From assembly GCA_950295325.1 (NCBI GenBank), contig OX485805.1, forward strand, positions 20,137,501-20,201,500: a DNA stretch of 64,000 nt, given 5' to 3'. The translations under genes were made by a program, and so were the position numbers. Below the pieces are notes generated by a model. The model was not told where the DNA came from. It saw only the letters and a list, made by a program, of their open reading frames with translations, and made no database searches. This document shows, one piece after another, positions 1-64,000 of the stretch. Each line of letters opens with the position of its first letter. The stretch's first letter is position 1. This DNA comes from Polytrichum commune. Lineage: Eukaryota > Streptophyta > Polytrichopsida > Polytrichales > Polytrichaceae.

Positions 1-1800
1 GCCTATAATATGGTTAATGCTGCACTGCTCAAAAGGCACAAGTCATGCCAAGGTTTGACCTAGGTCTTCTTTTTTTCTTCTTTTTTTCTTCTTCTTCTTC
101 TTCTCTTTTTTTTTTTTTTTTTTGAGACAGAAGGCCAACCCAAGTTTGACCTAGTTCTTGAAGGTATGGTATGTAATATGTAAGCTATGTGGTCACTAGG
201 ATTTTGACCGAAAATGTTCAGAAATCTCCCAGTAAATTTCCTGAAGTCTTCATCTTCAACCGGTTAATTCTCAACCACTTCATTTGTAACTATGTAGTTG
301 TAACTAGCAAAAAGAAGTAGGTCACAAGTTAAAAAGGTTGTTGTCCTATTATAACCCTCCTTGCATATCTTGCAAGGATGCAGGGAGTTATGGTTATCCT
401 GCATTACTTTTCATTACTTATTTGGTCTGCATGCACAACTAATTGAACTCTCCTACAACCGCATCTGCATTGCAGATGAAAAAACACAAATACAAAGTGG
501 ATGTGGGATGAGTGAACTTGCTCTAATCATGTGCACACCGTGTGTGATCAAATCATTCATGGCATTATTGCACAACATGAGAGCTAATGTCCACTTTCCT
601 TCATGAAATTTGTTGTCGGCAATTCAAGAAGAGTACGTGGATCGTTTTGGAAATACTTTTGATTGAAGAAGTGAATCTTGTGTGATGTAAGTTGGTCAAT
701 GGTGCATTGCTCACAAGGCATGCCAAGGTTTACTACTAGCATATGAGTCCTACACAATCGATGAAAAACAATGAAAATCTACCATCGTGCTAGATTTGCA
801 ATTTTCCAATTACATAGGACAAGTTTTCAATGATGTAGGTCAATTGCTTATGACTCATATGCTTGTATTGGTTTGACCTAAGGTATGGTACATATGTGGT
901 CACATGTGGCTAACTAGTTTGGAGTTTTCATTCAACTATATAAAGCAAACATAAATAGGTCAAATTTTGCTCATGTGATACATATCATAAGTGATCATGT
1001 CATTCGAGGTGTGAAGGCACAACCTCAAAGCCAACGTCCACTCTCATTCATGGAATGTGGTGCTGGCATTTCAAGAAGAAATGGAGTCATTTTGGGACCA
1101 CTTGTAATTAAAGAGGTCAACAATGTTTGATGTGAGTTGGTCAATGATGTGGTTGTCACAAGCAACAAATCCTATTTGGAGAATATCTTGTCATTAGTGC
1201 TATAACTTAAAAAGGGATCCCCTTTATCTTAAAAAAATAATGTTGGTTTTGAAATCGGCCCCAAATGCTGCATGGTAGGCCCACCATCGTGGCTCCCACC
1301 TCTTTCCCCCGCCTTTTTTTGCCCTTTGCGCCTACTTCAATTCACATCCATCATTGCTCAGTATTTTCGCCACCCCCATCCTTTCACTTCTCCTTTTTGT
1401 CCCCTCCATGCATCACTTCAAAGCCAACTCCATAGAGTTGTGACATTGACGCTTTCATCCTTGGATATGGTGGGACGTCGCCAACATTGCTCACCGTTGA
1501 ATTCACGATCTAGGGACTAGCAATCGCCATTGTCCTTGCTCCAAATCTGATAAACATTGCATTATTGTTGTGATCCATCATGTGACCTTGCTTGAACGCA
1601 CAATGGTTGTAACTTTTAGGTAGGGTTGAATCCCAATGTTGGTACTTGGGATTGTATATTGAAGTTTTTTTGCACTAATGTGGGTGTAGTTGGGTGCAAG
1701 GACTAGAGGCACACAGTGGTGTGGGAGGTATGCAAAGCTCGTTGCTAGAATTCAAAGATGGACCTTCACATCCATGTAAATAATTGGGCATCGGGCACTC
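1..1800. repeat. Non-coding AT-rich DNA with diverged direct repeats
   Basis: I see no gene here. The block at about 530-735 is repeated in diverged form at about 1000-1165: both run from a 'gcacaac...gtccactttc/ctc' stretch through 'ttcaagaagaa' to 'gttggtcaatg'. A shorter motif around 'ggcatgccaaggttt' occurs near 45-65 and 716-735, and near 3755-3775 beyond the hAT remnant. A pyrimidine-rich microsatellite of CTT units and a long T run lies at about 66-123. The repeats flank the hAT remnant and may be old terminal or satellite parts of that element, which is inference. Confidence 0.5.
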
Positions 1801-1803
1801 ACG

Positions 1804-3728
1804 TTGAATTTTTTGTTTGTTGCTAGAATTTGTGGCTTTTTGTTGTGGGGTTTTGGGTTTTTGCTATGGGCTTTGGCATTGGGTGATGAGCATTGGATGG
1901 TAGGATTTGCAACTAAGGATATTGCCATGGCTCTTAGATCCACCTCGAGGGTGAAACGCCCGACCTTTAAGCAAAGGGTGTTGATGACTACACCTAGGGG
2001 TAGTTTAGGGTTGATCGCATGCATGAGCGTTCCTCAATTGGGGATTTTTCCATCCCAATGTCATCACCCACTCTTGCACCCCTCATCTATATCAACAAAT
2101 ATCAATGGTTTGCAAACCATAGTAAAAGCTCCTTCAATTGGTGGGAGCTCTGATAGCGTTCCAAGGCATTCAAACACCGTGGTCCTCCCCTCCATGCATG
2201 AGCCATTGCCCAAGAAACGAAAAACCTAAATAAATTTATATTTGTTTGATCAATTTTTCCTCTTTATGTTTGTATTTCTAGTGCTCTTGATGGTTCATTT
2301 GATGGTCATTTTAATGCTCTTCTTCATTTTCTTTCTAAAGTTATTCCCGATGTGTCGTCTTTATGCTCTTTTGATGGTCATTTTGACGCTTTTCCTAATG
2401 TTCTTCTTGATGGTCGTCTTCATGTTCTTCCTTACATTCTTCGTCATGCTCTCCATGATGGTCGATGTTCGTCATGCTGATCTTTGTCATACTCTTTATG
2501 TTGTTCGTCTTGATGTTATTTTTTATGCTCTTTGTCATGCTCTTCCTAATGGTAATAACCTGAAAAAATGCCAAGATTAACGCAAACCCTCATGGACTTG
2601 CCAAGCTTGAAAGTGAAGAAGGGGGAGTGATTTTGGGATATAAACTCCACCCACAAGAAAGTTGAGAGATTTTCTGTAGCAATACCAATGGGTAACATTT
2701 CCACGTTAGTTGTAGTTGGGGCTCTCCCAAAACACAAAGAGGTGCATACGGTAGTGGTCTTCCACTTGATGCAATATGGGGGCTAATAATTGAGTATCCT
2801 CCCATGAAAGAGCCGCCTCAATTTTTTGGCGTTCCTAAGGTGAGAATTTAACATTTTCGATCCTTATTAATTTTTGAATTCTTCCCTTTTTTTTGCAACA
2901 GTAACCTACTAGCTAATGTATGTTAAATCTTTTGGCAGGCTCCATTGAAGCATTGTACCGAAGGGTCCAGTTGGGAAATGTCAAAGAATTTGTTAAATGT
3001 TGTGCAAGCAGAAATAATGGAAATAGTAAGTGTTGCTCATATTTTTTGGTCTCTTGTGATAAGGTAACAACGTTAGACAACCAATCATGGGTATCCATTC
3101 ATGTGTACAGGATTTGTGATTGGGGAAGAATGTCATTGCTCCTCACCTTGGAGCGTATCACAAGGGCAATGATATTGCTAACATAACAAAGATGATTGTT
3201 GGTGCTCATACTAACCAAGGTGGGTTGAACCCCCACCAAATTAGGGACCGATTCATGGCATTTGGGATAGATTATGCCTCGGTGCTACAAAGGAAGAGGG
3301 ACAACATCACTAAGAAGTTGCAAGTTCTCTCATGTGCCACACATGCAAGTGATGCACTGTGTGGCACATTAAACAACCTTGTAGTGTAATATTTATCAAA
3401 TCCGGAAATGTTGTCTAGGATAGAGACACTACTAGTTGCCTTGCACATGTATTTCATAAAATCTTCAAATTGGAGCTCCAAAAACTTGCTAAATTGCTTG
3501 ACTTTTAAGGGAAGCAAAATACTTCAAAATGTAAAAACTAAGTGGATTAGTATGCTAAGTCCCTTGAGACATGTCTTGTCCAAATACCACACTCTTCTAG
3601 TTGCAAGCCTTAAAGTACACATCCTTTTGCATTCATGGCGCTTGGTGTTGTGGTTCAAGAAAGAGGGTAACCATTTTGGTACAACCCAAATTGAAAAAAT
3701 GTCAATTAAATTGTGTGTTGTGGGTTAG
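1804..3728 (+). pseudogene. Decayed hAT-family transposase (ZNF862/DUF4371-like)
   Basis: Broken transposase of the hAT superfamily. The clearest part is 3120-3700. One reading segment contains 'QGGLNPHQIRDRFMAFGID' followed by 'YASVLQRKRDNITKKLQ', matching the region around the second catalytic Asp of plant hAT proteins (usually ...FVSFGADGASVFQG..). The next segment (3408-3728) has 'SRIETLLVALHMYF' and 'KGSKILQNVKTKWISML', the typical hAT stretch upstream of the dimerisation domain, where 'LRNVKTRWISML' is usual. An upstream piece at 1804-2229 ('HWMVGFATKDI') may be its N-terminal part, but that is weak. Several frame changes and stops separate the parts, and no C-terminal hATC domain or clear terminal repeats are visible. 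Family placement is from recalled motifs, not a search. Confidence 0.6.
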
Positions 3729-3729
3729 T

Positions 3730-5440
3730 TGATGGCGGGCTACTCATATGGCACAAGGCATGCCATGGTTTCACCTAAGGTTTATGTGCCTTGTGCATTC
3801 ACTCATCTTACGTAGGGTTTTAATTGGTCATTTATTGGACACCCAACTAGACACATAAAATGTCATCTAAGCACCAACTAAATCTTGAAAGGAACCCCAC
3901 TACATGACCACTTTATGAATCATGGAATTGCACTTTGATGGGACTTTGACAAGAGGTTCCATGAGTAAGGTAATCACACATAGTTTGGACACTTTGGGTG
4001 CTTAGAGTGATCTAATGTGTATGCCAATTATCTTGTTGAATTAGCAATTCAAAGTGGATCTAGAAGTCATGCAACTCTAAATATTTCAATCATTTTTCAA
4101 TTTCCTACGGAATTTCTAAGTGAAAAGTTCTCTGGACCCATTATGGTTACTTTAGGGCATCCATTTGTGCTACCCATCTTGGGCAAATTGCACCTTTTTG
4201 CATGGGATAAAATTGTTTCTTGTGTATTTGATTATGAAGTTGCCTAGCACCTCATGAATGTCAAAAAGTGAAACCACAAGTTACATGCCACACTTTCACT
4301 TTGAAGTGAGAAGTTAAGCTACAGCGTCTTATGCTAGAGGGTTTGGGTTCTGTAAGAACTGGTTTAGTGGACATTTGATCGCATTGTTGCACGACCGAGG
4401 AGAGATGTTCTGATCAGCAGGAACGAGGAGCATGTGTTGGGACCAACATGAGCAAGGAGGGGCATGCAATTCTTTGATCGTTGGCTTTAGGCTTGAGCAT
4501 TCGGCCCTTGTATTCTGGTCCGAGGCTTGAGCATGCTGCACTTTGATTGTTGGCTTTACAATTGAGCGTGCCTAGTTCACATGCCTATTTGAGGATTTTC
4601 TATAAATAATTTGACATTCCTTAAAGATAGACATTCCACAACTTCATGAAGATAAAGGCTAAAAAAATAAGTCATAACATGCCTTGTAGCACTATGATGT
4701 TCCCCTCTAATTGGACAATTTTTTTCAGAGTATATAAAGAGGTCAAAGATGAATATTTTAACTTCCAGCCTCCAGTTGACATGGAGATTTTTTTTTAGAA
4801 ATGCTAAGGAAGTGGTGGGGACTGTGGGTTTCACTTCTCCAGAGAAAACCATGTAACACCAAACCCAAGGGGGATCAATGCAACAATTATTGACTTCAGC
4901 GTGATTGGTTGCAAAAATGAAGATTTGGAAAAAGATAATGGGCACAAACCAAACTTGCATACAACCTCAACCTTCTAGATTTGTGCCCTGCACAACATCC
5001 CATGTCTCTTTTTTCTATCATATGAACAGCAAGCATAAATCAGGAGCTAAATCATAAACGAGAAGTCAATTCTTCAGGTCTCAAATTTTGTCAATAGGAA
5101 TGACTTAAGCAAAATCAGGAGTGGAACTGAAAAATAGGAAACACAATTCTTCGTACCAAATCTTGCGCATTAGAAACAGAGCAAGCACAATCAGGAATAA
5201 AATCAAAAAAGAGAAGACCACACAAATATGGTGTGCAACACTCTGTAATGACTTTATTCTGCAAAACAAAACACCAGTTGGATAGCATCATGTAGAAAAA
5301 CACCGTTTCATGCTTGCATGACATGAATGGCACATTCCATCATGAAATCTTCATAAAACCAAAAATAAATATATTTATTTATTTATTTATAAAAAAAAAC
5401 ATTGACTATTGCAGGATATCCCAGGATCTTACACTGCCAG
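3730..5440. other. Intergenic AT-rich stretch, no gene recognised
   Basis: Short open frames occur here (for example 4017-4247 + and 4577-4960 -), but none shows a recognisable domain, codon bias or splice structure. A small run of 'attt' units lies at about 5369-5390. I see nothing else of note. Confidence 0.5.
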
Positions 5441-5450
5441 GATCTTAGTT

Positions 5451-6023
5451 GATATTTTTACACAAAATTGCATATAATCCTGGTCTTACTTAATAATCAG
5501 CTTCTGTGAAGACTATTTGTATCAATACCATGGAGCAGAAAGAAACTAGAGTTGATGCTTCACTCAAGATTGCATATACCCTGGTTTTGCTGTATGCTAA
5601 GCTTCTGTAAAATAGAGTTTCTATCATAACCATGAAGCAGAAAGTAACCAGAGTTATTGTTTCACTCCAAGTTCTGCTAGAAATTCAGCTTCTGTAGAGA
5701 GAATTGTATCATAACCATGAAGCAGAAAGCAACAAGAGTTGATATTTCGCTCAAGATTGCATGTGATCCTGGTTTTGCTGGATATTGAGCTTCTGTAAAG
5801 AGCATGTGTATCACAACCATGAAGCAGAAAGTAACAGAGTTGATGTTTCACTCCAGATTGCATAGAAAATCCTGGTTCTGCTGGGAACTCAGATTCCTTG
5901 GAGAAAATTCGTATCATAACCATGCAGCAAAAATTGACTAGAGTTGATGTTTAGCTCAAGATCGCATGTTGTACAGCTTCTATAGGAGGAATGTGTACTA
6001 TAACCACAAAGCAAGAAAGCATA
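5451..6023. repeat. Degenerate ~75-105 bp tandem repeat, about six copies
   Basis: Six consecutive diverged units share 'gttgatgtttcactcaagattgcat', 'cctggttttgctg', 'cagcttctgtaaag' and 'ataaccatgaagcagaaagtaac'. The last anchor is seen near 5529, 5630, 5716, 5816, 5918 and 6002. The array starts about 200 bp beyond the stop codon of the minus-strand glycosylase-like gene, so it may lie within or just past its 3' untranslated region. It is unrelated by eye to the array inside that gene's intron. Confidence 0.75.
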
Positions 6024-6222
6024 GATGCAAATCAGAAACCCTTTTGTGCAGGTGGTGACATTAGAATTCAATTTCACATTTGTTTTGGATATTTTACAAA
6101 TTGTAGTTCATAGCTGAGCCTCCATGTTTTTTCAAAATAAAACTTTACAAGGGAGTGGGCAATAAATACGCACCAAATTTTTGAAGTCATGTTCACTTGG
6201 AAAGTTGTGAGGATTTCATGAC

Positions 6223-8379
6223 CTATTCACTTGGCGCTGCAATTTCAGTGAGAATGACCTTGACGAGAGGCACAGGCCAGAAGTAAGGTAAAGTGGGTGG
6301 CTCGCTCCAACCAAACTGGGTGTAGTGCGCAGGCTCTTTCCGGAGTAGATTTGATCGGTGGGAAGCGTGCACTAGCTCATCTCCTGCAATTATTCACCAG
6401 GAGCATCACACACACAAAGTCAGATGTGTTTAGGGTTTAGGGTACAGATATCTACCTCAAAATTGCAATACCAAGAGGAAATATAGAGATACCGGTGAGC
6501 TTGCATTCAATGAATTGTCGTCTCCTAGGAATGGTGAGAGAATAGAATCTCAGAATGTGCAGGGGTATGCAGGTCACAATCTGCATTACAACATCGGTGT
6601 GAAGATAGGAAACCACCAAAAAATGGAGAAGAAAACAAAGTAGTTCTTTGACATGCACGTCACTCTGGAGTATGCCGGGGTATGCCATGTCACCGAAGGA
6701 GGTCAGAGTGCAATAGCTCTTTGTGGATCGATGAAAAAGCCCCAAAAGAAGTTGAAGGTTTAATACGATGCCACTGTGAAGTGTACCGGGGAATGCAACA
6801 CTCTTCTTTATTGCTCATGTCTTGCTAAGAGGCTTACCTCGACGCATCAACACCCTTAAATTTCAGTTTAACATTAATGGGTACCTATGGAGAATTGCGG
6901 AATAATTCCGGGAAGTGCATATCTTATAGACTGGAGAGGAGAGGACGAGTTGGGAATGCAATAATCTTCTACATTGCTCAAGTCTTGTTAAGAGGCTTAC
7001 CTCGATGCATTGACACCCTTAAATGTTACTATGGCACTGATGGATACCTATGGAGAACTGCGGAACAATGACGGGAACTGCACATGCCATAAACTGGAGG
7101 AAGAGGATGAGTAGGGAATGCGACACTCTCCTTCATTGGTCATGCCTTTCCCACATGGTTACCTCGATGCACTGACACCCTTAGATTTCAGTTTGGCACT
7201 AATGGCTTCCTATAAAGAACTGCATACTGACCAGGAAGAGGATGAGTGGGAAACGCAATAGTATTCTTCAGTGCTCAAGTCTTGCTATGAGGCTTACCTC
7301 GACGCATTGACACCCTTACATTTCAGTTTGGCACTGACGGCTACTCATGGAAATTTGCGCAACAATTCTGGGAAGTGCACATCCTATAAACTGGAAAGGA
7401 AGAGGATAAGTGGGCTTACCAATAATCTTCTTCATTGCTCATATCTCGCGAACAGAGTTACCTCGAAGCATTTAACACCCTTAAATTTCAGTTCGGCACT
7501 GATGGGTAAATTGCGCAACAATTGCGAGAAGTGCACATCCTATGAACTGGAGAGCAAGAGGATAAGTGGGGTATGCAACACTCTTTTACAATGCTAAAGT
7601 CTTGCTAAGAGCGTTACCTCTCTGCATTATCTTTCTTCATTGCTCAAGTCTTCTTAAGTGGTTACTACAATGCATTGACATCCTTAAATCTCACTTTGGC
7701 ACTGATGGGTACTGATGGAGAATCCCGCAACATATCTGGGAAGTGCATATTTTATAACCCGGAGAGGAAGAGGATAAGTTGGGATTGCAATAAAAAATTC
7801 CATTGCTCAAGTCTTGCTCAGAGGATTCCCTCAACGCATGGACACTCTTAAATTTCAGCGTTGCACTGCTGGGTACCAATGGACAATTGCACAACTATTC
7901 CCCAAAGTGCACGTCCTATATAGTGGAGAGGAAGCGGATGAGCGGGGTTAAAAGATAATCTTACCGAGCCATGGCGGCATGAGAACCTGACCCTCAGGTG
8001 TCTCCACTGGCTGCAAGACGATGTTTTTGAATCCACGCTGGTCCCATTCCTGCAGGCAATGGTTGTAGTAGACGGCCAAAGAGTCCGGGAATCCCCGCCA
8101 CATCCTGACCGCAGGAGAGTTCGCCCACGCAGTTCCGGGAACCGGCACGGGACTGGCCTGCACTATTCGCAGGATCTGCCATGCCTCCACACGTTGCTTC
8201 CCTAGCCTGCGGTTGTCCAAACACTTGACGCTGCTCTCGAAGTCTGGGTGGGGCAGGAATGTGTTCAGGCACCGGATTTGGAGGTTCCTGGAGTAATAAG
8301 TCCGTGGAATTGCGATGCTGTTGTGAAGAGGTAGCGGTGACAAAATTCCCAAGTATCGTGGTGGTTTTAGCAACGCCAT
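6223..8379 (-). CDS. Pyrimidine dimer DNA glycosylase-like protein (MSMEG_6728 type), two exons, probably organelle-targeted
   Basis: Coding exons on the minus strand are 8379-7965 and 6383-6223 (191 aa). The donor (CTCG|GTAAGA) and acceptor (TTGCAG|GA) join in frame inside a Gly codon and restore the family string PPWLGDELVHASHRSNLLRKE, of which neither exon shows the whole. Domain from about residue 38: 'NTFLPHPDF', 'CLDNRRLGKQRVEAWQIL', 'NSPAVRMWRG', then 'HASHRSNLLRK' and 'HYTQFGW'. This matches the bacterial family annotated as MSMEG_6728 / pyrimidine dimer DNA glycosylase (related to T4 endonuclease V). Glu65 in 'QRVE' sits about where T4 Glu23 would be, by inference. Residues 1-36 are an extension rich in Arg, Ser, Leu and Pro with 'RTYYSRN', like a mitochondrial or plastid presequence. 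The expected role is excision of UV photoproducts in organelle DNA. The family is seen; activity and location are inferred. Confidence 0.8.
6785..7960. repeat. ~160 bp tandem repeat filling the intron of the glycosylase-like gene
   Basis: About eight units, some shortened, carry 'aggcttacctcgacgcattgacacccttaaatttcag', 'ggcactgatgg', 'ggaagtgcacatcctata' and 'ggagaggaagaggataagtggg' (anchors near 6836, 6997, 7161, 7297, 7459, 7614, 7660, 7822). The last unit runs right up to the exon 1 donor. Read on the gene's strand, three units contain AGGTAAGC (a near-perfect 5' splice site) and three more contain AGGTAAC, so the intron holds repeated decoy donors. Confidence 0.8.
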
Positions 8380-10036
8380 AACTGTGGAGGATTTTAGTTA
8401 CATAACCAAAGGTTCGGTTGTACTTAAACCCTAAACCCCTAACCCAAGATTTCTTTAGAACCCCCTCAACCCCCTGAATTCCTCAGAAAATTCAGCTTTT
8501 GAGATTTGTGCTTGACACGTCCAGAATCCTTAACCCCAAATCCCTAACCCAAGATTTCTCCAAAATCCTTAAGCCCCCTGTATGATTTTTCACAGAAGAT
8601 TTAGCTCATGAAAACTTTCTGTGCTTAAGACATCCAGAGTGCAGCTAGCTCCCACCGATAGGATTTCTCACACCGTTCACGTTCTCCCGATATTTCGATG
8701 CAAGGGCTCAAGATGAATCGAGGCAGGTTACGCAGATAGAGGCAGATTGGTGCAAGTGCAGAATTGAGCAAGTGATTTTCAGCAGATCCTGAAGCTGTTG
8801 CAACAAGAAGCAATTTTGGAGAAACTAGGAAAAAAACGATTGAACGTGCCAACACACTAGCCCAGAATTGAGCATAGATGAAGATAGATTGCCACTGATT
8901 ACGATAGATATTGAGCTTTTGCGGTGAGAGGTTCTCCAAATTCCAGATGAGTTATCGTGGACCATGACGCACAAATTGCCAACGCTTTCCAGCAAACTTG
9001 GCCGGCGCAGAAAGAAGAAACCGTGGAAGAAATGCCACTCTACACGTGGAGCACCTTCGTTGATGTGAGCACCGTCATGAATGCAGAAGTTGAGCTGCCA
9101 TATCTATAGAAATTGATAAGTGTTTGATGGTATGGTTCGTGCTTTCAGCCATAAACATAGGACAGTCTGAACAAGTTCCAGTACATTGGGCAAGACCCCA
9201 TAAGACAATACTGGATTTCAATGCAGAGTGGGCTCAGAAGATGAAATCACTCAAAGTTATTTTTCAGTTTCAGGAGACTTTCCATACCTATTCAGAAGTT
9301 GAGCAGGTTACAGATCGTCCAGGGTGCAAGAATACACTACACATGGTGGCAATCTGAGGCAGATGTGACTGCCAAATGGCTTCAAGGGTTCATAGCTCAG
9401 CCTTTCTTAAGTTAGAGGGTTCTCATCATTCCCAATTACAATTCCTTATAATTGAAGCAACATCTGTTACCGATTTAAGGGGACACTTTACTAGAGTTCC
9501 ACATCTTTCTGTAAGAATGCAAAAAGAGAACCACATTTGGTATGCATTAATGATTCATGTTGTACTCGCAAAATTTAGAATGATCTCAGCTTTAAATCAA
9601 GCATCTACTGGATAGTATAACTATAATCCTCATAGCTACAGACATTTGCATTGATGATCCTTCGCTTTTTTCTGGTCCACATGACCAGAAATACTGCACT
9701 ATTCTTACTAAGCAGGCTTTTAGTGTATCATTGCACGGCTGGGGATTGAAGGCAAAGCCATCAAATTTAGAGATGCTGGTACTAGGCTCTTCCCTCCACA
9801 CCAGTTTTGGACTAGGATTTCGGAGCCTTGAACTCCATAATGCAACAGCTTCCAACTAGCTTCAATCTCCACTGGTTTGCGAAATAAGCAAGTTGTAACT
9901 GAAAATCGTGTTGCTGGGTAGCATCATCCCTCCAAAGGTCAGGATGAAAAAATTCACCATCCTGGTTTCAAAAGATATGAAATTGCCAGAACTGCATGAA
10001 GTTTTGAGGACTGTTTCATCCTCCACACCTTTCGAC
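8380..10036. other. Intergenic region between the glycosylase-like gene and NSN1
   Basis: No gene is recognised. It should contain the promoter of the minus-strand glycosylase-like gene (including the telo-box motif listed separately) and the 3' untranslated region of NSN1. Short open frames at 9124-9357 and 9376-9615 show no domain. Confidence 0.5.
8424..8445 (-). promoter_or_regulatory. Telo-box motifs upstream of the glycosylase-like gene
   Basis: The stretch 'taaaccctaaacccctaaccc' lies about 45 bp 5' of the start codon at 8379. AAACCCTA is the telo-box known from plant promoters of translation-related and cell-cycle genes. Whether this is promoter or 5' untranslated region is not known. 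Confidence 0.5.
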
Positions 10037-13000
10037 CTAGTTGATACCATCCATTGCATCCCCTTCATTGCTTCCTGCATCATCATTTTGGCCTTCTGTT
10101 TGGTCATCTGCATAATCAACATTAAAGTCATAATCATCACCCCCCTTTCCATCTTTGGTGGCCACAGGAGCACCCTTTGCAGCCTTCTTCTTTTGCTTCT
10201 TCTTTGCTCGTTTGGCATGTGGGTTCTGAATGCCTTCCGCATCATAAAGCTTCTCATTCTGGCTCAAATATGCCTTGCCCCGTTTCACAGCAACTTCGGT
10301 TGTATCCATCTCAATCGGACCTGCACTTTCCTCTTCCAATTCATCACCTTCGCCTTCATCACTACTATCGTCTTTCTCTTCCATGGCCTCATTAGCCTGC
10401 ATAAAGAGCAAAGACATCCTTAGTGGGTGCAAATACTAACTCAACCAGAGATGCCTTAAAAGCTATTCTGGCTGCTTTTTACATCACAACACATCTCTGG
10501 TTCACAGCAGTTGCATATTGTGCTCTGCTAATAAAAATGTACAATTGCACCAAGAAACCCAAGGAAAACACCTATACATCATTAGGATCTATTTCCTAGT
10601 CCAAGGAAGATGGAAGCTCATTAGTAGTAAAAACCTGCTCATGAGTAACGACTCAGAAATGCATGTACATAAACTGCCCAAACAACCAGAGATGTATTAT
10701 GAGATCGCAGACGTAAATGTAGGTGCTCAACCTAGCCAAAAACAAAAAAGTCCATAAAAATGAACAATCACCGAAGGTAATTCCTACAGAATCAGAAAAC
10801 TTCTGTAGATAAAAGAGTCTAGAAACTGTACCAAAGAGTCATCAACATCCATGGTAAGAGGTGCACTTGTTGGCATTTCCACATGCAAGGTATCCACCAA
10901 TGATGGGAGCCCTGCAATGACAGCTGAAGCTTCATTTTGAAACACAGCCTCCACATCAAATTCTTTGCCCCAGTCTGACACAATGGTGGATTCTGCATGC
11001 TCACTGATCTCTCGAGCAGGAGGTGTCGTGAAATATGGCACTTTTCCTGTATATTCCAATAAAAACAAGTAAAAGGTGTAAGAAACAAGTGCCTAGCGCT
11101 ACTCAGAATAGGCTATTGCAGATTCCAAACCAACCACAGCAACCACTACTTTCAGAGGCTTGGTCACACAAATGTATCTTGATGGCTAGATTATATCCAA
11201 TACTAGATCAAGACTATCTCATTATTTATGTTCAACTACAGGAAGTGGAACTATAATAACCCCTGCATGTTCTCTCAGCTTTGCTTGTCCTATTCCCCCT
11301 GTATTAATCCTGTATTCATCTAGCTATACATCATGCTGAGGTCAGGCTAAATAAAGCTTAGGTCAGACAACAGCAGCAGAGGTACTCCAGATGTATGTCC
11401 TATATTTAGGATTGCCTCTAGTAAATAACAATCTAATAAAGGAACCAATAAAAAGTAGATGGTTAATTGAAGTTCTCCAGCAAGCATACCTTCATTCCAG
11501 TCATGAAGGACAATCCGGGCTGCTGCCGGACTGTCCAGCACACCTCCTTTTTTCAATTTTCCCCTCACATTAGCCACGTTCATCAGAAATTCATCCACGT
11601 TGCCAAACTTGGGAATCTTGTAGATGGACATCAACTTTTCAGCTGGGCATAATCGCAGGATTTCTTTCACTGCCAGATATCAGCCAACGAAATTATTTCA
11701 GCCAGAACCTTTTTTCAGAAAGTTAGTGTATGACAATCAAACCAGACTCAATGACCACCACAAAAGTATGAAGCCATAAACAAAAGATGGGAACAAGGAA
11801 TCTTCTATGCTCATAAAACAAAAGGGAGAAAGGAAATCAAACAAGTATTTTGAACACCAAACACAGTAGCAGACATCAATTTTACCTGGGGTGACAGGAT
11901 CTGCAAGCTTCTCAATCTTGGTGCAATTCCGAAGGGTAGCAGAAGCTTCATTGTCACCTGCAGCAGCAAATACAATACCAGGGCAATCAAGTAGCTTTAC
12001 ATGCTTATCCAGGTGGATCTCCTGCATTGCTTTCGTGACACCAGGGGTTGCTCCAACACTGGCTACTCTTGTTCTCTTCAAACTGTTGATTAAGCTACTC
12101 TTCCCAACATTTGGAAATCCAACTACGCCGACTGTAACTGCTGTTTTGAGCTGCATGTACAAGATAAAGAATTTAAAGAACGTCGAAGTCATCACATTTC
12201 AGACATCCTTGCAATCATGTAAGCTCTACATCTGCAGCACATTCTACAATTGAGGGGTACAAAAAGAAGAACCCTTCAGCTCCAAAGACAGGGATCAAGC
12301 TCCCTGGCCTCTTGCATCCCTTCTTTTCTAGTCAAAACAATTTCTTCTCATAATTTCTTTAGATTGTTGCAAAGTGACATTCATCTTGGCATTGGAAGTA
12401 ACATACCTTTTGATTTCTAGAGTAATTTTTAAGAAGCTGAAGAAGAGTTTCAGCACCAAGACAGTCACTGGATTGCAAAGCCTCGACATTCTCAGTTGCT
12501 TTTGCAAATGTCTTCCTGCCAAGGTTCGTTCTTTGTTGCTGTGTATTACACTTAAAGGCAACAGTTGGTAGCTCTTCTCTTAAATACTTCAACCACTGCT
12601 CGACAACCTCTCTGGGTACAAGATCTGCAGATCAAATAAGTGTAAGAAACAAATGAATTTTCTACTAAACCTTCAACCCCTGTTGATGGACAAAGATGCA
12701 CTCCTTGTGGTTACAAAGCAAGAGAAGCACTTATTACAGATTACAAAAGTAGAAATACTTGTTTCTGTCACCTTGCTTCATGCAGTATAGCCATGCTTAC
12801 TTCATTCGTTTAATGGTTTATTATCTAAAGACAAGTTGCTGGTCATAAGAGGAAGTAAATGAATAGAGAGTGCTCACCAATTTTATTCAGAAGAAGAACG
12901 ATGCGCTTAAGTGGACCTGCCTTGTGGACCATGCGTTCAACATCCACACAGCGGCTGCCAAGAGGATCCCTTGCGTCCAAAACTTGGATAATGACATCTG

Positions 13001-13840
13001 AAGCTTCTATTACCTTCATGAACTCCTTGTAAAATGCTCTTCGAGAATTATCTGCAGATACAAAAAGTCCAGTTCATGCCCCTTACTACACTACACATCA
13101 GCATGTAATATAGCAGTCAACATTCAACTTGCCAGTGTTCCTCGACATGTTCCAGTACGGATTTAAGAACAATTTATGCGCCGGTACACTTGGCAAAAGC
13201 CTACCTTGAGGAGTAGCAACTTCGGTTTTTGGTTTCTTTCGTTTATCAAAATCAGAGCTCCTATTTGAGGCCTCCTTAGCAAGCCGACCAAGTTCTTCAT
13301 CACCTTCGTCATCCAGGAGTCCAAGCTTCCTCTTCTCAGCCTGAATGAAGGAACCCAATTTAAATTCAATCTGATGGGCAATATGCATACTAATCTGTTC
13401 GAGAAACACATTCACCACAAACCGCAAACCCAGTAAATATGGACCTTACCCTTTCCTTCTTTGCAGCTTTCTTCAATTCAATATCTTCAAGGGCCCGGGC
13501 ACGACGGGCTTCGAGGGCTGCCAGCTCCTGTTCCTTGAAAGGCCAGGCATTGGGAATTCCAGGATCCTTCTCGATTTTAGGCTTCTTGTTCCCCACCAAT
13601 TTCTTAGCTTCCTTCGCCTTCTTCTTATGGTGCTCCTTCACCTTCTTCAGAATTTTGTACTTTTTCCTCAAGGGCATCCGCTTGGACTTACTCTCTGCAC
13701 CGACCAATCCAACAAGTTCCAGTCAGAATGAATACAAAAACGCACAAATCCCACAACCTTGGGCCATAAAGAATCTGCAATTTACATAAATTCCTTTCCT
13801 AGTATGGAAGTGGAGACATACTCTTGCTTCGCTTCACCAT
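10037..13840 (-). CDS. NSN1: Nucleostemin-like GTPase NSN1 (GNL3 family), nine exons
   Basis: Coding exons on the minus strand: 13840-13822, 13694-13450, 13340-13205, 13051-12878, 12624-12407, 12150-11886, 11669-11490, 11046-10832, 10396-10037. All junctions are GT-AG and keep frame (603 aa). The start gives 'MVKRSKKSKSKR', as in other plant NSN1 proteins. The basic N-terminal Grn1/GN3L-type domain spans about residues 1-95, with '[16 protein letters not shown]' typical of the family. The GTPase domain is circularly permuted: 'DARDP' 159-163, G4 NKID 189-192, G1 GFPNVGKSS 275-283, G2-like PGVT 300-303, G3 DCPG 319-322. The last exon is acidic (residues 485-515), then basic '[10 protein letters not shown]' near 546-555 (likely nucleolar signal), then acidic. 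Known family role: nucleolar GTPase for large ribosomal subunit maturation and cell proliferation. It looks intact. Confidence 0.95.
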
Positions 13841-13950
13841 CTTGGCAGCCTACTTTCACCGACGGGAGGAGTTCCAAGTAGGAGAAACAGGGTGGCGCAT
13901 GGGCAACAAGAAGATGACGGAGGGGAGAAGCAGAGCAAGCAGGGAAGGAG

Positions 13951-13972
13951 AACCCTAAACCCTAAACCCTAA
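13951..13972 (-). promoter_or_regulatory. Triple telo-box upstream of NSN1
   Basis: 'aaccctaaaccctaaaccctaa' gives three tandem telomere-type units about 110 bp 5' of the NSN1 start codon. In plants this arrangement is common in promoters or leaders of ribosome-biogenesis genes. It could also be read as a short interstitial telomere tract, but its position fits a regulatory element. Confidence 0.6.
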
Positions 13973-13974
13973 GC

Positions 13975-16790
13975 GTCCTGAGGGCCGCTTTACTTACGGA
14001 CCAAGTCCCGTGACCACGAAAATCTAAGGGCCCTTGAAAATCATGCAAAGGCGGTATCGTGGGAATAGAATTTCAATTTTTGCAATTGATGGGCGCTAAG
14101 GAAAGTGAAAGTGAATGTTGGGGGTCTTCAAGGTCTATGTATTATTAAAGTGAACTTGAACCATCTCTGGCTTCTCAACCAATAATATAATTTGCATGTC
14201 ACGAGTCAAGGCCCTCAAGCTCTAATATAAAGTGGCCCTGAACCTAAAGTAGTATAATTATGTGTAAAGGATTATTTGCTAGCTGTGAGAATCCAAAAAC
14301 ACCTAAAATAAAAGATGAAAAAAGATAACCTATATAAGTTGAGAAAGGTACCTCCATGCATGATCGCCCTTGCTACACTAATTATCCCACTATTCAAAGT
14401 TATGCAATGCTATAACTATATAGTGAGAAAAAAATATTTTACCAAGCAACTTATGTTTTATAATGTCCAAAGAACTTATTAAACTTTTGTTAGTAAAATT
14501 TGAACTCCCGCGTAAGACATTATTGCACTATATAACTATGAATAGTAACAAGCACTAGTTAGGATAATCAATGTCGTTAGCAACCAATTTTAGCTTAGCT
14601 GCAAATATTTTTGAAATTGCATAATTATTTTCTTTTACGAATATGAATGGGAGCCCATTCTTCCTTACCTTGATCATGTTTATACCAAGCTTCAAGGTAG
14701 GTTACTTCTTGCCTTTTGGAAGGTGGGCTTCATCACTAAAATGGTCATCCAAAGTAGCAAAAGAGAGAAGGGAAAGCGGGTGTCTTCCAAGGTGGGTTGA
14801 CTGGGGGTTGTTTGTTATCTAATTTCCATTCATTTACTAGGTTGGTAAGATATTTAATGGATATTTGATGTACATTTTTAGTGAGAGTCTTTGATTTCAT
14901 TAAGTGCTTTAGCTTAGCTAACATGTATGCGAAGCAAAATTGGGTCCATGCTACCGTAGGCTAATAGCAAGTTGGGTAGAAATAACTTAGAAAATTCAAG
15001 CCTAATTTTTTGGAAATAAAATAGTCAAATGTCCTAAATGGAAGGTAAAAAAAATCATGAAAAATGTAAATTTTAGGAAATTTCCCAACATTCAGTGTTC
15101 TCTCATCCTTGTCAATGAGATGGAACATATGATTGATTTCCCTCTACCTCACAAACATGCTTGCAAATTCTCAAACAATCTCTATTAAACATGACCACAA
15201 AATGGCATCGTAGAATGCTCAAAACCCTAATCAACACACTAAAAAGGCTCAACCTAAACTCTAAAGGTTAACATTGCATACTTAGTCACCGTGAATAAAT
15301 GAAAAATAATATACATTACATGGATTTGTATGTAGGATATGTTATGTGGTTAAATAAATAATTATATGTATACATATTTGCCTAATTTCTCATAAATGTC
15401 TTTTCGAATTGCCCAAGCCTTTTTGAAAATGAATTGATTATTGGGCATAATTTGCCCAACCACTATCAACATACCATAGTAATGGTTAGGTAACCGAGGT
15501 GTTAGTCTTAAGGAGTTTCTTAGATGTTGAAGGGTTAAGAGCTTGAGGGCATGTAAATTGACTCACTTCCATGTGTCAGTTTACTAACTACACTAAATAT
15601 GATATTTAGTGTTTGATTAGATTTAGTGTTTTACCACCCTACTTTGCTCAACACTGATTTTCAATTCTTTGATAATTAGTGTTAGACATAAATGCGCCGC
15701 CGCCGCCTTCCTTGTTGCCACCTCTTTCCTACTAAACACTAAATTCGTGCATGTAACTTTCACATATTAACATAGATGATATTTAGTGTTTGAGTTTACA
15801 TTTAATGTTACTTACTTTCATAGGGTTAGTGATATTTAGTGTAGTGTTCGTATTTAGTGTATCTAACACTAAATATCATATTTAGTGTACTTTCATAGAT
15901 ATCTACATGCCTACCCAACATGCTTGACATAGAAGGAGCTATGTGTTGCGTATGTGGTAGATAATTATTAAATCAATTAGCAAATTGACCTTGGTAGATG
16001 AATTAACTAACAAGCCCTTAAAGCTATTAAAACTACTCAAGGTTAATAAGTACACCATTTATGGTATTTAGTGTCACATGTGTAGTAGTATTACTTACCC
16101 TATTTTAAGGCATATGCTAGGTTACACTAATGATCAGCAAACTTCATCATTAATGTCATCTCATGAAACTTAATGTTCAAGCGTACTTACTAGTATTGGC
16201 ATGAGTATGTTCAATAATGTTATGAGGCGTATGCCTATGTTACACAATGAGCTACAAGTTGATTAAAGTGTACACAAATAACAGTTGGTATTAGTATGCT
16301 CAAGAATATTTTCTACTTGCATATTAAATTACAACACACATGACACATGCCATTAGTATGCTCAATAATAATTCCCCCCTCATACTATAATGCAAAACTA
16401 TCATCTCAAGCATCCCAACGTGCTATGCTAAATGTCATAATGTAAATATTTGTTCACTTTGAAAAGTTACTTATGTTGACAAATAATAACATATTGACAA
16501 TTAGTGGATGCGACACTTTGAGACCTCTGGGCATCTAGTTTGGGCCCTTGACAAATAGTATACATGATACTAAATACCATAAATGGTGTAGTGTATTGAG
16601 GCGAGCATTGCCCGAAAATGAGGCAAACAACTCACGTACCTAACCATTACTAATGGGGACCCCACTTTTGCTTTAACAACCATGTTGGCTAAGCTAAAAT
16701 GACTTGCTAATAGCAAGTGCAATCATGTCCTAAAGCTCATGAAGGCTCACAACTTGGTTACCTAACCAAAATTACGGACTCAATTAGTGT
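13975..16790. other. Intergenic AT-rich region with a cluster of ATTTAGTGT / ACACTAAAT motifs
   Basis: No gene is seen. Between about 15590 and 15890 the octamer TTTAGTGT or its complement ACACTAAA occurs roughly nine times, several as head-to-head pairs ('actaaatatgatatttagtg' type). A short (CCG)n tract lies at about 15692-15704. The same motif cluster reappears at 27400-27740. Confidence 0.5.
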
Positions 16791-16804
16791 GGACTCGATT
16801 TTGC

Positions 16805-17215
16805 CACGGGGGGTGCACTTCATTGTCAAGTTGAACACCACGTGCGATAAAACAAAATCTACTTTTTACATAAAGCATCACCAAAATGGTTCAAAAGTTT
16901 ATGATTTTTTTTTCATGAGTAGATATACATAGTATCTATTACATAGTAAAAATTGGTAACCAAATTTGATGATTTGTTTTTTTTTATAAAACATACCGTT
17001 TCTAACTAGAATGACGCAACATTGAACTAAACAAATTACTACAAAAAATGAAGATGACTAAAAATTTCAAAAAAATATACAAAAGATATTATCAATGGTT
17101 ATGTGTATGTAGAAAAAATATCATAATTTTAAAAATTATCTATGGCATGTAATATAGGGTAGCAAACTTTTATCGCACGTGGTTATGAAATGTAAGGGGG
17201 TGTGATCCCCCCGTG
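16805..17215. mobile_element. hAT-type MITE, 411 bp
   Basis: Both ends carry CACGGGGGG facing inward as terminal inverted repeats. They match again 30 bp further in at the same spacing ('ccacgtgcgataaaa' on the left; its complement 'ttttatcgcacgtgg' on the right). The flanks show an exact 8 bp target duplication, GATTTTGC, at 16797-16804 and 17216-17223. An 8 bp duplication with a CA-start terminal repeat is the hAT signature. The interior is AT-rich with no coding capacity, so it is non-autonomous. An alternative reading is a 6 bp duplication (ATTTTG) with the repeat starting CCACGG. Confidence 0.8.
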
Positions 17216-17223
17216 GATTTTGC

Positions 17224-20200
17224 TTAACAAGCATGTCAACAAAATCAACATTTCTTGCTAACTACACTAAATAGTCCTATTAATGTGGGTGGAAACATTA
17301 ATGTGAAAAATAATTGGCATGGGCCACACTAATTTTCAAGTCAAGGCAAAGTTAACGTAGGTCCAAGACCTTGGGTCTTGCCTTGAATCTTCATAAAGAC
17401 TTCCAACCAACACACTAAATATTATTCAGAGGACAAAATTAAAACAAAATAAAATAATCACCCACATAAATTTTCTAGAAAAATGATTAATGTGGCATGC
17501 ATTTTTTTTCTACTATGAATTTAGCATGGGTTGAAATTAATATGGCCCACATTACTTATGATTATGAGAATTAGCATGGGCACTAGAAAACTACTATGGC
17601 CCACAATAATAGGATTAATTAGTGTAGCAAGTGAGGTTGGGTCCATAGAGAATTGTCCATAACTTACCCATGACTTTGAGGGAAACTACATAATGTTATG
17701 AAAATATATGTAGTCCAATCGTATTTCCAAAGAAAATAAATTGATTTGACACTTCAAAACACCAAATTGTTGGGTTTTGTTGGTTCTCCTAGGGTGGTTG
17801 TATTTTGACTCCTTGCAATAGATTTTTCAATTTGTGAAAAACACACACACGCATGCACGCACACACACAATTGGTGTAGTGAGGTGAATTTGAGATGTAC
17901 GTAACTCACATTACATTCCTCATCCACTAAAGATTGGAGTAACCTTATTCATCTATTACCTTTTCCTTTGCTGGAACTAAAGAATGATTCTATCCTAAGT
18001 CTCCGTTTATTTGAAATGGATTCTCCATCCATGTTGTGTCAATGTTGCTGCAATCGTAATACTCTTGATCCTCTTTCTTCTTTCTGTCATTTTCTAGCTC
18101 CTTGTGTATTTTGGCCTTTGGAGGCTACATGATCACAATCCATTCACTCCATCTGACCTTTCTATACATGTTTGTTTGCAATCTCATATGTCTTTGTTCT
18201 TTGAGTACCTCTAAAAGGTCAATCAAAGAAAGTGCAATGGATTTTCATAACTTGTAGTGCGAGACTTCAAGAGGATGTACATGTGGGTACGGGTACAAAT
18301 TATGAGTATAGAGTATGGGCTAGGTTGCTCTTGGACATCACTCATTTTGGCAAGTCTATGCAATGTTCGATTATTGTGAATGCGTGGTGTCAATAATAAA
18401 TATCGATAATGGCATCAAAGCACTTACCCGTGGGTATCAAAACTATAATATTAGGAAAATAATGATATTTGGTGGATATGTCGAGGTAAGAGAATCTTTG
18501 TATACTTGAATCCTTATTTAGGTTATTATTATTCTAAACCGTATTGATACTAGGGTGATTTTGCTTGGGTATGAAGGTTCTTGGTGTGGTATATAGACCT
18601 GAATGGTATCGGGGGAAGAGTTTTTTTAAACATTAAATAAAAAATAAAAATAAAAATACCCATACCCTATTGGTATCAAAATAAGATGATACCGTATCAA
18701 CACTAATTGAACAAGGACCATTCTATATTACTTTATTCTAGCACCTCTTGGCATGCCCAAATGAGTTGGGCCCTCAATGAATCAATATAGATTGTTCTTC
18801 GTTCAAACATCCATGCCAACTTCAAGCATTCACTAAATACTTACCAAACATGGAAAGTGATTTTTGCAAAACAACCAAATCCCAACAAATACATCTAGGA
18901 TAATTGTATTGTTTCTACAAAATACTTACATGTAAGATGAGTGAAAATACAAGAAGATGATTACTTTCAATATAGTAATTGTATGCCTCACCTTCTGATT
19001 TCTTTAGAATACCCTAACGCTATTGAACTAAATCATAAGGTCATGTGGCCCTAGTGCGGACACTTCCAAAGTTCCGACTCCACATGCAATATTGGATGTT
19101 AGATTTGCTTGAGAATCGTCTCATTTGTTTAGCAATTGCAAATCATGTAGATGGTGATGTCAAGTTTTCAAAATTGGAGCAATCCGAGGTTTATATAGGA
19201 GGGCAAGTGAAGAACACCTTTCTCGTGAAGTGATCCCATATGCCCTCCCAATTGTGTTGACAATCGAACCTAAAATGGTATATGTATTTTAAGCACATAG
19301 TCCAATCTCATTATTACATTTGTCATTTAAGTGTTTGCTCATATGGCCTTGCCATATATCACTCAAATATAAGTGTACAGTTAAGAAGAGTGACCTCATA
19401 AGGCTTACATACTTGACAAGAATAAGGTGCTATGACATAAAACTTGGTCATTTCCTTGGTGGTTCATAGGAGTCTGAAACCTCAATAACATCCACATTTG
19501 AACATCCGTTTTTTTAAGTATAGTAGGATTGCAATTGTTTAGTTGCACAAGACATGTCAATCCACTTCTTGGGTCATGGTGGCTTTATATGATTTTTGGC
19601 AATGGAATAAAATCTTGTTTCATTTGTCTCAAAAAAAAAGAAAATTAAATTTAAAAATGTCATTATATGGGACTTGTCTGGTGATGAGTCATGGGGCGTG
19701 AACTAAGATCCTGGAAAAGAGTAACTCACATCATTCAACAATATTGACACTTGTTTTGTAACATTACACTTAATCGTTACTTTTCATATTGCAAAGAGTG
19801 TGAGAAGTACCAGGGATGATAGGGTAGTATACCGTAATATTGATAAAAAGCTCATAAGAAATGTCACCTTGAAGTGATACTATACCATCTATGATATTTT
19901 GTGCCACATAAACTATTTGCAAAGGTTTGCACTAAATCGTCAACAACTTTGACATAGTCATGTATTTTTATTTATTTATTTATTTTAGCACTTTGACAAC
20001 TAACATTCAATATTAATGAGAAATGAGAAGCACAGGTGTGAGGGCTCTTTACAAGAACGTGTTAAGAGTGGAGAGTTATCCTCTTAATTGCTGGCAAACA
20101 AAATTCTCAAAATGCAACTCCAATGGAGCAAAAGAGGATCTGCTCAGGAAACAATGCACATTCCAATCAAAATATACAGCAAAATTATGAGAAACTATGT

Positions 20201-20720
20201 AGTTCTTCCTTGATAAGGAATTGCAAATATTGTTGTCTGGACTACACTGGAAGATTGCCAGGCAAACCCTAAGTGAAGCGAAATCAGTATCCTCTCACCT
20301 AAGTGGCATTAACCTCGACCAAATACCAGATAAGATCCCGGGGAAGCCAGGCTTACAAGTCACTTAACACCTCACTTATTGGTGCCCTTTCATGCTTCCG
20401 AGTAATCATTTTAGCATTGATGTAATAGGGGCCTACAATGTCCACGATACTACACAGCTTTACAATCGAGGAAGTTCACTTCCAAACTTACAAGATATGC
20501 ATTACTTTCAGTTCAAACTGCAAGATAACACCAAAAAGGGAGAGACCTGGCTCCCTCTCTTTCACCCTACCCTCACTTATGATCTCCACTGCCAACTAGA
20601 ATTCATAGTATCTGCCAGTATGTCCTGAGTGTTGAGACAACACAGCAGGAGGGAGCTTGATGACTTCAAAAGGCCACACAACCACGAGATTCCAAAGCTT
20701 GTGAATGTATCTGTACATAG
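17224..20720. other. Gene-free AT-rich region
   Basis: I see no gene. A (CA)n-type microsatellite with 'gcatgcacgcac' inside it lies at about 17842-17870. Further ATTTAGTGT-like motifs occur near 17270. Stretches such as 20390-20630 are open but carry no recognisable domain; the part nearest 20725 would be MBF1 3' untranslated or downstream sequence. Confidence 0.5.
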
Positions 20721-20724
20721 ATGT

Positions 20725-22001
20725 TCACTTCTTTCCTCCTCTCAGCTTAACACCAAGAACACGTTCCAACTTTACAATAATTTGGTTATTTGGGATAGCT
20801 TTCCCAGATTCATACTCTTGAATGATCTGTGGCTTTTCATTGATGAGCTGCAACAAGACAATGAAAGTCCTTAGCAACAAAACCTTATTGCAGTTCAATG
20901 CAAAGCCATTCAAGAGGATGGTTGAGAATCCAAGGTAAAAATTGTAGACTTGCTACCACCCAAGATCAGAGGAGGTACTAAAGAGTAGGGAGCCAACCAT
21001 AAGGAACATCTGCTACATAACCATTTCAAGGTTGATTCTCAAATATAACTTCATATCTCACAAAATGTCAGACAATCAGGTAGCTAGATAGACCTACTCA
21101 ATATTGATCACAGCTATTGACATACCTGTGCAAGTTGAGCTTGGGTTAGCTTTTTGTCAAGGCGACCCTGCATAATGTTTCTCTTGAGCTCCCCTGATAC
21201 TTTCTCATCTGCCACATAGCAAATGACAGTAACCTTAAAGTAAATCCATTTGCTTCCAGAACCACAGGTTTCAGTAAGAGTCAAAGCACATTCAACTTTC
21301 ATGGTGGACTACAAACATCAAGTAGAGAAATCACTCATGAGCAAGATTGTAGATAACAAAAATAATAAACTCATGCTACCAAGATGTTGTCGTGTAGTCA
21401 GAACAACGGAGGTGAATAAAATAAGGTGCCCTGAAATCAACCAAGACAAATCATTCAAGTTCAAGTATTTAAGGTTAGGAGCACTCACGGGCAAGGACCT
21501 CAGTCTCATCATCCAGCTTTTTGGTATTCAGCCCAGTTGCACTTGTGGCTGCCTTATTTGACCCAGCATTAACTGTAACTCACCAACATCACCAAAAGCA
21601 TTTTAAGTGACAGTAAATTTGCATCGAATATAAAAACTTGACACAGACAATAAGGTGTGCAATTTATTTATAAGAGTCTAGGGGAGTATGTAGTTCTTGC
21701 TTTGATGAAGTAGCTGCTACCATCTTCATTATTTCTTTGTGAAATATTCTCAAACTATGTGAAGGAAGGAGGATCAGTGAAAGGACAATCTGCAGCAGAG
21801 TAAAGAACTAGGACAAGGAAAGCAATAAAGTAAGAAAGGAAAAGTTTTGAGGAACGTACATTTCTTAATGGTCTCGATAGGACCACCTGCACGACGTGCT
21901 GCATTGACAGCTTTCTCATCCTTCTTTGCGGATGCGTTTGGAGCTTTCTTCCTCACAACCACTGGCTCCCAATCTTGTGTCAAAGGACCAACTCCTGCCA
22001 T
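20725..22001 (-). CDS. MBF1: Multiprotein bridging factor 1 (MBF1a/b type), four coding exons
   Basis: Coding exons on the minus strand: 22001-21860, 21572-21489, 21208-21126, 20847-20725. All are GT-AG and stay in frame (143 aa, against about 142 in Arabidopsis MBF1a/b). The N-terminal MBF1 domain begins '[19 protein letters not shown]'; the HTH (Cro/C1-type) domain spans exons 3 and 4 with 'KLTQAQLAQ', then '[20 protein letters not shown]'. The C-terminus is 'KLRGGKK'. Family role: a conserved coactivator bridging bZIP-type activators and TBP, tied to stress tolerance; the archaeal/eukaryotic family is also linked to ribosome quality control. A likely 3' splice site (TTTTCATCTAG) lies about 20 bp 5' of the ATG, so the 5' untranslated region probably holds an intron. 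It looks intact. Confidence 0.96.
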
Positions 22002-23830
22002 TTCAGATGGTGAACTTCGCCTAGATGAAAATAACTGCCACATAGCCATCCATCATCACATTAACAGTCATACTGGCACATCTTGTAGACATTGAAAAGT
22101 AAAACTTTTGTGACACCATATGATTAACTACTTTTGTTCAAAACAAATGAAACTCCTAACAGCACTTTGCAGTATGCAAAGTCACAGATACTCACCAAAC
22201 AAGACCACATGTGGGTCAAAAACTACAAACACTATCCAGGAAATTAATTATTTCCTTCTACTCTCTCTAAGGATTGCCGTAACACAACTCCGAATTCACT
22301 GTTTCTTCGTGATGATGATGGGCTCTTATGCAAAAAGGTCGAGAAAAATTATATGCAATAATCGCCCCTGGGTCCTCTAAACAAATGACCGAAAGATTGT
22401 GCCTAGTGCATAAATTCTAGAATAACATTGCACATCAGATTCGAAGAAGGGAAAAGAAACGAAATGAAACCACAAACAGAGGTAATTGAGGAAGTAATAA
22501 GATAAGAACATTGCAAGCAACTGAGAGAATCGCACATAAGGATTCTACCAAACGAGATACTTTAAACTGAGGGATAACTCTCAAAATCTGAGCACTACAT
22601 TCTCCTAGAAGAAATGCCTAGTCCAACCATACATGTCATTGCCTTGGTGTAGTAATGAGGTCATTAAACAAAAAGACAACGTTTTACTTGAAAAGACATA
22701 CACATATACAACGCAGCTATTTGTCAGAAAAATACAAAGAATATACTCCCAATAATCAGATATCAGAAAATTCATGTTCTGAAATTGGATCACCAGAAAC
22801 GTGCAACATGCAAAGATTTCCTTACCAAGATATTTATTTTCACAAAGACCGGATAAGAGTCACTCTTTCTTGAACATCAACCACAACTTGTATGAGACCC
22901 TCTAGGTTTGCAATACATAAGCAGAACAATAGAAGATCAAGGGGCACCCCATTGTCAACAAATTCAACCAGTTGAGACATGCCATTCTGCAAAGAAATTC
23001 CAGATTGTACATCACCATCTCTACCCCAACGCACTATCGCAGCACCATAATGCACACTGACAAATAATCCAATGAATAATCCCATGGCCTACAAATCCAT
23101 TTCAAGCCAGCTATAGAAAACCTTCTGAGCTAACCCATCCTCTATAGGAATTCCTACAAGGAAAAATCCACTATCCCCTGTTTTATCCTTAACATGTTAA
23201 CGACCCCTCATATTCCTAATCAAATTTACCATCATCAAGTACATGAACCGCTTCAATACACGCATCGCTTCTACCGACCACCATCACATCTCACATCAAA
23301 TCATTCATGCATGAAGTTAGCCAATCTAAGCCGCAATCCAAAACCCCGAGTACGAAACCACTTCCAGAACACCAATTTCGAGCCAAACGAAGCCAATTGA
23401 GACCGTAAAACGACCTCCAAATGCAACAAGTAGTAAGCGGCGATCAAATGCTAACAGAGCTCTGTTCAATATACAAAAGCCACACCTACCTGTGGCAAAT
23501 GAAGCAAAACTTGTATGTGTCTTGGAAGACAACTTGCTAAACCTCCGTGTGTACCAAGAGCGGTACCAGAAACCCTGCTTATCTAAATGAAGCGCTGAAA
23601 TTTGTGAACAAGAAGGAGAGTAAAAAAGAAAAACGAGGAATTGGCGCTTGCCAGAAGTATAAGTGAGTACCTAAGTTAGAAGCGATGGGGGCAGGAATGG
23701 AGAATGATGATGTATGTGGTTGATCTGTTGTGGCGATGTCGCGAATGGAGAGAGAATCTGAAGCAAATGGTCACAAAACCCTAGGACACCGAAACAGGGC
23801 GACCTGGCTAGGGTTTGGAAGCTCAAAGGC
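22002..23830 (-). promoter_or_regulatory. MBF1 5' region: probable leader intron and telo-boxes
   Basis: A possible leader intron runs from a GTACTC donor near 23670 to the TTTTCATCTAG acceptor just 5' of the MBF1 start codon. Upstream of that donor lie 'aaaaccctag' near 23775 and 'ctagggttt' near 23809, two opposing telo-box motifs. The donor choice is uncertain. No other gene is seen here. Confidence 0.4.
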
Positions 23831-23948
23831 CCAGTCAGCCCTAATTCACGTGCACATATCCACTACTCGTGATCCACGACTTCATATCTTGGACAGGTAT
23901 AGATTTCATAAAATTGCAGTTGCAGAGGTCATTTTGATAGGGTCCCAT

Positions 23949-23975
23949 GAAATGGAATGGAATGGAATGGAATGA
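23949..23975 (+). repeat. Short (AATGG)n microsatellite
   Basis: About five tandem 'aatgg' units. Confidence 0.9.
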
Positions 23976-24280
23976 AATTGATTTTAAAGTCCAAAAAGGC
24001 TTATCGGACTAAAAGTACATCATGATTGTGTCAAAACAACTAATTCTCTAGAGTGGTAGACTGCAGTAGCCTCTGTGAGATAGTGGCTTCATAGTCCAAT
24101 GAAAAGAAAGACTTGAAAATTGAAACTTAATTCTAATGAAATTATGTAAGGGACACTTCAACACAAATTATGGCCCAATGTGAGACAATAGTTGTTTAGA
24201 TGGAGGTTTTTTGGGTGAGAATTTTTATTTTTCTTGATTATTTTGTCATTGGTTAATTTGACCCTGAACCTTACCCCCCC

Positions 24281-25233
24281 TGTCGCACACCTCTCCATGA
24301 GGAGTGTCCGAAACACCATGGGCATAAGGGGGACCCCGGAGTGGCACCCGGTACTTGTGCCGCCGTTGGTGAGAGGGCTTAAGTGATCATGGTGTGGGTG
24401 AAGGCCCCAGGCGTAGGGAACGCCTCCCACCCACGGAGATTAGGAGTCAAGAGGGTAAGGCCATAAGCTATGCGTAGCTTATGGCATGTTGATTCTAGAA
24501 TGTTCATCGACATCTCAATCGGAGGTGTGAGGTAGGAGATATGGCAATTTGAGTGGGGTGTTGTCTCGGGACAACGTCCTAGTACAACAGTGGTCTGGGA
24601 GTGGCGCCCAGGGGTGCCAAGGTTCGAACAGGCATAACTTCCTCGATACTTGCCCGAATGGGGCAAGCGAGGAGTCCATTAGCATCTACATGAAACGCAA
24701 ATGACGACGAAGTGGTCGCATGTGAGCATCAAAGATCATACAAGGAAGTTATGTTGCTCTAAAGTTGATGGGGGCTTCCAGCCCTTGCGGCTAAGGGAAA
24801 ATGTCTACTTGGCCCCAACTCTTGGTAGAGAGACAAAAGGTTTCTTGACGGTGGGGTAGAGGCTTATATGGGTGAGGCAGTGTGGCCAACCAAACCCACC
24901 CAAGGCCAAACGGCATGGCCTTCATGGGCATTAACCCAACATGGGGGCATAGTTGCCTACTATGGTTCGGGTTGTTGTAGTGTTGCTTTGGCAACACAAT
25001 GATCAACTTAAGATTGGACTTCCATGGATGGAAGTCCACATCTTACCATTGGTTACCGATTAAGTCTTGAATGCAAGTGTAGGAGGGTTGGTCCCCCTCC
25101 TATGGGCTAAGAGGTCCGCGGTATGGGGAGCTAACCATTCGCATGGCGGAATGCAAAGGGTAAACGCTTGTGGCCCTCGCTAGAAATAAAAAATGACCAA
25201 GATTGTTAAGGGGCGCTAGCAACGGTTGCGACA
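24281..25233. mobile_element. Probable solo LTR of an LTR retrotransposon (fossil), 953 bp
   Basis: A noticeably GC-richer block in AT-rich surroundings begins TGTCGCA and ends TGCGACA, the usual TG...CA ends with a 7 bp inverted repeat. It is flanked on both sides by C runs that could be a CCCCC target duplication, though such a low-complexity repeat is weak evidence. No internal coding part is attached, so it looks like a solo LTR left by recombination. Its family is not recognised. The direction of the parent element cannot be told. The intact ends suggest modest age. Confidence 0.55.
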
Positions 25234-26699
25234 CCCCCCCCCCACACACACACACACGCGAGCACCTAAGAGGCCCAACATGAACCTCTACATGCACCAA
25301 AACGTGTATTTGAGTTGCATATTTCAATCTTCAACAAATCATGTTTTAAATGACCCTATATAAAATAAACTCATTTTTCAAGCGTGTTTTTCAAATAAGT
25401 TGAATACCTTTATGATAATGAAGATTTAGGTTCAAATGCACAACATGGGCGCCCTTAGATGCAAATACATACTATAATTTTGATCATTAATGTCATATGC
25501 AAAAAATAATTATATTCATGACATCAGATAATGTGCAAATTAAAATTCGACTTGGTGAGGCTTGTAGAATTTTTGTATTGGTATTTCAGGGGGCTATTTC
25601 AGGCCTCAAGGTGTCACACATAGAAGTTTAACAATGCTTCTTGACAGTGCTAGCTTAAAATAGATCATCAATCATATGGCTTATAACAATTGGAGCTTGC
25701 ATATATGCATAGTGATTTATAGGGAGATTGGAGATTGTATAAATGATCTATACTCAAATACATACCACAAATAATTGATCATGTCATTATCATATATGAT
25801 CTTATTTTCACTTCCTCAATTTGTTAGGTTGTCCTAGACATGTATTCAATACCATAGACTAAATAAAATATTCCCTCAATACTTATTGGGAGTTTGTACA
25901 TTTATTATCACGGACTTCTTAGAAACACACCTTCAATCTAAGGGGTAAAGGTCTCACGGGCTCAATGTATGCCCTTTATACACAACCTCTACGAGTCCTT
26001 GCCAAGTTTTGAAATCATTTGTGTTTATATTAATGATTTATTTACTTTATTTTATTCTTTAGTGTATGTCAATAAAGAATAAAATTCAACATATATGTGA
26101 CATTGACAACAATATACCAAGTACATGTTTGCTCTCGAGGGCATTCATGTCCAATGTATTCAAACCATTCATTACATCGAGATATCTAATGATTTTAAAA
26201 GTGACTTTGATGTATGAATTTATATTTGATAAGTTATTTCGGACAATTGGTTGAAGACGGCAACATGTAGGGAGAAAACAATGAGAGCAAGGATGGTTGG
26301 GCGGAGCTAAGAAACAAGGAGGGATTGTTGTGGGAGGGCATGTAGTAGTGCAGATCTAAGCGTTTATGTGAGCCCGGGAGGAGTGAGAACCAAATCGTGG
26401 CTCACAACGCACTTTTCAAGTGTTGCTGCCGGCATAGTTGCCTCAAAGTGGAGTGAAACTGATGCGTGCTGGGAACCCACGCACTGGAGCTACCGTGAGC
26501 AATAACACAAACAGGAGATCTGGCGCTACTAACACATCCGAACACATGCTCTCTTTTCTCAAAACCCACCACTGCCGAATCCATTCCCTGCTGTTATTGC
26601 TGAATGTGATCTATTGCTGAGAGAGATCAATCGCTGAGTAAGATCTATTCCTACAACATTACTGATATCGCCGAAGCAGTGACGGTGCAAAGACGGATC
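25234..26699. other. Gene-free region left of the CACTA element
   Basis: It starts with a C run and a (CA)n microsatellite (about 25234-25258), then AT-rich DNA with no gene. The last part (about 26270-26699) has more mixed composition with 'gccgaagcagtgac'-like text, resembling the DNA just right of the CACTA element (40470 onward). It may be the left half of the sequence the CACTA element split. Confidence 0.45.
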
Positions 26700-26702
26700 C
26701 CG

Positions 26703-26790
26703 CACTACTAGAAAGTTCAAGGGTTAATGTCTCAAATAATGTCTCAAATAATGTCTCCGCATTGTGCCTCCATAAATGTCTTGGGAGGAG
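26703..26790 (+). repeat. CACTA left terminal and subterminal repeats
   Basis: The terminal CACTACTA is followed by copies of 'aatgtctc' near 26725, 26738 and 26751, and 'aaatgtctt' near 26777. They pair with the right end. Confidence 0.85.
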
Positions 26791-27189
26791 TCAAAAAGCG
26801 GTTCATTCCATGCTTTGGTGTTGTTACTAGTGGGGACAAAAAGCAAATTGAGAACGATGTGGAAGGGCCCACCCAATCTTCCACCCTATCTCCCTCCTTT
26901 TAATCTTTAGAAGCACCTCCAATTTAATTTCACTTTTTTCTACCTAGACCTTTCCCTACCTTTTTGCACTTTACTCATTTGTCCATTGTGGCACATTTGA
27001 TAAGTCATGGGCCTTTAACTTCATTTACCAAACAACTCACCGAGCATATCAAAGCAACCAATCGGCTTGTGGATGCCTACAATGAACTTCAAACTCATCT
27101 CCCTTTGTTAGCGGTTGTGGATGATTATTGCATATCGAATTCATCCATCCATCCCCATGTTAACCCTACACATTGAACACACACCCATC

Positions 27190-27830
27190 TTGTTTTACTC
27201 CTTCACATCCAATTAAATATCGCCCATGTTAATGACATGTAAGGATTCATGTACAAAGTAAATGGGATTGTTTTGCCTATTTTTAGTCTTGAAGAAAATA
27301 GACCGGTAAACATGATTTGGATTCAAGAAGGTAAACAAGCTTGGATAGGATATTCATATATGTAGAAGCGGATTAAAACTTAGGGGTGAATGGATATTCG
27401 TCTACACTAAATACGTGTATTAGTGTTGGAAACACTAATAGTCGACGGAAACGCTAAATGTGAATTGTCTTCATAGTGTTAGAACACTAAATCACAACTC
27501 TAACACTATTTGTACCAATTAGTAACTTTGAATATTTACAAAAGCGCATTTAGTGTTAGATGACATTTTTTGTAGATCTTCAAATGAAGAATTGGTACAA
27601 ATAGTGTTAGAATTGACATTTAGTGTTCTAACATTATGAGTATTTTCAAGTGACATTTAGTGTTTTGGATAACTATTGGCTCTAACACTAATCTTCATCT
27701 AACACTAATCTACCTATTTAGTTTAGTTGCGATTTTCAGAAGTAAATATTAGGAACCCAAGGTCTGCGTACATATATATTGCGTGTGTAGGGTAATAATA
27801 GAAAATCGGATGCAAATGAAACCAGTAGAA
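27190..27830. repeat. Repeat block inside CACTA with TTTAGTGTT motifs; partner at 31567-31797
   Basis: The part at 27190-27310 ('ttttactccttcacatccaatta', 'tgcctatttttagt', 'gaaaatagaccg') recurs directly at 31567-31690. The part at 27765-27825 recurs inverted at 31735-31797 ('catttgcatccga', 'attaccctacaca'). Between these, 27400-27740 holds about a dozen TTTAGTGTT / AACACTAAA motifs. It may be a nested non-autonomous element. Confidence 0.55.
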
Positions 27831-28204
27831 AATGAGACACCTAGGTTTTTATCTAGTCTCTCAATAAAGTGGATGGGTTTGAAATTCTGCCGTGACTAGA
27901 AATAGGCAAAATGTTTTTGGAAAATGTGTTGAACCTTCCTCTCCTCAAATTCAAAGGTCTATTTGAATTTGATGAGAAGAAGGTTCTGCACACTTTCAAA
28001 TAACATTCTGTTACCCTACATGTTACATTTCCAGTCACTTGACAGTCAGACAAAAGTATAGATATTTACCGTAGGTTACTAGTTGCTTAGGCAGAAAATA
28101 ATACATAACAAATATGACTAAAAATTCTGGAAATTCTTGACTTTGTTTGCCTAAAATAAATAAAATTAAAATTGGGTTGCCCAATATGAGATATAGATGA
28201 CCTG

Positions 28205-31200
28205 TTAGTTGCTTATGTCAGAATCCTCTCGTTCAATACAATCACCATCGCTCCTCTCTAAATTGTCGCTATTGGCCGCCTCCAATTCCCTCATAGTGTC
28301 TGCCAAATTCTCCTCCAAAAATGCCTCGTTTACAGTAATTGCTACCACCACTTCATCTGGAACCGGTTCTGTAGGTGAATTCCTCATAGCATGAATTAGG
28401 GGTTCGGAATTTGAACCTCCCGCCAACTCCCTTATTTGGCTTTCCACTAATGGTTCATTTAGAACCAAACCAGGAATCGTTGTTGCCTCCATGTAGCCTC
28501 GTCCTTCCACATTTCAACATAGCTCCAATCCTCATCCTCACTATCTTGGTAGTAAAACACTTGTGTGATTGTATCTGCGCTAACCCAAGGCTTCCGATTA
28601 CCTAAATTTAACCGAGTTTTGATTTTCATGAACCCACATTCATCCTCTTTTTGGGTAACACGGTTATGTGATCCAACAATAGTATTGTACCACTTCCCCC
28701 TAAACAAAATTTCTTTCCGTTGAGATGACAATTGAACCTCCACTATTTCTTCCAAAACTCCATAGTATTGGAGTTTAGCTCGTTGGCTATGGGGATCATT
28801 TTTCCTAGATACACAATCTATGTAGCTAGGAGTAGCAATGCCTGAATCTGTTGTAACGGGCGCATTTTCATCTGCCGAATCTATTCTGTAATGTCATCCA
28901 TTGATTGTGCAAGATTTATAGTAGTATGCGGCTTGGCTAGGGCCGTTCACTATTTCTTGTACTTCAGAAGACAATGGTTCATTTCCAACTTACCCCAAAA
29001 ATACTTGTTCTTGAACCCATTCCAAAAATGATTTCAACGGTTTCACCTTTTCCCTTGCCCATCTTGCTCTCTCATTTCGGTATTTAATCTCCCATACACC
29101 CATGTAGGGCTCATTGAACAAAAGATACTCATGAATCTGCATTCCCATAATGTATCCATATCAAACAATCATAATCTAAAGTCATATTGCGATTGGGTAC
29201 AAATGCATAAGCTATGAAGTATGTTACATATAAATATACTAAAACATTGGCAGCTGCATTAACAAAGTTTTCGGGAGTGTTTGTTTACCTGTTTGTGAGT
29301 GTCGTTATCCAACTTTTTCTTTGTGCGTGTTTTGGGCAAAATCACTTTGTTTGGCTTTGGCATCATGTCTTCATTCCAAATTTGTCTCCCGGTGGAATTG
29401 ATCCTCGTGAGCATTTCTCCAAAATAAAATAATGACTCTTGGGCCAAGTATCCTTCACTCATGCTACCCTCAAGATGGTTTTTTTGCCGGACCATTGATT
29501 TCAAAGTTTTCATATACCTCTCGAGGAAATACAACCATCAGCTATGCACTGGACCTCCTAGCTCCACCACTTCAGGAAGATGTATCAACAAGTGAGGCAT
29601 AATATCGAAAAAATACGGTGGCATACATGTCTCAAACAAACACATGATCTCTGCAATCTCTACCTTCCAAAATGGAATCTCCTCGGTAACTATGTTTTTT
29701 CCACAAATCCATCTAAAAAATGTAGCAAGCTTGTAGATGTCTTCTCTGATTTTCCTAGACAACGTACCCCGAACGGCAATAGGTAAAATGAATTGTAGGA
29801 GGACATGATAGTCGTGAGACTTCATGCCAGATAACTTGTAATCCGAAGTCACTCTGTTAGCAAGATTTGAAACAAAACCTGTGGGTGTTTTGATCGAGGA
29901 TATTCGCTTAAAAAACTTTTTCTATGTCCTCACGGCTCCATATCCAATACGCTCTATGAAATAACCCATCATTTCGGGGATGGTAATTCACTAACTTATT
30001 TTTAGCTTGTAATTCTTTTCTTACTGCCAATCGATCAGCCTTTGTCCCCTTTGCGTTGGAAAAAATCTTCATCATTGTTTCCACAACATTTTTTTGTATG
30101 TGCATGCAATCATGCAAGTAGCGTATGAGAAGATCCTGCACATTTACCCACAAACTTAAGACTCAATATAATTGAAAATATCAAAAGGTTGAAGGGAATA
30201 TAAATAGTTGAAAAATACATTTCTATGTACAATTTTCATAGCTTTTGGGTGTTTGGTCTAGATAAATACCTTCCAATAAGGTAGAGTGAACAAGGCCGAC
30301 AATCTTTTCATCCCTCTTCTAACTTTTGGCATGTTTGTTTCTCGAATTTGTCTCGAACGCCGTATCCAATAACGTCCATCAGGTCTCACATGAATTGGAT
30401 TGTTATTTAAATGACCTCCGAACTTCCTCTTAAAGTATGGTTTCCTCCATTTGTGTGCAAGTGGCAAGAATTGTCTAAATGATGGATAAATAGTTCTTTT
30501 CAAATGCGGACTCACTATAAAGGTTAGATTGTCCGCACACACATTGCATGCTCTTTTACCCCGAGTAACCAAACCAGACACGACACCCAAACCTGCACTT
30601 CACCAACTATGACTTAGATGATTTAAAATATAAAATATAAAAGCAAATACAAAGCATGAAATTAGGAACACTTAATTCAATCACAGTGCACAACAAATTT
30701 ATTTGTTATTTCAGAAGCTTGTGTTTGTTTGGCACAACATAAATTTACACTATCAAGCCTCGCTAGATTATGAAGTTTGTTAATCTTGCCAACTAAAGGC
30801 ATGATGAAATGATCCCCTGTTTTGTGAATCATGAACATTTTCATAGCAAAATACAGAATTGGAATGAAGACCTATGTATGGGAAGAACCAGCAGTTAGTT
30901 GCATATGAACCGGTTGATGTTCAGGACTTCGGGAGAATTACCAGGATTTTTAGAGAAATCTATGGTATATATCTCAAGGTTAAAATAGTAAAACATGAAT
31001 ATTAGAACAAGTGACTGGTTTAGGGTTTAGATTCACTAGGATCTCAATCGACTATGCTCAAAAACTGGGTGGGGACTGATTGAGACTGGATTTTTTCTTA
31101 GGACAAATACGAACGTCCCAAATTCATACCGAATTCATCCATCTATCCATGGAATAGAGACCTATGTACTGATTGAGACTTCCGGTGCACTGATTGAGAC

Positions 31201-33794
31201 TGGACGTTTTCTTAGGACAAATACGAACGTCCCAGACTTGCACCGAATTCATCCATCCATCCATCCAGGGAATGGGGACCTATCTATTGGAAGAACCAGC
31301 GGTTAGTTGCATATGAACCGGTTGATGTTCACGACTTCGGGAGAATTACCAGGAACTTTAGAGAAATTTATGGTATATATCTCAAATTAATATAGTAAAA
31401 CAGGAATATTTGAACATGTAACTGGTTTAGGTCAGAATCACTAGGATCTCGATCGACTATGCTCAAAAACTTCCTGGGCACTGATTGAGACTGGACTTTT
31501 TCCTGGGACAAATACGAACGTCCCATATTCATATCGAATTTATCCATCTATCCCCCTATAAATTCATTGTGTTTTACTCCTTCACATCCAATTAACTAAC
31601 GCCCGTGTTCATTGGATGTAATGATTCATCCACGAAGTAGATGAGATTTTGCCTATTTTTAGTACTCTTGAAAATAGACCGCAATCGAATCCTTCCATAT
31701 TATTGATAGATCAAATTAATACCTAGTTGTCTCTGGTCCATTTGCATCCGACGACTATCATTACCCTACACACTAAATATATCTATATACAGACCTTTTC
31801 ATAATATTAGTTGAGGTATACAGGTTTTAAGCCACCATTTCCTAATTATGCATATTGGAATAGTCAAAGAAAAGTAAATCAATAAATAACATACCTGGAA
31901 AATCCGTCATAGTCCACAACAAAATTGCCTTCAAATTGAATAGCTCTTTGCGGTGTGCGTCATAAGTGTTGGGAACTCCATTCCACAATAACTTGAGTTC
32001 ATCAATTAAGGGGCCCATGAAAACGTCAATATTTTTCACTTGTTTTGGACCTGCGCATTCAATTCCCAAATTTAACTCACAATTACACTTAATTAAAAAG
32101 AAGTCTTAATGTAAGGCAACGCCATCAATAAGTGTGTGAGTTAATGTGTGTTCGTGCGCGTGCGCAATACCTGGTACTATTGTTGACAATAAAATGAAAC
32201 AAGTCCTTATAGCAAGAAATGGTGGCAGGTTGTACAACACAAGGGTGATTGGCCATGTTGAATGGTTAGTTTGTTGTTGCCCGAAAGGATTCACCCCATC
32301 TGTTGACAAACCAAGCCTTACATTTCTTGGGGACGAACCAAACTCTGGCCATGTTGTGTCAACATGCCTCCAAGCACGTCCATCTTGAGGTCCGTTCATT
32401 ATCCCTGTTTTGCTTTTATTTGCAGCGTGCCACACCATAAGTTTGGAAAGTGTGGGACTACGGAATATGGCTTGAAGGCATGGTATCAAAGGGAAATAAA
32501 TCATTTTCTGCAACAACAAATATAATTATTTAGCAGTTGTGGGTTTATCATGACATTCGCACATCACATTTAATAAGTAAATTGAGAACTGTAATATTAT
32601 TGGTAAATGAAGAAATGAATTACTATAAACAAATGAAGAAATTAAATTACATACGATTGTTGGTCTATTGGGGTCGGTGACTTACTTTCTTGGGCACTTG
32701 AACTCCTTTTGTGTCTTGTCTATATCTCCTTTCTTTGCATATTGGGCAATGATCCCGCATCTTGTATTTACCGTAGTAAAGAATACAATCTCTAGGGCAA
32801 CAATGAATATGAGTAAAGCCCAAACCCACTGCCCTCATGAATTTCCTTAATTTAGCATGACTTTTAGGCAATATGGGGTTAAGATGCTTAGGTAAGAAAA
32901 AATTGGATATCATTGACAACATTGATGAGATGGCAACATTGGATATATTGAAGTTCACTTGAAATTGTAGAATCAAGACAAGAGCTTTCAACATGCAAGT
33001 CGGGGAACCATCGTAAATTGGCACTTGGGATTGCTCATGTAGAAAACGGTCACCTTCAGTAGGGGGGGGTGGCTATAGGGTCGGCACCAATATTGTTGCC
33101 ACCGGTTGTTGTGGTGTGGTCAGGAATATTGGTTTCCATAAAATCTTCCAAGATTTGAGGAAGAGGATCATCATCGTCATATTGCCCATTAAGGACATCG
33201 TCTATGGAGTGACCTTCCTCGTCTGAGAACATCGAATTCATAAAAACATCGGCTGATTCATTTGGGCGAGCACCCGTAAGTTCTTCAAGATATCCCGGAA
33301 GACCATCCGGGAATGCATCAGGATTCTACATAGAAAATGAACACTTCATGTAGTAAATTTTAAGTCTAACAAATACATTTTTCAATCTAAAAATGTAAAT
33401 TTTATAATGAAAAGAATTTAATGACATCATTCAATAATTGCATATAAACCGGGTTTGAAATTGCATACCAATTGGGCTGGATCCATCCCATGGTTGGAGA
33501 GATGATCTTCTAACTCTTGCAAAGTCAAATATGATGGCATACCAACAGTAGATGCACACAACCTGCATGGACACAAATAGGTCCGATCTCTTGATGGGGG
33601 AGAAGGCATGGAATCCACAAGTTGGGGGTCATTACTTGCAGATGTTCCACCCACATCATGCCCAATGTGCACTGGAGCACGACGCTTGCGACGGTGTCAT
33701 CTAGAGGAGCCAACTTCATCACCTGGAACCCCCACATAATATGGGTCCTCATCTTGTTGCTCCAAGTGCAAATTGAGTAATTTCCGAGACATCC
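28205..33794 (-). pseudogene. CACTA TNP2-type transposase gene, multi-exon, interrupted
   Basis: Order along the minus strand: N-terminal transposase-associated zinc-finger type segment at 33794-33470 ('CPCRLCA', 'LQELEDHLSNHGMD'); then 33326-32680 ('YDGSPTCMLKALVLILQFQV', 'HCCPRDCILYYGKY', 'CPICKERRY'); core Transposase_21 (TNP2) segments at about 32510-32170 ('GIMNGPQDGRAWRHVDTTWP', 'RLGLSTDGVNPF'), 32052-31895 ('WNGVPNTYD', 'LKAILLWTMTDFPG') and 30597-30270; then 30135-29908 ('LHDCMHIQKNV'). A DUF4218-like region follows at 29905-29260 ('MKSHDYHVLLQFILPIA', 'PHLLIHLPEVVELGGPV', 'LERYMKTLK'), then a DUF4216-like region to 28440 ('QVFYYQDSEDEDWSYV') and an acidic tail. Segment edges show GT donors (for example after 'TMTDFPG'). 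Frame breaks and in-frame stops mark decay. Exon limits are approximate. Confidence 0.85.
30871..31553. repeat. Imperfect tandem repeat inside a CACTA intron
   Basis: Two copies of a ~285 bp unit (30871-31150 and 31267-31553) share 'ttagttgcatatgaaccggttgatgttca', 'cttcgggagaattaccagga' and 'gacaaatacgaacgtccca'. A partial copy of the unit's end lies between them. They sit between two transposase segments. Confidence 0.8.
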
Positions 33795-34446
33795 CAACAA
33801 TTTGTTATCTACATACAAAACAATAATAACAACAATACATACACCCATTTTATAAATTGATACCCTAAAACCTCAATTTTATACAAGCACCCAACAAAAT
33901 GCCTATGCCATCATTTTTTGGTTTTATATATTGGCTTATTGGTTGGCATACTGTAATACCATAGCTGCTTTATGTATAAATAATTCCAAAAAAACCATAA
34001 AAAATAGAGATTATGAGCTACTCAAAGGAACAAATTACAAATTATTGGAAAAGAAATGAATCGACGGAAAAGTTGGACTTTTCTCAATTGGACCTTAGTA
34101 GTTGGGCTAGAGAAAGGGTTTAGGGTTTAGGTCGCCTTACTGATCAGCGAGACGGGTGCTTGGCAGTGGGGAAGAAGCTCACACGTGGAGCCTGCTGATT
34201 GTAAGGTGGGAGAAGAAACTGCTGGGCCGGTTGTGTCACACCTCTTCGGGTAGCAAGGTGTGAGTATAGGAACAGTACCGTTGCGATTCTTTGGTCTTCC
34301 TTTGCTTGAGCGGAGCAACCCTACACCAAGTGAGATCCGGTTTTCAAGGGAAGAGTACAAGATTTGAGATTTCTTGTAGATAGAGTATGATAATGCTTCG
34401 AGGAACTCACAGGAAGGTGACTAAAGTCCTTGCGATTCTTGCAGCT

Positions 34447-34728
34447 TTCCCAACTGTCTCTCGAATGTGAATCCTGAACACCAAACACATAGAATCTTAT
34501 AGAAGCAACTCCACCCAGTAAGCTTCCCTCCACAACATGATGTTTATGTCTTTTGAAACTAAGCTTTCCTATGCTTCCAGGCCACAATTGCATGTTTTGT
34601 CATGTGAATCAGTTGAGTAGCTTCCTTCATAGAGTGGTGAAGATGTTGCTGGAGGATAGGTTAACAATCACATGTGTTTTCATGTGGCTCATTTGGGACA
34701 GATTTTAAAACAACTAGGTCAAGAAGTC
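34447..34728. repeat. Direct repeat copy A in the CACTA divergent promoter region
   Basis: A 282 bp segment repeated almost unchanged at 34956-35236 (begins 'ccaactgtctctcgaatgtgaatc', ends 'gacagattttaaaacaa..aagaagtc'). About a dozen differences are seen by eye, so it is a fairly recent duplication within the element. Confidence 0.85.
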
Positions 34729-34955
34729 ATGATAGATGACGGTAGAAGTCAGGGTCAAGCTTGGACCCTAAACCAGATGCTACATAGCAAAATTAAATGA
34801 TGAATTTCACACTGTTTCAATGCTCCAATAAGCTGTATGCATCAATTTCATAGCATTGCCCAAACCTGGATTGCTCTTTTGGAGGTGGTCAAAATTTTGG
34901 TACCTGGTGTCTTGTAATTGTAATTGTGGATCATGCAAAGGTTGCTGGCATGTCC

Positions 34956-35236
34956 TTCCAACTGTCTCTCGAATGTGAATCTTGAACACCAAACATAGAG
35001 AATCTTATAGAAGCAACTCCACCCAGTAAGCTTCCCACCTCATCATGATGTTTATGTCTTTTGAAACTAAGCTTTCCTATGCTTCCAGGCCACAATTGCA
35101 TGTTTTGTCATGTGAATCAGTTGAGTAGCTTCCTTCATGGAGTGGTGAAGGTGTTGCTGGAGGATAGGTTAACAATCGCATGTGTTTTCATGTGGCTCAT
35201 TTGGGACAGATTTTAAAACAACCAGGTTAAGAAGTC
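34956..35236. repeat. Direct repeat copy B in the CACTA divergent promoter region
   Basis: Second copy of the 34447-34728 unit, in the same orientation and about 510 bp downstream. Both copies lie between the 5' ends of the two divergent CACTA genes and could carry promoter or transposase-binding sites. Confidence 0.85.
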
Positions 35237-36062
35237 TAAGGTTATGACATTTACTGACTACTAGCAATATTTAGTGTCATATGACATGTAATGCCGCTGG
35301 GGTGAAGGGAAGATATTGATATAGGAGAATGTTGTATGTTGACTATTGAACCCAAAATACTTCAATTATAAGGAAGGTTAGGCATGTGTGTCATGCTTAT
35401 TGTGCCAACAATTTCTTCAGTGCTTGCCAGGTTCATGACTTCTAGCAGGTGTAAGGAAAGATCGCCACGTGCAAAAATCAATGTTGTGCCGATATATAGG
35501 CAAATTAATACACAATCTCAATAGTGGAATTTGGAAGAACTGACTCAGAATCAGAAATCGATACTTGGTGGTAACATAAGATGTAACCTATTCTATTATA
35601 CCCGAGTCAATACCACATTTATATTAGGATACTTGCACATGGCTACAAAATCTACTTGGATGGTATCAAAAATCAATCACAAGACATTTAAATTTCCTAC
35701 TGGTACAAAAAACTCGTAAACCCATAAACCTCTATGAATTCGTGCACAAACTCTGTCATCCCAACTTGAAGTTTATCCAACTTTTTTCTACAAGGAATGA
35801 CAAATACTGCTAGGTTAACATTTTGTGTTGGTGACAGAGGAGGTACAGAAAGGCTCGGATGGAGATCGCCTTACAGATCGGGCGAGACGGGTGTACAACA
35901 GTTTGAAAGGAGACATCACCTGCTAATTGTTGTTGGTTGCTGCCGGAGCCTGCTGATTGCAAGGTCGGGGATTTCGAAGCGTCGGGCCAGTTACGTCCCA
36001 CCTTTTGTTGACAAATTTCAGTTTCCTACTGCAATCAAGTCGATTTCACCACATTATTATGA

Positions 36063-39000
36063 TGTCCGATGATGACGAGAGGACACCAATGCAAGAGGTA
36101 AATGTAGAAATTCATGGCGTCATTGATAAAGCAAACCCTAGTAGGGACGAGGCCGTGGCATTAATTGCGATGCGTGCAGCGGAAAGACGCTACCGGCCCG
36201 CATATAGTGGCCCAATACTAACAAATGGTGAAGGGGACGAGGAAGGCAAGACCTGGGCGACAATGCGCAAGTGGATGTACGATGTAGGAATCAGAACATT
36301 TCCGTGGCACCTAACCTGGAAGAGGCAACTGGAGAAATTAAAAGTGGAATTTTGGAGGCAATTGCGAAAGGAGTTCCCCCATCATTGGTCGGAGAGCAAT
36401 GTCGATCACTATGTGAGCATCCTTGAGAAATTATTGAATTGTTTTTGATGATGTAGTTGTAAATTAATGCAATACTTCGTACTTCCAAATGATTGATTAG
36501 ATGCATGAAATTGGGCTGCAGATGAGCAGTATTCTTCGATCAGCAAAATACCGAGCTAGAAAAGTTATGAGAACGAAAGACAGGAGGAAAAAATTGTTGT
36601 ACGGAGAGAGGCGTTTTGCTAGAGACGAATTAGAGCGTCAGGAGAAGGAACCCAAGCACGTGATGGCATTTGAAAAAGCAAGGACTGCTGCTTTGACAAG
36701 GAAGAGACATCAGAAGTTTGGGAGAGGAGGACTTGCTGCATTTCAAAGGAGATTTGTAAGTTATCCTTGAACTTGAGTTCCCTTGGATTGAGTCTTATCT
36801 TGTTGTACTCTGTGAGTTTTCTTTGAGCTGAACTATAGTTTAAAAGTCAGCTTACTAGTAGATAGGAGATAGGCATGTGTTGTGTGCATGGTTCATCTAG
36901 CAGGTGGTTACATGTGATTGGCCATGAAGATGGATAAGTGCTCCATCATGTCGCAGTCCAAGTGGCGTAAACTAAGCGCAACAAAACAAAAAATAATGGT
37001 GTTGGGTCATGTAACCAGACGTGACCAATGATGTGGTAAAGATTTTCCCTACCTGCATTTTGTACTTCCAGTTGCATGTTTGGTGGCATTTTTCATGCAC
37101 ATCTTTCCTCATGGTTGGTGGGTGTGATTGGCCAGTGAATTTCCTACACAAGGTGGGTTGATCCTACTAGGCCTCCCAAAATGAATGCCCCAAAGTGTGT
37201 GAACATGTCCTGTAATATTGAATGGCTGCTGGCATGCTTACGCTGCATGGTTATGTGCAGACATGTACCCACTAGCCATGTTGTTTTTTGTGAAAGGGGT
37301 TCACTGATGAGGAATGCCTGACTGTCTCCTAGAATTAATAGTTTGTGGCGGATGCATGCAAGACAATTTGTACCATGTCTAAACATAAAACCAAAGGATG
37401 TCTTAAGATACTGTCAACCTGCAGATATGACCAGGGCTGTTATTTACACTCAATTTGGACCTAGATTCTTGGGTTCTCGAGCCTTATAGCCAGCCTGGAT
37501 GTGGTTCTAACTTGGGAGTACGTTTTACTTGTATCCTTGGTGGATCAAATCAGCTGGGTGCAAGGGAATGACCAGTTATGGAAAAGAAGAAGAAGAGAAC
37601 AGAGCAAGTATGATGTTGGAAGTAAATAAGACGAGCAGAGTGGGAGGTATTTGTCCTCGCTTTCTTTTCTATTACTTTGATGGCTGCATGGTACATGGCT
37701 TCATGTTGAATGCTACTCATATATTTGGGAAGGTATGTTTTGCAACATTCTGTTAGGGACTCTGCAGGATTAATGTAAATCATTGAGTATTTGCTATCAG
37801 GTGATGAAAACACACTTTGTTCAAATGACTTCCCACATTTGCAAGATTTAATGTGGTGCAGTATTTCAGAATAGCTGTACATTTTGGAGCATTATGATAA
37901 TTTTAAAATATGTGGTTGTATTCAAACTCCAATTAATGAAGAGGTTGACAAAACTCAATTTGATGATGAGAACTGGGCATCTGCTGTTGTTGCAACGCAA
38001 GTAGTCACAGATTTTCCATCCCACGATATCAACTACACTGCACTTATTGAATGGGCTAAGGGGAGAGGACAGGTGTTTGGAGAACCACATAATAGTAAGG
38101 TAGATCTTCAATACAGTCCATGATGTTTGCACGCACTAAACCACTGAAATGACTCAGTTATGAGAGGGCAAGAAAAGTGTCCCAAGGTCACCTGATGCAG
38201 TCATTAGTGAAATTCCAAGAGAATGGATTAATGTTGGCCATTTAGAAACAATGGGTAACCAATGCTTCCCTTTGTGTAAATCTATATGTAATCATGCAGG
38301 GGAATTGACATAGCACCTGATGGACGTCATAGTGATTCTGCACCTTCTCAGCGGGCTCGGAAGGTTGTTCTCTTATGAAAATGTCTCCCTGAGAAACCTG
38401 AGGAAGGAGCTTTTAGGGTTTCAGCTCAGAATTTGCAATCTTCAAGTGCTGCATTGAGTTTCCAAGGCTCACGGGGGACAAGTGGCTCGATCGTTTTGTC
38501 GTGCTTCCGCATACATTGAACCCTTGATTACAAACAAAATATCAATTTCATGATGTATTGGTCTTAATTTTTATGGCAACGATGGCGAAGCATGTGTTGC
38601 TTAAAATCTGGAGAAAGCAGGATGGCATTTGAAACCCTCAGCAACCGCCGACCTGCTTCAAGACATGTACTTGAGGTGGGCAGCACTACCTTAAGGTCTG
38701 CTCACGTACGAATCTTGAGTGAGTTGGAGGTCTTTCGGTCAATCTACTTGTGGTGGAATGCATTTACATAATATCAACAGTTTTTTACATTTGCTTATGG
38801 CGATACACATAGAACTCAATGTGAAGTTTATGGTAGGCTTGCAAACATAAATTGAACTCTGTGAATTATGTTCATTTCACCTAGATGAATATAAACAGTT
38901 AATTTGCTCGGTTTGCAATCAGAGATTGTGGTAGCTTGTACATACTTTCACCATATTTCCACTTGTGCTTATGGGCAGACATAATGAACTGAATGTGAAG

Positions 39001-39835
39001 CTTATTGTAGGTACCCAAACCTAAATTGCACTGTGAGAATTACCTTTCTGATAGTTTTACCTAGATGAATGTGAAAGGTTTTGCTTTGCACTATGTTTTT
39101 AAGGTGGTCACAGTTTTTTTGTAAGGGACAAGATAGGTCACATGTCAGTTGTTGCCTGCTACCTTGAATCTAGATGTGCAGACCTAATTTTGCTTGTTAT
39201 TGAAAGGGATACTTTTGCATTGCGTTTAGAATGTAGTGTATCACAAATACACTAAAATAAGACGAATTTTGCGATATAATAATCCTCCTATTGATTCTCT
39301 TGGGGTTGGGTGCAGGTCGCATCAATAAATGACGTCAGTGAGAGCAATCATATTGCAGGTTGCATCAATAAATGACGTCAGTGAGAGCAATCGTATTGCA
39401 GGTCGTACAGGGAGTGCAAGGAGGCTGTTGCAAATTCGTCTAACAGATGGCCACTCATCTCTTACTGCGATCGAACACCGACCTGTAGCTTCCTTGTGAA
39501 TCGACATATTGCCTAAGACAAAAGTAGGTACTGATACTTATGAGTGCACAGTTTTGTTGACTTTGACTAGTGAACTGGTGATTATTGTTTTGCAGTATAA
39601 GGATTTCAACACCGAGCCATCTGAAGAGGAGACCGAGTATGCAAAGTGGGAGGGATACAAGGCACTTGTCTTGAAGATGCGCAGACAGGCAGCCCCACTT
39701 ACCAACGTTGATGATGCAGAGATTGGAGACGATGTAGAGTCCGATGCTGCGGAGGTAGATGCGGAGTCTGACGATGCGGAGTCTGATGATGCGGAGTCCG
39801 ACGATGCAGAGGCTAACCCGGTGCCAGGAGTGTAG
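36063..39835 (+). CDS. Second gene of the CACTA element (TnpA / Transposase_24-like), several exons, status uncertain
   Basis: Coding-looking segments on the plus strand: 36063-36448, starting 'MMSDDDERTPMQEV' with 'WKRQLEKLKVEFWRQLRKEFP'; about 36519-36759, strongly basic ('YRARKVMRTKDRRKKLL', 'KHQKFGRGGL'-like), ending near a GTAAGT donor; 37905-38097 ('ENWASAVVATQVVTDFPS', followed by GTAAGG); and 39596-39835, which starts after a CAG and encodes 'YKDFNTEPSEEETEYAKWEG' and an acidic tail of repeated ESDDA units. The lysine/arginine-rich middle and W..W..LK..F pattern are like the second protein of plant CACTA elements, which binds subterminal repeats. Joins between segments are not settled. 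The match to Transposase_24 is from general character only. Confidence 0.5.
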
Positions 39836-40324
39836 ATTGTAGTGAAGAGTCGGACTTCCATAGCCCGTAGATTGAATACCTTGTCCCTAAACAAAATCCA
39901 ATTCTTCAATGAAGTGTACATCATTTTTAATTTTGACAATACATTGTGCGTTTTGTTATTCATTGATATTGCGCAAGAAATGCATGTCGTTGATCGGGTT
40001 TTGCATTCGGATATAACCGCCGTGATTTCCGAGAAAAACACCCTAAACCAACTACATTAAATTAAACTAACAAATTTTAAACATTCGAGAAGAGCCAATA
40101 AAAAGCCGCCCATGTCTTTGCAAAATGGACGAATGTGATCGCAACAAGTGGCGATCTCACCTCATTGGTAAATAATCAATTTCACCCACTAATCCGGCAC
40201 CGTAAAAGATGACGTGAAAAAACATTAGCAGTAATTCTTGAAAAGTTGACCACGAAATCCTAGTAAAAGTAATCGTGAAATAGTTACTGCGTAAATATGT
40301 GGTGGTAAATGGTAATAAAAACTG

Positions 40325-40466
40325 TAATGTCCCATTCTAGACATTCTTATAGTGAATGTCTCAGCAATGTCTTGAACTAGACATTAGACACTTGTCTTGT
40401 ATAAATTCTGGCCAATACAACTAATGTCTCAAATTGAGACATTAACCCTCAAAAAACTTAGTAGTG
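40325..40466 (-). repeat. CACTA right terminal and subterminal repeats
   Basis: Copies of 'aatgtct(c)' or 'agacatt' near 40328, 40341, 40356, 40367, 40381, 40424 and 40435 lead into the terminal TAGTAGTG. They mirror the left end. Confidence 0.85.
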
Positions 40467-40469
40467 CCG

Positions 40470-42500
40470 ATAAAAGAGACAACCTCGGCAGAAACAAATC
40501 AGCGGAGATAGCTGCACCGAACTGCGAGGCTCCGGTGTAGAGAGAAGACTTGAAGGAGTGAAGTTTTTGTACCGGTACTCGATCATCTCCCCCACACGCC
40601 CCTGACATAGGCAACCAAAGACCTAGCAAGAAGTTCACTGGTGCGGATGCACAGAAGCCGACACTGCTCATCACCGAACCAAGCAAGATCGAGCGACATC
40701 AGTAACCAAGGACCGGAACAGACATCGTCACCGAAGACCTTCTTGGACGGCTGCACAAGATTCGGCAGTGCTGATCAAGCAAGAATCGAACACCATCAAA
40801 GACCGAGGATCTGTACACACACCGAAGACTACTGGGGCGGCACAAAAATCGACACTGCCATCCCCGAACTCAAGCAAGAATCGAGATCGAGATCTAGAGA
40901 TCTGCCCACCAACACCACGACTCAAAGGGGTGTAGTCTCAAAACCATAATCTTAAACCATAGCGTGTCCACCCATTATTTGTTCGTTTTTTGCTCATTTT
41001 TCTCATACTTAGTCCCATCTCCTCAATTCTCTGCATTATCAAGAAACCCACATAGATTGACGCCCTTGTAGGACTCCACTCATTGTTTTCCCACTCATAG
41101 CCTTAGTACCGCCCCGCCTCAACCCAAAGACACCCCCTCTTTACAGAAGCTCACAAAACTTAGAAAAACTCAAGAAACAGAGAGATCCCCACTCTATACG
41201 ATCCAACTCTCTATTTGCTCGGTCAAAGTCTCATTTACAATCCATTTCAGTGTCTCACCTCATACCCGCCTTAATACTCCTCGGCTCCCGAAATCCTATA
41301 AAACGTAGAGAGATCAACGCCTCTGTCAAAACTCATTCTCATCATAGTTCTGCCTTAGTACGAACATACCCTCCTTTACTCTGAAAGATCCCGTAAATAT
41401 ATCACTGCCATATAGAGACCCATAAAACCACTGGTGATACACAGCTGATAGCATAGTAACCCTGCTACTGCTAGGAGAAGACAGTAGCCACCATACGAAG
41501 ATTGCCTCACCGAAAGCAGAGATCGGAAGACTCTTGGATACAACCGGGTGAGTTCCTGGTATTTTCGAGACCAACCGGTTACATGTTAACATCCCCAGCT
41601 TGTCCTAAGCTGGGAAGAGTCTACTGTGGCCATCAAAATCGAAACCTGCTGCTGCCATAAAAAGTTTACCGACTGAAGCAAAGCCAACCGAGACAGATTG
41701 CTGCTGCCACCGAGAATAAGCTTGCTACAGGAGAAATCGAAGTTGCTGGGGAGCTGTTGGGGAAACGTTAAGCCAAAGAGCCACTAGGAAGCCGCTAGGA
41801 GAGCCTGGAGTCGAGGAGCTGCTAAGGAACAGTGGAGCTGTTGTTTGCTGACGGAAAGCTGCTGGTTGTTACACACCAAAGTCTAGATACACCGAAGATA
41901 TTGATTGCATGCCGAGAGTTGCTTGAGCAGCGGGCTGCAAGCTGCTATAGTTGCGTGGTGTGAGGTACCGGAAATTTGAGCTGCTGGTCTTGCACCGAAT
42001 TCAAGAGGTTGTTGAAGGACCCCTGCACTACGAAGGTGCTATCAAATCAACCCCGAGGCACTATCAAAGCTAGGAGCAGCAGAGCCAAGGAGCATTCTGA
42101 AAGCCCATCACACCGACTATTGTCTTCAAGCGGATCAGGGACAAACCTTGAGGTTTCGGAGTGTTGAGACAGCTCTTGGAGGTAATCGGCCGAGATCCTA
42201 AGTGTTTACAAGTCAAACCGGTTACAGCGCTGAGAGAGCCTTTGGAGGAAATAGGCTGAGATCCTAAGTGTTTGCAAATCAAACCGGTTAGAGCGCTGAG
42301 ATAGTTTTTTGAGCGCTGAGACTCCTCGGCACACTGGGAGCAAGACATCGAACACCCGAAGAAACCGCTAGAGATGCCGTAGCTGATTCACTACTGAAGG
42401 ACGAGACCAACCAGTGCTGGGAGAAGGTGCTGGGGAGCTGCAACCAACTAAGGAGTTGCTAGAGAAGTAATCGAATCTGAACTGCGAGCTACTAGAACTA
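40470..42500. other. Non-coding region right of CACTA with a ~65 bp tandem duplication
   Basis: No gene is recognised. The text is rich in 'accgaa', 'gctgctgg' and 'gagctgctg' words, unlike the AT-rich intergenic DNA elsewhere. A unit of about 65 bp is repeated in tandem at about 42175-42310 ('gagatcctaagtgtttacaagtcaaaccggtta', 'agcgctgag'). It leads into the ORF1-like block and may be that element's 5' untranslated region, split by the CACTA insertion. Confidence 0.45.
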
Positions 42501-42515
42501 CGGCAGAACTCATAA

Positions 42516-44358
42516 TTGTTAAAAGGTCACTACACCACGGAAACCCACCTCATCATCAACTATAAGGTCACTATTGCAAGGGGTGTTGTGCTTGATACCA
42601 TGGCATCACCCTCATCATTCCGTACCGCCTTTGGTGATGATGACAACATGGAGGTAGACACACCCACACAAAACCTCATGCGGCTCTTAGCGGAGAATGC
42701 AAAGGATAATCAAGCTGCGAAGGAAATAGGCACCAAGAGGACCCGGGAGAAGACAACACCGAACAAATCTCTACACCAAACCCCACAACGACGCCCACAA
42801 GCCACACATGTAAATTCTATCTTCCTGGAACGAAGGTTCCATCAAAAATTTTGGTATGGTTTCACTAACATGGAGAAATTGGCTATGGAAGAGGGGTTGG
42901 AAGAGCTCTTCGATGGTGAATCCATCGAAGATAGGGTACTTAGGGGTGTACCAAGGAAGAAAGCGGAAGAAATGAAGGGGGTCGCAATATCCTTCCCAAG
43001 GATACCCCAAATCTATTACCCAGGTAAGAGAGAGGATAGTGTCCTTGGACAACACCTCAACCTAACACAAATCCCATATGATATCCCAATCGATCCCAAT
43101 ACATGTCTCTCTTTGGACTTCCATGTTGCTATTGAATTTCAATTACCCAACATCCCTCTCCTCCATAACCATGTGAAAGAACTAGTAAGGAAAATACTTG
43201 AGTTGATGCAAATACCACTTGGCACTAACCTTGTCGAGCCCATATTTATCATGTGCATGAGTGTTAAGAGATGTGGGGAGAAAGGAGTTTGGGCGGGAAT
43301 TGCCAAACTCCACCTTCTCCACCCCGAAATTGATGGGGTGGCCTTGTTGAAAGGACTTAGATCATTCATTCTACAATTGGACCCCAAATCAACCCAAGGT
43401 ATCTCTTGGAAAGGTATGTAAGACTTATCACTTCATAGCTAGGAACAACAATCTTTCAATCAAAATCACTAGTGAAACTTTGATTGATGTATTTTCACAC
43501 ATGCTCTTCAAAGATGTTTTAGAGAATAGTTTTAGAAGAGGTTACGAATTTGAGATTGTAGAGGTGCAAAATGGCACTTCCAACAACCATGCTTACATTG
43601 TTGCACCAACCCCCTCACAAGCTAAGAAAATTCAAGACCTCCAAGTTGCAACACACCATGAAATTTTGGAAGGACAAGTGAAAAAAGGGCCTTCTCTCAC
43701 CTTGGAGCAAAAACAAATGAAAGAAGCTCTAACTCTCACCTTCTACAACCTTCTCATCTTGATGAGTATAGATGACACATCTCTTGAAATTTGCAAGATA
43801 ATTGGAACCAAGAATGTTGTCTCCATTTGGTTCCATAAGCAAGATGGAATTAGACACAATGGTAGTGCAAATGTAGAATGCCTCAACCCCTTTGTATACA
43901 AAAAGTTTGTAGGAAAAGATGAAAAAATTGGTGTTTATCATGTGGAAATCACTCCACACCGTAGAAGTCTTGATGGTATTGACAAACCTTCCAAAGATTT
44001 GTTGATCAAGTTTGGATTTGAAGATACTAACACTTGCTTGGTGAACATCATTGAAGCAATCCAAAACCAAAACCAAGGTGAGAAGAATGCCACCAAAAGC
44101 GAAGTTTTTACAATCATGAAGGAGACCATTGAAGAAGGTAACAAGAAACTCAAGCTTGAACTACACGAAGAGATGAAGGTCTTGAAGGAGGACATAGTCA
44201 AAGAGGCCCACAACTATGTGGATGACATCAACGAAAAATTGAAGAAGCAAATGTTGGACATCCAAAGCACATTAACCATGGCACTTACCGGAATGCAACA
44301 AATTACTGGGATGGTAAACCCAAATCTTATGATAAAAGACCTGCCAAATGTGGATTGA
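42516..44358 (+). pseudogene. ORF1-like coding block of unknown family, in two open segments
   Basis: Two long open segments (42516-43421, with a good internal start at 42600 'MASPSSFRTAFGDDDNMEVD'; and 43480-44358) read in the same direction and almost abut. The first has a basic stretch ('GTKRTREKTTPNKS') and then a globular part ('IPYDIPIDPNTCLSLDFHVAIE'). The second ends in a predicted coiled coil (about its last 75 residues: 'EEGNKKLKLELHEEMKVLKE', then heptad-like Leu/Ile spacing). A basic N-terminus with a C-terminal coiled coil would suit a retrotransposon ORF1-type nucleic-acid-binding protein, and the LINE lies just downstream. Base composition is ordinary here but turns sharply G-poor at about 44370, so it could belong to another element. 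I do not recognise the family. Confidence 0.4.
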
Positions 44359-44512
44359 CCACAAATCGCCGGGGAAAAAAAAAGTATTTACCTCAATACT
44401 ATCTTAGATACATACACATACTTAGACATAGTACATGACATAGTATTACACATAGTATTCTATATACTATTACACATAGAATAAATACTAGATACCATCG
44501 TATTACTCATGG

Positions 44513-46220
44513 TACTCTACAATGTCCAAAATACCATATGGAATACAAGTACAATTTCTCTACGTTATACGTGCACAAATACAATACTCAAACCAAATAC
44601 TATATCCAAACAAAATACTATACACCTACAACAAAGTCCATACTCTATAATACTAGATACCATCATGCTAACATCAATATCCTACAATGTCCAAAATACC
44701 ATAAGAAATATAAGTATAACTACTTTACTTTATATGCGCACAAAGACAAACCTCAAACGAAATACTATCCACACCCAAAATACAAACCCCACACAAAATA
44801 CAGATTACATCCAAAATATAATCCCCAAAAAATATATATATATAGTCCCCACCAAAAATACAAACCCCATCTAAAATTTTTCTACAAACCAAAACACAAA
44901 TACCATGCAAAATACTCAACTCCCATGATAATCATTAACAAAAACCATAATAAACTAAAACGAGCTCAGCCTACCGGCCTCGCCAATATAGAAAACAAAA
45001 AACTAAAATAAAATAAAAGATAAGGACAACAAAACAAAAACATACCAAAAAAACAAACCACAACTAATACACCAAGTCATAGACCATCTATCACCTCCTA
45101 TCAACTAAGGCCCATCAACTTAATTACTACATCCCCTAAGAGATTAAAGATTCTTTTGTATCTCTCTAATACAAACATCTACGCTACTCTACAACCACAA
45201 TACGCCTCTTATACAAAAAAAGATAAACCATCAAAAAACAAAGAAACCCGATCACACCCTAGTACCATATACACACCTACAACAAAACCCGTACTCTATA
45301 ATACTAGTTACCAACATACTAAGCATAGTACCCTACAATGCCCAAAATACCATATGGAATACAAGTACAATTACCTTACTTTACACACACACAAAGACAA
45401 TACTCAAACGAAATACTACACACACCAAAAATGCAAACCCCACCCAAAAATTCATACTGCTCCCAAAATATAGACCTCACCAAAAATATAAACACCATCA
45501 AAAATACAGATTCCACTCAACATACAAAGAGTACCCAAAACACACATATTTCTTATCCAAACAATTAGAAAACACAACACCCACCACAAACAACCCTCTC
45601 GCCGCAACCAAACATGCACTCATAAAAACCACAAAATAAATAAAACTAAGCCAAAAACACCCAAACGCCACCCAAATCTCAAAACCCACCGAAAACTATG
45701 CCTCAAACCAAAACTCATACGAACAAAGCAATATAATAAACAAAATAAGATAGATAGCCCAAAACAAAACAACAAAATCCATGAAAACCATGAAAACCAT
45801 AAACAAATACAAACAACCAAAATTATAAAAAATAACCACAACAATAGAAACAAAACACCTCTCCAAACCAATGACCAAATAAAACAAATACACAAAAAAC
45901 AAAACCAAAATAATATACGTAAAACCTTAACAAAAACAAACATAAATCATACGAACAAACACAAGAAACAAACAAACATAACCAAAGCACACCTTCAAAA
46001 TACAAAAATACAAAAATACATATACAAAACCAAAACCATACCAAACACAAAAGACAACAAGGAAACAAACAAAAGCACACCATATCTCTACAAAAACACC
46101 AACCCACAACATCACCCCACCCCTCTAAAAAAATCCCCCCAAATACCAAAACAAAAAAACACAAAACATAATCCACGTAAACCACCTAAGATGGGCTCGG
46201 CCTACCGGCCTCGCCCAAAA
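44513..46220 (+). repeat. LINE 5' region with repeated monomer-like units
   Basis: The block 'ctacaatgtccaaaataccata...' followed by 'acaaagacaa..ctcaaacgaaatacta' occurs at 44513, 44681 and 45331. 'cacctacaacaaa..cc..tactctataatactag' occurs at about 44620 and 45271. A GC-rich 23 bp block containing 'gcctaccggcctcgcc' occurs at 44962-44984 and 46193-46215. Such partial tandem units resemble the promoter monomers of some LINEs. No coding capacity is seen on the plus strand. Confidence 0.65.
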
Positions 46221-46451
46221 TCAAAAAAGAAAAAGAAAAAAGAAAAAAACATAAATAAAAATTCCAAACAACCACGAAAAAAAACCACTGAACATCCAAG
46301 CCACATAACAAACCTAAACACCAAAACAAGGAAAAATAAAAACCAACAGTACACAACATACAAAGGACGGAAATATCTTCTCACAATGCAAGCATTTTTC
46401 TTACACTAACTCATACTACAAAGTGGGGACATTGAAACCAACCCGGGATCC

Positions 46452-48197
46452 ATGCCCAACATCCTACAAACACATCCAACCACACACAAAAATAGATGTA
46501 AAAGGTATTTTATAGAATGCACAATCAAATTACAACCTGAATACCAACATCTAGCAAAACAATTCTCCCCTATCATAAACTTAACACACCCAAAACACCA
46601 CGAAGCAATTATAAACTACCCACACATATCAAGATACATCTACAGAAATCAACATCATCCACCACCACGCATACTATATGCACTAATTACCACAATTAGC
46701 CCAGTAATAGAAACATGCAATCATTTATTAATACAAACCCCAGAACCTGATTGGACAACCATAGTTCTAGAACGCATAACCTCACTCCAAAACCCACCCG
46801 AAAGACACATCACAACCACACACCCATACACACAATTCTTACAAACAAATCAAGACATTATCAACCCACCCAGAACCATCCACAAAAAACTATATAACTT
46901 CATTAAACAAAGTAATGTACCCTTAAATATACAGCTAATAACAGACAAATTTCCCTTTTTACCAAATGAATTACTTACAGAAGCTTTAAAATGTAAAGAC
47001 CCGCTATATGAATATTCCCACCCCCCGCCACTACCCGACATACCCACGTTGCACCCCCAAGAAAACCAAACAACAAACCACAACACACATTTAATTACAT
47101 GGAACGCTTCGTCACTAAACACAGCCCTACCAAACCTCCACCAACTTATATCATATACACCAAACAATCCCCCAATCATCACTATACAAGAAACCAAACT
47201 AACTGCAACAAAATCTACAAAATACATACAAAACCTATTCCCACAATACAAGCTAATATTTAATAACACACATACATTAACAAGATGTATACAACAAAGA
47301 ATGCCATATACACATGCAAGAGGTGAACTCCTTACACTCATAAACAAATCATACACATATCCCGGTAACATCACCAAAATCCCCACTCCAGCTGCAATAT
47401 AACCATATTTATAAATAATAAAAATAAACAACCAACCCCTACAACCATGGCTAATAATACACACCTACATGCCATCACACGAAGAGGACATACGACTTAT
47501 ACCAATAATACAACAAAATATCACACAACAAAACACTAACCACCCAAATCCCACACTCATCCTATGCGGAGACTTCAACAGAGACATAGCCCTAATTGGA
47601 CGACAAAATGGATACATAACAACACCACCACAAGTTGAAGATATAGAATGGCATACATTTACGAACAACCTTGAACTCACATATATCCCCACGAACAGCT
47701 CATACTCTAGACAAGGGGGCCAAGACTACAACCAAACTAGCTTAATAGATGGATATTACATTAAAACACCCAATAATGCTATATACTCATCAACCACAAA
47801 TAACGACCATAACCTAAACTCAGACCACTCCCCAGTAACACTACATATACCACCAAATACACTACTAGCCCGCTGTACGCCACCAACCACAAACAAACCA
47901 CCAAGGCTACTAAACCCCATTCCACAAGCAAACATCGAATTATTCAAAACAAAATTTTTCGAAGAAAACGCACTACAAATAAACGAACTCACAAATATAT
48001 TAAAAAACAACCAAATAACAACAGTACAATGGCAAAGATTTTGCATTAAGCTAGACCATCTAATTCAACAAATTTCTGAAAAAATCCAAGAAACGTATAG
48101 CGCACCATCCCTCACAAACCGAACATCGCATCAAGGAGGTTTTCTACCAAGAAAACTACAAACAAAATGGAAAAATATCTCTCCACCTACCATCTAA
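46452..48197 (+). pseudogene. LINE ORF2 N-terminal part: APE-type endonuclease
   Basis: An N-terminal stretch of unknown fold (46452-47090) is followed by the apurinic-endonuclease-like domain: 'LITWNASSL' at 47091, 'IQETKL' near 47190, 'CGDFNRDI' near 47563, 'GGQDYNQTSLIDGYYI' near 47720, and 'NSDHSPV' near 47815. These are the catalytic N, E, D..N and SDH motifs of LINE APE domains. Function: nicks the target DNA to prime reverse transcription. The domain is split by a short disrupted stretch near 47400-47470. Confidence 0.75.
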
Positions 48198-48599
48198 TTA
48201 GGAAAGCAATCTACCGCATAAAGAACTCACCTAACTGGTCAACACACCCAATAATAGAAGAACTACGTAATCACACTCAAATCATTATCCCACCCCCCCC
48301 CCCCAAATCAAGAACCTAACTAACAAGAATGGATGAAAACAATAGCCCAAATAGCCAAAACCGCAATTATACATGCCCGAAAAATTACCACAAAATACAT
48401 CCAAGAATGTATCAAAAAAGCAATAACCAAATACAATCAATTATATAAAAAAATCCAAAGGAAATTAACAAAAGAGTCTTCAAAAACCAAGAAACACCCC
48501 CACTCGACTGCATTACAGATGAACACCAGAACATACTTACAAACCCGGTAGACATAGCCAACGAAATCCACAAACAACAATCCACTAGCAACAGACCCA

Positions 48600-50061
48600 C
48601 AGTACCAACATGTTATCACCAACCGGAGCATACACCATACTGTACATGCGGTGTAAGACAATACCCTTGGCATGACCTGGACGGATTTGTCATCGACAAG
48701 AGAGGAACCCCACAAACCCCTCTACATAAATACTTTGACAGAGAAACATACAACATTTGCCTTGAAAACCTAGCAAACAACAAAACACCAAGCCCCGATA
48801 AAATTCCCAATATAATCATAAAGAATATGTCCGAAAGCTTCCACAAACTACTCTTCCTATTCTTCTTCCACTGTTATAAACAAAAACAAACCCAACATCA
48901 TGGAAAATAAGCCTAACCATATTCTTATATAAAAAAGGAGACCCCTCAAAATTATCAAACCATAGACCAATTGCACTCGCAAATACAATATCAAAATTCT
49001 TTACAAATACCCTAACATTTATATTATCAACATACAAGAAAAAACACCAAATCCTTCACGACAGTCAAGAAGGATTCAGAGCAGAAAGAAACACATCCAG
49101 ACAACTCCAACTTCTCATAGCAGCACTAGAAGATGCAAGATTTACAAATCAAGATATATATCTATTATATATTGACTTCAAAAATACCTTCGGCTCGCTC
49201 GATCACGCAAAGCTGTTAGCAATAATAAAAGACTTAGGATACCCAGAAGATGCGGTGACCCTAATAGGAAACATTTATTCAAACTCCAATACCATATTCA
49301 TCGGTTAACACTTCGGAAAAACAAAACCTACACCAATACAAAGAGGCACAATACAAGGAGACACACTCAGCCCATACCTCTTCCTAATATTCCTAGAACC
49401 TCTACTTAGATGGCTACAAAGAGGAATGAATGAATACACATTTGGTACGTCCAAACTAACAATCAGTTCGGCAGCATACGCAGACGATCTGGCCGCTATC
49501 ACAAGCACTCTTCAATCAATACAAATACAACTAAGCAAATTAGACAAATATTGTGATTGGGCCAGAATGGATTTAGGAGTGCCAAAATGTGCCATCACAG
49601 GGTGCCCAAATAAATCAAAAATAAAACCAGAAACATTCAAAGCCCAAATCCAAGCCCAAAACATCAACTACAGGAACCAACAACTACCAATCATACACCA
49701 AAACAAACCCTACGTCTACTTAGGCATACAACTAGTATCGTCACTAAAATGGAAGCTCCAAACACACATCACGTTAGCCAAAATAATAAACCAATGCAAA
49801 GAACTTACAAAATGCCCAGCTACAATCAAACAAAAAATAAGCATAGTGGATACCGTCATCAGAGTTGGTATAGCCTACAGCTTCTACGCAGTCCCATACT
49901 CATTACCAACCATCAAAAAATTAGACAAAAAAATAATTGGTATCCAAAAAATAATATGTGGTCTTCCCAAATGTACAGCAAACATAATAACCCAACTACC
50001 ACATGACCTATTTGAACTAGGAGCATTCTCATTAAAAAAATACTTACCTAAAATGTATTAG
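48600..50061 (+). pseudogene. LINE ORF2 reverse transcriptase
   Basis: RT motifs in order: 'NKTPSPDKIPNIIIK' near 48780, 'LYKKGDPSKLSNHRPIAL' near 48925, 'SQEGFRAERNTSRQL' near 49062, 'LLYIDFKNTFGSLDHAKL' near 49165 (catalytic Asp), 'TIQGDTLSPYLFLIFLEPLL' near 49345, and the YADD box at 49477-49488 ('AAYADDLAAI'). 'DLGVPKCAIT' near 49570 begins the end of the palm. At least one in-frame stop and other breaks are present. Function: target-primed reverse transcription of the element RNA. Confidence 0.85.
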
Positions 50062-50620
50062 CGAACAACTTAGGAATGCATTAAACGACTCCGGAAGATA
50101 TGGAACAATATACAAAGGACTCATACAACACATACTAACCAAACACGAAGGGGCAGAGGACCTACAAAGAATCAAATACCAAGATTGTATAAGATCACCT
50201 ACAACACGAACGTTAATCCTAATGAAAAAAAGAATGAGGAGCTCACCTCAAAAGCATAGAAGCAAATTTTCAACTTCACACAACAAAACTAGAACATGAA
50301 TAGATAACACAAGCCACAACCGAATTACCACAACTAAACCCAGAATTATCCATAAAACTACTACAAAAACTCTTAACCCACAACATACATAAAGTAAAAC
50401 ACATTTCCCTCCCCAATGGCACAAATTTAATGTCCCCAAAAGACATCGAAATATATTATAAAACACCAACAAAACTCGAAAAAACTGCACTACGTATAGC
50501 GGAACAACTTTTTTGCCAACAAAGTTGCAACCAAAACTGCCCAAACCCATGTAACAGGCAGCCCAAGCCCGTATACTAAAAACAAGATACATATCAGAAA
50601 ACAGTGAACTAACATCCAAC

Positions 50621-51620
50621 ATGCAAGAAAATCCATTACACCTACCACCACAACTACAACCACAACAACCCAATCCACCCCCCAACATAAAAAATAACCC
50701 ACTCAGATTCTCCATACACAGTATACTGAACCACAAATTAAACGTAACCAAAGATAAGTATAAAATAACAAAAAAATTCAACACATACCTATGCCAATGG
50801 TCATTTAAAAACAACACCACATATAACAAATGGCTACCACAATGCGAACTCTTCCCACTAAACCAACCCCCAGTAATCGAACACAACATCAAATTACTAA
50901 AAAAATACTACACAAGACACCAATACAACTACTATAAAAACATTGTACAAACACACATAGCCCCCATACAAGCCAAAGATCCAAGATTTATACCATCATC
51001 TACGATAATACCATACAGACAAATATCAGTAATAGAATGCAACCCAGAACAAGACATTGCCACTGTAGGAAACACCATATACACACAAAACGAATTAACA
51101 CATGTATACGAAGACACCGGACGACACCTCATTACCATCCCAACTACAAGACTAAAATGGTTGTGGCAACAATATAACAAAGATAAATACAATACACACG
51201 GCTTAATACCTCCCCCACAATCATTCGAAACAGAAGTAGTATGGCTCTATCAAATATATAACTCTAAAAAACCAAAAAAATACCCACTAAAAACATCACA
51301 ACACACTCTCCCAGAAAATCTCCTTGACTCCATCACCAAAACACTCAACATCACACACTCATATTTCTCCTCACCAGTAACATATTCTACACATATCACT
51401 AAATTTTACTCCCCATTTGCAAGAGACAAAGTCTTTGGATCACTAGGTACTGCCTTCCAATACAAATAGAATGGAATTGGGTATGCACACCCACATAATG
51501 AAGAAACAACCCAACAGACAATACACTGGGCAAGACTAGCAACTAAAACCGACTCAAACAACATTACAATATTAGTTACACCGGACCATACCCGGACACA
51601 CACGTGTTAGCCCATTTCAA
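50621..51620 (+). pseudogene. LINE segment between RT and RNase H: candidate methyltransferase-like domain
   Basis: An unusual ~330-residue segment: 'PPPQSFETEVVWLYQIYN', 'LPENLLDSITKTLNITHSYF', then near 51420-51500 'FARDKVFGSLGTAF' and 'NGIGYAHPHN', then 'TIHWARLATKT' and 'NITILVTPDH'. The order (Phe-Gly-Ser, aromatic-rich strand, G-Y-A-x-P-x-N, an amphipathic helix, a hydrophobic ILV strand) recalls N6-adenine methyltransferase folds of the PCIF1 type, where NPPY is the catalytic loop, and related segments that I recall from green-algal transposon polyproteins. Here the loop reads AHPHN, so the copy would be inactive or divergent. The assignment is inference; only the motif order is seen. 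Confidence 0.35.
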
Positions 51621-52563
51621 TGCAGACAACATTATATATGACGAACCAACAACCCCACAAAACATAAGCAAACCCCGAATAGAACCATTAGCAATACACA
51701 TCTTTTGTATCCACCACCAAAACCTCAACATTGGCACACCCGATCAAATAGATACAATTAAAATAGTAATCGAAAACCTACAAATAGTACAATACCACAT
51801 ACAAAAGGCCCCACCCACACCTCGCAATACTCTAGTAAACAAAAACGCTAAATGGAATAAATTACTCTACCCACCCCATATTAACCCATCAACCACAAAC
51901 ATACCACCGTTACCAAACTTCGAAAAAAACACGATACTAAAATTCCCACCACAATACAGCTACTACACAGACGGATCGTTTGTCCCACCCATACAAGCAA
52001 ACGACAGACATTGGAAGAAAGAAAAAGCTGGCTATGGAATTTACAACCCAACAAAAGCAGAAATACGTATATCAAAAAGACTGCCTGGCCTACAAACCAG
52101 CTTTAGGGCCGAGCTAATGGCCATACACAAAACACTTAGATTAATTACTACCAAATACACAAATGAACCAGCACACATATTCACAGACTGCCTCAACTGT
52201 ATATATGTACTTAACACACGAATAAAACACCCTACCCACCATAACAACCATGCAGACAAAACTATATTTACATCTATGGTAGAAATGCTAAAAAGGCGAA
52301 CGCAACCCACTACGATATATAAGGTAAAAGCACACACAAACATTGATGGAAATGAGCAAGCAAATCAATTAGCAAAGCAAGGCGCCAAAAAAAGATACAG
52401 ATTCGCTGTCAAAGCGTACGAATTTGCACACACCACACCATATTATTTCCAAAAAGACTCCTGGTCTGGACCAAACAAACGACCTGACAAAGGCCCTGTC
52501 AGATGCCTCGAAACATACTTAACTAAACACGACCGAGCTAACAATATAAAAACCATGTCATAA
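51604..52563 (+). pseudogene. LINE RNase H domain
   Basis: RNase H catalytic pattern: 'YYTDGSF' at 51961 (first Asp), 'SFRAELMAIHKTL' near 52101 (Glu), 'HIFTDCLNCIYVL' near 52177 (second Asp), and 'KVKAHTNIDGNEQANQLAK' near 52324 (His and final Asp). It is open throughout and has all four acidic positions. Function: removes the RNA strand from the RNA-DNA hybrid. Its place after RT and before the C-terminal endonuclease fits RandI/Dualen elements. Confidence 0.85.
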
Positions 52564-53361
52564 CAATTCCCCAACATTAGCAAATGGACAACGAACCCTG
52601 ACATTGATAATGAAATATCTAATAATTTGTGGTCTAACCCTATAATATCAGACTCACAAAAAACATGCATACTAAAATTCTAAACTGGACAATACATGGG
52701 CAACGCCAGAAAACAACTATTTTTTGGCATAGAAAGATTCTCATCTATCACATGCCCAATCTGTAACTCCTGTGACGCAGATACATGGCTACATGTACTG
52801 TTAAAATGCAATCAACACCATATACATGCCCTAAGAACCAAAAGACATAACAAAGCAGTATGAGAACTAAGAAAATTAATCCTATCATCGCAAAAATCAA
52901 GATGCTATATCCTTATGAATGCAAGGACATTCGACAACAACCCACAAGATAATACAGTCCCCACATGGCTCCTACCATGTACATGTGGACAACAAAGATG
53001 CCACTGCAACACAAGATTTAAACCCGACCTCCTATGTATCAAAAAACTCCCACACCAAAGCACCCCACCACCACACCCAACAGAAAACCTCACGGTACAA
53101 TTTATCGAATTCACATACACAAACGACAGATTCCCACAAGATACAATTGTCAATAAAATCCAAAAGTATCAACCACTTATTGATGACATCACTCAACAAG
53201 GCTGGAAGGTAGATCCACTTATAGTCATCTCGGCCGGAGCTAGAGGAACCACACACACCCCGTCAATGAAACAACTTGAACAAACATTTAAACTACCTCA
53301 AAATCATGTAAACCATACATTCAAAGAAATAAACACCATTGTCATACAATATGCTAGTTAA
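52564..53361 (+). pseudogene. LINE C-terminal zinc motif and restriction-like endonuclease (RLE)
   Basis: A CX2CX9HX4C motif at about 52753-52812 ('CPICNSC', then 'LHVLLKC') is followed by 'RHNKAV' at 52842. Further on, 'RFKPDLLCI' sits near 53014, 'VQFIEFTYTND' near 53095, 'KIQKYQPLIDDI' near 53155, and 'ISAGARG' near 53227. The series zinc knuckle, (K/R)HN, PD...(D/E), K..KY..L and a C-terminal GxRG is the signature of the restriction-like endonuclease of R2, CRE, NeSL and Dualen LINEs. Two in-frame stops interrupt the first half. The spacing between PD and the next acidic residue is longer than in R2. Confidence 0.7.
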
Positions 53362-53514
53362 ATCCTTCTATATAAAAGACGAATTGAAAATAACCAAGCG
53401 ATACCAACGGAATAATAAATAAATAAACAAACAAACAAAATAACAATAATAAGAAAATGATCATAAAATAGTCCTTTATTTATTAAACAATGAAAACTCC
53501 AATAGCTTAGGAAG

Positions 53515-53685
53515 ATGGGTAGGAGCCGGCTGGTTGGTACAATTTTCCTGCCTTTAAATCACTAGCAGCACCAAGTCATGTATAACACACTAAACGCTCA
53601 GACGGACTCAACGGGAGTCGAACCCGGACCGTCTACAAGTAGCTAAATATCCTCCCTCAACCAGCCAAGGCAACATGTAGATCAA
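53515..53685 (-). mobile_element. tRNA-derived SINE-like unit
   Basis: On the minus strand the text reads GGCTGGTTGAGGGAGG (A-box-like) and, about 35 bp on, GGGTTCGACTCCCG, a perfect match to the tRNA T-arm and pol III B box (GGTTCGANTCC). It continues with GTTGAGTCCG, like a tRNA acceptor side, into a tRNA-unrelated body. GGCTGGTTG at the start is mirrored by CAACCAGCC at the far end. It does not fold as a clean tRNA (no convincing anticodon arm), so a SINE or a decayed tRNA is preferred over a working tRNA gene. It sits about 60 bp past the LINE's 3' end. Confidence 0.5.
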
Positions 53686-53689
53686 AATG

Positions 53690-54900
53690 CATGTTTTTGT
53701 GCATGGCAAGGCCCGTATAGGGTCACTCTAATGCTTAGGGGTTAACCGTGCAAACCACATAGCATAATTGCCATTTGTAGGGGAAATTGAGTTGACATGT
53801 GGATGGTTACTTGTAGTAAGCAGGGAAAATGACTCCCAATTGGGTTTTTCACTACATCGCTTACATGTTCGGAAAATGAAGGTAGGTGTGTGCACATTGT
53901 TTGTTCCTTTTCTACAATCAGTAATACATCCTCCATCCCCCCCTTCACAATCACATTCAATCTACAAATTGTCAAAATTCAACAATCCGGCATTTTTTTT
54001 CATGTATCTCAATCAAGCACATTGTATACCACTATGGAAACTTCATGGTGACAAATGTGTATTAATTCATGCAAGTGCTAATAAGCACTTGCATCACTTT
54101 TCAATTTTCAATTACATGAAGCTCAATGCATTCACTTATACTTATTTCCATAGATTTGAACAAGTTTATTTGACTAAATAATGTTGTGTTTTGACTAAAT
54201 TCTTTCCTTATCATATGACACTTTGACAAACCTTGATTTCAACAAATTCAAGATGAATTTCAAACATTTTTTAAGTAACCTTTGTGCAAATGCAGAGAAT
54301 TGAATTCAAGAAAAAAAAATTATTGTCAAAAAAATTGGTAGGTCTACTATGAAGAAAGCTAAAACATGAATGATGGGCGGTGAGCATTAACATGTGAGTG
54401 ATGTTGCCAAATTTAGTATTTAAGCACGGTTTTGGGGTACATATTTTGAAATTGATACTAATATTTTTTCAATTTGTCAATCATAAATGCAATTGCTTTT
54501 TTATTGAGTGGGAATGAAAGGGGCCTATTACCATGCTAATTGAACACAACACGTGCAATATTACTCACACTTACAACATTTACAAGATCAAGTAGCATGA
54601 TTTCATTGTAAGACTCCATTGGAGCATGAATGAATTTGTTACTATCATGATCCACCTTGCACAAAAATCTACACACATAAGAAAAATCTTCCTTAAAGTC
54701 TAAGGTACCATTTTTGTGAATTCAGAGCATGTGCAATGTGGTATGTCGCCAATTATGACACCGTATGCAATATCCTCCTTGAACACAATGTTCATTAACA
54801 CTCCAAATCCTGTATGTGGAATAATAGTTACTCCGACTATATATTAACCGTCCATAAGTTTGGCACTCTCACATTTGTTTTTTTTTAATTTGCCGTTGGT
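53690..54900. other. AT-rich region with no recognised gene
   Basis: The open frame at 53768-54181 (+) has no recognisable domain. I see nothing else. Confidence 0.4.
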
Positions 54901-57900
54901 GCTACTAGATTGCATTACAATGTCTTTCTAAACCTCGTAGATTGATGTGCATATGGTTTTGGTGACACACAAAAATGCATTTGAGGGACTAGGAGTGTCG
55001 TAATGGTGGAAAACCCACGACAAGTAGAGAGAGCCTCCTTCTACTGCATTGGAACCCGACATCTTTGAGTGCAAATACCTCCTACCTTGATAAATTGGTA
55101 CCTATTTTTACTAGCCATGTACTAGGTATTATAGGCCAGTTTAGCACATATTTGTTCTTCTAGCCACTTACACAATGCTCGATGTTGTTAGGGATAACCA
55201 AAACTCGTACTCCACATTGTTGGAAGAGCAATTTTCCTTCTTCATACCCTTGTTCATGGAAGTGGGGGTGCTATGTTTGCCAACTCCGACTTTGACATTG
55301 TGGAAAGTTCATATATTGACTTGCATCGCCCAACATCTTTTGGCAAAGTTGGTTGGCAATATTGTAATTGTCCATTAGGAAGAAGGGCAATTAATCTCTA
55401 ACGCCGATGTGGCATGTGTCACCCCCATGCTTTGCAAAATTCAAGAACCCTTCTATTCAGTCCTTTTTAGCCTTAGAGTTTGGGTGAGGAATCGAGTAGT
55501 TCAGTTTGTCGGGTCAATGTGAGTCACAATCCGGACTTGGTGGTAAATCAAACTTTTTCTTTGGTGGATCCAAACAACTTAGACCCCTCCAAAGCATAAT
55601 CCTTAATGTTAAAACCTTTTGCCCGGGATAAGACCTCATGACATTTGCCAGCAACTTGGGACCTCCACATTGGCAACGTCCTTCAATTTCAAGGATACGA
55701 AATGATGACCTTTCCCTATAGAACCACCTTTCAACTCCGACTTATAATTTGCATTTTTCATGAATGCATGGATCAAATTGTTGATTATCGCCTCCTACAT
55801 GCAAGACATCTTGTTGCCGGACTACAAGTGGCTCCATCTCTATAAGGTTACACATTGGTATTTTTTGCATATTTTGCCATAGTCATATCCTGCAAACATA
55901 ATAGAAACTATATATCATGTACATATATCACAAATATTGAAAACTAAAGAACATTGCGGACTACATAGTGGTGATGTACTTGTAACAATCACCACATAGC
56001 CTATAATGGAAGTGCCAAAACTTCAATCACTCGGAGAGGCTGGAGAATGTTTTATATGTGGCAACTTCAAATGACAATCAACATGAACGAATCACGTGAT
56101 ATTTAACTTCATATATGTCCATTGCTTTTGTGTCCTTGTAATCTTTGCATAGTTGCTTGTGTTGAATCTACAAAAATGCCCTAGTATACTTTTGTGCCAC
56201 CTTATCCAAGTTTTGTGATTAATGGAAAAGACAAATCCGCTCACAACCCAACATTGACAAGCTTAGGTCACCTTCACCATATATCTCCATGACCAAATTA
56301 TAATTTGCATGAGCACTCTCCACCCTGAAACCCTTGAGATTATCCACAATGATAGAATTCAGTTTTAGCATAAGAGAGTCTATGTTGCGCCATCATGTGA
56401 TTGCATGTCACAACATGCAATCGTTAAGATCTTATTGTACCTGGTACTATACACATGACATGCTCGTTTGGTCCAATCCTTCAAGTGTTTGACATGGTCA
56501 AACATTATCTACGAATTCTCCACATCCATGCCAACTTGCATATGCTTTACAAAATCCATAGCACTACTTGGAAGGTTCACTAACATTTTGAGCACAAACA
56601 CTTTGTCTTTGGTCTATCATGGGAATCACATACATGGAAGTACTTAAAAGCTTGAACGGTCTTTGAGTGCCATGATATTATCCATCGTATCCATTCTACG
56701 TTAAAAAAATAAAACTCTTTTAAAAATGCTTCGAGCCTCGTACAAAGTTACAACAATTCGGGGAGACCAAAGTATTCAATCTATTCATAAGTACCTCTAA
56801 TGATGAACATGCTAGATGGTGGCCTTTGCCATCAAATGAAGATTTTAAAAGGTAGTCAACCAAAATTGTTTGTTCATTGCCATGACTATAGTATGCTACT
56901 TGGCAACAAGCGTGTTCATAACTACCTTAGCAACACACTGTAGGTGATGTCTAGTAACATACCACATGTACCATTTGACACAAAGTGTTCATGAACATCA
57001 ATATGTAAATATGCTCTCAACGTCCCAAATGATGTGGAGTGGATATGGGCCAAAGCACGATAAAGTGAACAAGATTTGTACTCTATAAGTTTAGAGGCAC
57101 GGGTTGCCATGTTTCCTACTTATATAATTCATATTAAAATTACTAATTAGATGGATTTTGATGTTTTCATAAATATTTTTGCACACTACATGATTTACAT
57201 CCATATGATTATAATCTAAAGTTTGTAGAATCTACTTCCATGTTTGTCGGTTTTTGGGAAGTAAGGGTGAAATAGACCTTAAGAAAATGTATTTTTCTTT
57301 AACATTTGTGAAGCACTAACATTCACTATGATGTTGCCAAAAACTTAAACTACACACACAAATCCCAACAAATTTTGAAATGAAGTAGGGTTTAGCTCAA
57401 ATCTACCACCCAATTTAGGATCTACTTCAAACGTATATCCATAGTACTAATGAGGCACAAATTATGTCTTGTACCGTAGTTTAATAGCTCGTTCGACAGA
57501 AAATAATTCTAAAAATAGATGCCGAAAATTTTGGAATATTATTGGCATTTTTTGCCGAATATAAAAATTATTATTTTTCAAAATTGCCAAAAAGTAAGAA
57601 ATTTTTACTTCTCACTAGAGTTTTACTTACAGTGGAAGCATATGTGAATTTTGAAAGAGAGAAGGTGCTCCTTTTGTAATCAAGCTCACTTACATTAGTC
57701 CACAAAGAATATGGGTTAAGAAGTAGCAAGACTCTCGGTGAGGCTTTTCAAATGTGTTGTACACAAATTTTTGGAGTCCAATTGAGCATAGAAGATGAAG
57801 TTTTATAGAATTTTGTCCAACTAACAAAAGTTGAGAAATCAATCCTTCTTCCACCTCCAACAAGTTTTGTGTCAAAATAAGTCTTTATGCAAAAGATATG

Positions 57901-59900
57901 GACAAAACATTGCAGCCGTGTAAAGATCAAAAAATTAAAATGCGTTCATAACAGTTTTTCGGAGCTCATTTATGCATAGAAGATCAACTTTTTTGGAATT
58001 TTGTTGGTCTAAGAAAAGTTTAGAAATCAAGTAATCTTTGACCTCCAACAAATTTTATGTCATTTGAAGACTTTATGCAAAAGTTATGCGTGTTATAAAA
58101 ATAAAATCTAACTCGGTGCTTCACCTCAAAGTTTACATATCCCATATGCATTGTTGAACACAACTCCACTCTACTTGCATAAAGCACAGAGCATTCTCAA
58201 CTCTCCACTCACATCTTACTTGTCATTCAATGCAAGAGAGATGTACAAGATATAAGCTTAAATAGAAAATAGAAAATGAATTTAAGCCAAAATTAAAAGA
58301 GAAAATTGTTGAAAATATGAATATATTATTTTAAGGTGCCGAACCTACTTTTTGAACTTCAATTAATTATTCGGCTAACATGTGTTGAACCAGCTATGAA
58401 CCTACGGTATTTGATTGAAACTCGTTGGAGGGCTTCATGGTCTCGAAATGACATTTTGCATAGAATTAAGCCTACTTCCCTTACTATATATGAAAATAAT
58501 ATCACAGTGGAACGACAAGTCATTTTCTTGTTCACTTTACCATGATTTGGCCCACATATATTATGTAAACATAACATAACTCAATGAACATTAGTGTGGA
58601 TATCATGAACAACATAGCTTGCATTCCAATTTTGATTTATGTGGCGCACATCTCCTAGAAAATATGAGGTAGGAATTAATTCGATCCACTTGGTGCACTT
58701 GTGAACGCCTCCATCGACATACGTATAATCACAATATTTGTTTGTACACTACAAAAGACCAGCACGAGAAGAATGCATGTAGGAGAATCCAACTTTGAAT
58801 TGGATATTTGTTATTTTTGATGTGCACTAAAGGTATTTGTCATACATTTTGTTCAACACACCATGGAGGGTTGTTGTCAATGATAGTTTAAATTTCTAAA
58901 CAAGTCTAAGAGCATAGTCAAATTGTATATTCTACACAAATGGCAAATATGCATGCATATGCATCGGGAGACCTCTTGAGGGACAAACATCTCAAATGAA
59001 ACATTCCACAAAGAAATTGAAGGTGATAGAACTCACATTCTATTATATTGAATGTATGCCATCCAATTTTGCATGTTCCGGTTCTTCATGATCAACCCAA
59101 ACTACTCTTCCTTGTGTGGTGTCCTTGGAGACGGTAGGCTTTGCATCTTTGTCATGGATTTTCAAGTTCAACACTTTGGACATGTACATCACTTTCTCTT
59201 TATCCAATGAGCACACAACAACAATCTCATGGAAACTACAATAAGCTTTGATATCATCTTGGTTGGAAAACTTCATGTCTTTCGTCATTTCCTTCGTTGC
59301 CTCTGGTGTGTGTTGACCTCCAATAATCAAGAAATCGGTTTCCGACATAGCTTGTTTGGAGTTAGGCTTCTTAGACACATGTATGTATTCCTTGGTCTCT
59401 CTATCCAATTTGACATGCAACACAAAGAATGGAACTCTAACTTGGGACTCATGTGGCGTTATTACCTCACCCATCAAGAATTGAAGATGACCCTCTAAAT
59501 TTTGCCTATGTATCATGTAGCTAGTGCAATGCATACGTTGCAATGACACCTTCACTTTGTGTCCTTCAACGTAGTCAAGAGGTCTGCACCCCCAAATGTA
59601 CAGTGGCTCGAGATGGTTATGGATGGCCTAGTTGATAGTCTTTAGTTTCTTAGGATTTGTGTTTTAGTTTTTCTACATGCACAATAAGTCTTGCAAGGTG
59701 GTGTATCCTTGGTTGATCCCCCTCTTTTGTTTCTCCGGTGAGGATGTTCCCCCAAGTTACTGCTACTTGAGATTGGGAGGTCTCCCAATCCCTGCTTAGA
59801 TCCTCTTATTGTTTTCTTTTGTGTTGGCGTAGGAATGAGGGCTTTAAAATCAACAACCATGGAACAAAATCTCTTTGCAATTATTGTCACTTACCAATTG
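54900..59900 (-). pseudogene. Unclassified decayed coding region on the minus strand
   Basis: Coding-like fragments recur on the minus strand through this stretch. The best is 59555-59043 (170 codons open), preceded by in-frame 'LEPLYIWGCRPLDYVEGHKV', and containing 'FLIIGGQHTPEATKEM' and 'IVVVCSLDKEKVMYMSKVLN'. 'GGQH' followed by a helix recalls the DGQHR/GGQHR motif of ParB/sulfiredoxin-like nuclease folds, but this is only a resemblance. Other fragments are 57110-56922 ('MATRASKLIEY...') and a readable piece near 55600 ('EVLSRAKGFNIKDYALEGSK'). The many stops suggest a degraded transposable element or pseudogene. I do not recognise the family and saw no terminal repeats. Confidence 0.4.
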
Positions 59901-60631
59901 ATTTTTCATCAAAATTTCAATTATCCATGATAATATTTCATCACAAGTTGCTGACAAGAGAAGGTAGGGTTTTGGCCAATGGATGAACTCATTCATCATC
60001 CATGACAATATTTGTTCACTTAGTCATAAGTGTCATCCAAGAAGTTACCACAATGACATAAAATGTCATACGACACTATATATCATATTTAGTGTACTCC
60101 ATGGAAAAGTTAACACAATTGGGAGGACCTATGTATTCAATCAAGGAAGCAACAAGCAAATACTTCCTATAACTGTAACTTAAGCAGGCAAAGTCTGAAA
60201 TTGAATATTCTTTTTTGTTCAGGTTTCATATAAAGATTTGTTAATGCAACACAAACTTGAAGACGTAAACATGCTCAATAGACAGTGGAGAACAAGAAAA
60301 CTAATCGAATAACACTCGCATAAGTGTGTGTGTTTTTTTGAGAGAAATGAATACCAAAACCATGCAAGGCCACCGGGACTTGAAAAAGAGAGGGAGGGCC
60401 TCTCCTTGGTGCTTAGGATGGAACCACATAAGAGCCTAAACCACATAACTTTTAGTGTTTGGTTTACAACGTGTGGTCATTCTCTTGGGGGCTAATAGAA
60501 CAGGATGCCGGGCCGGGCCGGGCGGGGTGTGAATGCGTATTGGCCGGGCCGCGGGGGGGAGCGAAGGGGAGAGCGAGAGAGAGAAGAGCGGCGGCCTGGA
60601 GGCAAGCTCTCTCTCTTTTGCACACCGTCGC

Positions 60632-60639
60632 TAGGGTTT
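60632..60639 (+). promoter_or_regulatory. Telo-box in the eL19 5' leader/promoter
   Basis: TAGGGTTT lies 37 bp before the eL19 start codon, in a locally GC-rich stretch (60500-60600). It is typical of plant ribosomal protein genes. A pyrimidine-rich 'ctctctctctttt' just upstream is also typical of translation-related leaders. Confidence 0.6.
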
Positions 60640-60675
60640 GCATCCCTGCGTCCGCCATAGCCAGGCAGTGCAGCC

Positions 60676-63284
60676 ATGGTGTCCCTCAAGCTGCAAAAGC
60701 GGCTGGCCGCTTCAGTTCTCAAGTGCGGTGAGCGCAAAGTGTGGCTCGACCCCAATGAAGTCAATGAAATCTCCATGGCAAACAGCCGCCAGAACATCCG
60801 CAAGCTCGTGAAGGACGGCTTCGTAATCCGCAAGCCGCAGAAGATCCACTCCCGTGCCCGTGCTCGCCGCTCCCTCGAGGCAAAGCGTAAGGGTCGTCAC
60901 TCCGGCTACGGAAAGCGCCGTGGTACCCGCGAGGCCAGGCTCCCTACCAAGGTATGTCAGTCACTCATGTCCCAGGATCGCCTGATTCTTTATTTTTTGC
61001 AAAATTTCTTTCACATGGCATGTAACCGTGATTGAATTCAAATTTGACCAGGCATTGTCACTATGCTGAAATGCGAAGTTGATCAATTCTGCCAGCTTTG
61101 TTTCTAGACCCTAGTAGGGTTTGGTCTTTGGGAATTCCTTGCTACTGGATCTAGTAGGATTTTTGTTCGTATGGTATGCAACAATGATTGGGCTTGTCCT
61201 TCTGTTGAACTGCGAATTTTGTCAATCTCCCAGAACTTCTGGTTCTGGTAAACCAGCCGCAGTACATGTGTGGGGTTTGCACTGTCACCATTATTTTGAG
61301 TTGAATTCACATGTATGTACACTGGATGTATCAAGGATTTTTTTTGCTCATTTGGCTTGGAACGGAATCCTTGTTTTCAAATATGAAGTTTGGTAATTTG
61401 CCAGCTTTTCTTGTACAGGGTAGGCCATCTGCAGTGCATTTGTGTGGTTTCTTGTTTTCACCATTCTTGAGAGCTTGAATTCATAGTGTTTTGTGAAATT
61501 ATAGTTACTAGACCCCAGTAGGGTTTTTCCTTTTGAAAGTTTCTCGCTACTGTATGAAGCAAGAGTTTTTCTGTTTATATGGCAAGCAATGGCGATTGAA
61601 TTCGACATTGGTTGGGGGTGTGCTTGTGCTGAACTTTAAAGTTAGTCAAATAGCCAGTTCTTCTTGTACTGGTAAAGCCAGCTGCAGTACACATGTGCGG
61701 TTTTACACTGTCGCATATTAGAGAGCTTTAATTTACATGGTATTGTGAAATCTTTACCCTAACAGGGTTTGGCCTTTTGGAAATTTCTTGTTACTGGATG
61801 TAGCAAGAAATTTTCTTTTATACGGCATGTGATGGTGATTGAACTTGCGGTTGATTGGGGGTGTCCATATGTTGAAATGCAAAGTTAGACAAACCTGCCA
61901 GCTCTACTGTTTCAGGGAAGGCCAGCTGCAGTGCATGTCTGTGATATTATATTGTCATCATTTTTGAAAACTTGAAATCCAAAATCCTAAACCCAAAACC
62001 CTTTTTCATTCCTAGACCCTAGTAGGGTTTTCTATTTTGGAAATATCTTGCTGCTGAATATAGTTATAATATGAGATTATGTAAATTTGGAACATATATC
62101 AATGTATTTTTCATCTAAGTGAAAGCACTTTATGTTGTTGATTGGGTTTTTTGAGGTCTAGTCAGCTGCAATGCATGTGGGTTTTCGTATGCTTGTCTGT
62201 TAGGTTCTGTAGTTTACTCTATTGCAATTTTTGAGTGCTTGAATTCAGGGGGTTCTGTCAAATTTTCATTTGTAGACCCTAGTAGGGTTTAGCCTTTTGA
62301 AAAATCTTGCTACCACATGTAGTTTTCATGGTAGGTTATATACATTGGGTAGGGACATCAGTATAATTTGAATCCAAGTAAAAGTCATTGGTGTTGTCAA
62401 TCAGGTCCTTGATCTATGACACATTAATTAGGCAGTGACTTAACAATTGTTTGTGGAGTATTGTTTGAACAAATTGCGTCTTGTTGTTTGGGCGTAAGCC
62501 AGGTTTCTGACCTTGTCGTGAATCCAGTGAATCAATTGTTAATGCCTGACTTAGATAACTGTCATTTAAACCAAGTGTCAATGCCGAGAGCCAAACGTTA
62601 ATTTCAATCTTAGCTTGATTCATTGTCTTGATGTTTGTTTCCGTGAGAATTTTTACTCTATTATCCTGGAAACAGCAGGTGTTTCAATTCCTATTCTTAT
62701 ACAGGCTGCATATTAGCTATTCCAAACTCTTTGGTTGAAGATTAACCAATATAACTATTGAAGGGAGCTCATTGGTAATGTTGTAGATGAGTTTCTATGC
62801 ACTGCATGTCGCTTTTATGGACAAGGAATAGGAACTAGATAGATATTTACTTTCAGGTGGAAGCTGTAAATGATGGTGTTGATTTTGTAATTTTCAATTT
62901 TTAAATTCTCTTGTGGTTGTGGTGATGTAGGTTTTGTGGTTGAGGCGAATGCGAGTGTTGAGACGTCTTCTCCGAAAGTATCGTGATGCCAAAAAGATTG
63001 ACAAGCATATGTACCATGACATGTACATGAAAGTCAAGGGTAATGTATTCAAGAACAAGAGGGTGTTGATGGAGAGCATTCACAAGTCAAAGGCTGAGAA
63101 GGCACGTGAAAAGACTTTATCTGACCAATTTGAGGCTAGGCGTGCAAAGAACAAAGCTACTCGGGAGAGGAAGATCGCGAGAAGGGAGGAGCGTTTGGCT
63201 CAGGGGATTCCCGAGTCTGCTGCCCCTGCACAGGCTGCTGAGGCTCCAGTGAGTGTTGCTCCAGTTAAGAAGTCAAAGAAGTAA
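60676..63284 (+). CDS. RPL19: Large-subunit ribosomal protein eL19 (RPL19), two coding exons
   Basis: Exons 60676-60951 and 62931-63284 (209 aa); donor AAG|GTATGT, acceptor GATGTAG|GTT, phase 0. The start '[18 protein letters not shown]' and '[12 protein letters not shown]' are near-invariant in eL19. '[16 protein letters not shown]' ends exon 1, and '[20 protein letters not shown]' begins exon 2. '[20 protein letters not shown]' precedes the long basic C-terminal helix typical of eukaryotic eL19, which makes an intersubunit bridge to the small subunit. Length agrees with plant eL19. The intron is nearly 2 kb and holds a tandem repeat (listed separately). It looks intact and probably highly expressed. 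Confidence 0.97.
60985..62345 (+). repeat. ~250 bp tandem repeat in the eL19 intron
   Basis: At least five diverged units are anchored by 'agaccctagtagggttt' at 61106, 61510, 61754 (variant), 62014 and 62274, with spacings of about 404, 244, 260 and 260 bp. Other shared words are 'ggcatgtgatggtgattgaa', 'gttgggggtgt', 'ccagctgcagtacatgtg' and 'tcttgctactggatgtag'. The anchor is a near-palindrome of two facing telo-boxes. No coding content. Confidence 0.8.
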
Positions 63285-64000
63285 ATGTTCAACTCAGAAT
63301 TTTCTAAATATGAGCTTGATATTAATCAGTCAGGTCTACTTGCAGTGCTATTATGGTGATTCTCTGATCAAATCTTTTTGTGCATTGGAAAGCTTTATGT
63401 TGAATGTTGTATCTGCATATATTATCTATGATTGAGACACAATTAGTCCTCATGCAAGTTTTTATATTAAGTGTTTAGACATACAAATGGAGCATCAGCA
63501 AAGTATGAGCACCAGCCTGCTCAAATTCTTTACCTACAGGACCTTCTCAATTAGTTTCCTTGGTATGTGTGTTCATCGTTCTCTTACAAGTTGATTTTTT
63601 CTTTCTGGCTAATAGAGGAACAGGTTGACCTATATGGCACTTATATGTAATTTCCTTATATGATCTTTCCTTCATCTGTACTATCCCCTGAACATTCCTG
63701 AAAATCTTTCGTAGTCCCTACTAATTTGATATGATCTTCTGGACAACCTGAGATGAAGGTTGAATGGTTGTTTGCAGACACTTAGTTTTGCGAGTTATAT
63801 TATAACAATGGCCTAGTCTATACTGGCAAATGTTCTCAAACTGTGCAAGACATTTTGAATTAGATCTTCAGAAAGGACTCTTGTTAATGTTGTGGCCATG
63901 TATTCATAGTATCCAACCAAATTTGTGATCCTACATGTATTGTACTCTGTTCTCCATGAAGTTATTATGCTGTGGAGCCTAGCTCAAAATATGTAGTATT
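63285..64000 (+). other. eL19 3' untranslated region and downstream DNA
   Basis: Follows the eL19 stop codon. AT-rich, with no further gene to the end of the window; the first 200-300 bp should include the 3' untranslated region. Confidence 0.5.

Follow-up and report, generated by a model that had tools for sequence, protein, structure and literature searches.

A nuclear gene of the moss Polytrichum commune encodes an MSMEG_6728 family protein with a candidate organelle presequence

Results

Gene structure

The analysed stretch of Polytrichum commune DNA (the window, 64 kb) covers positions 20,137,501-20,201,500 of a contig of 59.16 Mb. As the preliminary description had it, two exons near its beginning complete the core of a bacterial-type protein family. 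Joined in frame through canonical splice sites, the two minus-strand exons encode a stop-free protein of 191 residues. The gene consists of the following parts (window coordinates):

7965..8379, minus strand: exon 1, 415 bases; start codon 8379-8377, leader, and core from Leu38 to Gly139 (first base of its codon)
8269..8379, minus strand: leader and candidate organelle presequence, codons 1-37; basic, no acidic residues, ending in Ile-Arg-Cys
6384..7964, minus strand: intron, 1,581 bases; GTAAGA donor, TTGCAG acceptor; phase 1
6223..6383, minus strand: exon 2, 161 bases including the TAG stop; finishes MPPWLGDE, followed by HxSHRSNLLRK...YFWP

The motif MPPWLGDE, the single pattern chosen as most conserved in an alignment of the plant protein with seven viral relatives, is re-formed across the exon join. 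The sole other in-frame GT/AG option found nearby, an acceptor at 6380, removes the family-conserved Gly139. A purine at -3 and a G at +4 flank the start codon. GC content is 56.4 and 52.8% in the exons and 43.5% in the intron. According to figures given in PMC1079823, exon GC likewise exceeds intron GC in Physcomitrella (50 versus 40%), whereas the mean intron length there, 252 bases, is far below that of the intron found here.

About 820 bases of the intron, roughly half, consist of tandem arrays with units of ~160 bases, which form a minisatellite at 6789-7620. Another minisatellite lies directly 3' of the gene (5447-6021; units of ~100 bases and multiples). Repeats resembling plant telomeres are present within the intron near the acceptor (TTTAGGG, plus strand, 6430-6444) and, in opposite orientation, upstream of the start codon (CCCTAAA, 8424-8448). 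These two are perhaps telo-box promoter elements or repair scars.

Chromosomal setting

The genome assembly totals 407.8 Mb; of its 64 contigs, the first seven span 42-78 Mb each, which suggests n = 7, the number of Polytrichales. The plastid psaB finds its best matches, equally scored, in the PDB sequences 7ksq, 6l35 and 8htu of Physcomitrium, and a plastid reading frame taken as rpoA is retained. Two further exons in the same window were recognised by domain matches:

11740-12198, minus strand: exon of an MMR_HSR1 GTPase
60661-61032, plus strand: exon of RPL19e

Bacterial contamination or misassembly could in principle place such a gene in a plant assembly; no point in support of it was found. 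The gene lies at 20.14 Mb within its contig, its intron has canonical sites, and the neighbouring genes are of plant type. Because of these three observations contamination is very unlikely and receives almost no credence from us; it was rejected on the chromosomal setting and the plant-type neighbours. The claim of a plant nuclear gene is thereby borne out, and the intron, which had been put forward as the argument against contamination, serves as such together with the setting and the neighbours. We regard the gene, its family and its nuclear location as firmly established.

No second copy was detected in the genome by searches with the protein, with NF038085 or with PF03013. The moss genome gave no match to the UVDE family; a photolyase/cryptochrome-type domain is present. 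An Rfam scan of the window returned no structured-RNA match at gathering score. A large retroelement of non-LTR type, recognised by matches to endonuclease, reverse transcriptase and RNase H, occupies 44400-53400 on the plus strand; its strand composition is extremely skewed (GC skew to -0.56, AT skew to +0.43). On the plastid contig (C8, 146,561 bases; L025-L039) several genes are duplicated ~126,254 bases apart near both ends, so the contig seems to overrun one plastid genome circle.

Family membership and relatives

The joined protein scores 133.7 bits against NF038085 (MSMEG_6728 family), above the curated whole-protein cut-off of 100, while the separate exons reach 82.8 and 40.8 bits, both under this cut-off. 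Each exon matches its own end of the profile (E 2.3e-23 for exon 1, 2.1e-10 for exon 2). Exon 1 alone matches PF03013 (Pyr_excise) with 65.7 bits (E 4.9e-18; gathering score 23). The family assignment made earlier is thus upheld by both profiles.

Relatives were collected from 7 viral contigs, from two further sets (80 kept of 244 and 80 kept of at least 590), from 24 phage and 6 plasmid records and, by pattern, from 12 matches that gave 10 actinobacterial loci. A match was obtained at 197 of 198 loci; after removal of two fragments (L058, L059) and merging of identical cores, 163 distinct cores remained. In the actinobacterial phylum NF038085 matched in 20 of 296 genomes, 18 of them above the cut-off; 14 control genomes gave none. 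PHROGs holds no named family for this protein group. The plant protein shares with the actinobacterial and phage members the whole core including the motifs MPPWLGDE, LDxRRLGKQRVE and SHRSNLLRK. It differs from them by its leader, its intron, Leu in place of the start Met, Asn39 in place of Gln and Ser88 in place of His.

The genes next to the relatives are mixed. Genes for DNA ligase, DnaE, primase, 5'-3' exonuclease/helicase and Rad52 are present, as are sugar-nucleotide and glycosyltransferase genes and a rubber-oxygenase-type gene; one of the flanking scans covered 10 ORFs of 7 loci, chosen from a listing for 13 loci, and 3 of the 10 gave no match. In an uncultured phage (L314, 3001-4367) the family gene and the beginning of a ligase-like gene share 4 bases, which hints at a common repair step. 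Three actinobacterial members (L012, L014, L018; 299-318 residues) carry C-terminal stretches of ~150 residues with no Pfam match at E 0.1. MSMEG_6728 itself is entered in a table for the Mycobacterium smegmatis sigF mutant (-5.57/-4.75; PMC4694148) and is given in PMC7174638 among the zinc-related genes whose function is unknown. Both listings say nothing on enzymatic activity.

Origin of the gene

A tree, as the preliminary description had proposed, was built. With 67 rows, all eight actinobacterial rows group in a single clade (100/99); the plant is placed outside it and among viral contigs, which are over-represented because that collection was scanned most. The forks nearest to the plant are weak (73/78, 67/80), a split of 44 rows has support of 99/96, and no well supported set of half the rows or fewer contains the plant. 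A topology that joins plant and actinobacteria is not rejected (p-AU 0.321). Given the distribution of the family in the bacterial, phage, viral and plasmid collections searched, which supports acquisition well, the gene is most naturally read as taken up from a prokaryote or phage, in agreement with the earlier claim of an acquired gene; the moss probably obtained it in this way, with either group as possible donor.

Conserved residues

Among the 39 columns conserved at ≥90% in the 163 relatives, a criterion observed here and not curated, the plant keeps 37, and conserved columns are retained far better than variable ones. The two replaced residues and a conserved glutamate are:

8263..8265, minus strand: Asn39 (AAC); Gln in 163/163 relatives
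8116..8118, minus strand: Ser88 (TCT); His in 163/163 relatives (NHP motif)
8185..8187, minus strand: Glu65; column conservation 1.00 in relatives; set by eye against the catalytic Glu23 of T4 endonuclease V

One of the patterns used to find relatives included the His. Cores found by the profile or by patterns off both columns have Gln in 88/88 and His in 88/88, and those found by the profile alone have each in 17/17. Six more distant phage relatives (L308-L313) keep the His in five cases and the Gln at position 2 in four. The two in which one or both of these residues are missing, from the Microbacterium phages Hager and Count (L309, L312), have also lost the KQR core motif and are possibly inactive or repurposed. 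Two base changes separate Asn39 from any Gln codon and Ser88 from any His codon; a single sequencing error therefore explains neither. The gene had been called intact; this holds for the reading frame, but not for these two positions, invariant in the 163 relatives, and altered or lost activity is a genuine possibility.

Two alternatives arise here. The gene may be real, expressed and selected, with its chemistry shifted by Asn39 and Ser88 to another substrate, or to abasic-site lyase activity or damage binding only. Besides the two plant-only replacements, the end branch of the plant, the longest in a 164-row tree (0.82), speaks for such a shift; in the 67-row tree, however, this branch (0.72) carries no long-branch flag, and the other 37 conserved columns are kept. 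The variation among the distant phages suggests that the Gln and His may be dispensable, but this is tempered by the loss of KQR in two of the same proteins. We regard shifted chemistry as a tentative possibility of some weight. Alternatively, the gene could be non-functional now, either as an old acquisition in early decay or because it was never expressed. The loss of two invariant residues and the long, half-repetitive intron would fit this. Yet there is neither stop nor frameshift, the splice sites are canonical, conservation is concentrated in the conserved columns, and the gain of a leader with loss of the start Met left the frame unbroken. We consider a non-functional gene improbable.

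Comparison with T4 endonuclease V

In a Foldseek search with the predicted fold of a close relative, T4 endonuclease V (DenV) was the one clear match, and the N-terminus of the relative was placed on T4 residue 2. The rows below it (best 50 of 210; mainly ferritins and Dps) had low TM-scores and were taken as chance. Both DenV and the plant protein match PF03013 from its first positions, but the N-terminal Thr-Arg-Ile-Asn of DenV is absent from the plant protein and the motifs differ; sequence and profile comparison of the plant family with DenV was not significant. The plant protein gave no match up to E 10 in a direct PDB sequence search. The family profile gave one weak PDB match, a CHCH protein (E 0.29), which was taken as chance.

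Leader and start of the core

The first core residue occupies a position of special interest:

8266..8268, minus strand: Leu38 (CTG); at the start Met of the relatives and, in the fold comparison of a relative, at the place of T4 residue 2

Of the 163 distinct cores, 160 have their start codon here (exceptions L007, L050, L101). The core begins Met-Gln-Thr in relatives, a trait observed here and not curated, versus Leu-Asn-Thr behind the leader in the plant, which weakens the claim that the plant protein works like its relatives and leaves score-based membership unaffected. The N-terminal extension reported earlier is present, but counted to Leu38 it has 37 residues instead of 36. Its description as presequence-like stands in part: it has a net charge of +5 and lacks Asp and Glu, but its hydrophobic moment is no higher than that of composition shuffles (equalled or exceeded in 4713 of 5000).

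As the leader lacks amphipathicity above that of shuffles, the protein might instead be nuclear or cytosolic, the leader being no organelle signal and the N-terminus being exposed otherwise or not needed. Against this stands the basic, acid-free composition of the leader. Moreover, the amine of the T4 enzyme sits on the residue that begins the mature chain, as stated in PMC3285167, so an uncut leader should, by extension, block catalysis of the T4 type. A nuclear or cytosolic protein is improbable. A free N-terminus at the start of the plant core would exist only if the leader is cleaved.

Discussion

This is a real, probably acquired gene, most likely for an organellar glycosylase/lyase, possibly with changed chemistry. 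Our best explanation in full, to which we give a probability of roughly 0.42, is that an acquired gene for a protein of the T4 fold now serves, by way of organelle import and leader cleavage, as a dimer-directed glycosylase/lyase. A moss nuclear gene from a bacterium or phage would be transcribed and would yield an MSMEG_6728 subfamily precursor that shares the fold of T4 endonuclease V and enters mitochondria and/or plastids. Cleavage between Cys37 and Leu38 would activate the protein by freeing an amine at the position of T4 Thr2. Assisted by Glu65, this amine would attack the C1' position of a nucleotide that bears damage, a pyrimidine dimer being the likeliest target, and elimination of the Schiff base would nick the strand and hand it to organellar base excision repair. 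Import, processing and dimer excision, of which the first and last correspond to the role proposed in the preliminary description, form a coherent but hypothetical chain of steps.

A more specific version holds that a land plant uses a phage-type endonuclease V in organelle DNA repair and that import itself activates the precursor. Before cleavage the protein would then have no catalytic amine and pose no danger to nuclear DNA, and removal of the presequence would itself make the active-site residue. We consider this version unlikely. If true, it would be a rare case of one cut yielding both import-signal removal and an active-site residue, and plant organelles would have a first dimer-specific base excision enzyme, as far as our open-access literature searches show. 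The gene is a direct, testable candidate for organellar dimer repair, in a group with easy gene replacement.

Among the matches listed in our open-access literature searches we found no plant PF03013 gene; these searches also gave no functional study of the MSMEG_6728 subfamily and no activity-tested member. An excerpt of PMC6981420 describes photorepair of UV dimers as controversial for higher-plant organelles. In the portions of the reviews consulted, no dimer glycosylase is named for plant base excision (PMC10573277) or UV tolerance (PMC12707071). The words photoproduct and cyclobutane are absent from the former; excerpts of the latter assign base excision to oxidative damage, and the term endonuclease V is absent from that review.

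Other acquired base excision enzymes offer a parallel. MAG and SMUG1 have unrelated folds, act on other lesions and are not pyrimidine-dimer enzymes. Like the putative moss enzyme, plant MAG and a bacterial-like SMUG1, which the base excision review mentions in mosses, are base excision enzymes thought to be bacterial acquisitions (excerpts of PMC12448838 and PMC10573277); MAG is the only one named in the UV-damage section (28) of the gene transfer review (PMC12448838). A pyrimidine dimer glycosylase in a eukaryotic setting is also represented by cv-pdg of Paramecium bursaria chlorella virus, a virus gene described in part of PMC5768739 and likened here to the moss protein by its setting.
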